From: Beroe forskalii
Lineage: Eukaryota; Ctenophora; Nuda; Beroida; Beroidae
Length of the DNA stretch: 64,000 nt
Direction of reading: 5' to 3'
Assembly (NCBI GenBank): GCA_011033025.1
Contig: WFMF01000258.1
Location: forward strand, 184,154-248,153
Part shown: piece by piece, positions 1-64,000 of the stretch
How the letters are laid out: the number at the start of each line of letters is the position of its first letter
How positions within the stretch are numbered: position 1 is the stretch's first letter
The notes under the pieces: generated by a model
The model's input: the letters and a program-made list of their open reading frames with translations, nothing else
Told to the model about the DNA's origin: nothing
Databases searched by the model: none
Program-made: the position numbers and the translations under genes

Positions 1-1127
1 CTTAACTTTACTTAACTTACTTCAACTTACTTAACTTACTTTAACTTACTTGGGTCCTTACTGCCTTTGGGCATTTAACTTACTTAACTTTACTTAACTT
101 ACTTAACTTACTTAACTTACTTAACTTACTTAACTTTACTTAACTTTACTTAACTTACTTAACTTACTTAAACTTACTAATTTTACCAAACTTACTTTAA
201 CTTAACTTCTAACTTACTTAACTTACTTAACTTAAGGCTAACTTACTTTACTTAACTTATTTCAACTTACTTACTAACTTCATTTACTTAACTTACTTAA
301 CTTACTTCTTAACTTACTTCTAACTTACTTAACTTACTTAACTTACTTAACTTACTTAACTTTACTTAACTTACTTTAACTTTACTTAACTTACTTAACT
401 TACTTAACTTACTTAACTTACTTAACTTACTTAACTTACTTAACTTACTTAACTTACTTAACTTACTTAACTTACTTAACTTACTTAACTTACTTAACTT
501 ACTTAACTTACTTAACTTACTTAACTTACTTAACTTACTTAACTTACTTAACTTACTTAACTTACTTAACTTACTTCTTAACTTACTTAACTTACTTAAC
601 TTACTTAACTTACTTAACTTACTTAACTTACTTAACTTACTTAACTCCTACTTAACTTACTTAACTTACTTAACTTACTTAACTTACTTAACTTACTTAA
701 CTTACTTAACTTACTTAACTTACTTAACTTACTTAACTTACTTAACTTACTTAACTTACTTCAACTTAACTTACTTAACTTACTTAACTTACTTAACTTA
801 CTTAACTTACTTAACTTACTTAACTTACTTAACTTACTTAACTTACTTAACTTACTTAACTTACTTAACTTACTTAACTTACTTAACTTACTTAACTTAC
901 TTAACTTACTTAACTTACTTAACTTACTTAACTTTACTTAACTTACTTTAACTTACTTAACTTACTTAACTTACTTAACTTACTTAACTTACTTAACTTA
1001 CTTAACTTACTTAACTTACTTAACTTACTTAACTTACTTAACTTACTTAACTTACTTAACTTACTTAACTTACTTAACTTACTTAACTTACTTAACTTAC
1101 TTAACTTACTTAACTTACTTAACTTAC
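1..1127. repeat. 9-bp satellite array (CTTAACTTA)n
   Basis: About 1.1 kb of near-perfect tandem CTTAACTTA units, with occasional 1-3 bp slips concentrated in the first 400 bp. The array runs off the left edge of the window, so its full length is unknown. A non-array patch at 51-74 matches a 30-bp repeat unit found at 4795-4824. Confidence 0.97.
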
Positions 1128-4100
1128 GACCAAATTGTAACCTATTCGAATGAACCCCGCCAAAAACACGTTACTGGCTACCATAGTGGTCGCTAATTGG
1201 TATATTTCAACCGGCCGAATATTTTTTCACAATTCCAAACCAATAACATCGGATGTTCATATAATCATTGTATGTTTTGCAGCTTATGCAAAAGGAAACC
1301 GGACAAATGTTAAGACCGTTGACTGTCGAGAGGCGTCTATTTCCATCTCATGTTTTAGAAATCCTCCGATTTGTTATATGCTGCAAACAAATCAGTTTCA
1401 ACGGCATCAGTTCTCCACTCTAAGTCATGGAAATAACGTCATCCTTATCGACAGATATTGTTCATGCAGTTGGGGGAATTGCTATCATATGTACTGTCAA
1501 CACCCCTCAAGTTCAAGTCTATTTCAGCGATCTTTTGAAATGAAGCTGCAGGTTTTATTAATGATATATCCCAAAGTGGGTAACAGCTTTTCATCAGGCA
1601 GCCAGTACCAGCTTATTTTAGTCTTGTGAGATGAAGTTTGCTTGATCAATCGCCCGATTATGCTGGTCTTATGCAATGAAAAGGTTTGAACTTTTAAATA
1701 CGGAGTTATTTTTCAACACGAGTTGTTCGACACCCCCTCCTTCGCGCGGGCAAAGCACGCCCGAATTGAGTTGTGTTTAATTAAAATGGAAGTAATCGTG
1801 AAATTTTTCAGGGGCAACATTTTGCTCTTACCTATTTCTTTCATTCAAAGAACTATCAATGGATCCACTGGACAAGATGGCTGCAATATTGCTTTCATCT
1901 CCAACTAATTGCTTCCATTTGGTTGTTTATGAGGTCTCAGACAATACCAGATCCATCTTGCTTATTACTTTATTGGATTCATCTTTTATAGTCATCATGT
2001 AGGTATAGGTCTTGCCAGCTCGCATTATGTGGCACTGGATATAAAGCCATAAAGAGCTCCCATCAGAATAATATCATGATAATGATATCAAAATGTGTTT
2101 TGCAACAGTCGCCGAAGCTTGTTGTAGCTCAATATATGTCACGAGAGAGCAGATTAAAGCAATCTTTGTATCTAGAATCATTACAAGTTTCGTTGCCACA
2201 AAGTATCACTGTCCTGTGCTACTGCTAAGGAGGTCAGGATATTGCAGGAATAAATGACGTCATCATCACATGAGTTGATGGGCTCACAGAGTCCATTCCC
2301 ACAGATTCTATAATTGTGTGAGAGATATAATAAACCAAATAGGTGTACCCTTATACCCAACACATCTCCTTAGATACGCCCCTCTGGCCACGTGTAGAAA
2401 CCCTCAGTTATAGTGTCATATTAAACACTCCAACCCTTATTGTAATGCCGTTATAACACGAGACAACGCACTGCAGAACAGTAGACGGTAACTCTGTAGA
2501 CTGTTTATGTTAATGGACCATTCAGTGTGGTGTATGAAACTATTAAACTTGTTTTATAACAGGCAGTTGAGAGGTGAAGACGTCACTATAACCGAGCTTC
2601 AAAGCGGTGTGGAGGCATATCACCGCCTTTATTCCTCAGATCAGTACACATTTTGTGTACCTAGAGACTCCATACTACTAGCTGCTGATACTAAAACTTT
2701 ACAACTCTCCTTATACCGACAATCGTATCAGATCACGCGGCGTGATGACAGTCACTTATATTGTTTAAATCTCGTGAAATGTTTCGCTAGTTTCGGGCAA
2801 GAGGAAATACTTCTCGTTCTCGTTTTGGTTTTGTGGAATTTGCCTGGTTGCCGGCTGCATATATAAAGTTGAGGCTAGGCCGTGAGACAGGCAGAATTTT
2901 GCATGCCTCTGGACCGTCCAGAACGATCAGGGGTGGAATTATGCCTTTACACAGTCCAGAACGATAAGGGGCGGGGGTCGCTGACTTGTATCGAGATTAA
3001 ATTTATAGTTAACGTCTGTGTTTATCTTCTTACAGCAAAGCATAAACTTTAAATTAAAAGAAACTGAGTAGGTATTAATATATTACCCACTCATGAAATT
3101 CATCCTATTCAAGAACATCAATCATTCGAAACCACAGATGAAAGGTTAAGGGTTTATCAATAATATCAAAATTGCATGTTTGAAAAATATAGGAAAAATT
3201 TGACCCTTTGCCGTCGTTCTCCATAACATAAGTATTCCCGCCCTGGCCAGGGCGGTAACCTCCCGCGGTAAAAAGAAAACTGGCCAGGGGTATAAGTTAG
3301 AGATTTGAGTGTCACAGGGTGATAGCATAATAAGAAGATAGATCATGATAATTCGGAGCAAATTTGGAAAGCCGAGATCTGAAGAACGGGAAATGGTAGA
3401 GCCATGATCGAGGTCAGGTTTTGTTGATCTAAGATGGGAAAATGTTATAGGCTATAAGAGAAGTTCTGGTGACGTCATTTTCACGTCACTATGACGTCAT
3501 CAACTTAGCGAAATTTTATTGCATTTTTAGCGAAAATAGGCCATTTTCGAGCGCATTTTTCACCACGAAGGAAAGGAGATAGCTCTCTGATTTTTCCGAA
3601 TAATTTTTAGCAAATTTAAAGAGCTTTCAGAAAATCATATGGATCATTGGGTTATCTCGATTTTTCATCGAGATATACGCGATTTTCTAAGGTACGGTGA
3701 AAAATCGATCTCCAAATAATAGGACAAAAGTTAAATGAGTGAGATGTCAAGAACTGCGACTTATCTTGAAATGAGACCGGTCAAAATATGTTGTACTAAG
3801 GCGGAATTTTCTTTAGACTATATTGGAAGTTGGTTTGAGCCTATTTGGGTGCTGTGATGACGTCATCAAAATCGCGTAAAACCACTAAAATAGCGTATTT
3901 TGCGATAGAATGCTATTTTGCGCTACTTTGGACATCTCCGACTCAAAGATTTTTCATCGGATTATGTTTCATTTTGATATGATGCTTAAAAACCTTAAGA
4001 TTTAGCTATAAAATGGGTTTCAGGGCGATCGGTCGAAGATTTTGGTCGTGAGAGGCTTCTAAAAATTGAACTGCAAATTGATTGAAATTACGTTTATGAC

Positions 4101-4200
4101 GAAAAATTGTACTGTAATCCTATTCTGTGATACGATGGTCTACTGATAATGCTTTTTCTATGTCTCACAGTGAATAGGGATGGGAAATATACGATGAACT
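1128..4200. other. gene-free stretch
   Basis: No supported gene was found. Open frames here (for example 1150-1629 and 2507-2866) lack recognisable domains, splice context or coding-like composition. The section 3470-4130 is AT-rich and carries several TGACGTCA palindromes and short recurring phrases such as ATGACGTCATCA, typical of decayed transposon DNA. A short duplicated phrase containing TCCAGAACGAT lies at 2915-2970. Confidence 0.6.
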
Positions 4201-4204
4201 AGTG

Positions 4205-4665
4205 AAGCACGTGAGTTCACGCGGACGTTTTGTAGAAATTAGGGATTTAAAGAAATTGATGTTAACACGGGATTTTCGACTTGATTACGTTGAAATGAGT
4301 TCAAATACGACTAATGCACATGAAATAAGATGCATGTGCTATACTTCAGCACGTGAGTACACACGGACGTTTTGTAGAAATTAGGGGGTTTAAAGAAATT
4401 AATGTTTACACTGGATTTTCGACTTGATTATGTTGAAATGAGTTCAAATACGACTAATGCACATGAAATAAGATGCATGTGCTATACTTCAGCACGTGAG
4501 TACACACGGGCGTTTCGTAGAAATTAGGGGGTTTAAAGAAATTAATGTTTACACTGGATTTTCGACTTGGTTACGTTAAAATAAGTTCAAATACGACTTA
4601 TGTACGTGAAATTAGATCTGGTTGCTATATTTAAGCACGTGAGTTCGCGTGGACGATTTGTAGAA
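4205..4665. repeat. 142/143-bp tandem repeat, about 3.3 copies
   Basis: Copies start at the CACGTGAG phrase at 4208, 4350, 4493 and 4636, giving periods of 142, 143 and 143 bp. Units are highly similar and include TTTTGTAGAAATTAGGG and GATTTTCGACTTG. The short open frames across it are translations of the repeat. Confidence 0.9.
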
Positions 4666-4734
4666 ATTAAGAAATATATCAATTCTAGTTATTCCAAGTT
4701 AGAATTTAAAGTAGTTATGGACTTTGTCAGGGTA

Positions 4735-4845
4735 AGTTACGTGGGTTCAGCTTGCGTGTGGGCTAGTTACGTGGGTTCAGAATACGTGAGGGCAAGTAGC
4801 GTGGGTCCAAACTGCCTTTGGGCAAGTAACATGGGTTCAAACTAC
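4735..4845. repeat. 30-bp tandem repeat, 3.7 copies
   Basis: Units begin at 4735, 4765, 4795 and 4825 with AGTTACGTGGGTTCA-like starts and GGGCA-like ends. Unit 3 contains ACTGCCTTTGGGCA, which also occurs inside the satellite at the left edge of the window. Confidence 0.85.
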
Positions 4846-4863
4846 ATACATCTGTCAAGATAT

Positions 4864-5008
4864 CACCACCAAAACCGTTGGACGGTTGGTCTAGTAACCC
4901 CCCGCGGGTTTGGATGTGACAACGGAACCTGAAAAGAGACAAAATGGGCTGATCACATCCAAACCAGCGGGGGGTTACTAGACCAACCGTCCAACGGTTT
5001 TGGTGGTG
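4864..5008. repeat. 56-bp-arm inverted repeat (foldback)
   Basis: The left arm 4864-4919 and right arm 4953-5008 are reverse complements at 55 of 56 positions (one G/T difference), around a 33-base loop. The arm starts CACCACCAAAACCGTTGG. It would fold into a very stable hairpin. It could be a small foldback element or a structured RNA precursor; no coding content. Confidence 0.93.
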
Positions 5009-5346
5009 TTAGTAATTGATAATTAATAATTATATTTTATCACGCACTTCTTGTTAATAACCATTATCCTATACAGAGCACAGCTTTCTCTTTGAAATGA
5101 CACTTTTTATTCCCTTTTGCGGGCACTACTACCACTACTATAAGTACTAATGGAGGACCTTATAAATATAATAATAGGGGTTGAGTCCTTATCTTAGATT
5201 TGAGGTTAGTTACCTTAGATTGTGCCGTCTTTGAATGAGTGAATGACGAATAGACGAGGGACCCATTTTGCTCATTCTGATCGGTTATAGTCTTAATAAG
5301 ACTGATTCCTTGCTTTTGATTATTTTATTCACTTCAATAATTTACT

Positions 5347-5580
5347 GGTTGTTAAATGCGTGCAAAAATCGTGAAAAAATACGGCGTATTGGCACCTGGA
5401 GAAAAATACGCGTATATTTCTCAAAAGTACGTGACAAGCAATGGCAACACCAGGTCTGATATGAGTTGTTAAATACGCGAGAAAGTGCGCGTGCAGCGCG
5501 TTATAACGAATAAAATTTTGATAACTTGACATCGTCAACATTTAGGGTGCGCATGCGACGCTTTTTCGTATTTAACAACC
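5347..5580. mobile_element. small inverted-repeat element
   Basis: Terminal inverted repeats GGTTGTTAAATGCG (5347-5360) and CGTATTTAACAACC (5567-5580) bracket about 234 bp without coding capacity. An internal copy of the terminus (GTTGTTAAATACGCG) lies near 5465. No clear target-site duplication was seen, so the limits are tentative. Confidence 0.45.
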
Positions 5581-5765
5581 TTGATTTTTGATCATTAAAT
5601 TGTTTCATTAAATAGATTGCCTATTTGATGACGTCATCATTAAACTATGCCATTGAATTGATGACGTTAGGATACTTTATTTTTCGCGCGCGCAGTATAA
5701 AAAGCACTCACAACTCATATGACCCCGCAATCAGCTGAAAACAGACATGAGATGCAACTGCAGTG

Positions 5766-5880
5766 ACCATTCGAACTGCAGTTTGCGCGTCATTTGTGTG
5801 CGCGGTGTATAGATATGTTTAAATTTTATATGCCTCAAAGCTGCGCGAAGTCAAGCCGCGCAAAATGTAGTTCAAATTGA
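5766..5880. mobile_element. MITE-like element, copy 1 (TTTGCGCGTC family)
   Basis: Inverted ends TTCGAACTGCAGTTTGCGCG and, at the right, CCGCGCAAAATGTAGTTCAA. The same arrangement recurs at 23181-23288 inside a receptor-gene intron, so this is a dispersed family. Confidence 0.6.
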
Positions 5881-6360
5881 CCCAGAACTTGCTCTTTCAT
5901 GTAGCTCAATGCCACCATTTGCAATTGTTTTTACTCTTCAAAAAACAGACAACAATTAGCACACGACTGCTACTTGTACCACCAACTGTAGCCTTTGTTG
6001 AACTGAAGTGTTAAATAGCCTTTATTTTTCGGAAATAATATTATTCCAGAAATAATATTTTTTCCTCAACAAAACGCTATTGTTTATTTCTCTCCTGACT
6101 GACTCAATGGTAAGTTTTGCATTGAGTACAATCATCGATTGGGTCTATGCGGAATGACTTCAATTGACGTTGAGCGAAGCGGTTTATTGAAGTATAAATG
6201 TTTATTGAAGTATTAATGTTAATCGCGATTAATCATTGTTTGCGTTGACAATAATTAATCGCTAAACTGACATTTTTTCGCGAAAAGGCAGGAGCGTCCG
6301 GCCTTTGCATATGTAATGATTTAATCATAAATGGTGTATAAAGTCTCACTTTGACTCTTA

Positions 6361-6743
6361 CACAGCTTTGTAGATTGCAGCATGAGACGGCCACGGGAAA
6401 TTAATATGCGGCTTAGATGACGTCATTATCATGGCTTAAAGTGAGAAATTGTGTACGCTAATGTGCCTTATGGGATATAAAGCTATTGGTTGGCCAGGTG
6501 GGGAACCGATAGCGGTGTCATATATTGTATGTACCGATAGAGTTTAATTCATACTCAATGATTTCGATAGTTCTCACATCTTTCCGGCGATGTATGTATC
6601 GCTCTTTGTGGGCTTTCCGTTTTGTGTGCATCGGCGAATGTTTTTGAGGTTTCACTTTATTATTCTATTATTCCTTTAGATATCGAAATTTCGAACATTT
6701 TCACAAATATTTTTGTCAGCTTAATATAACAGGCTGCAAAACC
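6361..6743. repeat. 383-bp direct repeat, left copy
   Basis: Read by eye, base for base identical to 7838-8220, from CACAGCTTTGTAG to GGCTGCAAAACC. It flanks the palindromic core on the left. It contains ATGACGTCATTAT but no open frame of note. Confidence 0.95.
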
Positions 6744-7837
6744 ACTTGTGCAAAACCACTTGTGCAAACCGCCGATTCGGCGCCTATAGGCGCCGAATCG
6801 GCGCCTATAGGCGCCTATAAGTTTTTTTCGGCGCCGATTCGGCGCCTATAGGCGGTGCCGCTTTTCGGCGCCTATAGGCGCCTATAACTGACATTTTTCA
6901 TTTTTCGGCGGTCATCGGCGCCTATAGGCGCCGATAAGCGCCGATAAGCGCCTATGGACCGCCTATCGGCGCCGTCGGCGCTTTTCGACCGCTTATCGGC
7001 GCCTATATTTCGGCGCCTATAGGCGCCTGTAGGCGCCGATGCTGATTTTCTGTCCTCGGCTAAGATATTGATTTTCGGGAATATAACTTCTCTCCTCTTT
7101 TCGGCGCCTACAGGCGCCTATAGGCGCCGATGAATTAAAGTAGTCCTAAATTGGCCCGCAACATTGTTGCACAGTATGTCTTCCACATTTGGGTCAGGAT
7201 TAGGGCTAGGCTTGGGGTTGTTAGGGTTAGGGTTGGGTTAGAGTTAGGGTTAGGGTTAGGGTTGGGGTTAGGGTTAGGGTTAGGGTTAGGGTCAGGGTTA
7301 ACCCAAACCCTAACCCAAACCCTAACCCAAACCCTAACCCTAACCCTAACCCTAACCCCAAACCCTAACCTGACGAAAGCGAACGCCAATTTAGGACTGT
7401 TTTAATTCATCGGCGCCTATAGGCGCCTATAGGCGCCGAAAAAAAGGTGGAAGAACACAGATTGCTAGAAGGCAAAATCGGTGCCTATAGGCGCCGATAC
7501 TTAGGACATCGCCGGGGACGAAGAAACAGTATCGGCGCCTATAGGCGCCTATAGGCGGTTGATAACTAAGGCGCCGATAAGCGGTCGAAAAGCGCCGACG
7601 GCGCCGATAGGCGGTGCATAGGCGCTTATCGGCGCTTATCGGCGCCTATAGGCGCCGATGACCGCCGAAAAATTGGAAAATGTCAATTTTAGGCGCCTAT
7701 AGGCGCCTAAAAGCGGTACCGCCTATAGGCGCCGAATCGGCGCCGAAAAAAACTTATAGGCGCCTATAGGCGCCTATAGGCGCCGATTCGGCGCTGATCG
7801 GCGCCGAATCGGCGGTTTGCACAAATGGTAATGTGCC
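6744..7837. mobile_element. 1.1-kb palindrome with telomeric core
   Basis: A large imperfect palindrome. The arms are built from the self-complementary 16-mer GGCGCCTATAGGCGCC in many variants (about 6765-7130 and 7405-7825). The outer ends TTGTGCAAACCGCCGATTCG and the reverse complement near 7798-7826 match. The inner arms carry GTCCTAAATTGGC (7143-7155) and its complement near 7388-7400. No coding content. It could be a foldback element or an inverted duplication of a chromosome-end segment. Confidence 0.85.
7195..7371. repeat. head-to-head interstitial telomeric repeats
   Basis: (TTAGGG)n-like units run to about 7297 on the plus strand, then switch to (CCCTAA)n at the GGGTTAACCC junction near 7296-7305. 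This is the polarity expected from two chromosome ends joined together. Both halves are interrupted by GGGTTTGGG-type variants. Confidence 0.92.
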
Positions 7838-8220
7838 CACAGCTTTGTAGATTGCAGCATGAGACGGCCACGGGAAATTAATATGCGGCTTAGATGACGT
7901 CATTATCATGGCTTAAAGTGAGAAATTGTGTACGCTAATGTGCCTTATGGGATATAAAGCTATTGGTTGGCCAGGTGGGGAACCGATAGCGGTGTCATAT
8001 ATTGTATGTACCGATAGAGTTTAATTCATACTCAATGATTTCGATAGTTCTCACATCTTTCCGGCGATGTATGTATCGCTCTTTGTGGGCTTTCCGTTTT
8101 GTGTGCATCGGCGAATGTTTTTGAGGTTTCACTTTATTATTCTATTATTCCTTTAGATATCGAAATTTCGAACATTTTCACAAATATTTTTGTCAGCTTA
8201 ATATAACAGGCTGCAAAACC
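7838..8220. repeat. 383-bp direct repeat, right copy
   Basis: Appears identical in length and sequence to 6361-6743, in the same orientation. The flanking sequence differs on the outer side of each copy, so the pair marks a duplication or an insertion with long terminal repeats. Confidence 0.95.
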
Positions 8221-9752
8221 GGTATCTTTCAAATTCATAGACATGCACCTAGGAGGTCCATTTTGAGACACTTCCCCATATGTGAGCATACATTGATCGA
8301 TGAAGGGATTAAAATAAAGAAGCACATTTTACAGTGTGCGCAAATTACTAATTACAGATCAGTTTCTGTTGAAAGTACAGTTATTGCACACAACTTATGG
8401 GGAATATCCCAAAATGGACCAGCTAGGGTTCCTGGCCGGGGCATAGGTTTGTGTCTATGTACTTTGTGTATTCTAGTATTCTAAACCAGAGTTCCCAGAG
8501 TAATATAATCGTTGTGCTGTTATTCAGCTTATATTGCATAAATGAATTGTTGTCTAGTGCCAGTTGGCTTCTGTCAAGCTCTAGGACTTTAGGGGTCGAG
8601 TACTCGTAACAGTTGAAGTTAAATTGATATAAGTATCGTATGATGCCATCAGTAAATCCATCAGTAAACTCAGTTAGTAAATCTCACAACTAAGTGAACT
8701 AACAAGATTATATCGGAGAAGATTAATCTCAACACGTATGTAGGGTTGAAACAGCTGGCCTGGCTTATCTTAACTATTATAACCTTTGTGACATTTGATA
8801 ATCTGTGCACCTTTGTGAACATGTGTGAACATAAAGCTAGGAATTGTATTGCTCATGAATAAATGAGTTGATTGTCATTTCTTTTTGTTGCAGCCATAAA
8901 GGAGGCAAGCCCTTACGAGGGTTTTCAATCCAATCCAATAAATATTTGCCTAACTTTAGATGGTTTTGAGTCAAATAAGATATTCAACCATTATAAAATT
9001 TGTCATATTTTGTCATGTGTAATATATGCAAAGTATGACCATTTATGGTCACCAATCATCATGGAAAGTTATTCATTTGGACATTATACCTCACATCAAA
9101 AGGATAAATATAATAGGGGCTTTGTGCTTACTCAAAATTTAAGCTGATTCCTAGAAATCCACAGGTTAATGTCTAAATCTAATGAAATCTATTATTCTAA
9201 ATTCTCAGGACACTTCATCTCATTTCTCAGGACACTTCATCTCCCTGTCCTAAGCCAAACATTAACCCTTACAACCACAACATAAACCCTAACTATGTGC
9301 TTTTAGCACAATGTTCACATGATTACGTACTAAATAGATGCTGTTAATTTTTTTTATCATGATGTTCAGTTAAATGAGATCCCAGCTAGTCAATGAAACC
9401 GGGCTTTGACCATACAATGGGTGGTAAAACCTTTCCCCAACGTATAATTGCTGTTTAACCCGACTACTAAAACGGTGCTTGGCATACAAACGGTGCTTGT
9501 GCCATACAATACTGTAGGTAATCGCTCCCAAGATACCCCTAATTCTACTAGGTAACCCTAAATACTTAGGCAACCTGGAGGAACGCCGACATCCCTAGAT
9601 CACAGGGTGTTTTGACATTGCTTTGACATGTGGGCAATATGCCGCCCTACTGGTATTAAACAGATCATTAAAATGCAGCACGATATCCGATCAGTGTGGC
9701 TCATTGTCAGCTGTTAGAGGCACAAACTGTCCTGACACAGACTTAACTATGC
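8221..9752. other. gene-free stretch
   Basis: No gene could be supported. The longest open frame (8872-9147) has no recognisable motif. A short tandem phrase CAGGACACTTCATCTC occurs twice at about 9208-9243. Sequence is AT-rich and non-repetitive otherwise. Confidence 0.55.
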
Positions 9753-10250
9753 CCTGATCTCAATTCCTGTATTTACTGACTAGTGACTGTCGAACTTTTC
9801 TAAGTCCTGATCTCTTTCCAGTAGTCAATGTCTGACTCTACTGTCCTGATCTCAATTCCTGTATTTACTGACTAGTGACTGTCGAACTTTTCTAAGTCCT
9901 GATCTCTCTCCAATAGTCAATGTCAAACTGTACTGTCCTGATCTCAATTCCAGTATTTACTGACTAGTGACTGTCGAACTTTTCTAAGTCCTGATCTCTC
10001 TCCAATAGTCAATGTCAAACTGTACTGTCCTGATCTCAATTCATTTATTCACTGACTAGTGACTGTCGAACTTTTCTAAATCCTGATCTCTTTCCAGTAG
10101 TCAATGTCAAACTGTACTGCCCTGATCTCAATTCCTGTATTTACTGACTAGTGACTGTCGAACTTTTCTAAGTCCTGATCTCTTTCCAGTAGTCAAAGTC
10201 CTGATCTCTTTCCGGAAGGAAGTTGGTACTAGTGAATGTCAAACTGAACT
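9753..10250. repeat. 92-bp tandem repeat, five copies
   Basis: Units start with CCTGATCTCAATTC at 9753, 9845, 9937, 10029 and 10121, an exact 92-bp period. Each unit contains ACTGACTAGTGACTGTCG and TCCTGATCTCT. A partial sixth phrase follows at about 10198-10250. Confidence 0.95.
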
Positions 10251-10449
10251 ATTTCCTGGTCAAGGAATATTTAGTGACTGTCAAGTCAGCCGAAGCTTCC
10301 CCCGAATGCCTACTTATTTTGAACTATTTCAAAGTATTCCGTATAGACAGCAACATTCCAAGCTATAGGCAGACAGTCATTAAATCAGTATGACAGTAAA
10401 GATGCATCCTTTGCGGTCCAAAGACGTGAGACTCAGCATACTAAACGCT

Positions 10450-10538
10450 GCGCACGAGAAATAGGCTGTTCAACACCATCAACTTACCACGTTACGCTAT
10501 GATAATGACGTCATATTATCCGCCTATTTCTCGTGCGC
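10450..10538. mobile_element. 89-bp palindromic MITE (CACGAGAAATAGGC family)
   Basis: Perfect 17-bp terminal inverted repeats: GCGCACGAGAAATAGGC at 10450-10466 and its complement at 10522-10538. The centre holds CATCAACTTACCACGTT and TGATAATGACGTCA. Diverged relatives with the same ends and centre are at 16147-16240, 17353-17437 and 18015-18106. Confidence 0.82.
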
Positions 10539-10549
10539 GGGACATAGTA

Positions 10550-13080
10550 TCACGGATCCACCTATGTTCACAATCTATAATAAGTTCCGAGCTGTTTCAT
10601 GGCTTCTTTACCACAAATCATACGACCATTGTATCCCTGCAAAATGGAATTCAGCATTGTTCCATCTCCATATAACCTCTTACTCTCTCAGAATAGTTCA
10701 AAACTTTTACAATCCTTGGAAGATATATTAGTATCGTGAAACTTACTGATGAGTCAATTTATATGGATGCGTTATCACTGAGTTAGGTTTATCATTTACT
10801 GATGCTCCAAAATAGGATAGGAGGCGGACAACTCAGTACTCACTACTTGAGTGAAATCGAAGTGTAATTGTTCAATGTTCATACTCTCTTACTCTATCCT
10901 TATTCTCAAAATTCTATTACCAACAATCAGCATGCGTTGCTTGGGTAGCGAATTTCATATCAGGACACTTCAATATCTCTCTGTAGTCTGTCCTTACCCT
11001 AACCTTTACCCTAAGCCAGACCCTTACTCAGAACCCTTGGCCCTTTATTGTCACAGGCAGCTGTGACAATTTATATCGGATATAAAATAACTTTGAAAAA
11101 GTTCCACAGCAAGTATAACTTGCTGTTTTTTCAATATTGGATTGTCCTGTATTGTTGTACATGAGCTACGGTTAGACATCTTTACCAACAAAATTGCAGA
11201 CCTATTATGGTTCAGGATGGATTCATTCTGATCAATATAAGGTATGACACTTGAGGAACGATGCCGTTTACATAAGGAATTCATGGCTTTCTTCTAACAA
11301 TATCAAATGAATTTCTGTAATAAAGCATATTGAAATGAAATTTCCTTGCACTAATTTATATGCTCTCCTATATTATGCTCTACCTTAATTCGTGGGAAAT
11401 TATGCAACTCTAATAATTGTTGTAGACAATCTCGAACACTTTTCTGTCCTGCGTTTTATGTGTTTTCTCGTGTGAGTGGTTTCATATTTGTGTGATGCAT
11501 GACTAATCTTAAAAAATAATCGGTTATCTATTTAATCGGTTATTTATTTAATCGGTTATTTCCTGAATTTATCCGATCGGACATAGCACTTGCTATGCAA
11601 TTAACTAATTTTAATTCCAGTATGTAAACTATAAATTTGTCATTTTGTGCGCGGTTCATTTCGTGTTATTAAGGAAGTTCCATGCAAAATACTGGAATTG
11701 TTCGCATGATTTCAGCTAGGAACCACTTAAGCACTTAACTCAAGGGAATTGCCGAGAGAGCTAATCACAGGCACACTTTCATAAATGCAGAGCGTAAAAT
11801 TTCATGATTTTCGTCTTAGTGCAAGCATGAATTTCCATTCCGTTTAAATAAAGTCTCACTTGATACTTCATTACTTCCGCGCATATTTTGCAGAACTTCG
11901 TTTGCTTTTAAATGAGCTGTTGCGCTTCAACAGAGGCCCACAGAGTGGAGCTTAACCCAGATTGAGATATGCCGGGTGGAGGACAGACCCTCGAAGTAAT
12001 TGGCATTATCGGATATCGCTCTACTTTGAAATGTGCTTATTTCCGGACAATTTTGGCAATTTTAGGCGATTATTATAGTACAATTAAGTGGGAAGATCGC
12101 CGTGTTCGCCTAGGGCGTACGCCTCTGGCATTTGGTTGAGCCCCCAAACCCCCTGAGTCCTTCAACACCCAGTAGACAAATGGTTAATCCAGCCACCCCC
12201 ACGAGCCGCCCCTACGCTACCCTATGAACTATGGTATAAGAAATCATAAGAGAGGGAGAGGAGGCGCACGGGTGATTTTCATTGTTTCATTGAAAGCTGT
12301 TATTAAATATGATCTGGTTTCGAGTACCCGCATGTTTTTAATACGCGCCAATAGGAGGCAATATGATAACCCAGTAAATTCTACACCCTACAATGCTGTA
12401 TAATTGCAGAATTACAGAGATTTAGAGTTCCTGGCTCGGTAAATGAGCAGTAAAGCTAGTTTCAAGCTGTAGTTCTCTATTGACCTATGATTTGTTTCTC
12501 ATTCGTTTTATGAACGCTAGTGTAGAAGCTATAACATTTACAAAGCCATACATAGCTAAACTGGTCACTCTTTAGTAACAGCTTCTAGTTTAGCAACACT
12601 ACTTATAACACGAGTAGTAAGTAAGTAGTAAGTGAATTCTAGTTAACAATACAGTAATACAGTAGTAAATTAGTAAATTGCGTCGCAATAACACCCTGTG
12701 GACCGATCGTCGTGTGCTAGAGTCCATAAAAATATGTGAAAATGTTCAGTCATCTGTGAAAATTTCACATACGATAAAGCCCATCAAGTCATGCCGGAAT
12801 GTCGTAGGTAGGCAGTTATTGACATAGGTATTCACTATTCGGAGGTATTCGACACAACTGGTTGTCATGATAGTCCGAGTAATATGGCTTATTCGTAGTT
12901 TTATGTAATTCCTGTGTGCCAGTGGTGTTTATACGGTATTCCACAATTTCCTACTTTCGTCTTTCTGCGTACTAAGCATTCCTAATATCTACGCCGTACC
13001 ATTAACGCTCTAATCCTAAAAGTGACGTCACTCTTAGCCGCCTCTACCCCTCCTCCCGACAGTTTCACGATGAGTTCTGG
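10550..13080. other. gene-free stretch
   Basis: No supported genes. Contents include three AATCGGTTAT phrases at about 11518-11562 and telomere-like CCTAACC fragments near 10990. A GC-richer block at 12095-12230 contains phrases such as CCCCCAAACCCCC that resemble, in reverse orientation, the SINE-like insert at 44359-44549; that similarity is weak. Confidence 0.5.
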
Positions 13081-13089
13081 GAGTGGCAG

Positions 13090-13700
13090 GTGTTGGAACC
13101 AGGAGCTCCTGGTATCGTATGTGTTTACTCCGATAAATGTGGCATTGTACGATTTAGATGGGTTTACCCATCCTTAGCGTGCAATACTCCTACATTTCTA
13201 CTTGACTGGTAAGTGATGTTGCTAGTTACCGCATGGCACGTATAATTTTCACGAGGGGACTATCAACGATAGTCAAATTTGGATGAATAAGTGTTGCGGA
13301 AAAGCTTTGCGCGCAACTGATAGAAAAAACCCATAGACCAGACACTATAGTGTCTGTTTGGGTTTATAGACAACTTATAGGCAGGTGCAGGAACCATGGG
13401 AACGATTTAGATGGGTTTACTCAGACTAATAGCGCGCAACACTCCACTCCAACATGTTTTGGAGGGTCGTGTTGCGCGACGGAGGGACAGGGAGAAAGTA
13501 TAGAGACCATACTATAGACACTGGAATACTATAGTTTTACTAGACACTAGGCAGGTGCAGGAACCATGGGAACTCCCAGTACAGCAATGTAAGATCGTGT
13601 AGGTAAGATCGTCATGGCACGCCGGTGTGTTCGACTCAATATCTCTGGCAGTGACATTGTACGACATATTGTGTTTACTCCGTCGCATTGTACGATCGGT
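13090..13700. repeat. diverged duplicated block
   Basis: A 23-bp exact direct repeat starting GCAGGTGCAGGAACC lies at 13381-13403 and 13551-13573. CGATTTAGATGGGTTTAC recurs at about 13150 and 13403, and GTGTTTACTCCG recurs at about 13120 and 13670. The block reads as several rounds of imperfect local duplication. Confidence 0.6.
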
Positions 13701-16146
13701 CGCAGGTAATGAGCGTTGTCGTTAACACTAATGATGGACTTCTCACAGGGAGTGACGTATCATATATGACGTCATCAACTCACCATTTTGAGATGTGATA
13801 ATGACGGTCATAATGGGCATCGAGAGATTGTCTAATATATGCTTCTACGGTTTACGTTCGCAAACTATCACAAAATGCTAAATATATGCCATTCGGATGC
13901 GGCATCAACTCGCCATTACAATCAATGATAATTACGTCACTCGAAACTGTGTCACTGTGATGATTGTAGAATATGCTTCCACTGTTTTATTTACGTTCGG
14001 CGTTCGCAAACTATCACGAAATGCGGATGTGACCGTTCACTTCAGGGGTAAATAAACGTGGCTATTGTAATGGCTCATGGGAAATACAATAAGTTAGATA
14101 TTTCCATGCCTTTTTCTCTCGTCGGAGTTATGACGAGCTCTGTTCGAGTCTGTCATATTTGTTCTTCCGTACTACTGCTTTTCTGTCGCTGACACTGCGC
14201 TCTTTTGATTTCATAAGTTCTATGAGACACTTGACTCTTCCTTTCCTTTCCCTCGACCTCTCCACATTTCCAGCATTTTTGGGCTCTTTTAGTTCTATAA
14301 TCCGGGTGAATGCGACACTACCCCTCCATCCACCTCGACAATGCCACTGAACCTTTCCACATTTCTAATATTTCCGCATTACTCATTTTTGTCTAGACTA
14401 GTGAGGTTGGTAAACCTTATCATTAAAAACGCGTGTAGGTTGCTTGAAAAATTCGAGTTCGCGTACGGGAGGTTCAGTTATAAGGGGGCAATTTTTGCCA
14501 CAAAACTGCAGCGTTCATTTGAACCATCATAATAAGCATTCATAAACCATCAACCTTAAAAAAGAGCTGTTATGAGACTCAAGGTCTAGAGACAGGGGTG
14601 AGAATGTATCATTTGCGTACTTGCTCACTATAACCATTTCAAACAATATCATTAATGTGATATCAAACCATTGACATGTACCAAAAACTGCGTGGTAACT
14701 ACAGGGTAGTGTTTCAGAGCTGGCTATGGATGATGGATCACAGGGGGGGCTAAAAACTATGTGTTGTTATTGACATTAAATGGTTACAACCAGTGATCAA
14801 TTCTGTTGTCATTAATGTTTTGGGTGCTGCTTATTTTTTTGGATAATTTCCAATGAATTTCAAAAATGCTGAATGCAGTTCGTCGCTACTTATCAATTAT
14901 TTCAACTGTGATTATGACGTATAACGCTCAACTACATGATATTATTTAAACCCAAAATTCAACGAATTACCTATCTTGTTGGGACCAATATCAATCAGTT
15001 GTCTAATTGAGTATTATAATTGGGCTGAACATTGGGATATGAGAATAACGTTTTGTGCTACTTATCAGCCAATTACGATAAGTAGGTGACTAGATGTTAT
15101 TATTGACAATTCCTTCTTACTTATTCTTACTTAGAACAATTGACAAGCCATTCTTAGAATTACTTAGAATAATTGGCGTATTCTAACCAATAATATCTCG
15201 TCAATTTACACATTTAATCGTCAACGTATGATGATAATTTTGCTTTTGAACGGGAGACCAGATTGTCCCAAGATATCGCTTGAGACGTACATGCGTACGA
15301 TGACTCACGATGGAAATTCGGACTTGTTCTCGATATCTCGGAACACAGCGTGCCAGATGAGAAGATGAGTGGCAACTCACAACTGACACCTCTGAACATG
15401 AGATGTAACTGGCACACATGTGGGCACATGCGGTGAATCTTGCTGGTGACGAAGCATAAGCGAAATCGGAAATGCGAGCCATAAATTATGCGTTCTTATC
15501 TGCTTTGAAGCTTTGGCATAATAGGAAATTACGAGAGTATTTGTTTGCATAAATTCTAAGTCATTTCGTATTGAATTTGCTCAATTGAAGTTTGTAACGA
15601 TTCTTTTGTAGGCAATACTGAACAAATCGATTGAACAAACTTTCCAGTATTTTCATTTTAATAAATAATATGTTTTTTTCATTTTAGAGCTCAAATAATA
15701 TCACATTTCAAAGCTTTGAGAAGTTAGGAGCTAGACGCCTTAATCTGTCACACTGTCAGATCGGTGATCCAAACTTCCTGAAAAACAGCTCTAAACAAAT
15801 TATACTCTCGCTATAATGAATGATATTAATTTACAATTAATAGATTTATTAGCACATTAGTCTGCCATTAGAACATTCTATAATAACAAAGCTGTTTGAA
15901 GTTGGATTCTTAAACACAGTGACATCATGATTTGGGAAATAAAGCTTGAATTGGTGACGTTTTGGCTTTTGTGAGATTATTCATAAAACCATTTATCGAG
16001 CTGCTGCTGGGGTCGTTAGCCAGCAGCATCGAGAATAAAGTGCAAGGATTCTGGGCGGTTGAGGGTTACATCATTTTATGCCTCAAAGCAATTTGCTGGT
16101 GTTGTGGGACTGCTTATTATGTTCTCCAGAGCAGAATCTATACCCC
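13700..16146. other. gene-free stretch
   Basis: No gene supported. Phrases CATCAACTCACCATTTTG plus TGATAATGACGGTCA (about 13770-13815) and a similar pair at 13910-13940 look like internal fragments of the CACGAGAAATAGGC palindromic family. The overlapping open frames at 14159-14532 and 15201-15482 have no recognisable domains. Confidence 0.5.
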
Positions 16147-16240
16147 GCGCACGAATAATAGACGAATATTTTCCGACAATTTGGCAGCGCGCACGAGTGT
16201 AAATGACGTCATTTCTGAACGCCTATTTATTCTGAGCGAA
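16147..16240. mobile_element. palindromic MITE relative
   Basis: Ends GCGCACGAATAATAGACG and GAACGCCTATTTATTCTGAG are diverged versions of the family terminus. An internal AATGACGTCATT is present. More degenerate than the 10450 copy. Confidence 0.5.
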
Positions 16241-17352
16241 TATTAAAAGTCTTTGTACCTACCTCCCAATACAATGCCTCCGATTTCCAGTAATAAAACA
16301 CCCCTGAAAATGATCAGAAGGAGGGGTATTACCTACACGATGTGACGTCTGGGATTCTAGCTTTTAAAAACTTAAATCCCCTAATCCTTTCTCTTGTTTT
16401 GTTTTAAACATATTTTTTTACTTTTTTCTAGCTTTTAACTTTTTTATTTTTCCGTTTTCCTATGAACTTTTTTTGTTAAGATTGTTCTGCTCTTTATTTT
16501 CTGTTAAATTTGATTTCAGAATATTCCCTCTGTCCTATAAAACGCTAAAAACTCAGCTCAAGTACAAACTATAAGTATTGTAGGTAATTATAGGCTCTCC
16601 TGCTGTTGGTTTTTTTACTCACTGTGGACTATGCAATTACTTCCAGACGAAAGGAAATTAATCGATCTTTTAGACAATAGTTTTTTATGCTCTTCCAATT
16701 GTCCGATTTTCGTGAAACTTGGTAATATCGTGCACTTTGATGAACTAAAGTGAATTGCAAAAAAATTAGTAAATAGCTCATTTTATCCTAATCTTATGGG
16801 CATTTCAATTTTTGCAACTTCGTCCTATGCTTTTCCACTATTACTGGCCGATGACAGGAATTAACAATACTACATATGATTTGCACACTATTATTATGTT
16901 CCCACACAGTCATTGATATAATAGTTAATCGCACTGTTCATACGTTGTGAGTTGGCTACATTATTGGGATAGCTACATTCAACAGTGTGATAAATTGTGA
17001 AGCGGCTACTTTGTACGTTATAGTCCTCAGTCAAGGTGGCTACTTGGGTCTCTAAACGCGAATTATTAAATCTTATAATATGCTAAATGGTAATATGTAA
17101 GTATTGGTTATGAGTTAACAGTACAGTGTTCTATATAAGACCCTGAGTCGCTAAGATCGACAGGTTACACTCATTAGGTCATTACTGGCAGTGATCATTG
17201 ACCAATGTAGTCGCGACTAGTCACCTACCCGGCCCCTGAATTGGGTGTAAAATGGCAACTATTGTAGGTGGTGTAAACCATTGTAGACTTTACACTTTTA
17301 AAGGTTTGGTGTACAGTGCGGGGAGCTCTTGGGCTAGTGAGTTAAACCCTGA
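16241..17352. other. gene-free stretch
   Basis: AT-rich DNA with T-runs (16380-16520). No gene, RNA or repeat structure could be supported. Confidence 0.5.
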
Positions 17353-17437
17353 ACACGAAAAATAGGTGGTTAACCGTCATCAACTCGCTACGTTGAGCTA
17401 TGATAATGACATCATTGCAACCGCTTATTCATCGTGT
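17353..17437. mobile_element. palindromic MITE relative
   Basis: Left end ACACGAAAAATAGGTGGTTA and right end AACCGCTTATTCATCGTGT are imperfect inverted repeats. The centre has CATCAACTCGCTACGTTGAG and TGATAATGACATCA, matching the 10450 element in order and spacing. Confidence 0.65.
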
Positions 17438-17652
17438 GGGATATTGGTACAAGTAGGGCGTGCCATTGTGGTAATCATACTTTCTTTGTTGGGAGATTGT
17501 TATAGCAAAAAGCTGCATTGACGAAGTTTATAGTTGCTACAATAGCTGTTGTCGTTGTTGCAGTATATATTGGAACTATGGTGCGGTACAATTTGATCCG
17601 TGTGAGTCTGTGACTATTTGCCCTTTTATTGGGGACCATAATTTTACTGCAT

Positions 17653-18014
17653 GGAGTTTACACAGGTACCCGGCATCGACCGTGGGTGGTTTCGAACAGT
17701 TAACCGGTTCATTTTTAATAAAAGCTGTATAAATGGAACTCAAGCATCGTTTGAACGCTCCATACCTTTAATGGTCACCATAATTACTGGCCTACATGAA
17801 CTAAAAAGGAATTAGTAGTCGATACTATTATTTGGTTATCTGTTTCAGATTGTCTTCAGACTTCGCATTACATTAAGTGGCTTTGCTTTATTGAAAAGAA
17901 TTTAAGGTATCGAGCGTTCAAACGGTGCTTCAGTTCCATTAACACAGCGTTTATTAAAAATGAACCAGTTAACTGTCCGAAACCACCCAATGTCGGGTTA
18001 CCTGTGTAAACTCC
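17653..18014. mobile_element. foldback element with about 120-bp arms
   Basis: The left arm begins GGAGTTTACACAGGTACC and the right arm ends GGTTACCTGTGTAAACTCC. The complementarity continues through GTGGTTTCGAACAGTTAAC and TTTGAACGCTC, giving about 120 bp per arm with scattered mismatches around about 130 bp of unique centre. No coding content. It abuts another small palindromic element at 18015. Confidence 0.8.
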
Positions 18015-18106
18015 GTGCGGTAAAAATAGGCGGTTCAACGTCATCAACTTACTACTATGAGTATTTATAATATCGTCATCTTAACCGCCTAATTCTCCAT
18101 TAAGAG
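18015..18106. mobile_element. palindromic MITE relative
   Basis: Contains AAAAATAGGCGGTTCAAC, then GTCATCAACTTACTA and ATCGTCATC, then TTAACCGCCTAATTCTCC, the same order as the other family members. It lies immediately next to the 17653-18014 foldback element. Confidence 0.6.
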
Positions 18107-18600
18107 GGGTTAAGATTTTGTCTCAGACACACCTTCGTATACCTCGAGCCTAGCATTTGAAATCTGTAGAGCGTTTGCATTTCGTTGCGATTTGATTAAA
18201 AAATGTGAAATTCAAATCTAAGAGGAAATATTCGATGTCATGACGTGGGCAGGTCAAACATTCCATCATAACGATGGGATGACGTAACCTCCACTTTTAA
18301 ACTGACAGGTAGTATATTGAGATGATTTCACGTCGCAAGTGGCATTAGTCAAATATATACAATATACGGTGAAATTGTGGAAATTATTGTCCTGGTTCAT
18401 CGTGCTGCTATATGGAAGAAAATATTCAGAGGTTGAAATCGCGGGTTTGTTTACTGACTATTTAACTACGTCACAGGTTAATATCTCATAAACGAGAAGT
18501 AAACTCACCCGACGAAGCGTAAGAGCAGAATTTAGACTCCTCCCTCTATTTTCCATGTTACTGCTCGCGACTAGAACTAGCTCTGTAGCGTAGGTTAGGT

Positions 18601-18692
18601 TTTTATAGTCCTTGGCTGGCACCCTGGTCCGGTGTTAACGAACAGGGAGAGTCGCCGAGGAGCGGTCAGTGGACTGCTACTTTGCACTGGTT
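18601..18692 (+). repeat. dispersed repeat, copy 1
   Basis: TCCTTGGCTGGCACCCTG followed by GAGTCGC(C/T)GAGGAGC and GCTACTTTGCACTGGT is shared with 21157-21242. It is perhaps a SINE-like or other dispersed repeat; no tRNA-like promoter boxes were convincing. Confidence 0.7.
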
Positions 18693-19324
18693 TCTCCCGT
18701 CCATATGATGCCAGCTGCTTCATTGTCCACTAATCTCGACATTCCACCCGTTTCCTGGATTTCTTGTTTCCTTAATTTCTTGGAACACACTTCCTTCCCT
18801 CGTTCCTGGACGGAATAAAATCCTGAGTCATTTAGCTCATTATTTATTTAAATATTTACAGTATTTACGGCTCAGGTTGTCTAAAATATAGAACGCATTG
18901 TGTTTTGCTTTGAATCTCCCAACCTCTATTTGATTAAGGACGAAAAATCACGTATTTTTTGAAGATTTATTAAACAGAGTGGGCATTTATTAAAGCAGAG
19001 TGGGCATTTTCCTGGAAGTTTTGACTTTTGAATAACACTTCGCCGCATAAAATGGGTCATGCTACAAAGGTTTTGAAGTTTCCTCTTTCCATGAGGACTG
19101 CAAACATCATGTGAATCCCAAAACCCATGTGGCAAAACCCTCCCTAATGGTGCAGAGAATGTCAACGGTTATTTAGAATCATATATACGGTCCATGCTCA
19201 AGTAGGCAGTCTGACTGAAACAGTTGGACATTTTGAGTCATGATAATGACGTCATGGACGTCCTCTCTCCCACTGGATTAGGATATAATCACTCTAACAC
19301 CTGCAGTCACAGCACATACATTAT

Positions 19325-19622
19325 AGACCTGACATAATAATTCCTAATCTGAAATCTGTAGTTAGGACTTTAGAAACGCTTTCAGTATTACTACACTTAT
19401 TTAGATAGACCTGACAGTGACATAAATTCTTAATCTGAGTTCTGCAGTTAGAATTTTAGAAACACGCTATCGGTATTACGAATAGACTTGACATTCCTAA
19501 TCTCAAATCTGTTGTTTGAACTCGCTATAGATCAGTATTACAAATAAGCAAATAGGCCTGTCATAAATTCCTAATCTGAAGTCTGTAATTCTGTAGTTAG
19601 AAGTCGCTATCGGTTTTACGAC
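19325..19622. repeat. diverged tandem repeat, about 4 units
   Basis: Units contain GACCTGACA, TTCCTAATCTGAAATCTGTA, GTTAG and CGCTATCGGTATTACG in the same order, with spacing near 80-100 bp and many substitutions. Confidence 0.7.
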
Positions 19623-20500
19623 GTTCAGACCACGCAATGTGAGTAAAAATTCCAATCATGCGAAGCACTAGAAATACAATGTCTGGGAAATGTGACCGCT
19701 TCAATACTTAATGCTTTCATGACATCGATCTATGTAGTGATATGCTTTTTTAAAGTCCGTACTTTCTCCAAATTGAACAGAAAAATTCATTCCGAGCGAT
19801 ATGAAAACTTCTGTATCGGTATACATATTTTTTGAGACCGTGCATTTCCGTTTTCCGCTATGCCGTAATGTCTGTCGCCAAATAATTACAATTTCGGACG
19901 ACAATTGATATTTTTTATCGGAGACGAGAGTTTTATCACAGAAGCCTGTTAATACAGACCAATAATTATTTCCTATAATTTAATTTCTTTTGGTCTTTTG
20001 TTATCGTATTTGGCATACATATAAATTTGTTTTATTTATGAATTTATTTTTCGAATTCATTATCTTCTTTAAAATTGATATAATATTTTCCAAATTGTGA
20101 AATAATTTCTGGGTAGACTCGATGATTCAATTAATTATCCATTATTGGATTGATTTATCAGACGTGTGTCTCAGATAAACCAGAAACCTTTCAAAGTTTT
20201 AATAGTATCCATTTTCACTGTACATCATCTGTTAGTTTTGTCATTGATCGTTTGTTATTTCTATTTAATTTTCTTTCTGAACAATATTATTAGCAAATAA
20301 GATATTGGATAATAAGTTAATGATTAAGCGTGTGGTTCTGCGACCATATTGTCATTAGTCAGGCGTCCTTTAATAATCATGAAATTCGAATAGTAGTATT
20401 CGAACATTTATAGTAGTATTCCATTACCGTAGTATTCTCTAAAAGAAGAATTTCGCAATAATTCTAAGTTTACCATATTAAACATAGTTCTACCCCAGCC

Positions 20501-23500
20501 ATGACACTACTCCTGAACTTACAAATACCCCTGTTACTCTATGGTGTACTGATGCTTACTACTGGTGAGTGGAAATATTTGACAGAAAGTATGTGTCAGA
20601 GAGAAGGAGTCTGACAATTTTTCCAAAACCAAGAGAAAAACTGCTTCTGAACTTTAGATAACTCGTGAATTTGACAACTTTTTATGGTTAAAACTTGTTA
20701 GATTCTAATTTCTTAATTTAACCCCACTTAAACTCCAATTAATTTGACTTGCAGTTGCAACTTTTCAACAAAAACTGTACAGTCTTTTTACGGAAATTAT
20801 ACTTATGCTTGCACCTGTAGAAAGTTGACAGATATATTGACTTGCACCAGGTTCGGTGGAGAAGCAGCCTATAAAGATAGGGCTGTTTATTCCGGGTGAC
20901 ATTGGGGGGTGGGCGGAGTCCAAGGGCCTGATTCCGATGGGACATGTGGCAATGGACCAGATTAATAACTCTACTGATGTTCTGGGGGATTACGAAGTGG
21001 AGCTGCATTGGTTCAATACTAAGGTGAGTAAACCTAGCTTGCTTTCTAAGTAAGTTGTTGTAGAATATTATTCTGCCTTTTTCGAACACAAGGAAATGTT
21101 TTCCTTGGGTAAGAAAACCGGGCAAAGAAATAATTTTGTGGCATAGTTCTGTAAAGCTTTTAGTCCTTGGCTGGCACCCTGATCCGCTATTTATAAACAG
21201 AGTCGCTGAGGAGCAGTTAGTGGTATGCTACTTTGCACTGGTATTGGTTACCACCAATATAGTTTACTTGGGCTGAAGTGGTGTCAGAGTAAAGTGGTGT
21301 CAGAGTAAAGTGGTGTCAGAGTAAAGTGGTGTCAGAGAGAAGTTGTGTCAGAGTAGAGTGGTGTCAGAGTAAAGAGGTGTCACAGTGAAGTGGTATCTGA
21401 ATAGAGGTATCAAGGTGAAGTGGTGTCAGAGTGAAGTGGTGTCAGAGTGGAGTGGTGTCAGAGTGAAGAGGTGTCAGAGTGGAGTAGTGTCAGGGTGGAG
21501 TAGTGTCAGATTGAAGTGGTGTCAGAGTGAAGTGGTGTCAGAGTGAAGTGGTTTCAGAGAGAAGTGGTGTCAGAGTGAAGTGGTGTCAGAGTGAAGTGGT
21601 TTCAGAGAGAAGTGGTGTCAGAGTGAAGTGGTGTCAGAGTGAAGTGGTTTCAGAGAGAAGTGGTGTCAGAGTGAAGTGGTGTCAGAGTGAAGTGGTTTCA
21701 GAGAGAAGTGGTGTCAGAGTGAAGTGGTGTCAGAGTGAAGTGGTTTCAGAGAGAAGTGGTGTCAGAGTGAAGTGGTGTCAGAGTGAAGTGGTTTCAGAGA
21801 GAAGTGGTGTCAGAGTGAAGTGGTGTATTGTATTCACAGCAAATCTTATTCTCTTTTCTCTGAAATTCAAAGTAGCTGTTATCCACTCTCATAATTTGCG
21901 ATCCAACCAGCATTATCAGCAACACATCTGGGCACCAGTGCATCACATCACGTTTTATACCGCACATGAGTTTCAATTTTTTTGCGAATATTTGCTAATT
22001 TTTTGGTGGTATTTCCGATCTAACGACATACGATATATCACTTAGCATTAGGCATGATGGGATATATCTTGTGACCTAGATAACACTAACAGGTGTTAAA
22101 CGTGCCTTAAAACTTAAAATTAAGAAGTGTCAACTTCCGATATGAAACCACTCAAGGGCATTTAGGACTTGGGTAAATTTGTAAAGGTTACCAATATAAT
22201 ATGTCACTCGGACTGTTACATGTTGCATAGAGAAGATAGTCGGCCGATGCCACAAATTTACCATCTTAATCTATGGTGATGACGCGAATATAAGGCTCCG
22301 TAGCAAGGAGCAATATAGGAATATCATCAACCGGCAGCCGCCAGATGTAGGGATAATAATAGCCAAGGAAAAACTCAGCTAGTTCGAGTTAGTGCTCGTG
22401 AGAGGAGGAGCTGCTAGAAATTACAGTTATACAGCTGGGTTTAAAGATGAGGGATGCTAAGAGAGGGATTCTAGATAACATCTGATACGTGTCAAGTCAG
22501 AAAGATAAGCCTGATATAGAAAGCGAAACATTGCCCAATTCATTGAGGAGACTAATTATAAACCACAGTTTTAACAGCCTGCAGTAGCATAACCCAGTAG
22601 GCTGTAAACCACTCTTTCATTCGGGCTTGGAGTAATGGAGTAATCTCTCCCATGATTTAGTCAAAATATTATGGGGGATGAAGCCCAAAAACCAAGTTCA
22701 AGGGTTTGAAAGTAGGGCTTGTTTTTGGGCTTCATCCCACCCTGATATCTCAATTCTAGTTCTAATTCTAACTCCAACTCTAATCTTCCCAGGCGGAGCC
22801 GGGTAAGGGTATTAGGGAGTTGTTCTCCTTCATCGGCACTGAGACTTCCCGGGAGTATGTTGGAATAGTGGGTCCCGTCTTCACTGATGTCACCAAGTAC
22901 ATCAGCGAGCTGGCACCCTTCTTCAACTACGTGGCCGTGAGTGGGATATATGGGAGCTTTATTTGGGCATATCAATGCCTTATTTGGGAGTGTTTATGCC
23001 TATTTTGACCATTTCAATGAGTATTGAAACCATGATTGTCAATACTTCACCGATCTATGAAATTCAAATTTCCAATGAATTCTTCCCTCAGGTCAGTCCC
23101 ACAGCCTCCAGTTCCTCTTTCAGCAACTCAACAGATATCATCGAGTATGAGTAAGTGGCTCGAAAACATGTGACTCACGGTGACAGTTACAAATGAAGTT
23201 TGCGCGTCTTTTGTGTGCACGGATTAAGTGTGCGCCGCAGAGTTAAGCCGCGCACACAAAATACGGGTAATCTGCAGTTCGAATTGCCCCTGTTCTGTAG
23301 CTAGTGAACACGATGACGAATTTGTTTCATCTTTCAAGTCTTTCCATGACAACTCACCCTTCATCCCTTCAGATACAGTCACCTAATCCGGCTACACCCC
23401 GTGGAGACTGACATCTACACATCCATCTTCCAGCTGGTGGACAGTTGTCAGTGGCACAACATCCACATCCTGTCAGGGGAAGAGGGAACCGGAATGGGAG

Positions 23501-26500
23501 AGTTCAGATCTTCGGTTGGTACCCACAATGATTGTTGAATAAATCCATAGGACGTGCAGTATCGTTTGTACATAAATTTCGAGACTTATAACAATCGAAA
23601 AACTTATGACAAATGCAAATTGATCAAAAGCTCGTTTGATGATTTGAACGTTACAGGTGATCAAAGTTTTCGCAGATCAGATGAAGGAAAAGGGTAAGAA
23701 TCTCTACCGTCACTCCTTCACGACGTCTCATAAGGACACTATCAGAGCAGCGTTCAGAGAACTGGAGGTGCGTTTCCTACCGGACTATTTCAGTCTAGCC
23801 ACCAAAAATTGGCAACATTTTTAGATTTTTTATAGAAATTATCAAAAACCACAGCTCAGAAACTAAATCAGTAACCACTCACCTCAGTAAATCTCTCCTC
23901 AGAAACACAACGCCCGTATCATCATCGCCAACTTCCTGGAGGACGAGGCTTACGAAGTTTTCTGCACGGCGTACGAGCTCGGCTTCACGGCGGAAGCACC
24001 TGAGGTGAGCGTGTGGGGGCGCTGGAGATGCTGGCAATTTAGTAAATTTTTCATGATTCTCAGAATATTCTGATAAGACAAAAACTGGAAACTCATTCAA
24101 TTTTTAATGGAATATGAAGAATCTAGCATCTTAGATTGGGTCTGCGCCATCTTCAAAATAAAACTTTAGGTGAGCGGTCGGAGGGTGTGGGTGCTGCCGA
24201 GCAGCTACAGGAGTGACTGGCTGGAAATGGGAAGGAAAAGGGACAGGGGACCCTGCAGCAAGCACCAAATCGTGGAGACAGTCGGCACGTAAGTAAGGAG
24301 GAGTCGCAGCTGACCTGTCATTCATATTCAAGTAGTCAGGGGCTGTCCATGAAGCATTTTTAACTATATATCTCGTTCTAATCCTCCTATTTTTTAGGTA
24401 TCTGAGTCCTGATTTCCAGTGGAACACGACAGAAGAGCGCCTGGGTACGGGGTACACCTTTAACAAGACCTGGGAAGCGTACGCCAAGGACTTCTACACC
24501 AACTTCAAAGTGGGGGAACACCTGAGTTATCATTTGATTCTCTGATGATTTGCACATGAAGATGTTTACCGAGGCCCTATAGAAATTAAAAAATTTATTC
24601 CTCAGTTCCTCTGGATAATCTTTACAGAATATTTTGTACGCATTCAATATCTTTCCTTCCCTACAGGATTCGTGTAAACATGAGTGCTCAATTGAATCTA
24701 AAGCTGCCAGTCTAATGTATGACTCTGTATGGACACTAGCAAAAGGCCTTCATAACTTTCTCTATAGATTTGACAGAGATTCAGGTAAGTACGAAATTTC
24801 ATCCTCCAAACTTCATCCCCCAGAATATGAACAGAAAATATAGATGATGATAACTTCTGAGATAATAATTGTACTAATCATTATCTCACGTGATAAAAAT
24901 GCGTTAAATCCCCGAATATAAGACATTGGATTAAGACATTGGATTAAGACATTGGATTACTGCAGGTTAAATGTTTCAAAGCGTTGTGAAACCTGGCAAT
25001 TGACAGTGACAAAGTGTTTTTAAATGCCTAAATATTTTACTTATCACAGATTCGATAAAACCGGAGACCTCCCCAAATAACGCCACAGAACGTGACACCC
25101 TCCTCAAAGAGTTGCTGATGAGAGAGGGGAATAGGTCGGAGGACCTCCTGAAGGTTATGCTGAATACCTCCTTCGAAGGGGCTTCGGTGAGTAGATACTG
25201 TATGTTACAAATATTGTAATGGTCGCTCAATGAAAGAAACATCGTTTTTCACATCTTTCGTCAATTTCATACATTCACATTGTCAATTCATGTTGTCTGC
25301 AGAACCCATACCAAAGTTCCTCAAATCTTCGAAAGTCATGCTCATTGCTCAACTATAACTCCGTTGGAATCCCTCAGGGTAGGATTGAATTCAAGCACAA
25401 AGTGGATAAAACGTGCAGAAGTGGGCTCAGATCCAAGATAGGACAACTGCAAATAGTGAAGATTGCTGGCAACTCTGATTATGGTACTAGATATAAGCAA
25501 TGAGCATTCAAGTCAATCCAAGGAGCAGAAATAACATTTTTAGTCCAAAAACTTTCGAAATTCGTGCAATTATATCAGTGATTGAAATTTGCTACGACTT
25601 TGTTGAAAATTCCCACACCCTTTCAAAGTCTAAAAGTGATTTCATCACTATGATGGGATAACCATGATAGATACTCTCAGACGTGAGGCTGGTTGAGGTG
25701 TGTCACACAGACGAGAATGGGACGTTAGTGTGCAACAGTAACGGCACCTCACAAATATGGGGCACCTCGTTATACAACCACTCAACACGGCGATCAAGCT
25801 GCCAAGACTCGGAGGGAGAGAAAGATAGTGAGTTGACTAGGCATAAATCTTTTTACCACTTTGGCCAGGCCCAGTCTAATGCGGATCTTACGCCGGTTTA
25901 ATACAGGTCTTGTACCAGTCTAGTAAGACTTAAACCTGCATTAGGCTAGCGCATGGACAGAGTGGCAAACGGATATATGCACTTAAAACTTCAAGATACT
26001 TCCCTGCGCTCGACGTAAATCTTTTTAAGATAAGGATTTGACGAATACCAATCCCCAGGATTATTTACTGTCTATCCCCAGGTTTTGAGTGCAAGTGCCC
26101 TGTAGATGGACCCCTTGACGACGAGAGAGTGAGAGTTATCATCGGCATCTCCAAAACACCTCTCCTGGTCTTCACAGTGGCTTCTATCCTCGGGATAGTC
26201 CTCTCAATCTGCTTCTTTGTCTTCAATATCGTACACATGCGAGAGAGGTAGACCATTTTGTTGGAGAGAAATATATCTGGTATCATTTTTGACCTCCATA
26301 CTGACACCATCTCTTGAGTCTTGACCTCATCTCTTGACACCATCACCTGACATCACCCCTAGACACCATCTCTTGACATCACCCCTTGACACCATCTCTT
26401 GAAAAAGCCCCTTGACACCATCTCTTGACACCATCTTTTGACACCATCTCTTGACATCACTTCTTGACACCATCTCTTGAAAAAGCCCCTTGACACCATC

Positions 26501-29333
26501 TCTTGACACCATCTTTTGACACCATCTCTTGACATCACTTCTTGACACCATCTCTTGAAAAAGCCCCTTGACACCATCTCTTGACACCATCTCTTGACAC
26601 CATCTCTTGACACCATCTCTTGACATCACCCCTTGACACCATCTCTTGAGTCTTGACACCATCCTAAACACGATCCCCTGACACCATCTTTTTACACAAT
26701 CTCTTGACAGGGTTATAAAGATGTCCTCGCCGCACATTAACAACATCATCCTCCTTGGGGCTGTCCTTCTCTACACCTACGTGCCTCTACAAGGACTGCA
26801 GATAGGCATTGACGGCTACAACCTAATTGAGGCTGATCATCTTATCAAGATATGTAAGGTATGTTGGACTTAACGATTGGTTCAAGGTCATGAGCCCCGT
26901 TGGGCTAAGTCTCAAGAAAAGGGATGGGAATCGATGGGATTTTCATCATTTTAAGATTCTAAGGAGTTAGAGTTTGTTTCCTTAAAAGAGTTCACTGAAA
27001 AACGACAATTCGCCATCTTCTTTAATTCTTGAATACTTCTTTTACAGGTACAGATACTAAACTGGGTCATCTGCATTGGTTTTACTACAAGTTTTGGAGC
27101 CCTTTTCGCAAAGACCTGGCGAGTCTACAAGATTTTCACCAGCAAGAAGCCGAAACACATGGTAACTATTTCTGACACTCATACTCAGACTGAACATGCG
27201 TACAACTGCGACAGACTTTTCCGATTTCTACCAGCATGTGGAAAAGCCCTCTGTTCTAAAATTCAGGGCCAATTTTGTATGCGTCATTTAAAAAAACAAA
27301 TATCCCTAAGAGCCCTGACTCCGATTAGAAATCGTTCTTGCAGATTCTATCAGACTGGAAGTTAATGGTTCTCATCGGACTGTTCCTACTGGTGGATGTA
27401 GTGCTACTGGGAACAGATGAGTTCCTCAACCGATACAAGTGGGATTTCGTGCCTGACGAAGCCGCTACTGCTTTGGTTAGTGATAATGTAAAACCTTGCA
27501 ATTTGCCTGAGAATATGATCCCAGCCACAATCGATTAAATTTAAAACTGAGCTGTACCCTTTTTGCCTGGTTTTGTTACCCAAAGAAAACATTTCTTGCG
27601 TTTCAAAAAGGCAGAATACCTAATATTCTACAACCACTCACATCCCAACGTATTCCCTCTCCCTCAGAGGACAGACAACCTGCTGGACGACACGCCGTAC
27701 ACGTACGGTCACGTGGTTTGCGTGATGAGGAGCTCAGACCACGCCAAAACACCCTGGCTCATCTCAGTGGCCCTCATCTACAAGGTACACAGTTCCCACT
27801 GGGGAATTGATTATAGTTTCCCTACATTTCATGATCCAGGTTCAGATAAGTTCACACTGGGATATACCTTACTACAGGAAACTATTAAGAACTCCGAAAA
27901 TTAAGAAGGTACAGTTATTACTTATTAGACAACACCAAATAAAGCCCTTGTGCTTATAACAGTCAGAGCATGTGCCCTCCTATAGACATATTTAGCACCA
28001 CCCAAATACCCTCAAAATGTAATTATTGATATAAACGCCCCCACCCTCTAAAAGTCAAATGACAGATATCTACTTTGCATTGTGAGATCTTGACCAGTAT
28101 AATTTGACAGGGACTGCTGCTAATATTCGGAGCCTTCATCGCATTCCAGACCAGGAACATCTGCATCGCAGCTCTTAACGATAGCAAGTTCATCGGTAAG
28201 TTCATTCCTCTGACCAGGCCCGAAATTCCTGGGTAAGGGGGCCGGGGACAAAGGGACATGCCCCCTCAGTCTTTTTAGTATATTGCTGGAAAATTGCCAA
28301 AAATCCAACAAAACAAATCTAACATTTGCAAAAATCGCCTGTGGCGTGCAAGTCTGCCACTCTATGTGATGGCTTTACAAAATTTCCATGTGCCCACCAG
28401 TTTTTCTTCTTGAATTTCCATGTCCAACAAAACTTTTAGTCCAAAAATGTCTTTATCTATCCTGACCCAGGCATCTCCATATACACGATAGTGGTGGTGG
28501 CAGCTATTGCAGGCCCCGTAGCGGCCTCCCTCAAGTCTCAGCCGGAACTAAAGTTCGGGATTCAGTCGGCTGGCATCCTGTTCACGACCACAGTCATGAT
28601 TTGCCTGGTCTTCCTACCCAAGGTAGGTCGTATTTGCTCTTATAGAATACATAGGCCGCGCCTATTGGGTTGATTTAACCATTTTAGGACACCTCCCAAG
28701 GGCGCAGCGGCTGCGCCCTTGGGAGGTGTCCGAGGGACGTGTCCGATTTTGACTCGCAGTCCAAACTCTGATCAGGCAAGTGTCTACTGAATATGTATCA
28801 TAGACATCGATTGAGAAGTCAGAGGGTTTTTGTTTAAATCATAGACACTCGTGGCTTACACTCAGATATGCATTTGTTGTTTTCCCGAAGAGAAAATAAT
28901 GATTCATTGGCATCGAACCAGTATGCTGACGTATGGTATTGAACTGCAATCAACCTAGACGGTAGGAGTAAACTGTCAGCTAGACTATCACTATAGCTTC
29001 TTAGAAACAGGCACAAGTATAATCAGACACTAGAAATTTCCAAATTTCAGATTTTGAGACAAGCTACACCCTGTTCATACGGTCTAAGTTGATTGGAGAT
29101 AATTGGCTTATTCCTTACTAAAAGTTAACTCAAAGTACTGTCTTTGATGTAATATGATTTATTGATTCTTCATTAGATAGACGAAACTTTTGAAAAATAT
29201 GTCTGTTATATTTCTGACTCCCCTGCAGGCCTATCAGTTGCGGTATAAACCGACTGAAGCGGTGGTTAACCGCAAGTTGACGGTGGATTGGGGCTCTGCA
29301 AAACGAGACAGTAAACGGGAGTCCGAAATTCAG
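20501..29333 (+). CDS. GABA-B-type class C receptor (21 exons mapped)
   Basis: Seven-helix plasma-membrane receptor of the GABA-B family. Exons: 20501-20564, 20851-21023, 22793-22936, 23092-23150, 23373-23514, 23657-23767, 23903-24004, 24170-24288, 24398-24509, 24667-24784, 25050-25186, 25303-25483, 25681-25827, 26082-26247, 26711-26858, 27048-27161, 27344-27475, 27668-27784, 28111-28195, 28471-28622, 29229-29333. Phases are continuous and give 876 residues. The start is chosen because [19 protein letters not shown] is a good signal peptide. Residues about 25-480 form the Venus-flytrap domain ([18 protein letters not shown] near its start). TM1 lies near 558-582. Family signatures follow: [17 protein letters not shown] (TM2), [16 protein letters not shown] (TM3) and LNDSKFIG (before TM7). 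The ligand is unknown; early-branching animals have many such receptors and not all bind GABA. The C-terminal tail is listed separately. Confidence 0.93.
21157..21242 (+). repeat. dispersed repeat, copy 2
   Basis: Matches 18601-18692 from TCCTTGGCTGGCACCCTG to GCTACTTTGCACTGGT in the same orientation. Lies in intron 2 of the receptor gene. Confidence 0.7.
21281..21830 (+). repeat. 16-bp minisatellite with 48-bp higher-order unit (intron 2)
   Basis: Unit GTCAGAGTGAAGTGGT. From about 21527 to 21810 three units recur as a homogeneous 48-bp block (two GTCAGAGTGAAGTGGT-type units, then TTCAGAGAGAAGTGGT). The left part is more diverged. The long open frame across it is repeat translation. Confidence 0.95.
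22673..22740. repeat. inverted repeat hairpin in intron 2
   Basis: GGGATGAAGCCCAAAAACCA and TTTTTGGGCTTCATCCC face each other across about 25 bases, 50 bp before exon 3 of the receptor gene. Confidence 0.75.
23181..23288. mobile_element. MITE-like element, copy 2 (TTTGCGCGTC family)
   Basis: Ends AAGTTTGCGCGTCTTTTGTG and CCGCGCACACAAAATACGGG match, in inverted relation, those of 5766-5880. It sits in receptor intron 4. Confidence 0.6.
26275..26710. repeat. 13-bp minisatellite with 78-bp higher-order unit (intron 14)
   Basis: Unit CTTGACACCATCT. The marker GAAAAAGCCCC recurs at 26401, 26479 and 26557, giving a 78-bp (6 x 13) higher-order period. The array ends directly at the CTTGACAG acceptor of receptor exon 15, so the splice site is itself part of a repeat-like unit. 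Its complement shares the TGGTGTCA core with the intron 2 array. Confidence 0.93.
28687..28731. repeat. perfect 22-bp palindrome, 1-base spacer
   Basis: GGACACCTCCCAAGGGCGCA and following bases pair perfectly with the other half over 22 bp, with a single G in the centre. It is GC-rich within an AT-rich intron, 65 bases after receptor exon 20. Confidence 0.95.
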
Positions 29334-29822
29334 GTAAAAACAACTTTACACCGGCAGAACACCCTGAATCTAATACCTTAGTACACTTAATAAGAACTGC
29401 GACAGTTTATTATAGTGCGTGTTAGATAAATTCGCAACAATTAAGTACGTGATGCATTGTCTGTCATTGACATGAGAATTTTCAACTGGCCATTCTCATC
29501 TGGCGAGCCATGAATTTTAGCTGACGTCAGCGGGTCAGACAACGACTGACAAGTGATGCATTTCTTATGTGTGCTAAGTGAATTCCCCGCATTGCACAAT
29601 GAATCAGTGATTAACTGTCTAGAGCTGGATTTGTACGAGGCCATCACCTGCTGTTCCCACGACAACGAGACACTCCTTTGGAAGTGTTTCTCATGACTGG
29701 GCCCTTATAGTTTCCATTAGCATCCAAAAGCTGTTATTTTAAGAGCTAATGCATGTCTTCTGGTACGAAAGTTGATGGAAACTTAATTTGAAATTAGTTG
29801 CACTTCACAGTAACAATCAACA

Positions 29823-31883
29823 ATGAATCGTTTTGTCGCACAAGTAACTCTCCTTTTCTTCCTGCCTGCGTGCACAAAGTCATACGTTCTCTTCGATGAA
29901 CAGATCGCTTGGCCCTCATCATCTTCTACTCCAACCTTCCCTCCCACCACCCCCTGGATGACCTACAGCAGTCCGTGGTGGATGTTCGCAGGCACCACCA
30001 CTAACTGGGCTACTGGTGCTCTCTCCCTCCTCTCCGCCCAAGACAAGGTTATTGAGCACATGAAGAATCAGTTAGGAGTGGAGGAAAACGGGTATCCGGC
30101 TTTAAAGAACATTTCTCAGGAGGTTGTAGATGCCATGCTGCCAGAGGGAACTGCAGAGGTAACACAGGTGGATGTTTTGATAGCTGTCACATCTACCTTG
30201 CGAAACAACATGACCGATGACGAATCACACGTTTTTAAGGCGGAGTACTTGGTAGACAGGGACTATGGAACTGTCTGTGCGTTGCTCGGAACGGAAGTCT
30301 ACCACCCGTGGATTGCTGTCTACATGCCCAAACTTACCTTCGTTCAGCGTGGTACGACTGATATTCTCCACACTTCCAGGAGAGGAACCACTCAGTTTCG
30401 AGGAAGTGGTATTGTCAGTGCAGTTGAAGTGGCTGACACTGAGCACTGAGTGCGCTACTCCAACACATGTTCCGATGGGAATGTGGTGGAAGCTGAGTGT
30501 GAGGAGCAGGTAGCGGACCTTGTCTTTATCCAGATAGACAAACCCTGGTTAACCCCTGCCAACCTGACCCTAGCTGAAGTGGAGGTTTGGGGCATGGTGA
30601 CGGAGCAAACCAGACTAGCAACGGACAAAGAACAGGTCAACTTGGCAGCGAACACGGTCATGAGCATAGTTGACATCAGCAACAAGCCCTCCGTCACCGC
30701 CAGGGGCTTTACACTAAATCTACTTGGGGAGTATAACGTAGCAAATCAAGAAAAGGTGGGTGTTCTGAAAGTGACAAAGAAGAAAGCCTCCCTGAAGATA
30801 GACAACTGCCCGAGTGTGGAGCTGGATCTGGATCTGATCCAAGCAGCCCCCTGCCTGGATCCCACCAATTCCAGGAAGTGCAGCTGGACTTTGGCGTTCC
30901 TAGACCTGGAACTGTACGTGTACTTTGATCACAAGATGGTGGGTGCAAGCTCGTGGGACTTATCAGAGTGTGACCCTCAGTCTGGTGACGAGTGTATTTA
31001 TTGCAGGAAAGTCCTATCTCGTACACGCTATGCGAGTCTAACACCTAAAGATTCGACAACTTGGAAATCCTCCGTTCTAAGAGTCAGCCATCTGCTCCAC
31101 TCCCAACCCGAAATAACGACCAAACAGGAGCGACACGATGCGTGTCACGCAACTGAGATGTTCTCTACGATACTGAGTCATGCCATGATATCATCGGACA
31201 CGAACTGTTCATGGAGTTTGAGAACAACACGATGGCATATGGCTTCGAGCTCCTCAATGTCTCATCCACGTTAGAGGAGGTATTTACTCTAAACTTCGCA
31301 GACCTTTTCATAGAAGATTTAATGCCGCATATTAGGGAAGATGATTGAGGATGAATTCTATCAATCTCAAGAGTATCAATACATAGTGGACCAGAGTTTT
31401 CAGTTTTTCCTCGATGAAATAGCCATGATGGAGCAAATAGAATTGGAGAGACATCGAGAAATAATTGAATTGCGAAAATTCGAAGTAGTGGAAAAGCTCC
31501 TGTTAAAAGACGTGGAGGATATACTGGTCTCTCTAGAGCACGCTACGCTGCCCATAACAGAAGCAATTACACTCCCACAAGGCGGTGATAAACAGGAGCT
31601 ATTCGATATGAACTGGCTGAATCATTCTCATCCCTGGACAGTCTGGCTGTCATGGAGCTTGACATGCTCCGGCTCTTCCAAGCAGCTCAGAGCCCCCGTT
31701 TACTAAGGAATTTTACAACCCCAGAGCCTGTTCCAGCCCTCAACCAGCAATCCGGATCATACTACAGAACAAGGAATTGGAAAGGGCTCCCGTGTCAAGT
31801 ACTTGAACGTACAGAGAACGTTCATTGACCGGTTTGTAGATGATTTTAAAGGCCCGAACACTGGACAATTGTATGCCGCGTGA
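29823..31883 (+). pseudogene. frame-broken secreted fucolectin-domain (FTP) protein
   Basis: Coding-like DNA without introns. It starts with a signal peptide (MNRFVAQVTLLFFLPACTKS). The part around 30225-30600 resembles a fucolectin/tachylectin-4/pentraxin (FTP, F5/8-like) sugar-binding domain: HPWIAVYMP near 30305, and C-G-C spacing then LTLAEVEVWG near 30566-30595. It is interrupted by an in-frame TGA at 30447-30449. Coding potential also shifts frame near 31150-31190, about 31340, about 31620 and about 31790, ending at a TGA at 31881-31883. The C-terminal half is acidic and helical, with no family recognised. Intronless in an intron-rich setting and placed between receptor exon 21 and its candidate tail exons, it is probably a decayed retrocopy or insertion. 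Assembly indels could explain some breaks. Confidence 0.65.
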
Positions 31884-32070
31884 TAAAATTGGAATGAAGA
31901 CTTTCTACCCTTTAGTAAATACGTGACTGAAGTACAACCAGTTTTTAGTAATATCCAGTATTTAGTAGTATTTCATGATTAAATGACACTCAACTGTGTG
32001 GGAGTTTTTAAGTTAATAATTTCTGGGAATGACGCTTAGAGCAAATAACGAGGCGTAGCTGACTTGTATT

Positions 32071-32306
32071 GTCGCACGAGGAGCAGGTTGCACGAGGCGG
32101 CCGAGTGCAATAATTTTATTAGCGTCGACCATTTGCCATGCTCATACATAATGAGGAGTGCACATTACTTATTATTGCACTGTAGTACCCTCAAAATTGT
32201 GAGGCGTAGCCGAGTGCATAATTTGTATCGCACGAGGAGCAGGCCAAATTATTGCACGAGGCGAAGCCGAGTACACTATTAGCGTCATGACCATTTGCCA
32301 TGCTCT
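32071..32306. repeat. tandem duplication, about 157-bp offset
   Basis: TCGCACGAGGAGCAGG, then a GCACGAGGCG(G/A)(A/C)-type phrase, then CCATTTGCCATGCTC occur in order at 32071-32142 and again at 32228-32306. Short phrases with GAGGCGTAGC are also repeated between. Confidence 0.75.
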
Positions 32307-33015
32307 TAATTGCAAATGCAATATTAGCTAATAATAGTTATTTTGCATGGATCGATTGAATAAAACCTGTAAATTGTAAAATACAGTACTGCCAACAGAA
32401 ATTCTATAAAATGCAAAATGTACGTCTTTATCTCTGCTCACCCATATGGGCAAGGAACTAAGTAATTTGGTCTACAGAACCACTCTGACAGAACGCCCAG
32501 AGAGTAGTTTATCCAACTTGCTCACTTTGAGAGCTTAATTTGTGATATTTCATTTTGATTTCCATTTCATCAACTCTTATTTGCTTGCTAAAACTTATCC
32601 AAAAAAAATGCGAGTTTTCCTACGCCCCCCCTCCATAAATTTATTGAAATATCTTAAATAAAACTCACCGAGACACCAGGAACAGCCATGTCGCTTTAGA
32701 TAATCACAGTCGATTACAGCGTCGTGCTCATTCCATATCTCCTAAATCAGAATATCCCGAATTAGTGTAATTATTGGCGTATACATGGAGTTAATATGGT
32801 CTTGTATAACGTGTAATATTGAGGGGAAGCATGGACAATGGAATAACTTAAGGGATGGATCATTGGATCGACAAAATTTGTAAATTATTCGATTTTGACA
32901 AGAATGAACATGAGTAAAATTTGCCACGTTACGACTTCAAATTTGCAAATCACGGTGCAAAGATATTAGTCAGTCGGTTTTTGCTGAAAAATGTGACAAT
33001 TTTCAATTCTTTCAG

Positions 33016-33550
33016 AACCTACTGAACATGGCTCAAAGATCATCACTATCAGCCCTGAAGACAAGTCCCAAGTAAGTCAAACTGTCAACTACTCCAGCTT
33101 TGACGTTGAGTGTTAGGGATCATTTACATATTAAGTAATCACCTAAAGGAGGGGGTTTCCGAACGATTACGTTACATTTTATTGTAAAAAAAATACAACT
33201 ACTGTAAACTTGATTACGAGGGGAGGGAGGTTAAAATCGGCCAAAAATTGATTACGTAATATGTGAACGATCCCTACTATTGATTCTCAAATTAATTTTG
33301 ATTTATTATTTCAATCGTTTCGACAATAATTTCATTTCCATCATCAGCATTCCTAATAACAAGGACCAACCAACTAGAACTTTTGCTAACTTCCCATCCA
33401 TTTTCAGAGTGTGATTTCAAGCCACCGGACAATTTGAGAGTCGACAGTGGCAAAGCTATAGACTCGAATTTAACGCTCCTAGGTGTTGATCGATTGCAGA
33501 GTTTGAAGAACCTGTCACGTCGTCAGTCATCAATATACTCGCAAATATGA
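33016..33550 (+). CDS. candidate C-terminal tail exons of the GABA-B-type receptor
   Basis: Two pieces look exonic. 33016-33074 has a good acceptor (TTCTTTCAG) and donor (GTAAGT). 33409 or 33423 to the stop at 33548-33550 has an open frame running CPP... to SSIYSQI with a hydrophilic, serine-rich character typical of receptor tails. Phase is unresolved. Joined directly to exon 21 (phase 0), 33016-33074 reads NLLNMAQRSSLSALKTSPK then a stop within the donor. The alternative frame (ending EDKSQ), which would lead into the second piece via an acceptor at 33422, needs a further exon of length 1 modulo 3 somewhere in 29334-33015. Which tail is used, or whether both are, cannot be decided here. Confidence 0.45.
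33116..33274. mobile_element. MITE, family GGGATCGTTCACATATTACG, copy 1
   Basis: 159 bp with inverted ends GGGATCATTTACATATTA and TAATATGTGAACGATCCC, flanked by TA/TA. The middle has G-runs and ACAACTACTGTAAACTTGAT. Copies 2 and 3 are at 44275-44635 and 45691-45854. Confidence 0.85.
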
Positions 33551-33767
33551 AATACATAGACTGTAATCATTTCCCTTGATCATATTTTGTATAATATATT
33601 TATCATGATAAAGTTAGAAATTTCCTTGCGATTTGTGGATTTAAGTAGATACCGTTGTATGAATGTGCTGTCGAACCTCCTATACTCGGAAGAATGCTCC
33701 TTTTGTTGTGTAACTACATAAATTCTGGAATTGATCTTATCATACATGACTGACTGTCTGATCTTGA

Positions 33768-34353
33768 TGGTAGGACAAAACCCCACCCGGTCAAAACACC
33801 ACCCGGGCAAAACCCCACCCGGACATAACCCCACCTTAGAACTACAATATGCGCGCGAAGTACTGTGGTGAGCAGGGCGTAGTACTATTTAACGGTGTGT
33901 GCAAGCTCGCGCGACAGATGTATGACGAAAGATGTATGCGTGTTCCGTTTAGCTATATAGGTATTCTTAGATTTTAATCGTAATGTTATGTAATCAGTAA
34001 TGATTCTACTCCTTAGGATTCAAATGACTTAGTTTGACTAAGTGGGTTTCTTTGGAGCAAGGGGTGCTCAAAGATCTTCCCGGGCCCTCATTTGATGATT
34101 TCCGTATGAATTGCTCGTTTCACTTGTTAATATACCTGTTATCGATAATTAATCCCTATGGTTATGCATCACAGAAATAGGTATTTAAGCGCGCACGCAC
34201 GAACTAAAAGTAATACGCGTATCAATCAGTTGCACGACAGTACTTCGCGCGCATATTGTAGTTCTAAGGTGGGGTTATGTCCGGGTGGGGTTTTGCCCGG
34301 GTGGTGTTTTGTCCGGATGGGGTTTTGTCCGAGTGGGGTTCTGTCCGCGCACC
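33768..34353. mobile_element. long-inverted-repeat element with 10-bp target duplication
   Basis: 586 bp flanked by exact direct repeats CTGATCTTGA (33758-33767 and 34354-34363). The arms are about 95 bp and complementary: tandem CCCACCCGG(A/G)CAAAAC-type units, then a stretch ending GCGCGCGAAGTACTG, mirrored at 34239-34350. The centre (about 375 bp) has no coding content. Long inverted repeats plus a 9-10 bp duplication are typical of Mutator-like non-autonomous elements. Confidence 0.75.
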
Positions 34354-34363
34354 CTGATCTTGA

Positions 34364-35208
34364 ATATGGACGAAAGGAAGTAGTGGTAAGGGAAATGGTC
34401 AGGGCTGAGAGCAATGGTGAACAATTGGGCAAGTGGGGTCCATTCCCATCCCATCATAATGGGTAACACTGCTTCGTGTAAGGGTGTATTATGTACATAG
34501 AGTCTATTCTGAATTGATGCTTGTTCCTATGCTTAACTACAATAAGCCGTTTTCCTTTGTTCAAATCCCTGTGAACTAATTTGTTAACTGAGCTAATTCC
34601 TGTATCATAAAATAAATCGATTAATTGATGAAAAAATGGAGAAATCTAAATGTTTCCCTGGCCAAATCGCTTTTTTGTTTTACAGAACATTACCCAGTGA
34701 TCGGAAAGAAGACCTTTACGCTGTTCAACGTATCTGTGTGACCGAAAAATATTGCCAATAATGAAAGCAGCAATGCGCGTAATTTATTCTCACGTGCGCG
34801 GAGTACTCTGATTTATGTTAAAGACAAAATATGCTAGTACTTTTAGTTAATATTGCGTTTTTGTCCCACAAATTATCCTAAATTTCTCGGGCAACTGTGA
34901 TGTACAAGCCTGCAATTGCGGAGCCAAACGAGGACAATCGATTCTTTTTAATTTTTTCCTTCTGATTGGGGTGGATTGATAATTGAATATCTGATTAAGG
35001 TGCTGTCAGATTCAAGGACTTATAAATGTACCAGCAAAGTTCCATTTTCATGGTAAATTTCATGATGTAAAATCCATCAATTTGACACTAAGAATAGGCA
35101 AATATAACATCAAATTTTCAAATCATCTAAATTCACAAAGGCAATAAAAAAGGAGAAAAAAAGAAAGGCATTGCACTGCAAGCGCTCGACATGTCCAAGA
35201 CCGTCCAT
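34364..35208. other. intergenic stretch between receptor tail and cyclophilin 3' end
   Basis: AT-rich; contains the likely 3' untranslated region of the minus-strand cyclophilin just below 35209. No other gene or repeat is supported. Confidence 0.5.
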
Positions 35209-35993
35209 TTAGAGCTGACCACTGTCAGCAATCATGACGGGCTTGCTTGTCTTGCCGTTATCCGATCCTACAGCCTCCATAGCCTGTACCACATCCATTC
35301 CCTCAACCACAGAGCCAAACACAACGTGTTTCCCATCCAACCACTCGGTCTTGACAGTGCACAGGAAGAATTGGGATCCGTTAGTGTTAGCACCTGCGTT
35401 AGCCATGCTCAGAATTCCGGGTCCAGTGTGTTTTAAGGAGAAGTTCTCATCGGCAAACTTCTCTCCGTAGATTGACTTGCCTCCAGTGCCGTTATGTCGG
35501 GTAAAGTCACCTGTAGAGGGGGCGTGGTTAGGGGAGAGAAAACACTCGAATCATGGGCTCAAATGCTATTTCAATCATCATTTGCATTAACAAAAGAATA
35601 TGAAATGTAGAACAGATCTTTTCGCTCTTACTAACCCAATGTTAACGAGATAAGAAGGGTAAAGAGGGGGGTAAAAGGGGGGATGGGGTAGAGAGGAGGG
35701 GTAAATAGTGGGGTGAAGGGGGATAATGGAGTAAACGGGGTAACGAGTAAAGGGTTAAAGAGGGTTAAGGGAGGCATGTGTGTATACGTATGTAAGTCAC
35801 CTCCTTGGCACATGAACCTCTTGATGACCCTGTGGAAGGAGCTGCCCTTATACCCAAATCCCTTCTCTCCAGTGCACAGTGCACGGAAGTTCTCAGCAGT
35901 CTTAGGGACCACATCAGATCGCAGTTCCATGACAATACGTCCAGCTGGCTTACCACCGATAGTGATGTCGAAGAAGCATCGAGGGAGGGCCAT
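35209..35993 (-). CDS. cyclophilin-type peptidyl-prolyl isomerase (PPIA-like)
   Basis: Cytosolic prolyl cis-trans isomerase. Two exons, 35993-35801 and 35510-35209, joined in phase (G/GT) across a 290-bp pyrimidine-rich intron. They give 164 residues, the usual size of a single-domain cyclophilin A. The start follows the conserved layout ([20 protein letters not shown]). Visible active-site features: [16 protein letters not shown] with the catalytic Arg at about 55, the [14 protein letters not shown] block, and the [11 protein letters not shown] Trp of the cyclosporin pocket. The usual FHR(I/V)IPxFMCQGG signature has a Pro where this protein has Lys; otherwise the domain is intact. It is complete and likely a housekeeping gene. 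Confidence 0.95.
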
Positions 35994-37624
35994 GATTACA
36001 GCTCAAGGGAAGGAAGGGGTTAGTTGGGGGTAATTTGAACGCTCGTTAAGTTTTATTGAAATAATCATCTACCAATCGATAAAAAATCAATCAATCAATC
36101 CATTAGTCAATCTATTAGTCAATCAGTTAGTCAATCAATAGCACATGATAAGGGAATTGAGCGCTGTGTGGCAATTCATTTATGGAAAACGTATAAATTA
36201 GATAAATGGGAATTTATGTACAATACATTGCCAAGAAACGCGGGCCAATTTTCTTATTTTTTTTCTAAATTAACGAAACCAAACAATTAAACTATAAACA
36301 TCACACAAATAGTAGATGTAAATCATACAGTAGTAAACCGTTAATTATGGTTCAAATTCAATCAAAAATATACATAATTCATTTCAATATAATACAGCAG
36401 AAATAATGATCAGAATCTACAATATTAGAACGAAAAAACCGCGGTGAAAATTGTGCAAACATTTTGACGTGATGTATCCTGTATTTTTTCAAAAGTAAGT
36501 TTGTCATGACATGTCAAGACATATGCCAAAGCATACCGTCGCATGATCTCGAACTTTGGTTGGATTTATCTGATGAAATTTGTTGAGCTGAGGAAATCAG
36601 ACTCTGAAAGTTAACAAAGCTAATCATACTCTAACCGAAGATTTCAGAAGGTTATGATATTGTGAACTCATGCTAATTGTGAACCTTGCATAAGTTATAC
36701 ATTGTGGCTGTGCGTAGGCCATCAAATTTCAGTAAACTATACCAACTAAATTATCGCTAAATTACAGACATTCAAATAATTTACAATACTACAAACCAGT
36801 TGCATTTCAATTTCATTATACTAAGTATGATAATTAATCTTCACAACAATATGCTGCATACGAGGGATATCTATCTATAGTTCAAAATTTTGGCTAAAAA
36901 GAGGAAAATATTAAACATTCACACCCAAAATTGAGTGATTATTGAAGTGGGAAAAATTGTGCCAGGCAAAATTGTGGCAGTGCAAAAAAATTAGGATTTC
37001 CCAAAAACTCCCAATTAATGAATATCCCTCGTATGGAAGCAAAGTAACAACAAGCAACAATCTAATAAAAGAACTTCCTTTTTGATTTGTGATAAGTAAC
37101 GGAATGAAATCTAATACTGTAGATTTGAATAATAGAAATTATTCTAAGCGAAATATTTACAATGTCAAATACCGCTTGGTAGACTGCAATGTGGAAAAAC
37201 AGCAGGACTCAGGTGTGTCACATACCAGTCAATATTGCATAAACAGTGGGCAGTTATGTCCTAAACCAATAGGCAGTAATGTCCTAGGTCAATAGGCAGG
37301 GCCTGTCAATAGTTAGCAGGGTTATTTTACACGAACGGGCTGGTGCAATGCCTCCAGCTGCCAAGTGCCAGCTTTTTTTGCTTCTTTCCTCCTTATTTCC
37401 TTCTTCGTTTTTATCTGGAGCGTCTCATCGTGACATCATTGTCTTAGAAACGAGTGTCTGAAATCAAGTACAATTTTACTAATTTTACCATGCCATTAGG
37501 TGGGGGGGGGGCTTTTTAACAACCAATGTTGAACGCGATACAGAAAATCAAACTTTGGCAATCTAATCATTGGTGTCTAATATTTGATCACATGATTTCT
37601 AACAATAAGGAACTAGGAATCTAC
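35994..37624. other. intergenic stretch, 5' side of cyclophilin
   Basis: Contains CAATCAATCAAT/TAGTCAAT microsatellite sequence at 36080-36140 and AT-rich unique DNA. No gene was found. A G-run at 37502-37510 may be a sequencing soft spot. Confidence 0.5.
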
Positions 37625-40122
37625 TTACACGTCCTTGCGTGCTATTACAGCGAAAGCAGCAGCAATGAGGAGGAGCAGGGACCCCACCACCAGGTACACA
37701 ATACCTATCATAACGTTCCTACCTCCGAATATGCTGAAATAATATCAACATTTATTACACACTTAGACAAAGGTATACGATACCTATCATAACGTTCCTA
37801 CCTCCGAATATGCTGAAATGATATCAACATTTATTACACGCTTAGACGAAGCAGGGGCGTAGCCAGGGGGAAGGCGACACAGGCGGTCGCCTCCCCAGGA
37901 AATGGACAGGAGGCCTACCGACAAGTGCGCACATAAGAATCTATTTCCCACGGTCTAACAGGGTGCCCTGTCAATGATTTGAGCTGAGTGAGCACATAAG
38001 ATGCTGAAAACGACAACTGCGCACATTGCAACACAGCCAAGTCAGAATCTGATCCAAACTCAAACAAACGACAAGTAGAAAGCCCTATGTTTCTAGTGGA
38101 GTCTGTGAGTGAACTTGAAGCGGACTTTGGCGCTAACTCTGAGTGCCCCACCATGCGCGCAGGCACAGTGCCCATGCGAGGTCATGATGGGTGCTTTGTC
38201 ATGCGAGGTCATGATGGGTTAGGTTACGTTCGGCTCACGTGATGCGGCTCATAGCTTCAGCGTATCATATAGAGCCTAGAGCCTAGAGCTGAATCCTAGA
38301 GCTGAATCCTAGAGCTGAATCATTGAATGTGCGCACTTGTCGTTTCAGATGCAGTCAATCTACTGATTGGGCTACTCCCTAAATTTTCCCACGCTACCCT
38401 GTCAATTATTGAGCTCCCATGTGCGCACTTGTCCGGCAGCCGGACAGGAAATGTGAAATATTTGTTAATTTTATTGTAATGAGAGCTTTGAGCCAAGCAA
38501 AATAAGGCATTCAAAAGGTTTTGAATGTAACTCGCCTCCTCCTTTTCAAAAATCTGGCTACGCCCCTGAGACAAAGGTACACGATACCTATCATAACGTT
38601 CCTTCCCCCGAAAATGCTGAAATAATAGGAGTAAATATCAACATTTATAACACGACTGAGGTGTATTATGTATAGTCAAATAAATACTTAGCAGAATAAA
38701 TAGGAAATATTTTAGCGTGACAATACCAATTTAATACCAATGAAATGTTAGATTATAATGCAAGAATGTATACTTTATCAAATTATTCTCAAAAAACACA
38801 ATAGTAAGTACAAGGAGTGCAGAATTCAATGGCAGAGTTTATGGCCATTATGAGACAGAGCATTAACCAGAGGAAACATGATGACATTTAGTAAGCATTA
38901 TAAGTCGTGTAAGTTACATTAAAGATGTAACATGATCTTAGCTGCGTACATTCCATTCGCGATGTCATCACTCTCAGTTTTAATGCAGTAGTGCATGTGC
39001 GAATTTTCATCAAATAAAGCAGTCTTAAAATCAAGTTTTTTCATGTATGATAAATTCATAGTTCCGTAGTAGATCAGATTATTTTAAATTTAATGCGTGC
39101 AGACTGCAGATCGCTCGATTACCGGAGGACTCGATTAAGATTAAAAATTGTGTGCTCTCGATAGAATCTATGCAGAAAGTTGACGCGCGAACAGTCAATC
39201 TTCGCGTCTTTATCGAACCTTCTGGACTCCGGTGATAGAGCCATCTGCACACATATTGTGTTAGGTATTTGATAACGGATGTTCATCAAATTACTAATCA
39301 AATGTATAGTAAAATACCTGGCAGTTCGTAGATGATTATGAAATACTAACATTACTGACATGATTTGATCAGATTACTTGAACTGTGATTTGTAGATGAA
39401 ATACTAAAATACCTGGTGATCACATAACTTGAACTGTGGTTGCTAGCTAAAATAACTGGAGTGTGAACGATAAGTTAAATTAAACTTGGCTGTTTTTAAT
39501 TGTTTTTTAATAAACTATTGAACAGGATTCTAGTGCTGAGATTACTAGTCTATGACCTAACATTTCTCCAGAAATAGATGACATCAAAGTTAATACAGGA
39601 AAAGCTGTTCTTCGAACTCTGCATGCAAAGACAATATCCAACGCTTTCACTTACTTTAAGACACCAGAAGTAAAGTCAAATATTTTACAAGGATCGTCTG
39701 CAGCTGGTATTGCTTATAAAAGCACTAAGCAGTGAAAAGAATACGTGATACTCAAAACATAAGGGATACTGAAGGCTTAGTGGACCCATTCTCTTGTCTC
39801 ACATTGAATAATTAATATCAAAATTTTTACTGAATTCATCAAACCGAATTTCTTTATTCTTGGTGGCTGATAAAATCGTCTAAATTTAATGTCGTATAAA
39901 TAATATCCGTATAAAATTCGTGACGTATAAATATTCTGTACTAAGGTATAAGTAGAATTAAATTTGGCGTGTTTTTTAATACCTGGTGGTTGAGAGAACG
40001 AAGAACTTCTTGCTCTGGTAGTAGAGGACTGGGTAGTTGTAGTCAATAGTCAGCCGGTACTTTCCCTCCTCCAGTCCCCCGTCAAGTTCCGGGTTCAGCG
40101 TCATGTCTATCCGCGAGTACAG
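37625..40122 (-). CDS. CDC50/TMEM30 family P4-ATPase subunit, 3' exons only
   Basis: CDC50 proteins are two-helix chaperone subunits of phospholipid flippases. Two exons: 40122-39983 (begins LYSRIDMTLNPELDGG, then GKYRLTIDYNYPV and FFVLSTT) and 37733-37625. The second reads IFGGRNVMIGIVYLVVGSLL, completes the second transmembrane helix and ends ARKDV-stop. These match the family's conserved end (extracellular NYPV, STTSW-GGKN-like turn, then TM2). The splice junction AG/C is in phase. A strong GTAAGT overlaps the stop codon, so a further downstream exon is possible. Exons for the N-terminal two thirds should lie above 40122, but only a minisatellite and unrelated DNA are seen to 46 kb. The gene is therefore truncated, misassembled or has a very large intron. 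Confidence 0.82.
37769..37845 (-). repeat. duplicate of CDC50 last-exon start, copy 2
   Basis: Repeats the acceptor and first 30 or so bases of the CDC50 last exon (complement of TATCATAACGTTCCTACCTC) plus its upstream intron, 72 bp away from the functional exon. A third, more diverged copy is at 38577-38650 beyond the hAT element. Confidence 0.85.
37852..38568. mobile_element. non-autonomous hAT element
   Basis: 717 bp with terminal inverted repeats CAGGGGCGTAGCCAG at both ends. The 8-bp target duplication is AGACGAAG (37844-37851) and AGACAAAG (38569-38576), one mismatch. Length of the duplication and the CAGGGGCG terminus are typical of hAT elements. It has no transposase frame. It separates copies 2 and 3 of the duplicated CDC50 exon start. 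Confidence 0.88.
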
Positions 40123-42780
40123 CTGAAATATCACACATTATAGTCACACAATATCACACAAAGTCATGTCTATCCGCGAGTACAGCTGAAATATCACACA
40201 TTATAGTCACACAATATCACACTAAGTCATGTCTATACGCGAGTAAAGCTGAAATATCACACATTATAGTCACACAATATCACACAAAGTCATGTCTATA
40301 CGCGAGTAGAGCTGAAATATCACACATTATAGTCACACAATATCACACAAAGTCATGTCTATACGCGAGTACAGCTGAAATATCACACATTATAGTCACA
40401 CAATATCACACAGAGTCATGTCTATACGCGAGTAGAGCTGAAATATCACACATTATAGTCACACAATATCACACAAAGTCATGTCTATACGCGAATACAA
40501 CTGAAATATCACACATTATAGTCACACAATATCACACAGAGTCATGTCTATACGTGAGTACAGCTGAAATATCACACATTATAGTCACACAATATCACAC
40601 AAAGTCATGTCTATCCGCGAGTACAGCTGAAATATCACACATTATAGTCACACAATATCACACTAAGTCATGTCTATACGCGAGTAAAGCTGAAATATCA
40701 CACATTATAGTCACACAATATCACACAAAGTCATGTCTATACGCGAGTAGAGCTGAAATATCACACATTATAGTCACACAATATCACACAAAGTCATGTC
40801 TATACGCGAGTACAGCTGAAATATCACACATTATAGTCACACAATATCACACAGAGTCATGTCTATACGCGAGTAGAGCTGAAATATCACACATTATAGT
40901 CACACAATATCACACAAAGTCATGTCTATACGCGAATACAACTGAAATATCACACATAAGTCACACAATATCACACAAAGTCATGTCTATCCGTGAGTAA
41001 AGCTGAAATATCACACATTATAGTCACACAATATCACACAGAGTCATGTTTATTCGTGAGTAGAGCTGAAATATCACACATTATAGTCACACAATATCAC
41101 ACAAAGTCATGTCTATACGCGAGTACAGCTGAAATATCACACATTAGTCACACAATATCACACAGAGTCATGTCTATACCCGAGTAGAGCTGAAATATCA
41201 CACATTAGTCACACACAATATCACACAGAGTCATGTCTATACGCGAGTACAGCTAAAATATCACACATTATAGTCACACAATATCACACAAAGTCATGTC
41301 TATACGCGAGTAGAGCTGAAATATCACACATTAGTCACACAATATCACACTAAGTCATGTCTATACGCGAGTAGAGCTGAAATATCACACATTAGTCACA
41401 CAATATCACACAAAGTCATGTCTATACGCGAGTAAAGCTGAAATATCACACAATATCACACAAAGTCATGTCTATACGCGAGTACAGCTGAAATATCACA
41501 CATTAGTCACACAATATCACACAAAGTCATGTCTATACGCGAGTAGAGCTGAAATATCACACATTAGTCACACAATATCACACAAAGTCATGTCTATACG
41601 CGAGTAGAGCTGAAATATCACACATTAGTCACACAATATCACACAAAGTCATGTCTATACGCGAGTAGAGCTGAAATATCACACATTAGTCACACAATAT
41701 CACACTAAGTCATGTCTATACGCGAGTAGAGCTGAAATATCACACATTATAGTCACACAATATCACACAGAGTCATGTTTATCCGCGAGTACAGCTGAAA
41801 TATCACACATTGGTCACACAATATCACACAAAGTCATGTCTATTAGCGAGTAGAGCTGAAATATCACACATTAATCAAACACAATATCACACATTAGTCA
41901 CACAATATCATGTCTATCCGCGAGTACAGCTGAAATATCACACATTAATCACACAATATCACACAAAGTCATGTCTATACGCGAGTAAAGCTGAAATATC
42001 ACACATTATAGTCACACAATATCACACAAAGTTATGTCTATACGCGAGTAAAGCTGAAATATCACACATAAGTCACACAATATCACACAAGGTCATGTCT
42101 ATACGCGACTACAGCTGAAATATCACACATTAGTCACACAATATCACACAAAGTCATGTCTATACGCGAGTAGAGCGGAAATATCACATTAATCACACAA
42201 TATCACACAAAGTCATGTCTATCCGCGAATACAGCTGAAATATCACACATTAGTCACACAAAGTCATGCCAATTCGCGAGTAGAGCGGAAATATCACACA
42301 TTAGTCACACGATATCACACAGAGTCATGTCTATACGCGAGTACAGCTGAAATCACACATTATAGTCACACAATATCACACGAAGTTATGTCTATACGCG
42401 AGTAGAGCTGAAATATCACACATTAGTCACACAATATCACACAAAGTCATGTCTATACGCGAGTAGAGCTGAAATATCACACATTAGTCACACAAAGTCA
42501 TGTCTATACGCGAGTAAAGCTGAAATATCACACATTAGTCACACAATATCACACAAAGTCATGTCTATACGCGAGTACAGCTGAAATATCACACATTATA
42601 GTCACACAATATCACACAGAGTAGAGCTGAAATATCACACATTAGTCACACAATATCACACATTAGTCACACAATATCACACAAAGTCATGTCTATACGC
42701 GAGTAAAGCTGAAATATCACACATTAGTCACACAATATCACACAAAGTCATGTCTATCCGCGAGTACAGCTGAAATATCA
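40123..42780 (-). repeat. 60/63-bp minisatellite made from a CDC50 splice acceptor
   Basis: About 43 tandem units of 60-63 bp. On the minus strand each unit carries TTTCAG followed by a variant of CTGTACTCGCGGATAGACAT, which is the 3' splice site and first codons of the CDC50 exon at 40122-39983. The true exon is the last unit of the array. Variant order (ccgcgagtaca, acgcgagtaaa, acgcgagtaga and so on) repeats with a 441-bp (7-unit) higher-order period between about 40165 and 40935. Confidence 0.95.
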
Positions 42781-43130
42781 AAAAATTCATTGGAAGTCCT
42801 GTGATCATTTACTGTCTAGCTTGGGGGAGGAAATTTAAGCGCCCGCATACAGAATTACCAACCCAAAAAACCCAAAAATTTTGCCAAACAGGGGTATTTT
42901 AAAAAAAATTTTGGGAATAAAAAAAAATTGAAAGACCCCAAAGGAATAAAAACCCAAATTTTAAAAACCATTTAAAAAAGAAAAAACTTTTAACTTTATT
43001 AAATTATTATTGATTTTCAATAAGCAGAGGTGCATTACATAGATATTTGTTCTGTTTATTGTTCATTGGGCTCACAATTAGGAGCAGGTTATACCCCGTG
43101 TATAACTAAGTAGATTAATTAATTAATTAA
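42781..43130. other. A-rich low-complexity stretch
   Basis: 42840-42990 is dominated by A-runs and CCCAAAA-type phrases that look unlike the rest of the window. It may be real low-complexity DNA or poorly resolved assembly. A (TTAA)n run precedes 43140. Confidence 0.5.
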
Positions 43131-43505
43131 TTAATTTGCTACCATTTCAGCCAAACGCTTCAACACAGCAGTTGCTTCTGGTCCTGTGCCTCCTGTTGTC
43201 AGGAAAACCATTGTACAATAAGATTGCAGAGTTAGAGGGGTAGGCTTGTCAGTCACACTCACCAAAGGGATTAGTCTTAGTCTTAGTAAAACGGCCAGGT
43301 GCCAGGGTGGCTTTAAATGACCAGGCCGGTGGCAGCCATGCTGAGCATGGAGACTATCCCTAATACTGAGGGTATGAACTCCTGGGTGGTTTTTTAGGCC
43401 ACCGGACTGCCAGGGATATCCTGAACTGAGAGCAGCCAGCTGTTCCATGACCCTCTGGACCGGCAAGCTGCCAATGCCTGTGGCATCAATCAGACTGCAA
43501 AGCAA
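43131..43505 (-). mobile_element. possible retroelement C-terminal fragment
   Basis: A minus-strand open frame ends FLTTGGTGPEATAVLKRLAE followed by a few residues. This resembles the C-terminal block (GGxGPEA...KRLA) found at the end of reverse-transcriptase-type element proteins in invertebrate genomes. No upstream RT domain was seen. The identification rests on that one motif. Confidence 0.35.
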
Positions 43506-44274
43506 GATGATGCTTGCCTGCAGATTAAGTCAGAGATCTGGCAAAGGTGGCTATGTACCACCTAAGGAAAAGAAATTTTTAAGGAAAAGAAATTTATTTT
43601 TAATCATCAATTTGGAATACAATAAAAATAAGCAAAACAAAAAATTCCTCACCTTGACCCTTTAAATAAATAACCCAAACATGCTTTAAACAGTACAGTA
43701 CTTTATTTTTGGCGCTTTTTGTATGTCGACCCGATAGCAGCCTAAGGTAATCCATGGTTGCACGATTGCAATTATTAAATTAGACACTGGGAGGTCTGAC
43801 CCAGCCAGACTGTGTAAATGATAGAAGGAAAAGAAATGAAGACAGGTGTCAAGAAATATAAAACAAGGCAACTTAAGATGCTTCCGCTGCAAAGTTATTA
43901 TTGGGTGCAGCATGTTGTGTTTAGTTGGCAACTTGAGGCCGTCATGACTTGGCTTCTGAACAATGTTTTCGCCTAATTTCTTCTTCTATACCATTTTCTA
44001 GGGTGGGAAAAACGATATTGGCCATATAAGACATTCCTATTGACTGGGATTTAACTGGGCTCAATGGGCAAAGCCCAGTTCCAGGATGCTGCCTTTGAAT
44101 AGAAGGTAGGAACTAGTTATTAAGTGGTATTTTTGTCAGGTTTATCTTTTGGTGGGATAGGCTCAGTTAGATTCGATCAAAAACTTAATTAGTTTGTGAA
44201 AATGTGGATTGGTCAGAGTTGATAATTTCACCAAGTTTGAATTTGAAGGATATATTCTCTGTAAGGGATCGTTC

Positions 44275-44635
44275 ACATATTACATAATCACCTAGGGGGA
44301 GGGAGGGGGTTTCTGAATGATTATGTTACATGTTATTGCATTGTAACAAATACAACTAGAGCTACGCTAGTGGGGAGAGATTGTACTCTTAAAGCGAGTA
44401 TGCTTATAAATAGTACGCATACCTGAATGGAAACGTGCCGACCCAGGTTTCTTGAAGGGTATGGTCGTGCATATATGACCTCCAAATCCGTGGGGTTTGG
44501 GGGCACTACGGAGGCTTAGTAGCCTACCGTCTCTTATAATAATAATAAAAACAAATACAACTACTGTAAACTTGATTACGAGGGGGGGGGGTTAAAATCA
44601 GCCAAAAATTGATTACGTAATATGTGAACAAATCC
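44275..44635. mobile_element. MITE, family GGGATCGTTCACATATTACG, copy 2 (interrupted)
   Basis: Ends GGGATCGTTCACATATTACA and TACGTAATATGTGAACAAAT with TAA on both flanks. The element is split by a 191-bp insert with its own target duplication; without that it would be about 156 bp, like the other copies. Confidence 0.85.
44359..44549 (+). mobile_element. SINE-like insert nested in a MITE
   Basis: 191 bp flanked by exact 14-bp direct repeats AACAAATACAACTA (44345-44358 and 44550-44563). It ends in a short ATAATAATAATAAAA tail, as expected for target-primed retroposition. The 5' part (GCTACGCTAGTGGGG) is loosely like a tRNA A box, and a B-box-like GACCCAGGTTTC follows. No coding content. Confidence 0.75.
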
Positions 44636-45690
44636 TAAGGAGAGTGCTAGACAGTCTTCTACTATGTGTATTGCTGTTTCTTATGGACAGAATACAGGGT
44701 CTATTCCAGCATTTTGAAGGCCACAGGTGCTTAATAGATGTTCATGAGGGTTGTTTGTTAATCATGATAATGTTGCTGAATCAGATTTATTTCATAATTT
44801 ACTCTATATGTCTATACTCTATTTGTATAAAAATTTGTAGCTTGTCGAATTTGGTGAGGTAATGTGACTGGTTTGAAGTATGGAGTTCCCAGCAGGTGAG
44901 GGTCATGAAAGTGGGGGAAGATAATGAGATAGAATTGTGCTTAGTAACTGGTTCTTGCAGAGAGTTGGACAGTGGGCTAAGTTTTATTGCAGTTAGAGGG
45001 TTGATAATGCAACCAGGGGTCATCAATCTAACTGCTGCTACCAGGAAGAAACAAAAATAAATCAAGCAGGTGAGGCTGAGGGACCTTAGAGGGATTTGGA
45101 GGGTGTTGGGGACCCCTTTAACAAGCTGTATAAGGTGAGAATCTTAAGAGGGGCTTTTGATTCCAAGGGAGGAAGTCATAATGGATGTTGAGATGTACAA
45201 ACTTACAAAGTGAGTACTGGGCTGCCCAATATATAATATGAGGTTATGATACTTAGCTGTTGAGTGGTACTAGAGAGTACCACCCAGCAGGTAGAAGGTG
45301 TGGATGATACAAACTGCATGGGGAAGTGCAGTTGACACACTCAGGAGGGGGAGGTACATGACTGCATGAGGCCCCAACTGGAATGAACCAGGTCCCTGCC
45401 CCAATACCAAAGGGAGAACAGTAGTCAACCTTGGGAGGGGTGCCTCTGCTTAATTGTTGCCCAAAAGGGCTTCTATTCACCCCCTGGTACCCAGTGAGGA
45501 GTTCCAGTGGACTAGCAGTGGGTGGGTTCCAGTAGAACACTCCACTTGGATAGTTGCCATCATGCCTCACAAGGGGTCATGATTGTTTGTGGATATTGGA
45601 CAAAAAAGAAGAAAAAGGACTGTCACCAGTGAAGGTGAGTTCGTCCAACTTATATCCCATGTATGGCATGTAAACTGAGAGACAATGAAA

Positions 45691-45854
45691 GGGATTGTTC
45701 ACATATTACGTAATCAACTAGGGGGAGGGGGGTGTTTCCGAATGATTACGTTATATGTTATTGTAACAAATACAACTACTGTAAACATGATTATGGGGGG
45801 GAGGGGGGGGTTAAAATCGGCCAAAAATTGATTGCATGATATGTGAATGATCCC
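45691..45854. mobile_element. MITE, family GGGATCGTTCACATATTACG, copy 3
   Basis: Ends GGGATTGTTCACATATTACG and ATGATATGTGAATGATCCC, flanked by AAA on both sides. The interior matches copies 1 and 2 (ACAAATACAACTACTGTAAA, then G-runs, then GGCCAAAAATTGATT). Confidence 0.85.
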
Positions 45855-46218
45855 AAAGGTAGTGCAGTGTAATTGTACCTGGACATGAAATTGGAGCAGG
45901 GAACTAAACGTAGGACTCTGGTCAAGGAACTGAAGAACCAGAACAAAAACACTATATTTGCAATGAAACTGTTTACAGTGTAATGAACAGTGTTCATTGC
46001 ACACTTAATGATTTTATTTTGAGTACCCTAGTTAGGTTACCTACATGTTAATGATGAAATATGATGAATGAATGTCTTGTCTAATTGAGTTGCCTCTTGG
46101 CAAAATCCTCCTATTCTATTCTATTCTATACCCATATGCCACAATTGTAGATGAAAATTTAAATTCAATTAATAAATTGAATTTAAATTCTACCTTATTA
46201 TTTCAACCTAGGTTAAAG

Positions 46219-49200
46219 ATGGTCAAGGCTTTTGGTAAGAAAGAAAGTAAGCGGATGACATGTCACAAGAAATATAAGATCAGGAAGAAAGTCAGAGAAC
46301 ACAATAAGAAGCTTGCAAAAACTTTGAAAACTTCTGTTAATAAGAAGAAGAAAAAAGGTGATGGCCATGTTCCCAACCTTGCACCATTCAAAGAGGAGCT
46401 TCTACTTAATGCACTAGAGCATACAGAAGCTAAGAAAGAATCAAAGCTGAAAAACAAAAATAAAACCACTATGATAGTTAGTAGGAAGTCTGATGAATCA
46501 AAACCACCTAAGATAATCTCTCAAAGTTCAATATCATATAAATCAGTAATTTCACAATGTAGTACCCTGCTGTGGGTAATTGATGTAAGGAGTGCTGAAG
46601 AATGCTTTTCAGAAGACATTTACTCAGAAATAATTAATGAAAATAAAACTGTTATTTTCATCCTCAACAAAGTTGATCTGGTCCCCCAATCTGTTATAAA
46701 ATACTGGTAAATTGATTCTTAGTTCAGTTTCAAAATTACATGTTTATTGGTATTCCTTATGAATGGCTACATTTAGTTCATATTGATATTTTGGTTCTGA
46801 ACATTATTTAACTGTCTCTAAGAAGTATGTAAGAAATTTTATAATTTATTCTTTTATCATAGGTCCTGTCCTCGGCCGAATACTTCATAAACATTCATTT
46901 TTTAGTGACTAGGTACGGTTTGTCTGATAGATTTCAATGATCAATTGCAGTACTTACATAGAAGAAAATAATCAATTATTATACTGGTACTCAGTATTCT
47001 CCCAAAAAGCTCCCACATATATCTTCAAAAGTACACAGATTTTGTTGAGTGACTGTGAGCAGATTATTCCTGCTTTGAAGCAAACATTATCAAGATTTGG
47101 AGGAGTAAAACCTCTTCTGAATAATTTGAAAAATTCTATTAAACAAGGTTGGTAGAAACTTGTTTTCTGGTAATAAATTTCAAAACATTAGTATGATATA
47201 AGTTACAAACAAAATGTTTTAAATTATTCTGAAGATTCAGTTCAGTTATTCATATTACAGTGTTAGTACATTCTTTGGTTGTATTTAAAGAAACTTTTTA
47301 CAGAATCGAAATATCTGCAGTATTTTTCGAATGATCAAAAAAGTAAAAGGGGACAAGACTTTTGGCGCACCCTGTATATTACCATTATGATGGCAATTGG
47401 CATCACATTCCTTTCCAGAAATAACAGTTGGTATCATTGGAACGCCTCAAGTTGGAAAAGCTTGTGTTGTTAGCTCCATCCTCAAATGCTGTGGAAGAAC
47501 AAGAGCTAAGAACACCAGTGCTACCAAAATCAGTGATAATCTGAAATTAGCGACGGTAACAGGTTTGAGAAGCCTTGGTCGATCTTTTCCAATTTTATAT
47601 TATTTATCCGTGCACAAATTGAAGTTGGTACACTTTCTTTGTTTTCATTGAATGAAGTTAATTCCTAAGATGAATTGGTTTTAATGGGTCGCTCATTTAC
47701 TCATTAAATCATGATGACTCATTACAAAATTGCACGGAACGTCTGTCAAATGAAATTGTTTAGTCCAGGAATCCGTTGATTTATTCTAATTGGTTGATTC
47801 GATTCAATCCTCTAGTTTCCTCCAGGGAAGATTCCAACTGAGTATAAAGGAATGCTAAATATCCTGCAAAACATGAACTCCTACATGAACCAGCCCAGTG
47901 CCGTCTTGGCGGCCTTGTCTCGCTGCATAAGCAAGGAGGACTCCATGCTGCAATTCACTCTGCCAGATTACAGCCATCCTGAGGGGTTCCTAGATGCACT
48001 CTCCGTCAGGTACAACATGGTACAAAACAAACTAGGTACTTAAAATTGGGAAGTACTAAGTAATCACATAGCAGCTGCTGAACTGCCCTCTTTTTGGAGG
48101 GAACTCTCTCATCCTTGCTGCCCTCCGAACCCTCCTTTCTGTACCCTCATTAGACCAAAAAATACTATCCTCTATCCTATTTAATGAATAATTTTCTCTT
48201 CTTAGCTCAGCGAAGTGAAACGAATTTTTTCTGAAATTCAACTAATTTCGTCGAAACTTCAACGTCATCAGGAAATCTCAAATTTGATTGTATAAAGTAG
48301 TGTTGTAAAGTTTAATATTGTCCAAGAGTTTTGTGGGAATGCCATCGTCCATGAAACGAAACAAATCTGCTCCTCTAGGCACCCACCAGCCACCTTTACT
48401 TATTGCAGGTACAACATGGTACAGAACAAAGAGCCAGACCACTCTGCTGTAGGCAGGCTGATCCTCAAGCAGCTCAGAGATCAGAAACTCAAGTTCTACG
48501 TCCAGAGTCAGAAGACTCTGTCAGGAGATACAGTGGAGATCCCAGAGGATCTGTTGGGTGACGTCAGCAAGTTCCTGTACACAGGAGACGCACTGAGAGT
48601 CAACTCCTCCGAGGTTGGTACTCCTCATTGGAGTTATAGTTGGGAGCCAGCCTGCAGTCCGTTGCAGAGCTTCATCCCCCTGAATGGACCTAGGATGATG
48701 CTATGATCCTTGCCTCGCCATTGATGTTTTAGGGCTTTCCATTGGTGCGGAAGGGCTGTTTAACACAGTAGTTATAGTGTTATATCACCCCTATTGCTAT
48801 GTGATTATTTCATGGTTTAACAATTAAGAGGCATTTCATTGTTCGTAGGACATGTTGTCCACGACCATTCTACCATTGTTTAACGTTCACTGCTTGTCAC
48901 GTCCATTATTTGATTCGAACCACAACTCATCTCAGTGCTAACTTGTTAGCCTCAATAGAAGGTAAATCTCATCATAAACCGCTTCAAACCTTGCTAAATC
49001 AAAATATGTATTGAGATAAATTTTGTACTTATTGACTTGTAACTTGAGTAAACGATTCATGATGTAGACTACATTATTCGAGCATTTCGTAAAGTTGGCC
49101 CAGGGTACTTCGTATGTAACTAATGTACTTTTCTATAATCATGCTCTTCTCATCCTGCACGCTTTCAATGTGGTCGTCACACCCAGAACGTTACTTTGTT

Positions 49201-49569
49201 TCCTAATGGATACCGAAAATTTTCACTATCTTTGTTAATTACGTATGTTTTTGCGAGTTCTGAAAAAACCTTCATTGTTTCTAATTTCGGATTATGTTTG
49301 TTAGTTCTGAAATTTGTTTCATTGCAGTATTCAATTATTTTTCAATTCTTGATTCTTTCCTGTGAATAAATTAGTAACTATTATGCTTCAATTTTCAGAT
49401 AAATATTGTCATGCCGAAAAAGGTGAAGAAAAAGAAGAGCAATGAAATGGACGTAGATGAGGATGAGATGGATGAGGAAAGTGGTGAGGAATTTGAGGGG
49501 AGTGAGGAGGAATTTGAGGGGAGTGAGGAGGAGTGTTCTGATGAAAGTAGCGATGAAGAAATGAATTAA
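46219..49569 (+). CDS. nucleostemin/GNL3-type circularly permuted GTPase
   Basis: Nucleolar GTPase family (GNL3/GNL3L) linked to ribosome biogenesis and cell-cycle control. Exons: 46219-46706, 46951-47147, 47419-47562, 47826-48009, 48409-48613 and 49399-49569, in phase for 462 residues. The N-terminus is the basic Grn1-type domain (SKRMTCHKKYKIRKKVREHN). Then come the permuted motifs: ILNKVDLVP (G4), FKST (G5-like) and GTPQVGKA (G1). The tail is acidic (EEFEGSEEE repeated). Oddities: the P-loop ends GKA, not GKS/T, and no DxxG-type G3 motif is visible between exons 3 and 4. Exon 3 is ended at ACAG/GTTTGA because only that donor fits exon 4's phase. Human nucleostemin also has an atypical G3, so this may be a divergent but functional protein. 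Exons 1-3 are more AT-rich than 4-6. Confidence 0.82.
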
Positions 49570-50079
49570 ATTATTTATTATGGAATTCTGAAGGTGGTTG
49601 ACGAGGATATTTGATTGTTGGAGTAGTGTCAGATTTATTTATAATCTGTGATCAGGTTTTTTATCGAGAATTTTACATTTTACCTTTTATCTCATCCGGA
49701 CCATTGTCTATCATTCTTGTAGACATATAGTCTGAATTTAATGCTGAAACTCCTCTCTCGTTTTGAACCCTGATACATGCAACGTTCAAATTACCTTTCA
49801 AATTCCCAGACGGATCCTTGGGTCCCTGTTTGTGGTATGTCCAGTATAAGTTTCTCGTCATAACAGTATTTCCAACCAGCACAGCGTACCCCATAGTTTA
49901 ATCTTTTAATGAATTAAATGACATAAAGCTACCCTCCTAAAGTACAAAATGCCCCATTCAATGAATCTAATGATAATGACATCAGCTTATAATACAGTAA
50001 CAGTATTTCCTAACAGCATGCCCTAATCACCTTATTACAGTGACAGGGAGTAACAGTATTACCTAATCAGGCATGTCCG
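49570..50079. other. intergenic stretch
   Basis: Short spacer between the GNL3-type gene and the galactosyltransferase. A minus-strand open frame of 73 codons (49673-49894) has no recognisable motif and is not called. Confidence 0.5.
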
Positions 50080-51108
50080 ATGAGTTACGGTGGAGGGCTC
50101 CCCAACCTTCTCTTCCTCTACATAATCCTGACCATTGCTGGAGTCACGTACATAATCCTCAACATCTCCTACTACGACCATAGCAGTATCGACTTCTCCC
50201 GCCTGGACTACACTGGGATGTTGTCAGGTGACAACGAACTGGTGTCAGGTGACAACACCACTAACAAAGGCTACACTTCATACGGAGGTGTTAATGACTC
50301 TAGTGAGGAGAAGCCGAGTGAGGCGAAGCCGAGGTTTAAGTTCCTGGTATTTATCATTACAGCGCCCGATCACGGCCGCCACCGGGCGGTGTTAAGGGAC
50401 AAGAGCTGGGCGGGGTATAAGTGGAGGGATAAAAGTGGGGAGGTTCTCACCGACTGGAGGTATATGTTCGTAGTGGGTCGGAGTGAAAGTCAGAAAACCA
50501 CGGCAGATTTGGAACGGGAAGCAGCAGAATTCGGGGATCTCATCATAGCAGACAACATCGACAGCTACCATAACCTCGTGCTGAAAGTGCTGTGGATTCT
50601 GGAGCACAGTTTGCAGAAATACGATTATGATTTTCTGGTGAAAGCGGATGATGACACCTTCATTAACATCCAACTCCTCGATAATTACATCTCCGGACTC
50701 CATAGTCAAGAGTATTTTTACGGCGGTGTCAAAGTGGTTGGATCCCGTGTTTTCAGGTCAGGTCGGTACGAGGTTTCCAAGGACCTATGGGGCCCTGATA
50801 TGTTCTCACCCTACTGCAGTGGGTCTGGGTACATCTTAGGGAGGGATACTGTACGGGAATTCCTGAGGGTATACCAGACCGGGGCCCAGCCTGTGTTTTA
50901 CGTGGAAGACGCGTTTATTGGGGCCCTGGCGTACCACTCAGGGCGCATTAAACCCGTTAATATCGGGGGATTTTACTGGCATCAGAAGTACGGGTGTAAA
51001 GATAAGTACGCTATACTCATGCATTACGTAAAGTTAGATATGTTGGAACAGTTCATGAAGCAGCATCTCAAAGGACAGTCTTATTGTTCAGCGGCCAGAT
51101 TGCCATAA
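50080..51108 (+). CDS. GT31 beta-1,3-galactosyltransferase (B3GALT6-like)
   Basis: Golgi type II glycosyltransferase of family GT31, adding a beta-1,3-linked sugar from a UDP donor. Single exon, 342 residues. A short cytosolic start is followed by one membrane anchor (about residues 9-30) and an acidic, serine-rich stem (about 35-85). The catalytic domain has LVFIITAPDHGRHRAVLRDK (89-108), the KADDDTF metal/donor motif (188-194), YCSGSGYIL (245-253) and VEDAFIG (275-281). Overall layout and the HGDLI-like and YHNLVLKVL blocks are closest to B3GALT6, the proteoglycan linkage enzyme, but the acceptor cannot be assigned from sequence alone. A polyadenylation signal AATAAA lies at about 51333. 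An out-of-frame ATG occurs 7 bases upstream. Intronless, as is common for GT31 genes. Confidence 0.88.
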   Translation: MSYGGGLPNLLFLYIILTIAGVTYIILNISYYDHSSIDFSRLDYTGMLSGDNELVSGDNTTNKGYTSYGGVNDSSEEKPSEAKPRFKFLVFIITAPDHGRHRAVLRDKSWAGYKWRDKSGEVLTDWRYMFVVGRSESQKTTADLEREAAEFGDLIIADNIDSYHNLVLKVLWILEHSLQKYDYDFLVKADDDTFINIQLLDNYISGLHSQEYFYGGVKVVGSRVFRSGRYEVSKDLWGPDMFSPYCSGSGYILGRDTVREFLRVYQTGAQPVFYVEDAFIGALAYHSGRIKPVNIGGFYWHQKYGCKDKYAILMHYVKLDMLEQFMKQHLKGQSYCSAARLP

Positions 51109-51784
51109 ATAACACTACTGTAAGCTATCAAATAACATCTGCTTTGAATGTTATTCAGTTACTAGTTAAGTAGTTAGAAATTATAGTTCCACAGATTTTA
51201 AATAATTTTTATAGCATTTTTTCTTTGAGTGGGATGGGAACTATTCCCTTCACTCCTTAGGGTCATTTGAATAGATATTTTGTACACTAGAGTACCTACT
51301 AGATTTTCTGATTCCTATCTCCAAATCCCCAAATAAAATTTCCTGAATCAGTGTCTTTCAACCCGATGACTATAACTTCCATGTTTTATTATTTGTAGCT
51401 GACTCATGCTTTTCAGTCAAAATACAGTATAATTATAAATATTGTATACTTGTATGTACTGACAGTATTAATTCTTAATGAATTTTCGCCATTTTAAAGA
51501 ATTCAAATTTCGTAATTGAATCGCGATTGAATGAACTGAAAATGTATTTTGAATTTGATGTTAACTAGTTATTTGTTTATTTAATTTCATTGATAGAATT
51601 AGAACAGAGTTATCATTTGCACCAGATTCAAGGGGGATTTTAAGGAAAAACAATGAATATTCAGAATGAAACCATTTTAATCCTTGAATTTTAAGTTCGT
51701 TGCCATAACATTTTACAGAATTTTCTATTAAAATCATCACTAGTCAATAAGTCGCCTTTTCATTTCCATTCCATAGCTGTGACA
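51109..51784. other. intergenic stretch
   Basis: 3' untranslated region and AT-rich spacer between the galactosyltransferase and GLRX3. No other feature seen. Confidence 0.5.
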
Positions 51785-54700
51785 ATGATAAGCAGTGAAG
51801 GGGCCCTACAGCAGACAGTTGACTCCAATAAACAGATCCTGGTGTTACACTTTACTGCAACTTGGTCAGAGCCCTGTAAAACCATAACAGCTTCATTGCA
51901 AGCCCTGTCCCAGAAATACCAAGCTCTTCAGGTCTTCCAGGTTTGTAATATTTAATCGTAATTTAAGTACTACTTTCTTGACCTTCTTTAGTACTTTCTT
52001 TACCTTCTTTAGTACTTATTGCTGCCTTCTTGTTGCTGTTGGTGTGAAACGCCCTGAGTTGTTTTTATTTGTGGGTACTTTGTTATAAGTTAGAACTTAG
52101 GATTTTTAAACGAATCTGGTAAAATAATTGTTTCTTATCATTTACAGTGGATATATCAAAATCACATAGAGACATCAGATTTCGTATGATTGATATCTAA
52201 TACTTCAATATCACTCATTCTTCCAGGTAGATACAGAGAAGGTATCTAAGTTCTGCGAAGCGCACGACATTGAATCAGTTCCGACTTGCCTAATCTACCA
52301 CAAAAACCAACTACAGGTAACGTAAATCATCTGCATAAGTTGTCACTTGTCAGTCCTTCGTTACATCAGAAAATAAAGATCGTGGTTAAACGATTAGAGA
52401 TTGCCACTTTGTGACCAAATGACAGTATTGAGATTGAGTCAGCGGACGGCGCGACGACTTTTTCATTTTTAGTCAGTCGCTGCACACCACTATATTTTGC
52501 GCGCATTGTGGATTATGACTAACAACTGGACCGTACATACGCGCGCGGTACGTGCGTACCGTGCACCAACCGATCGGTTGTAGGTCGGTTAAGCTAAGCT
52601 TATAACGTGGCAAGACTGTCGCTTGCCTGACTGAAACAACAAACCGTCTGTTTTCCCGATCAATGTCACACAGATAGGTAGGGTGTAGGTAAATAGTGCA
52701 CATTAAAATCCACATTGTGGAATGTGCAAATGTTGCTATTCTTCATGCTTGATTTGATGTTGATTGGTGTCAACGTCATAGAGTCGGTATGTGTGCGTAA
52801 CTTCATTCGTCATGCTTAATTGGGTCCCGAGTGGTGTCAACGTCATAAAGTTGGTATGTGGAATGTGCATACGTCGCCGTTCGTCATAGATGACTGAGTG
52901 GTGTCAGGCATGTGCTGCAGCTCTGGTCATTAGTTTTCATTTTCTTGTTCGAGTTGTTTTGCTTAATTGTTGTTAATAATGTTGTTAAAAATGTTGTAAG
53001 TAATGTTAGTAATAATCGTTGTTAATAAGGTACCGTTGTAAATAAGGTACAGTTGTTAATAAGTTACCGTTGTTGATAAGGTACCGTTGTTGATAAGGTA
53101 CCGTTGTTGATAAGGTACCGTTGTTGATAAGGTACCGTTGTTGATAAGGTACCGTTGTTGATAAGGTACCGTTGTTGATAAGGTACCGTTGTTAACAAGG
53201 TACCGTTGTTGATAAGGTACCGTTGTTAACAAGGTACCGTTGTTAACAAGGTGCCGTTGTTAACAAGGTGCCGTTGTTAATAAGGTATTGTTGTTAATAA
53301 GGTATCGTTGTTAATAAGGTATCGTTGTCAATAAGGTATCGTAGCTAATAAGGTAGCGTTGTTAATAAGGTAGCGTTGTTAATACGGTACCATTGTTAAT
53401 GAGGTATCGTTAATAAGGCACCGTTGTTAATATCGCGCGATAATAGTTTATCATCGATGCTTGATTTGATGTTGATTGGTGTCAACGTCATAGAGTCGGT
53501 ATGTGTACGTAACTTCATTCGTCAAAGACAAGATCACGTGGGAGCATTACCTTGACCATGCCCGCAATTTTGAGGACAGGAAATTTACTGCAAGGATCCG
53601 CTGTAGTGCTCACAAACTCAATATTGAAACTGGTAGGCACAAAAACATTCCTAAAGCAGAAAGGACCTGTGACTTCTGCTCTTCAAAAGGAATCGACATC
53701 TCAGCCATTGAAGACGAAGAACACATCCTTGCCAATTGTCCGCTAGCAGCATCACAAAGGCAAAAGATGGCTTCATTGATCAACAGTCTTGACATCAACC
53801 ATGGTGATACTCCTCTCAATGGCATTCAGATAGCCAGGACAACTCCAACAGATCCTGCTGAATCAAACAATGATGCACTTGTGAGACATATTCAAATCAC
53901 GACCAGGGCAATCAAAATTATGTACAAGAGCATTCTAAAGTACAAAAAGGAACTGTCTCAACAAGGTGAAAGCTTATCTTAGATCTCCTGTGGTTCCACC
54001 TTCAATCTCTCTCTCCTCAGTCTTTCCCTCCTTCCGCTTCCTGCTCTTTGTTTGTCCAGCCTTGTCTGCTCTTTTCATCTTCTGAGTCCGCATCTCTTAG
54101 GGCCTGGGTGTTGTCTAAGTGTCCCACTCAGTTTGGATCCCAGATGGCTGAGTGGAAAATAGGGGGTGTTTCCGACTTGCGCTGGTAGTGATCCAGCCAC
54201 CTGCTACATATGTGTGGGAAGCGGGTGCCCCTCCGATGCTCACCTGGCTGCGTACCGATTTGGGCTTAACTGTGTCCCATGCGTGGGGCATGCGTAGGCC
54301 GGGGGGACAACATCAACCCTATCCATTTCTTCTTTTCTCATTCTCCTTCTCCAGGTCTTCGTGAGTTCTTGTTGCTTTGCTCCTCCTGCACCATCACTCC
54401 TGTTACATCAGCTCTCATCAGTTCTTATTTCTCTTCAGCATCTCTGTTGGCTCTTTGGTACGTGCCCGCTCTATGGTCCCCAATCTCACCTAGATCCTTC
54501 AAGTATTTCAAATTGTGAACCCCTTTTTGTATCCTTTTTTCTTCCTCGAATCAGTACATTGATGACTCCGCATCAAATTAATTCCATCACCATAACACAT
54601 CACCAAATCACCAAATCACAATATCATCTCCGTTTAACATAAGCTACTGACTTGTGTGTGATTTGAATGACATTGCTTTTGTCACAAATTATATTTTAAA

Positions 54701-57500
54701 ATTCTTGTAAATTCTTGTAAAAAATTCTTGCTTGATTGGGTCCCGAGTGGTGTCAACGTCATAAAGTTGGTATGTGGAATGTGCATACGTCGCCGTTCGT
54801 CATAGATGACTGAGTGGTGTCAGCCAACATATAAAAAGGCATGTGCTGCAGCTCTGGTCATTAGTTTTCATTTTCTTGTTCGAGTTGTTTTGCTTAATTG
54901 TTGTTAAAAATGTTGTAAGTAATGTTGTTAATAATCGTTGTTAATAAGGTACCGTTGTAAATAAGGTACAGTTGTTAAAAAGGTACCGTTGTAAATAAGG
55001 TACCGTTGTTGATAAGGTACCGTTGTTGATAAGGTACCGTTGTTGATAAGGTACCGTTGTTAACAAGGTACCGTTGTTGATAAGGTACCGTTGTTAACAA
55101 GGTACCGTTGTTAACAAGGTACCGTTGTTAACAAGGTACCGTTGTTAACAAGGTGCCGTTGTTAACAAGGTGCCGTTGTTAATAAGGTATTGTTGTTAAT
55201 AAGGTATCGTTGTTAATAAGGTATCGTTGTTAATAAGGTATCGTAGCTAATAAGGTAGCGTTGTTAATAAGGTAGCGTTGTTAATAAGGTAGCGTTGTTA
55301 ATACGGTACCATTGTTAATGAGGTATCGTTAATAAGGCACCGTTGTTAATATCGCGCGATAATAGTTAATCATCGATAATCGTTTTGTTCAATTTTAAAA
55401 TCCAGAGATTATCCACCGTTCTTGCATGCGAGGAATTTTCATCACCGAAATACCCCCAAATTTCGCTCGTACATTATCTGGGTCCTATATGTTTCCCAGA
55501 CCAATAATTATGTCTCTTACCAGGAAACGATTGGTGGTTTGAACGTCCCTAAGATAGCTAAAACAGTCGATAAACTGGTATCAGAATGCGATGCTTCAGA
55601 ACCTCAGAAACCAGTTGAAGATATCAATACGAGATGTGAACGTCTCACCAAGATGGCGAAATGTGTTGTGTTCATCAAGGGCACGCCACAGGTATTGTGG
55701 GAAGTCGGGGGCGTTAATCTTTCAGAGTTTATCTAGCACAAATTACTATATAAGTAGAATACCAGTGCAAGGTAGCAGTCCTCTGACCGCCCCTCGAAAT
55801 GATATTCCCAAATTGTAAATTGTTTACACGGACGTTTACATGCATTTCGTACACTGGAATATCCTTTAGAATACACATTTTGCAGGCCCCAAAGTGCAAG
55901 TTCACGCGCGCTATGATGGAGTTGTTCTCCAGCAGAAACATAGAGTTCTCCTACTTTGATATACTGTCAGATAGTGAAGTGCGGGAAGGCTTGAAGAAGT
56001 TCGGGGAATGGCCTACCTATCCTCAGGTATTGAAAAGCGGACACTTACCCATTATAAAAACTTTCTGATAAAGTCTGACTTTTGCTATAATTTGCGGAAA
56101 ATGAGAAGCAGCTTTTAATTCGTCGCTAAAATAACACAGTTCACTTATTTCTGGAATTCCAATGAAACTCATACCCTCTCATTTTAAAAAGCTCAGAGAC
56201 ATGGGTTGTCGAATCCCTGCAACTTTCTCCTGTGTTTTGTACACTAAGATACCCTACCTATCCTCAGGTTTGGCACGAGGGTGAGCTGATGGGAGGTCTG
56301 GACATCATTAAGGAGATGGAGGAGACTGGAGAACTCATTACCACCCTCCCCGTGAAGATAACTCTGGAGACACGCCTCAAAAACCTCATTAACTCTCACA
56401 AGGTATACTTTGCTTATTAGTAATGCGCCCGTTACGTCATCCTTTCGCGCGCGGAACTGCTTGGTGACGTCACATGGCTGGAAGATTACTATCACGCGAA
56501 GTAAAAAGCATATTTCTCAGACAGGAAATGGCAGATCTATTCGTACAAGTGTTAACTTTTCCCCTATTTTCTGGGTTTTCTGCTGCATTTCCTGCCTTTC
56601 CTTGTGCGAGTAAGCCAAGATCCCCCCTAAACGCTGGTAATTTCAGATCATGCTGTTTATGAAGGGGAATGCCTCAGAACCGCGCTGTGGCTTCAGCAAA
56701 ACAACAGTTGCTCTGCTGTCAGAGTACACCACGGACTTCGGCACCTTCGACATCTTGTCCGACAATGAGGTTTGTAGATTTTATTTCTTGAATGGAAATT
56801 GAATGCTAGTTTGCAGTATAGGTTGACTTATTTCGATTGAAAATGTCGATAATAAACATAAATCCAGTCGTTTAATTTCTGTAAGGGAAACATGTCCCTA
56901 CCTATCTTCAGGAATAATAAGAATGACATGGTCAATCAAACTGTTAAATACCGTTCTATAAAACATTTAACCGCGTTGTCAATTATATGTTGAAACATCT
57001 GTTTTACCTGCTCTTTCATCATATCGGTAGCAAAACACCGGTTTTTTCTTTTGGTTGCTGGTTGTTTTTGATGAATTGAATGATTAGTGGACACCAATAT
57101 CACTCAACAGTCAAAAGCTGAACGTCAAAAAGGTAGTGAAAAGAACCAAGTTTGGTCTCAAGGCCATTATCACGTTTCCATCTCTGTTTCCGTGAAGGGG
57201 GACTGGAAGCCTAATCTTTTTCACTCTCATTCAGACCAGGCAAACAATGCATCTCTTGGATAGAACCCCACTAAACCAACTAATTGCTGCAGGTGAGAGA
57301 GGGACTAAAACCTAACTTCCATCTCATTGCGCTTGGTGTTGTTACGCTTCCACTAATTGTTTCAGGTGAGGGAGGGACTGAAAGTCTACTCGGAATGGCC
57401 CACCTACCCCCAACTATACGTAGACGGTGAGCTAATCGGGGGACTGGACATCCTTAAGGAAATGCAGGAGTCAGGTGAACTCGGGGACATCTTGAAGTGA
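51785..57500 (+). CDS. GLRX3: glutaredoxin-3 (PICOT), monothiol multidomain glutaredoxin
   Basis: Cytosolic iron-sulfur/iron-trafficking monothiol glutaredoxin. Exons: 51785-51940, 52227-52316, 55524-55691, 55886-56026, 56268-56402, 56647-56769 and 57366-57500; all introns are phase 0. The product has 315 residues (human about 335). Domain order is thioredoxin-like ([10 protein letters not shown], Cys 31, the PICOT-type variant of WCxxC), then Grx1 (about 120-220) and Grx2 (about 225-315). Each Grx has the WPTYPQ turn and GGLDI block. Grx2 has the canonical CGFS (Cys 244). Grx1 has CKFT at 142-145, an unusual replacement that keeps the cysteine. The N-terminus is a little short, so a small upstream exon is possible (CCATAG precedes this one). 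AATAAA follows the stop at about 57506. Intron 2 (3.2 kb) holds a segmental duplication. Confidence 0.95.
52745..53455. repeat. segmental tandem duplication, unit A
   Basis: About 710 bp starting GCTTGATTTGATGTTGATTG and ending in GCGCGATAATAGTTTATCAT. It is followed by unit B (53456-55375), which repeats the same order but is split by a LINE fragment. Both lie in GLRX3 intron 2. Confidence 0.9.
53020..53430. repeat. 17-bp minisatellite, array A
   Basis: Unit GATAAGGTACCGTTGTT, about 23 copies, with ordered variants (GTACC, GTGCC, GTATC, GTAGC) from left to right. The same variant order is found in array B at 54935-55345. Confidence 0.95.
53456..55375. repeat. segmental tandem duplication, unit B (interrupted)
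   Basis: Repeats unit A: GCTTGATTTGATGTTGATTG at 53458, then after a LINE insert GATTGGGTCCCGAGTGGTGT at 54733, the 17-bp minisatellite (54935-55345) and GCGCGATAATAGTTAATCAT. A short segment CAACATATAAAAAGG (about 54824) is present in B but not in A. Confidence 0.9.
53523..54728 (+). mobile_element. truncated LINE, 3' end
   Basis: An open frame (read to a stop at 53980-53982) starts in the insert. It has the C-terminal zinc-finger layout of non-LTR retrotransposon ORF2 proteins: CDFC, then [11 protein letters not shown] (C-x2-C...H-x-C type), preceded by [18 protein letters not shown]. About 750 bp of 3' untranslated sequence follows and ends in AAATTCTTGT repeats. It interrupts unit B where unit A reads CATTCGTCATGCTTAATTGG. 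Reverse transcriptase is absent, so it is dead on arrival. Confidence 0.8.
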
Positions 57501-58561
57501 TAAAATAAATAATAATGATAATCAAAGTCCATCATTGCCCTTTCTTTTCTTTACAAATATGAATCACAACAAAATATCTGTGATATTTAATTATGAATGG
57601 ATACGAAAGACCAGACTAGGCTAAGGGTTTGTCCTAATTTCTTCGAATTTCATGTGAAAATCCAGATTTTTAATTGTGCCCCCTTTTCTGTTGTGTTTGC
57701 ATTGCCCTTTTCCTTTACCCTTAATTCGCTTTATTAATATCTCTAATTTATTTGCAAATCTCTGTCCTTCTGATGAGGCTTCAACGTATCCTACAATATG
57801 ATGATTTTCAAATTAACAAATTTCATTAAGATTATTTGAAATTAATCGGTCCGAATTTTGGGCCATTAAAATTTCAAATAATTTAAAATTCCCTTCTTAT
57901 AATTGATAATTATCAGTTATCGTTGATGTTTGAGTTTAATATAAAATAAGATAGCAGGAGCAAAGTACCTGAGTTTTGGTACAATTCACAGTTTCACTTT
58001 TTCACTGCTTCGTCGGTTGAGATTGCAGCTGGTTGATTTATTTCCCTCTTGACAAAAGCCTCATGTTTTCTGCACAACTTCGTGGAGTGCTACATAAATT
58101 CTAATTAATCTTAATTTCAAAATAAAAACGCGTAAAATATTTCATTGTCCTAGTTTTGAGTTCTCATACGTATAATGAAATCATTTAAATATGATTTTTA
58201 GAAAAATTATTAATATCCAACATGATAATGAAGTTGGAAGGTGAACCCATTGATCCCACCTGGTTCCTAAGCTAAGTTGTTGTTTCCTTTCCATAGTTTC
58301 TCACAATCAAAAGGACAAGGAAATTCTGGGGGACAGCTGGTCCGCACAAAAAGCTGGTTTAAATATTTGAATCGTCGTTGAACTCAGTCTAATAAGTTGA
58401 TGTGTTCAGCTCTTGCTGCTGAAGTTGCAAGCGTGTATTTAAGTCTATCTGACCTGCCTTTCCCACGACAGTTCGTCTTATTGCGAATATTATTCTCCTT
58501 ATTTATCCAAATAATTCACGATTAACCCACTGTAACCCTACTGTACCTCTACCAGAAAGGA
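57501..58561. other. intergenic stretch
   Basis: GLRX3 3' end and the 5' flank of the YHYH gene. AT-rich with no recognisable repeats or genes. Confidence 0.5.
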
Positions 58562-59677
58562 ATGTTAGGTGTTCTAATTCTCTCCACTTTGATTCTCTCT
58601 GCTTCTACCCTAACTGACGAGGAATTAGCCCTGTTCAAGCCTCGCATAGAGGGGTATGTTGACCCAAACACAGGACTGGAGGCTGTTGTCTACGGTATAG
58701 ACAACGATGATGGTTCCCAGACGATCTACTCTAACGGAGTTCCGTCTCACGAGTCCGGAATATTCCCGGATTCGAACACCGGGAACCCTAACGATCTGCT
58801 GGAGACCATCACGGAGTTCCGGTTCTACAAAGAACCGGTCATGCGGGAGGAGCCCATGCGGTGCGTTCCGCTGCACTACGTCGGCATCGCCACCTCGGGG
58901 ACTGTGATCTACAGCTGGTTCCCCGGGGAGCCCGGGTGTGACGATGTCAAGAACTTCGAGGAGTTGGACGTGTGCGAGGGGCACCCCTCCCCGGAGGGTC
59001 ACTACCACTACCACTACTACTCCCCCTGCGTGCAGGTCCCTGTGTGTGGGGAGCCCTCCCCCCTCTACGGGGTGGCGCTGGACGGCATCCCCATCTACGG
59101 ACCTATAGGGGAGGACGGCGTCCAGCTGACGAGTGCGGACCTGGACGAGTGTGGGGGACTGACGGACAGTGAGGGCCGGTACAAGTACCACGTGACCGCG
59201 GACCCGCCCTACTTCATGCCCTGCTTCCGGGGGGAGATCCGCAGCGACCTGGGCAAGGACCTGACCGACTTCTTCTGCAGCTGCCCTTACGACGACACCA
59301 TGTACTCCTCGTCCCGTCCCCCGGACATCTCCCTGACCACGCAGATCTGCAACGCCTCGGAAACGGGGGGCGACCACATGACCTGCTGGGACGCCGCCTA
59401 CCTGGCGGAGCTGGACTACGACATCGGGTACCGGTGGGAGCGCCTGGAGAAGAACATCTCTCTGCTGGGGTGCTGCCCCCAGGGGCAGGACTGCGGGGAC
59501 AGCTGCGCGGGGTCGGAGGAGTGTGTCACGGAGACCAGGGTGGTGCAGTACCTCACCAGGATAGCTGAGGACGGCACTGAGGGTGGTACTGAGGGTGGTG
59601 CTGAGGATGATTTCTCAGCAATATGGCAACTGCTCCAGCAGCTGAGTGATTGGTTTAGCTCGCTCGGATGGTTTTGA
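58562..59677 (+). CDS. secreted YHYH-domain protein
   Basis: Intronless, 371 residues, function unknown. YHYH-domain proteins occur in bacteria, algae and aquatic invertebrates; some are annotated near metal or copper-binding functions, but no activity is established here. A cleavable signal peptide is visible (MLGVLILSTLILSASTLT). Domain features: YSNGVPSHESG (56-66), EGHYHYHYYSPC (145-156), YGVALDGIPIYGP (169-181) and DECGGLTDSEGRYKYHVTAD (195-214), then PYFMPCFRG. A cysteine-rich segment (CCPQGQDCGDSCAGSEEC, 304-321) follows, then TEGG repeats and an amphipathic tryptophan-rich end. Codons between about 58750 and 59580 are strongly G/C-ending, unlike the AT-rich ends of the gene and every neighbour. 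The long minus-strand frame opposite is a shadow of this bias. Confidence 0.9.
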   Translation: MLGVLILSTLILSASTLTDEELALFKPRIEGYVDPNTGLEAVVYGIDNDDGSQTIYSNGVPSHESGIFPDSNTGNPNDLLETITEFRFYKEPVMREEPMRCVPLHYVGIATSGTVIYSWFPGEPGCDDVKNFEELDVCEGHPSPEGHYHYHYYSPCVQVPVCGEPSPLYGVALDGIPIYGPIGEDGVQLTSADLDECGGLTDSEGRYKYHVTADPPYFMPCFRGEIRSDLGKDLTDFFCSCPYDDTMYSSSRPPDISLTTQICNASETGGDHMTCWDAAYLAELDYDIGYRWERLEKNISLLGCCPQGQDCGDSCAGSEECVTETRVVQYLTRIAEDGTEGGTEGGAEDDFSAIWQLLQQLSDWFSSLGWF

Positions 59678-61057
59678 TAAGAAATTGTGGAATAATACGG
59701 CTTCGAGATAGGAGTTTTTTAATTTTGAAATGTCACTCTGTAATTCACTTTTTAGTTTTGATTTTTGTGAAGTTTTATTTTTGGTGAAATGTCGTGAAAT
59801 AATGTTGATTGTATTTGTACGCCAGTAGTGATTAAAATGTTGAACTGGCCTTTTCCAATCTGATCCGGAGGAGGCAGATCACGTCAACTAAACACAGTTT
59901 TAAGGTACCATCTTAATAATAATTTCGTAAGAGCACGTGAATTATGTCTGTCTGTGCCGCCGTACACAATTAAAATTTGAGCTTGCCAAGAAAATATCAA
60001 GAGAAACGAAGGCTAAGCTGGGCTAAGTCGCGCCGTTGCTATGGAAACCAATTTTTCGCACGTGCAGATTATGATCAGTTCTATGCGAGTGCTTTCTATT
60101 ACGCTACGACTGTTTAATGCTGTGCTGTAGCTTTTGAGATTTTTGACGTTTCCTTAACTTCAAATTTAAGATCTCAAGATGGGGAATGGGTATAACTTGA
60201 ATAACGGAGGATATTGCAGTTGTATTGCTTTCAGTGTGGCAGAGGTTGGTCGATAATCAAAGTTGAGTCGGTGAAAACAGTAGTAGCTGCAGTTGTAAAA
60301 ATAACCGTTAAGGTTACAAGGTGTTCACAATTCAATCGAGTCGAATGTAGGTGTAGCAGATTTCGAAGACAGTTCCTGGCCTGCGAACAAAACAAATTAT
60401 CCAATGTCAGTGTCAGTATGAGAATCAGTTGCCAGAATTAACATCATCTTGCAATCAAAACGGAACGCTGGAACAAAACTCACATGGTTTAGAACGTCTA
60501 AGACTATAACCGACGAATTCGATCTATTTTCCACTCTGCTCCTTCATAAATTTTTTGAATATTTGATTTTTGCGCATAACTTTTGACCAAATTGGAATTT
60601 TTTGATGCGGTAAAAAGTATCCAATCAATTCGAATGGCAGTGTTTAAAACTTGCGAATGAGGTGCTGCGTAGCAGCGCCGAGTGAGCTGTGTATTTGCAG
60701 GCCCAACGGGCCTGCTAGTATTATGATAATTACGAAAAACAGATCTCGTGACGCAGTTAATTTATAGTGCGTGACACCTCCGTTAGCTCAGCCTGCGTGA
60801 CTCACGCCACGTAGTGACTGTATCACGTGACTCACGCCACGCAGCTGGGAGGTCGTCACGTGACCCCCCCCCCCATATGCTATTAAATGACCCTCCACCC
60901 AAATTCCCCTACTAATTATTAAGTTTCCACCATAAAAGAGCATCATAAACAAAGAAAAACAAGTAAAACAACAATATCACAAAAGATTTAAAAAAACACT
61001 ATCAGAACCAGGGGTCCTGGGCCGGATCCTGAAGCCGGGGTTTAACACTTCCCATCC
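59678..61057. other. intergenic stretch
   Basis: Mostly unique AT-rich DNA. A small hairpin GCAGGCCCAACGGGCCTGC lies at about 60698-60716. An 18-bp direct repeat containing GTGACTCACGCCACG lies at about 60798-60845. A C-run is present near 60866. The open frame at 60214-60441 has no recognisable domain. Confidence 0.5.
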
Positions 61058-63486
61058 TTACAAGAGAACTTCCTCCTCAAGTGGATCACGCCTCGTCACA
61101 ACCGTGGGCAAGACAACAAATAAGGCATCATCCACTGTCCTCAGACTCTGAAACAGACCACTGTCCTCAGACCGCTACCACGTGATCCTTCCCGAAGACT
61201 CTTTAGGAGCCTTGTAGTGAAATTCCCCCGTCATTGTCACAAGACCATTCATTTATAACAATTAGGGGGGGGGCCAACGCTCTTTTAGGCCCCGAGGATA
61301 TAAAAAATCCAAAAAGAGCCCTAGAAAGTGGGGCCTAAAAGAGCCTAAAAGGGCCTTTGGGGTAAAAATATTAGATTTTGTGGGCTCTGTTGCCTTAATA
61401 ACGTCTCGAAACAATTATTTTCTATCTAAATATCATTTAATGACTTAATTTTTGGTTTTTTGCATTTTAGGGAAAAATTCAATAAAATTTTGTAGGGCTC
61501 TAGAGGATGACAGTGACCTGAAAGAGCCCTAGAAATTGGGGCCCTAAAGAGCCCTTTTAAACATTTTCCCACAGTTTTCCGGGATCAATAGCCATAGTGT
61601 CCTCAAAGTATACTGGATTGTTGAAATACTGTTACTTCATTGAAGAAAGCACTTAATCAGACTATATAAATGGCATTTTGACTATCTGGGGCTGTGCAAT
61701 CGATTATTAGAACAATTTTAGTATAGGGCTCTTTTAGGCTCCAAAGGATATAAATAATCTGAAAAGAGCCCTAGAAAGTGGGGCCTAAAAGAGCCTAAAA
61801 GCGCGTTGGCCACCCCCCCAATTAAAACACAAAATATGGTTATAAAATTGAAAATATCTGATACGGAGAGGGACTAGGAATCTAGAGAAGAATCTCTTCT
61901 TCTTCATGCCCCTGGGGCTCAACGACAGGCACGGTACCCCAGCAACTATCCTCCAAGGTCCTTAGACCCTGAAATTAAATCTGTGATTAACAATTGACCT
62001 GGATCTACCCTTTTTTCCATGATTTATAAGTCTATATTAAAATGATTTTATGAATACACATTTGAAATCCCCCCCCCTTTTTTAAATTGTTTTTATGAAA
62101 TCTTAATTGAGGGACTTACTGTAACCCTCTTCGGGTATGGATGGTTACGCACCCATCTCAACTCCACTTTCTTGGCTGCAGGATCAGTCTGATTTTCCGT
62201 CCAGTTTTCAATCTGAGTGGGATTTCACATTTTAATTCAATTATTATCAAATTGTGTTAGTCATCATCTTGACTGACTTTTTAAGTTCTCATGTAGGTAC
62301 AACAGTGACTCTTTTTACGCTTGGATTGTCGTTGATGCGACAGTTTCTCCCTAAATTTAGCAATGAATAAGGGTAACTTAATATATTACTCACAATCTCC
62401 TTCATGAATCTGATCAACGCTGAATTGAAGACCAAAAACACTTCGGCTTCCTCACTTGCTGAGAGGATCCTGAGAAGAGACAAAAGAATTAAAACTCTCA
62501 TAAATTTACTGGCTGATCCAGCTATTAGAATTTATATCGCAATTCATCTATCAATAATCCGCCTTCACCACGCAGAGCTGACTGCCACAAAAGAAGACGT
62601 AAGCCGTGGATTAATCAAGCATCGAATTAGATATAAGTATACCATCCTTTACTTACAAGTAGGGAATATTAGTTTTTGTTCTCCGCTGTTTTACCGCTCG
62701 CAAGGTGATGATTGTTGATTGGGTCATTTTGGGGGTCTGTGCTATAAATTTCAAGTTAATACCAAATTATAAGGGGCCATCCATCAAGGACGTCCGCAAA
62801 ATTTCGGCCATTTCAGACCCCTCCCTCCCCCCTTGTCCGCAAACGTCCACAATCCAGAAACCCCTCCTTCCCCCCCCGGACGTCCGCATTTTTCCTCAAA
62901 ATCTTTTGGGTCATCATTTTTGGCACCGAAAATTCATGATTTTCTAGTGAAATAGCCGTCAAATCGCCCAAAATTTCCATGAATTGCGGACGTCCGCATT
63001 TGGCCAAACACCCCCCCCCCCTACGTCTGCAAACGTCCGCATTGGCCAGACTCCCCCCTCCCTCCTCATTGCGGACGTCCTTTATGGATGGCCCCTAAGG
63101 CAATGACAATCATAAAATAAACACTTAATACAGATTATGTAATCCAAGCAGAGCTGAGTGCCACAAAAGAAGACGTAAGCCGTGGATTAATCAAGCATCG
63201 ATAGAAATAGAAATAGAATATAAAGTCAAATTACAACATATAAAGTCAGACTTCTCTGAAAAAGAAAGAGGTTAGCAAACTCAAATACAAAATTTGCGTG
63301 ACCGATGAAATAGAAAGGAAAAAATAATTTATTGTGCCTACTTATTCTTTAATTTGAAAAAAGTTAGGAAAAAGCATCCGCGTTTCCTTACTTACAAATA
63401 GTCCGAGCTTGTCTTGGCCCTTCTTTGCTTAACTGACCGGACCGTAATCAGGCTGGTTGACGTGTTTCGACGATCTGTCATTGATC
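61058..63486 (-). CDS. 3' end of unidentified gene with duplicated terminal exon
   Basis: Family not recognised. Minus-strand exons found by splice signals and phase: 63486-63397 (SMTDRRNTSTSLITVRSVKQ onward, basic, Ser/Thr-rich), 62458-62394 (SEEAEVFLVFNSALIRFMKE then I), and 62212-62120 (IENWTENQTDPAAKKVELRW then VRNHPYPKRVT, donor GTAAGT). These are followed by one of two terminal exons, 61968-61882 (GLRTLEDSCWG...EEEEILL) or 61147-61058 (SLRTVDDALFV...LEEEVLL). Both terminal exons have acceptors, are phase 0 and end at a stop. They share the pattern LRT-(L/V)-(E/D)-D ... EEE-(I/V)-L-L. The rest of the gene lies beyond the right edge. The acceptor for the second exon is CTCTCAG, because the earlier CAG would create a stop at the junction. 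Confidence 0.6.
61265..61819. mobile_element. non-autonomous element with GC-rich ends, AATTA target duplication
   Basis: 555 bp flanked by AATTA (61260-61264 and 61820-61824). The left end GGGGGGGGGCCAACGCTCTT and right end GCGCGTTGGCCACCCCCCC are inverted. Sub-terminal AAAGAGCCCTAGAAAGTGGG phrases recur near both ends. No coding content. It lies between the two alternative terminal exons. Confidence 0.8.
62572..62625. repeat. 54-bp direct repeat, copy 1
   Basis: GCAGAGCTGACTGCCACAAA through AATCAAGCATCGA matches 63148-63201 with one mismatch. The pair flanks the MITE at 62773-63095 and lies in an intron of the unidentified gene. Confidence 0.9.
62773..63095. mobile_element. MITE with TAA target duplication (GGGGCCATCCATMAAGGACG)
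   Basis: 323 bp with inverted ends GGGGCCATCCATCAAGGACG and GGACGTCCTTTATGGATGGC, flanked by TAA on both sides (62770-62772 and 63096-63098). Internal GGACGTCCGCATTT-type phrases are repeated. A 3-bp TAA duplication suggests a PIF/Harbinger-like origin. Confidence 0.85.
63148..63201. repeat. 54-bp direct repeat, copy 2
   Basis: Same orientation as 62572-62625, 576 bp away, one mismatch (CTGAGTG for CTGACTG). On the minus strand this change makes ACTCAG next to CTCTGC, a possible splice acceptor. Confidence 0.9.
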
Positions 63487-63908
63487 CTATAACTGAAGGT
63501 AAAGTTAGTACCATAACTACAATACGAATCACCTTATAAAATCACCCTCATTATTAATTTATTTGAAGAAAAGGAATCACAAATGGAAGGAGAAATGAGC
63601 AATCATAGAACCTCAATTCGAATAGTATTAAACTTCGAGTTAGAAATCTCTATTCGGAAAGCAAAGTAGATATACATGTTTTAAGAACGACTATAGTACT
63701 CTCGGGGGAGATTCGGGTACTAAGTTGCAGACACAGGGCCGGTGGGTGGGTCTATTTTTCCCTCGAATGTTGTTTAGTACTTGGGTACTAAAATACGTGG
63801 TCATCAGCTGGAATTTGAAAAATCAGTTGGTACCTGGGTACTAAAATACGTCGATATCTACTGATTTCGTAGTATCAGAGTATGAAATGTTTACTTTTAC
63901 CTTGTAAA

Positions 63909-63980
63909 CTGCGGATAAATTTTCTCCAAAAATGTAATTACTAAAATTAGTAATTACATTTTGGAGAAAATTTTCCGCAG
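63909..63980. repeat. 72-bp foldback
   Basis: CTGCGGATAAATTTTCTCC and AATGTAATTACTA face TAGTAATTACATTTTGGAG and AAATTTTCCGCAG across only about 4 bases, nearly perfect arms of about 33 bp. It could be a small element cut from a larger one; the window ends 20 bases later. Confidence 0.85.
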
Positions 63981-64000
63981 TTTTCTGCCTGATCACACAG

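Follow-up and report, generated by a model that had tools for sequence, protein, structure and literature searches.

Analysis of 64,000 nucleotides of the Beroe forskalii genome (hereafter the window, C312:184154-248153, from an assembly of 216 Mb in 1134 contigs) showed that the palindrome at the locus described here is one copy of a dispersed non-coding foldback DNA transposon family. The 383-bp direct repeats that enclose it appear to be no part of the element and to have arisen when ordinary host DNA was recently duplicated in place. Judged from the sequence, the locus was probably shaped by two superimposed events, the insertion of the foldback element and then a microhomology join of a filled and an empty chromosome, which would have left the 383-bp tandem duplication. 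The features of the locus are given in Table 1.

Table 1. Positions of the element, its parts and the duplicated host DNA in the window.
Feature	Position	Strand	Description
Left copy of host duplication	6361..6743	+	383/383 identity with the right copy, no extension; two full copies genome-wide
Hybrid junction	6735..6768	+	2.4 copies of a 14-bp unit, TGCAAAACC (host) followed by ACTTG (element), joined via ACC; 100% match in Tandem Repeats Finder
Foldback element	6744..7837	.	truncated on the left, where GGCACATTACC is lacking; intact right tip at 7814-7837; from tip scan and two-tipped relatives
Left arm, partly tandem GGCGCCTATA units	6760..7138	+	limits approximate
Core	7139..7403	.	spacer AGTCCTAAATTGGC, a TTAGGG-like and a CCCTAA/CCCAAA-like array head to head, spacer again; limits approximate
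Right arm with intact terminal inverted repeat GGCACATTACCATTTGTGCAAACC (minus-strand reading)	7404..7837	-	from repeat and tip scans
Right copy of host duplication	7838..8220	+	starts with presumed 8-bp target duplication CACAGCTT; 8-bp rule from tip pairs

The 1.1-kb palindrome reported in the preliminary description was borne out by an alignment of its two halves, which were identical at 424 of 503 positions (84%), the controls, 40 stretches from elsewhere in the window and 20 shuffles, reaching no more than 0.487 and 0.480 respectively. Its longest outer inverted blocks measure 105 nt at 99% and 109 nt at 94% identity, and both these long inverted terminal repeats and the 10-bp periodic tandem units within the arms are traits of foldback elements. 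The description of the arms as built almost wholly of a self-complementary 16-mer and its variants goes too far: 13 exact copies of the 16-mer were found inside the element and 0 elsewhere in the window, but even with up to four substitutions it covers just 54% and 53% of the two arms. In the core a GGGTTA array (7191-7300) meets a TAACCC array (7299-7370) head to head, the (TTAGGG)n to (CCCTAA)n polarity being as reported. The term telomere-cored should be used with caution, since TTTGGG, TTGGGG and other variants make up many of the units and one half-array differs from the other; the core is called telomere-like here. A single strand of the palindrome folds at -543 kcal/mol with DNA parameters, a value without shuffle control. 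Coding capacity is absent in the window copy of the element, and no structured RNA was detected at gathering thresholds in the window and loci L007-L012.

Genome-wide the 16-mer has 911 occurrences, every one of which reads on both strands. With the palindrome as query at least 253 alignments were obtained genome-wide (40 of 743 first-look candidates scored), a number larger than that of the elements since palindromes match on both strands and give several alignments per element. The closest other copy among those scored was 93% identical over query positions 16-1101, and many others were bounded on both sides by GGCACATTACCACTTGTGCAAACCGCC or a close variant. The terminal tip GGCACATTACCACTTGTGCAAACC was matched 131 times (64 + 67) with at most two mismatches, the reversed control pattern 0 times, and dispersed copies with fixed ends (short tip form GGCACATTACCAC), as known from foldback elements, were hence at hand. 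The fetched loci held 32 tip pairs, 26 of them simple with no further tip inside. In these simple pairs an 8-bp target duplication was perfect in 21, had one mismatch in three and was non-matching in two, and 0 of the 26 were perfect at 7 or 9 bp. The six pairs enclosing another tip were set aside, two having one mismatch over 8 bp and four being non-matching. The family has in this way a target duplication of fixed length, which the window copy cannot show because its left tip is truncated. Tips and 8-bp duplications of this kind mark a family of cut-and-paste DNA transposons, in this case one with a foldback structure, and the multiple copies, the ends of their own and the target duplications together with an inherited telomere-like core (see below) sustain that part of the preliminary description in which a foldback element with captured telomeric DNA was considered.

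Perfect 8-bp duplications were also read by eye at L077 and at two large foldback elements containing LINE fragments (RVT_1, RNase_H), L073 216-7213 (6998 bp) and L074 183-4699 (4517 bp). No transposase was found in these two large elements among the 10 frames scanned of 23 listed. At L025 1501-2708 and L066 1501-2702 the one-mismatch 8-bp duplications of the tip pairs consist themselves of GGCGCC-type sequence, which suggests that foldback elements are nested there in the arms of other copies. Loci L064 and L079 bear a tip with no arrays near it, and a second tip was not found there or in their continuations L076 and L080. Tips lacking the usual following G occur at three places, two of which are array elements already in the set and the third on C814. 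Genomic matches to transposase families numbered 35 for PF12762 (Merlin, IS1595-type), 46 for PF10551 (Mutator, MULE) and 23 for PF05699 (hAT); the sole PF12762 locus fetched, L082, resembled the tip weakly and on one side only, and a tip pair was absent. The 8-bp target duplication of the family fits hAT, whereas CAGNG is the usual form of a hAT tip and the tip here is GGCAC. The window itself holds a smaller foldback-like structure at 33773-34330, with 98-nt inverted arms that are 97% complementary, lie 362 nt apart and contain 16-bp GGACAAAACCCCACCC repeats.

The identity of the two flanks claimed in the preliminary description is complete, with exact ends and 0 bp of extension beyond the match on each side. 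As CACAGCTT runs unbroken at 6361-6368, where it forms the first 8 bp of the left copy and the target expected of an empty site, while the intact right tip of the element abuts CACAGCTT at 7838, the left copy reads as the empty site and the right copy as the DNA beyond the filled site. With 0 differences in 383 bp the divergence is below about 0.8% (rule of three), and the duplication event is for this reason recent, unless conversion homogenised the two copies.

At the left end of the element the terminal 11 bp are lacking, and the tip scan of the window found the right tip only. Host sequence ending in TGCAAAACC is joined to element sequence starting with ACTTGTGCAAACCG, ACC being common to both, and the repeated 14-bp unit TGCAAAACCACTTG takes 9 bp from the host and 5 bp from the element. 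This unit was absent elsewhere among the fetched loci, being present just in records of the window locus, and no other match to the 19-nt junction string with at most one mismatch was found in the assembly. Since the unit itself spans the host-element junction it must have been repeated during or after the joining. Repeated junction units are what microhomology-mediated joining yields when the template slips or an insertion is templated; slippage at a later time, independent of the joining, could also have made the 14-bp repeat.

In the proposed course of events, a transposase acting in trans would have inserted the element at an 8-bp staggered cut, here in CACAGCTT, and a double-strand break would later have arisen at the left tip, either when an excision aborted or when an extruded hairpin was cleaved. 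The broken end would then have lost its 11 terminal bases and, with ACC as a 3-bp microhomology, been joined to a homologue or sister that lacked the element and was broken 383 bp downstream, with a slippage or templated-insertion step of polymerase-theta-type end joining repeating the 14-bp junction unit. The product would have the order empty site, 383 bp, element, 383 bp. Involvement of polymerase theta is suggested by the shape of a single junction, which has the 3-bp microhomology, the small end loss and the repeated junction sequence in common with joining of that type.

An assembly or library chimera, in which the empty haplotype was run into the filled one and the real locus is one 383-bp segment with the element on one allele, is the alternative that survives best, and we regard it as unlikely; the preliminary description had already named an assembly duplication at a hairpin among its readings. 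It would account for a left copy exactly like an empty allele, a right copy like a filled allele, a flank identity of 100% and the absence of a second-haplotype copy of the flank from the assembly, and the locus is a 1.1-kb hairpin, long hairpins being a hazard for sequencing. The join shares, however, just 3 bp with no long overlap, and a simple overlap error makes neither an 11-bp tip loss nor a repeated 14-bp hybrid unit nor a unique 19-nt string; the hybrid repeat is hard to obtain from plain assembly overlap.

Ranking behind the chimera, and likewise unlikely, is a tandem duplication made by the transposase itself, through alternative (reversed-ends) or hybrid-element transposition between sister chromatids. 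The dhAT duplications of maize seem the nearest parallel found to the window junction: in the part of that report drawn on here they are short tandem duplications that have kept the original target duplication at just one end, and one of them, dhAT-Zm13, provides the precedent of an element with a 12-bp deletion of its 5′ TIR (PMC3744419). The window locus resembles dhAT-Zm1 and dhAT-Zm13, and maize Ac/Ds and dhAT in general as far as covered by that part, in a short tandem duplication that starts at and is bounded by the element, and in the one-sided target duplication, it shares a tip loss with dhAT-Zm13, and the 8-bp target duplication fits as well. A transposase, however, joins intact tips and a clean join would keep the tip, whereas no intact tip lies at this duplication junction, GGCACATTACC being missing on the left and microhomology and a repeat being found at the join. 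Furthermore dhAT-Zm1 and dhAT-Zm13 retain the first element before the first copy, but the window locus has a single element and none at 6361, where the left site is empty and free of a footprint. If the tip was trimmed afterwards, a duplication made by the transposase could look similar, and the two events could then be one.

In the third alternative the 383-bp direct repeats would be the ends of a novel class of element, or else a target duplication of that length made on insertion. It matches the final structure of direct repeat, palindrome and direct repeat, and is very unlikely. The flank has just two full-length copies in the assembly, both at this locus, as the search for other copies advised in the preliminary description revealed, and the six further genomic matches to it each cover only 35-52 query positions. 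A terminal direct repeat recurring with other copies of the element, as in LTR-type elements, was not found. Of another 21 locus records, some of which overlap, none showed near-identical direct flanks among its six longest repeats, with flanks of up to 1.5 kb included. L029 alone among these had a direct repeat pair on both sides, just 78-80% identical and derived from a local tandem array. The perfect 8-bp duplications of the 21 simple tip pairs speak against it too. Long terminal direct repeats as a part of the element were consequently rejected, and with them the term terminal-repeat used in the preliminary description; with no other full genomic copy and no near-identical direct flanks at other loci, the flanks are better read as duplicated host DNA. 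A GATGACGTCATTATCATGGCTTAAAGTG motif lies within the flank at 6403-6452 (and 7880-7929), is partly common to six other places, and its region resembles by eye a decayed short palindromic element.

Insertion exactly at the edge of an older 383-bp tandem duplication is highly improbable. A subsequent 19-bp deletion between two ACC trinucleotides, removing the 8-bp target copy and 11 bp of tip, would give the observed join, but a coincidental insertion at the exact boundary is needed and the 14-bp repeat is left unexplained.

G-rich units precede C-rich units in 29 of 30 elements, the window copy included; the exception, L073, is without such a core, and L067 has just a single unit of the G strand. 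Similarity to the window palindrome is what brought in most of the 30, which favours finding the same core, and among the 11 brought in by their tips alone 10 have a core with the shared polarity, L073 again being the exception. L078, which lies outside the 30-element set, has a decayed right tip, a target duplication GACAGAAC and the same order of G-rich before C-rich units. The spacer AGTCCTAAATTGGC flanks the core on both sides in 28 of 30 elements. Of these 30 elements, 23 have the 12-mer TTAGGGTTTGGG in a single half only, six have it in both halves and one lacks it, and because of this confinement the two core halves appear to be mostly different arrays that are passed on together. These 12-mer and spacer counts were used alone, as a motif test for type 1 and type 2 half-cores was too permissive and separated nothing.

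When arms were compared between elements, leaving out L019, L025, L027, L066, L073 and L074 as nested or composite, the partner arm of the same element was the nearest neighbour for 0 of 48 arms (24 elements). The mean arm distance was 0.099 within elements and 0.086 between them, and 1977 of 2000 random re-pairings were as low or lower. A recent fold-back duplication making each palindrome afresh was rejected, own arms being no closer than arms elsewhere, and since own arms are never nearest neighbours each copy seems to have inherited a ready-made palindrome instead of having it remade at its site. Owing to the polarity common to 29 of 30 elements, the head-to-head core is best viewed as an inherited part of the family and not as a fusion at the window locus. 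The healed breakage-fusion event entertained in the preliminary description, by which two telomeres would have been put head to head at this very locus, agrees with the core polarity but is hardly credible given that this polarity is so widely shared, that the spacer stands on both sides in 28 of 30 elements and that the target duplications are ordinary. As an account of how the ancestral element arose, breakage-fusion could still apply.

FB-type foldback transposons include TU of sea urchin. The present family is like FB of Drosophila, TU and Tetris, within the parts of the sources drawn on, in its subrepeat-bearing long inverted arms, its variable middle, its lack of coding sequence, its rearranged or composite copies and an autonomous partner that was not found. 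Tetris of D. virilis is described, in the section of its report used here, as a foldback with long arms holding tandem subrepeats, target duplications of 8-10 bp and no known autonomous partner, and Mutator is suggested for it by its authors (PMC4079207). The 8-bp target duplications here lie within that range. The family differs, as judged from the same sections, in an arm unit that is self-complementary and of 10 bp (GGCGCCTATA) as against about 220 bp, and in a middle that is a head-to-head telomere-like array; its tip is GGCACATTACC..., the tips of FB and Tetris lying outside the comparison. Rotifer terminons share with it the carriage of telomeric repeats by a mobile element, but are, in the part of the account used, coding retroelements at chromosome ends, whereas the copy here is a non-coding inverted repeat in a contig interior (PMC6431247). 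No description of a foldback element with a telomere-like core was found in the titles or abstract openings listed by searches of an open-access library. The family-level explanation is good, with the telomere-like core as a variation on a known kind of foldback; it is the duplication junction that is unusual and fresh.

A transposon family of this kind carries telomere-like repeats into contig interiors. Head-to-head interstitial telomeric sequence is often read as the scar of a chromosome fusion, and here, where such repeats are transposon cargo, the locus stands as a warning against that reading. Among the matches listed for a perfect (TTAGGG)8 (100 of 272 places), four of five contigs have matches in foldback sequence. 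The sole non-foldback contig among these same listed matches carries a cluster of perfect TTAGGG arrays at C492:397640-408769 (~0.4 Mb). With the 383-bp duplication a long palindrome offers a fresh junction, useful for studying how such sites break and how they are repaired. A functional core, bound by telomere proteins or maintained through a telomerase-like lengthening of hairpin intermediates, might seed interstitial telomeric sites genome-wide, with hairpin breaks giving local tandem duplications of which the window locus would be a fresh example, and this wider proposal we hold to be rather doubtful.

Other repeats in the window include long tandem arrays at 1-1127 and 40100-42780, with a 9-bp unit (CTTAACTTA) and a 63-bp unit, and a 650-bp direct repeat (52810-53458 and 54726-55377) that is 92% identical and contains 17-bp minisatellites (CGTTGTTAATAAGGTAC). 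The ~1.3 kb between the 650-bp repeats has an open frame of 162 aa, with no Pfam match at E 0.01. Frames of the window match the Galactosyl_T, YHYH, cyclophilin and GNL3L/Grn1 families. Elsewhere in the assembly, L075 (C1134:40-1344) holds at the very start of its contig a COX1 that by eye looks divergent, with four TGA codons in frame.
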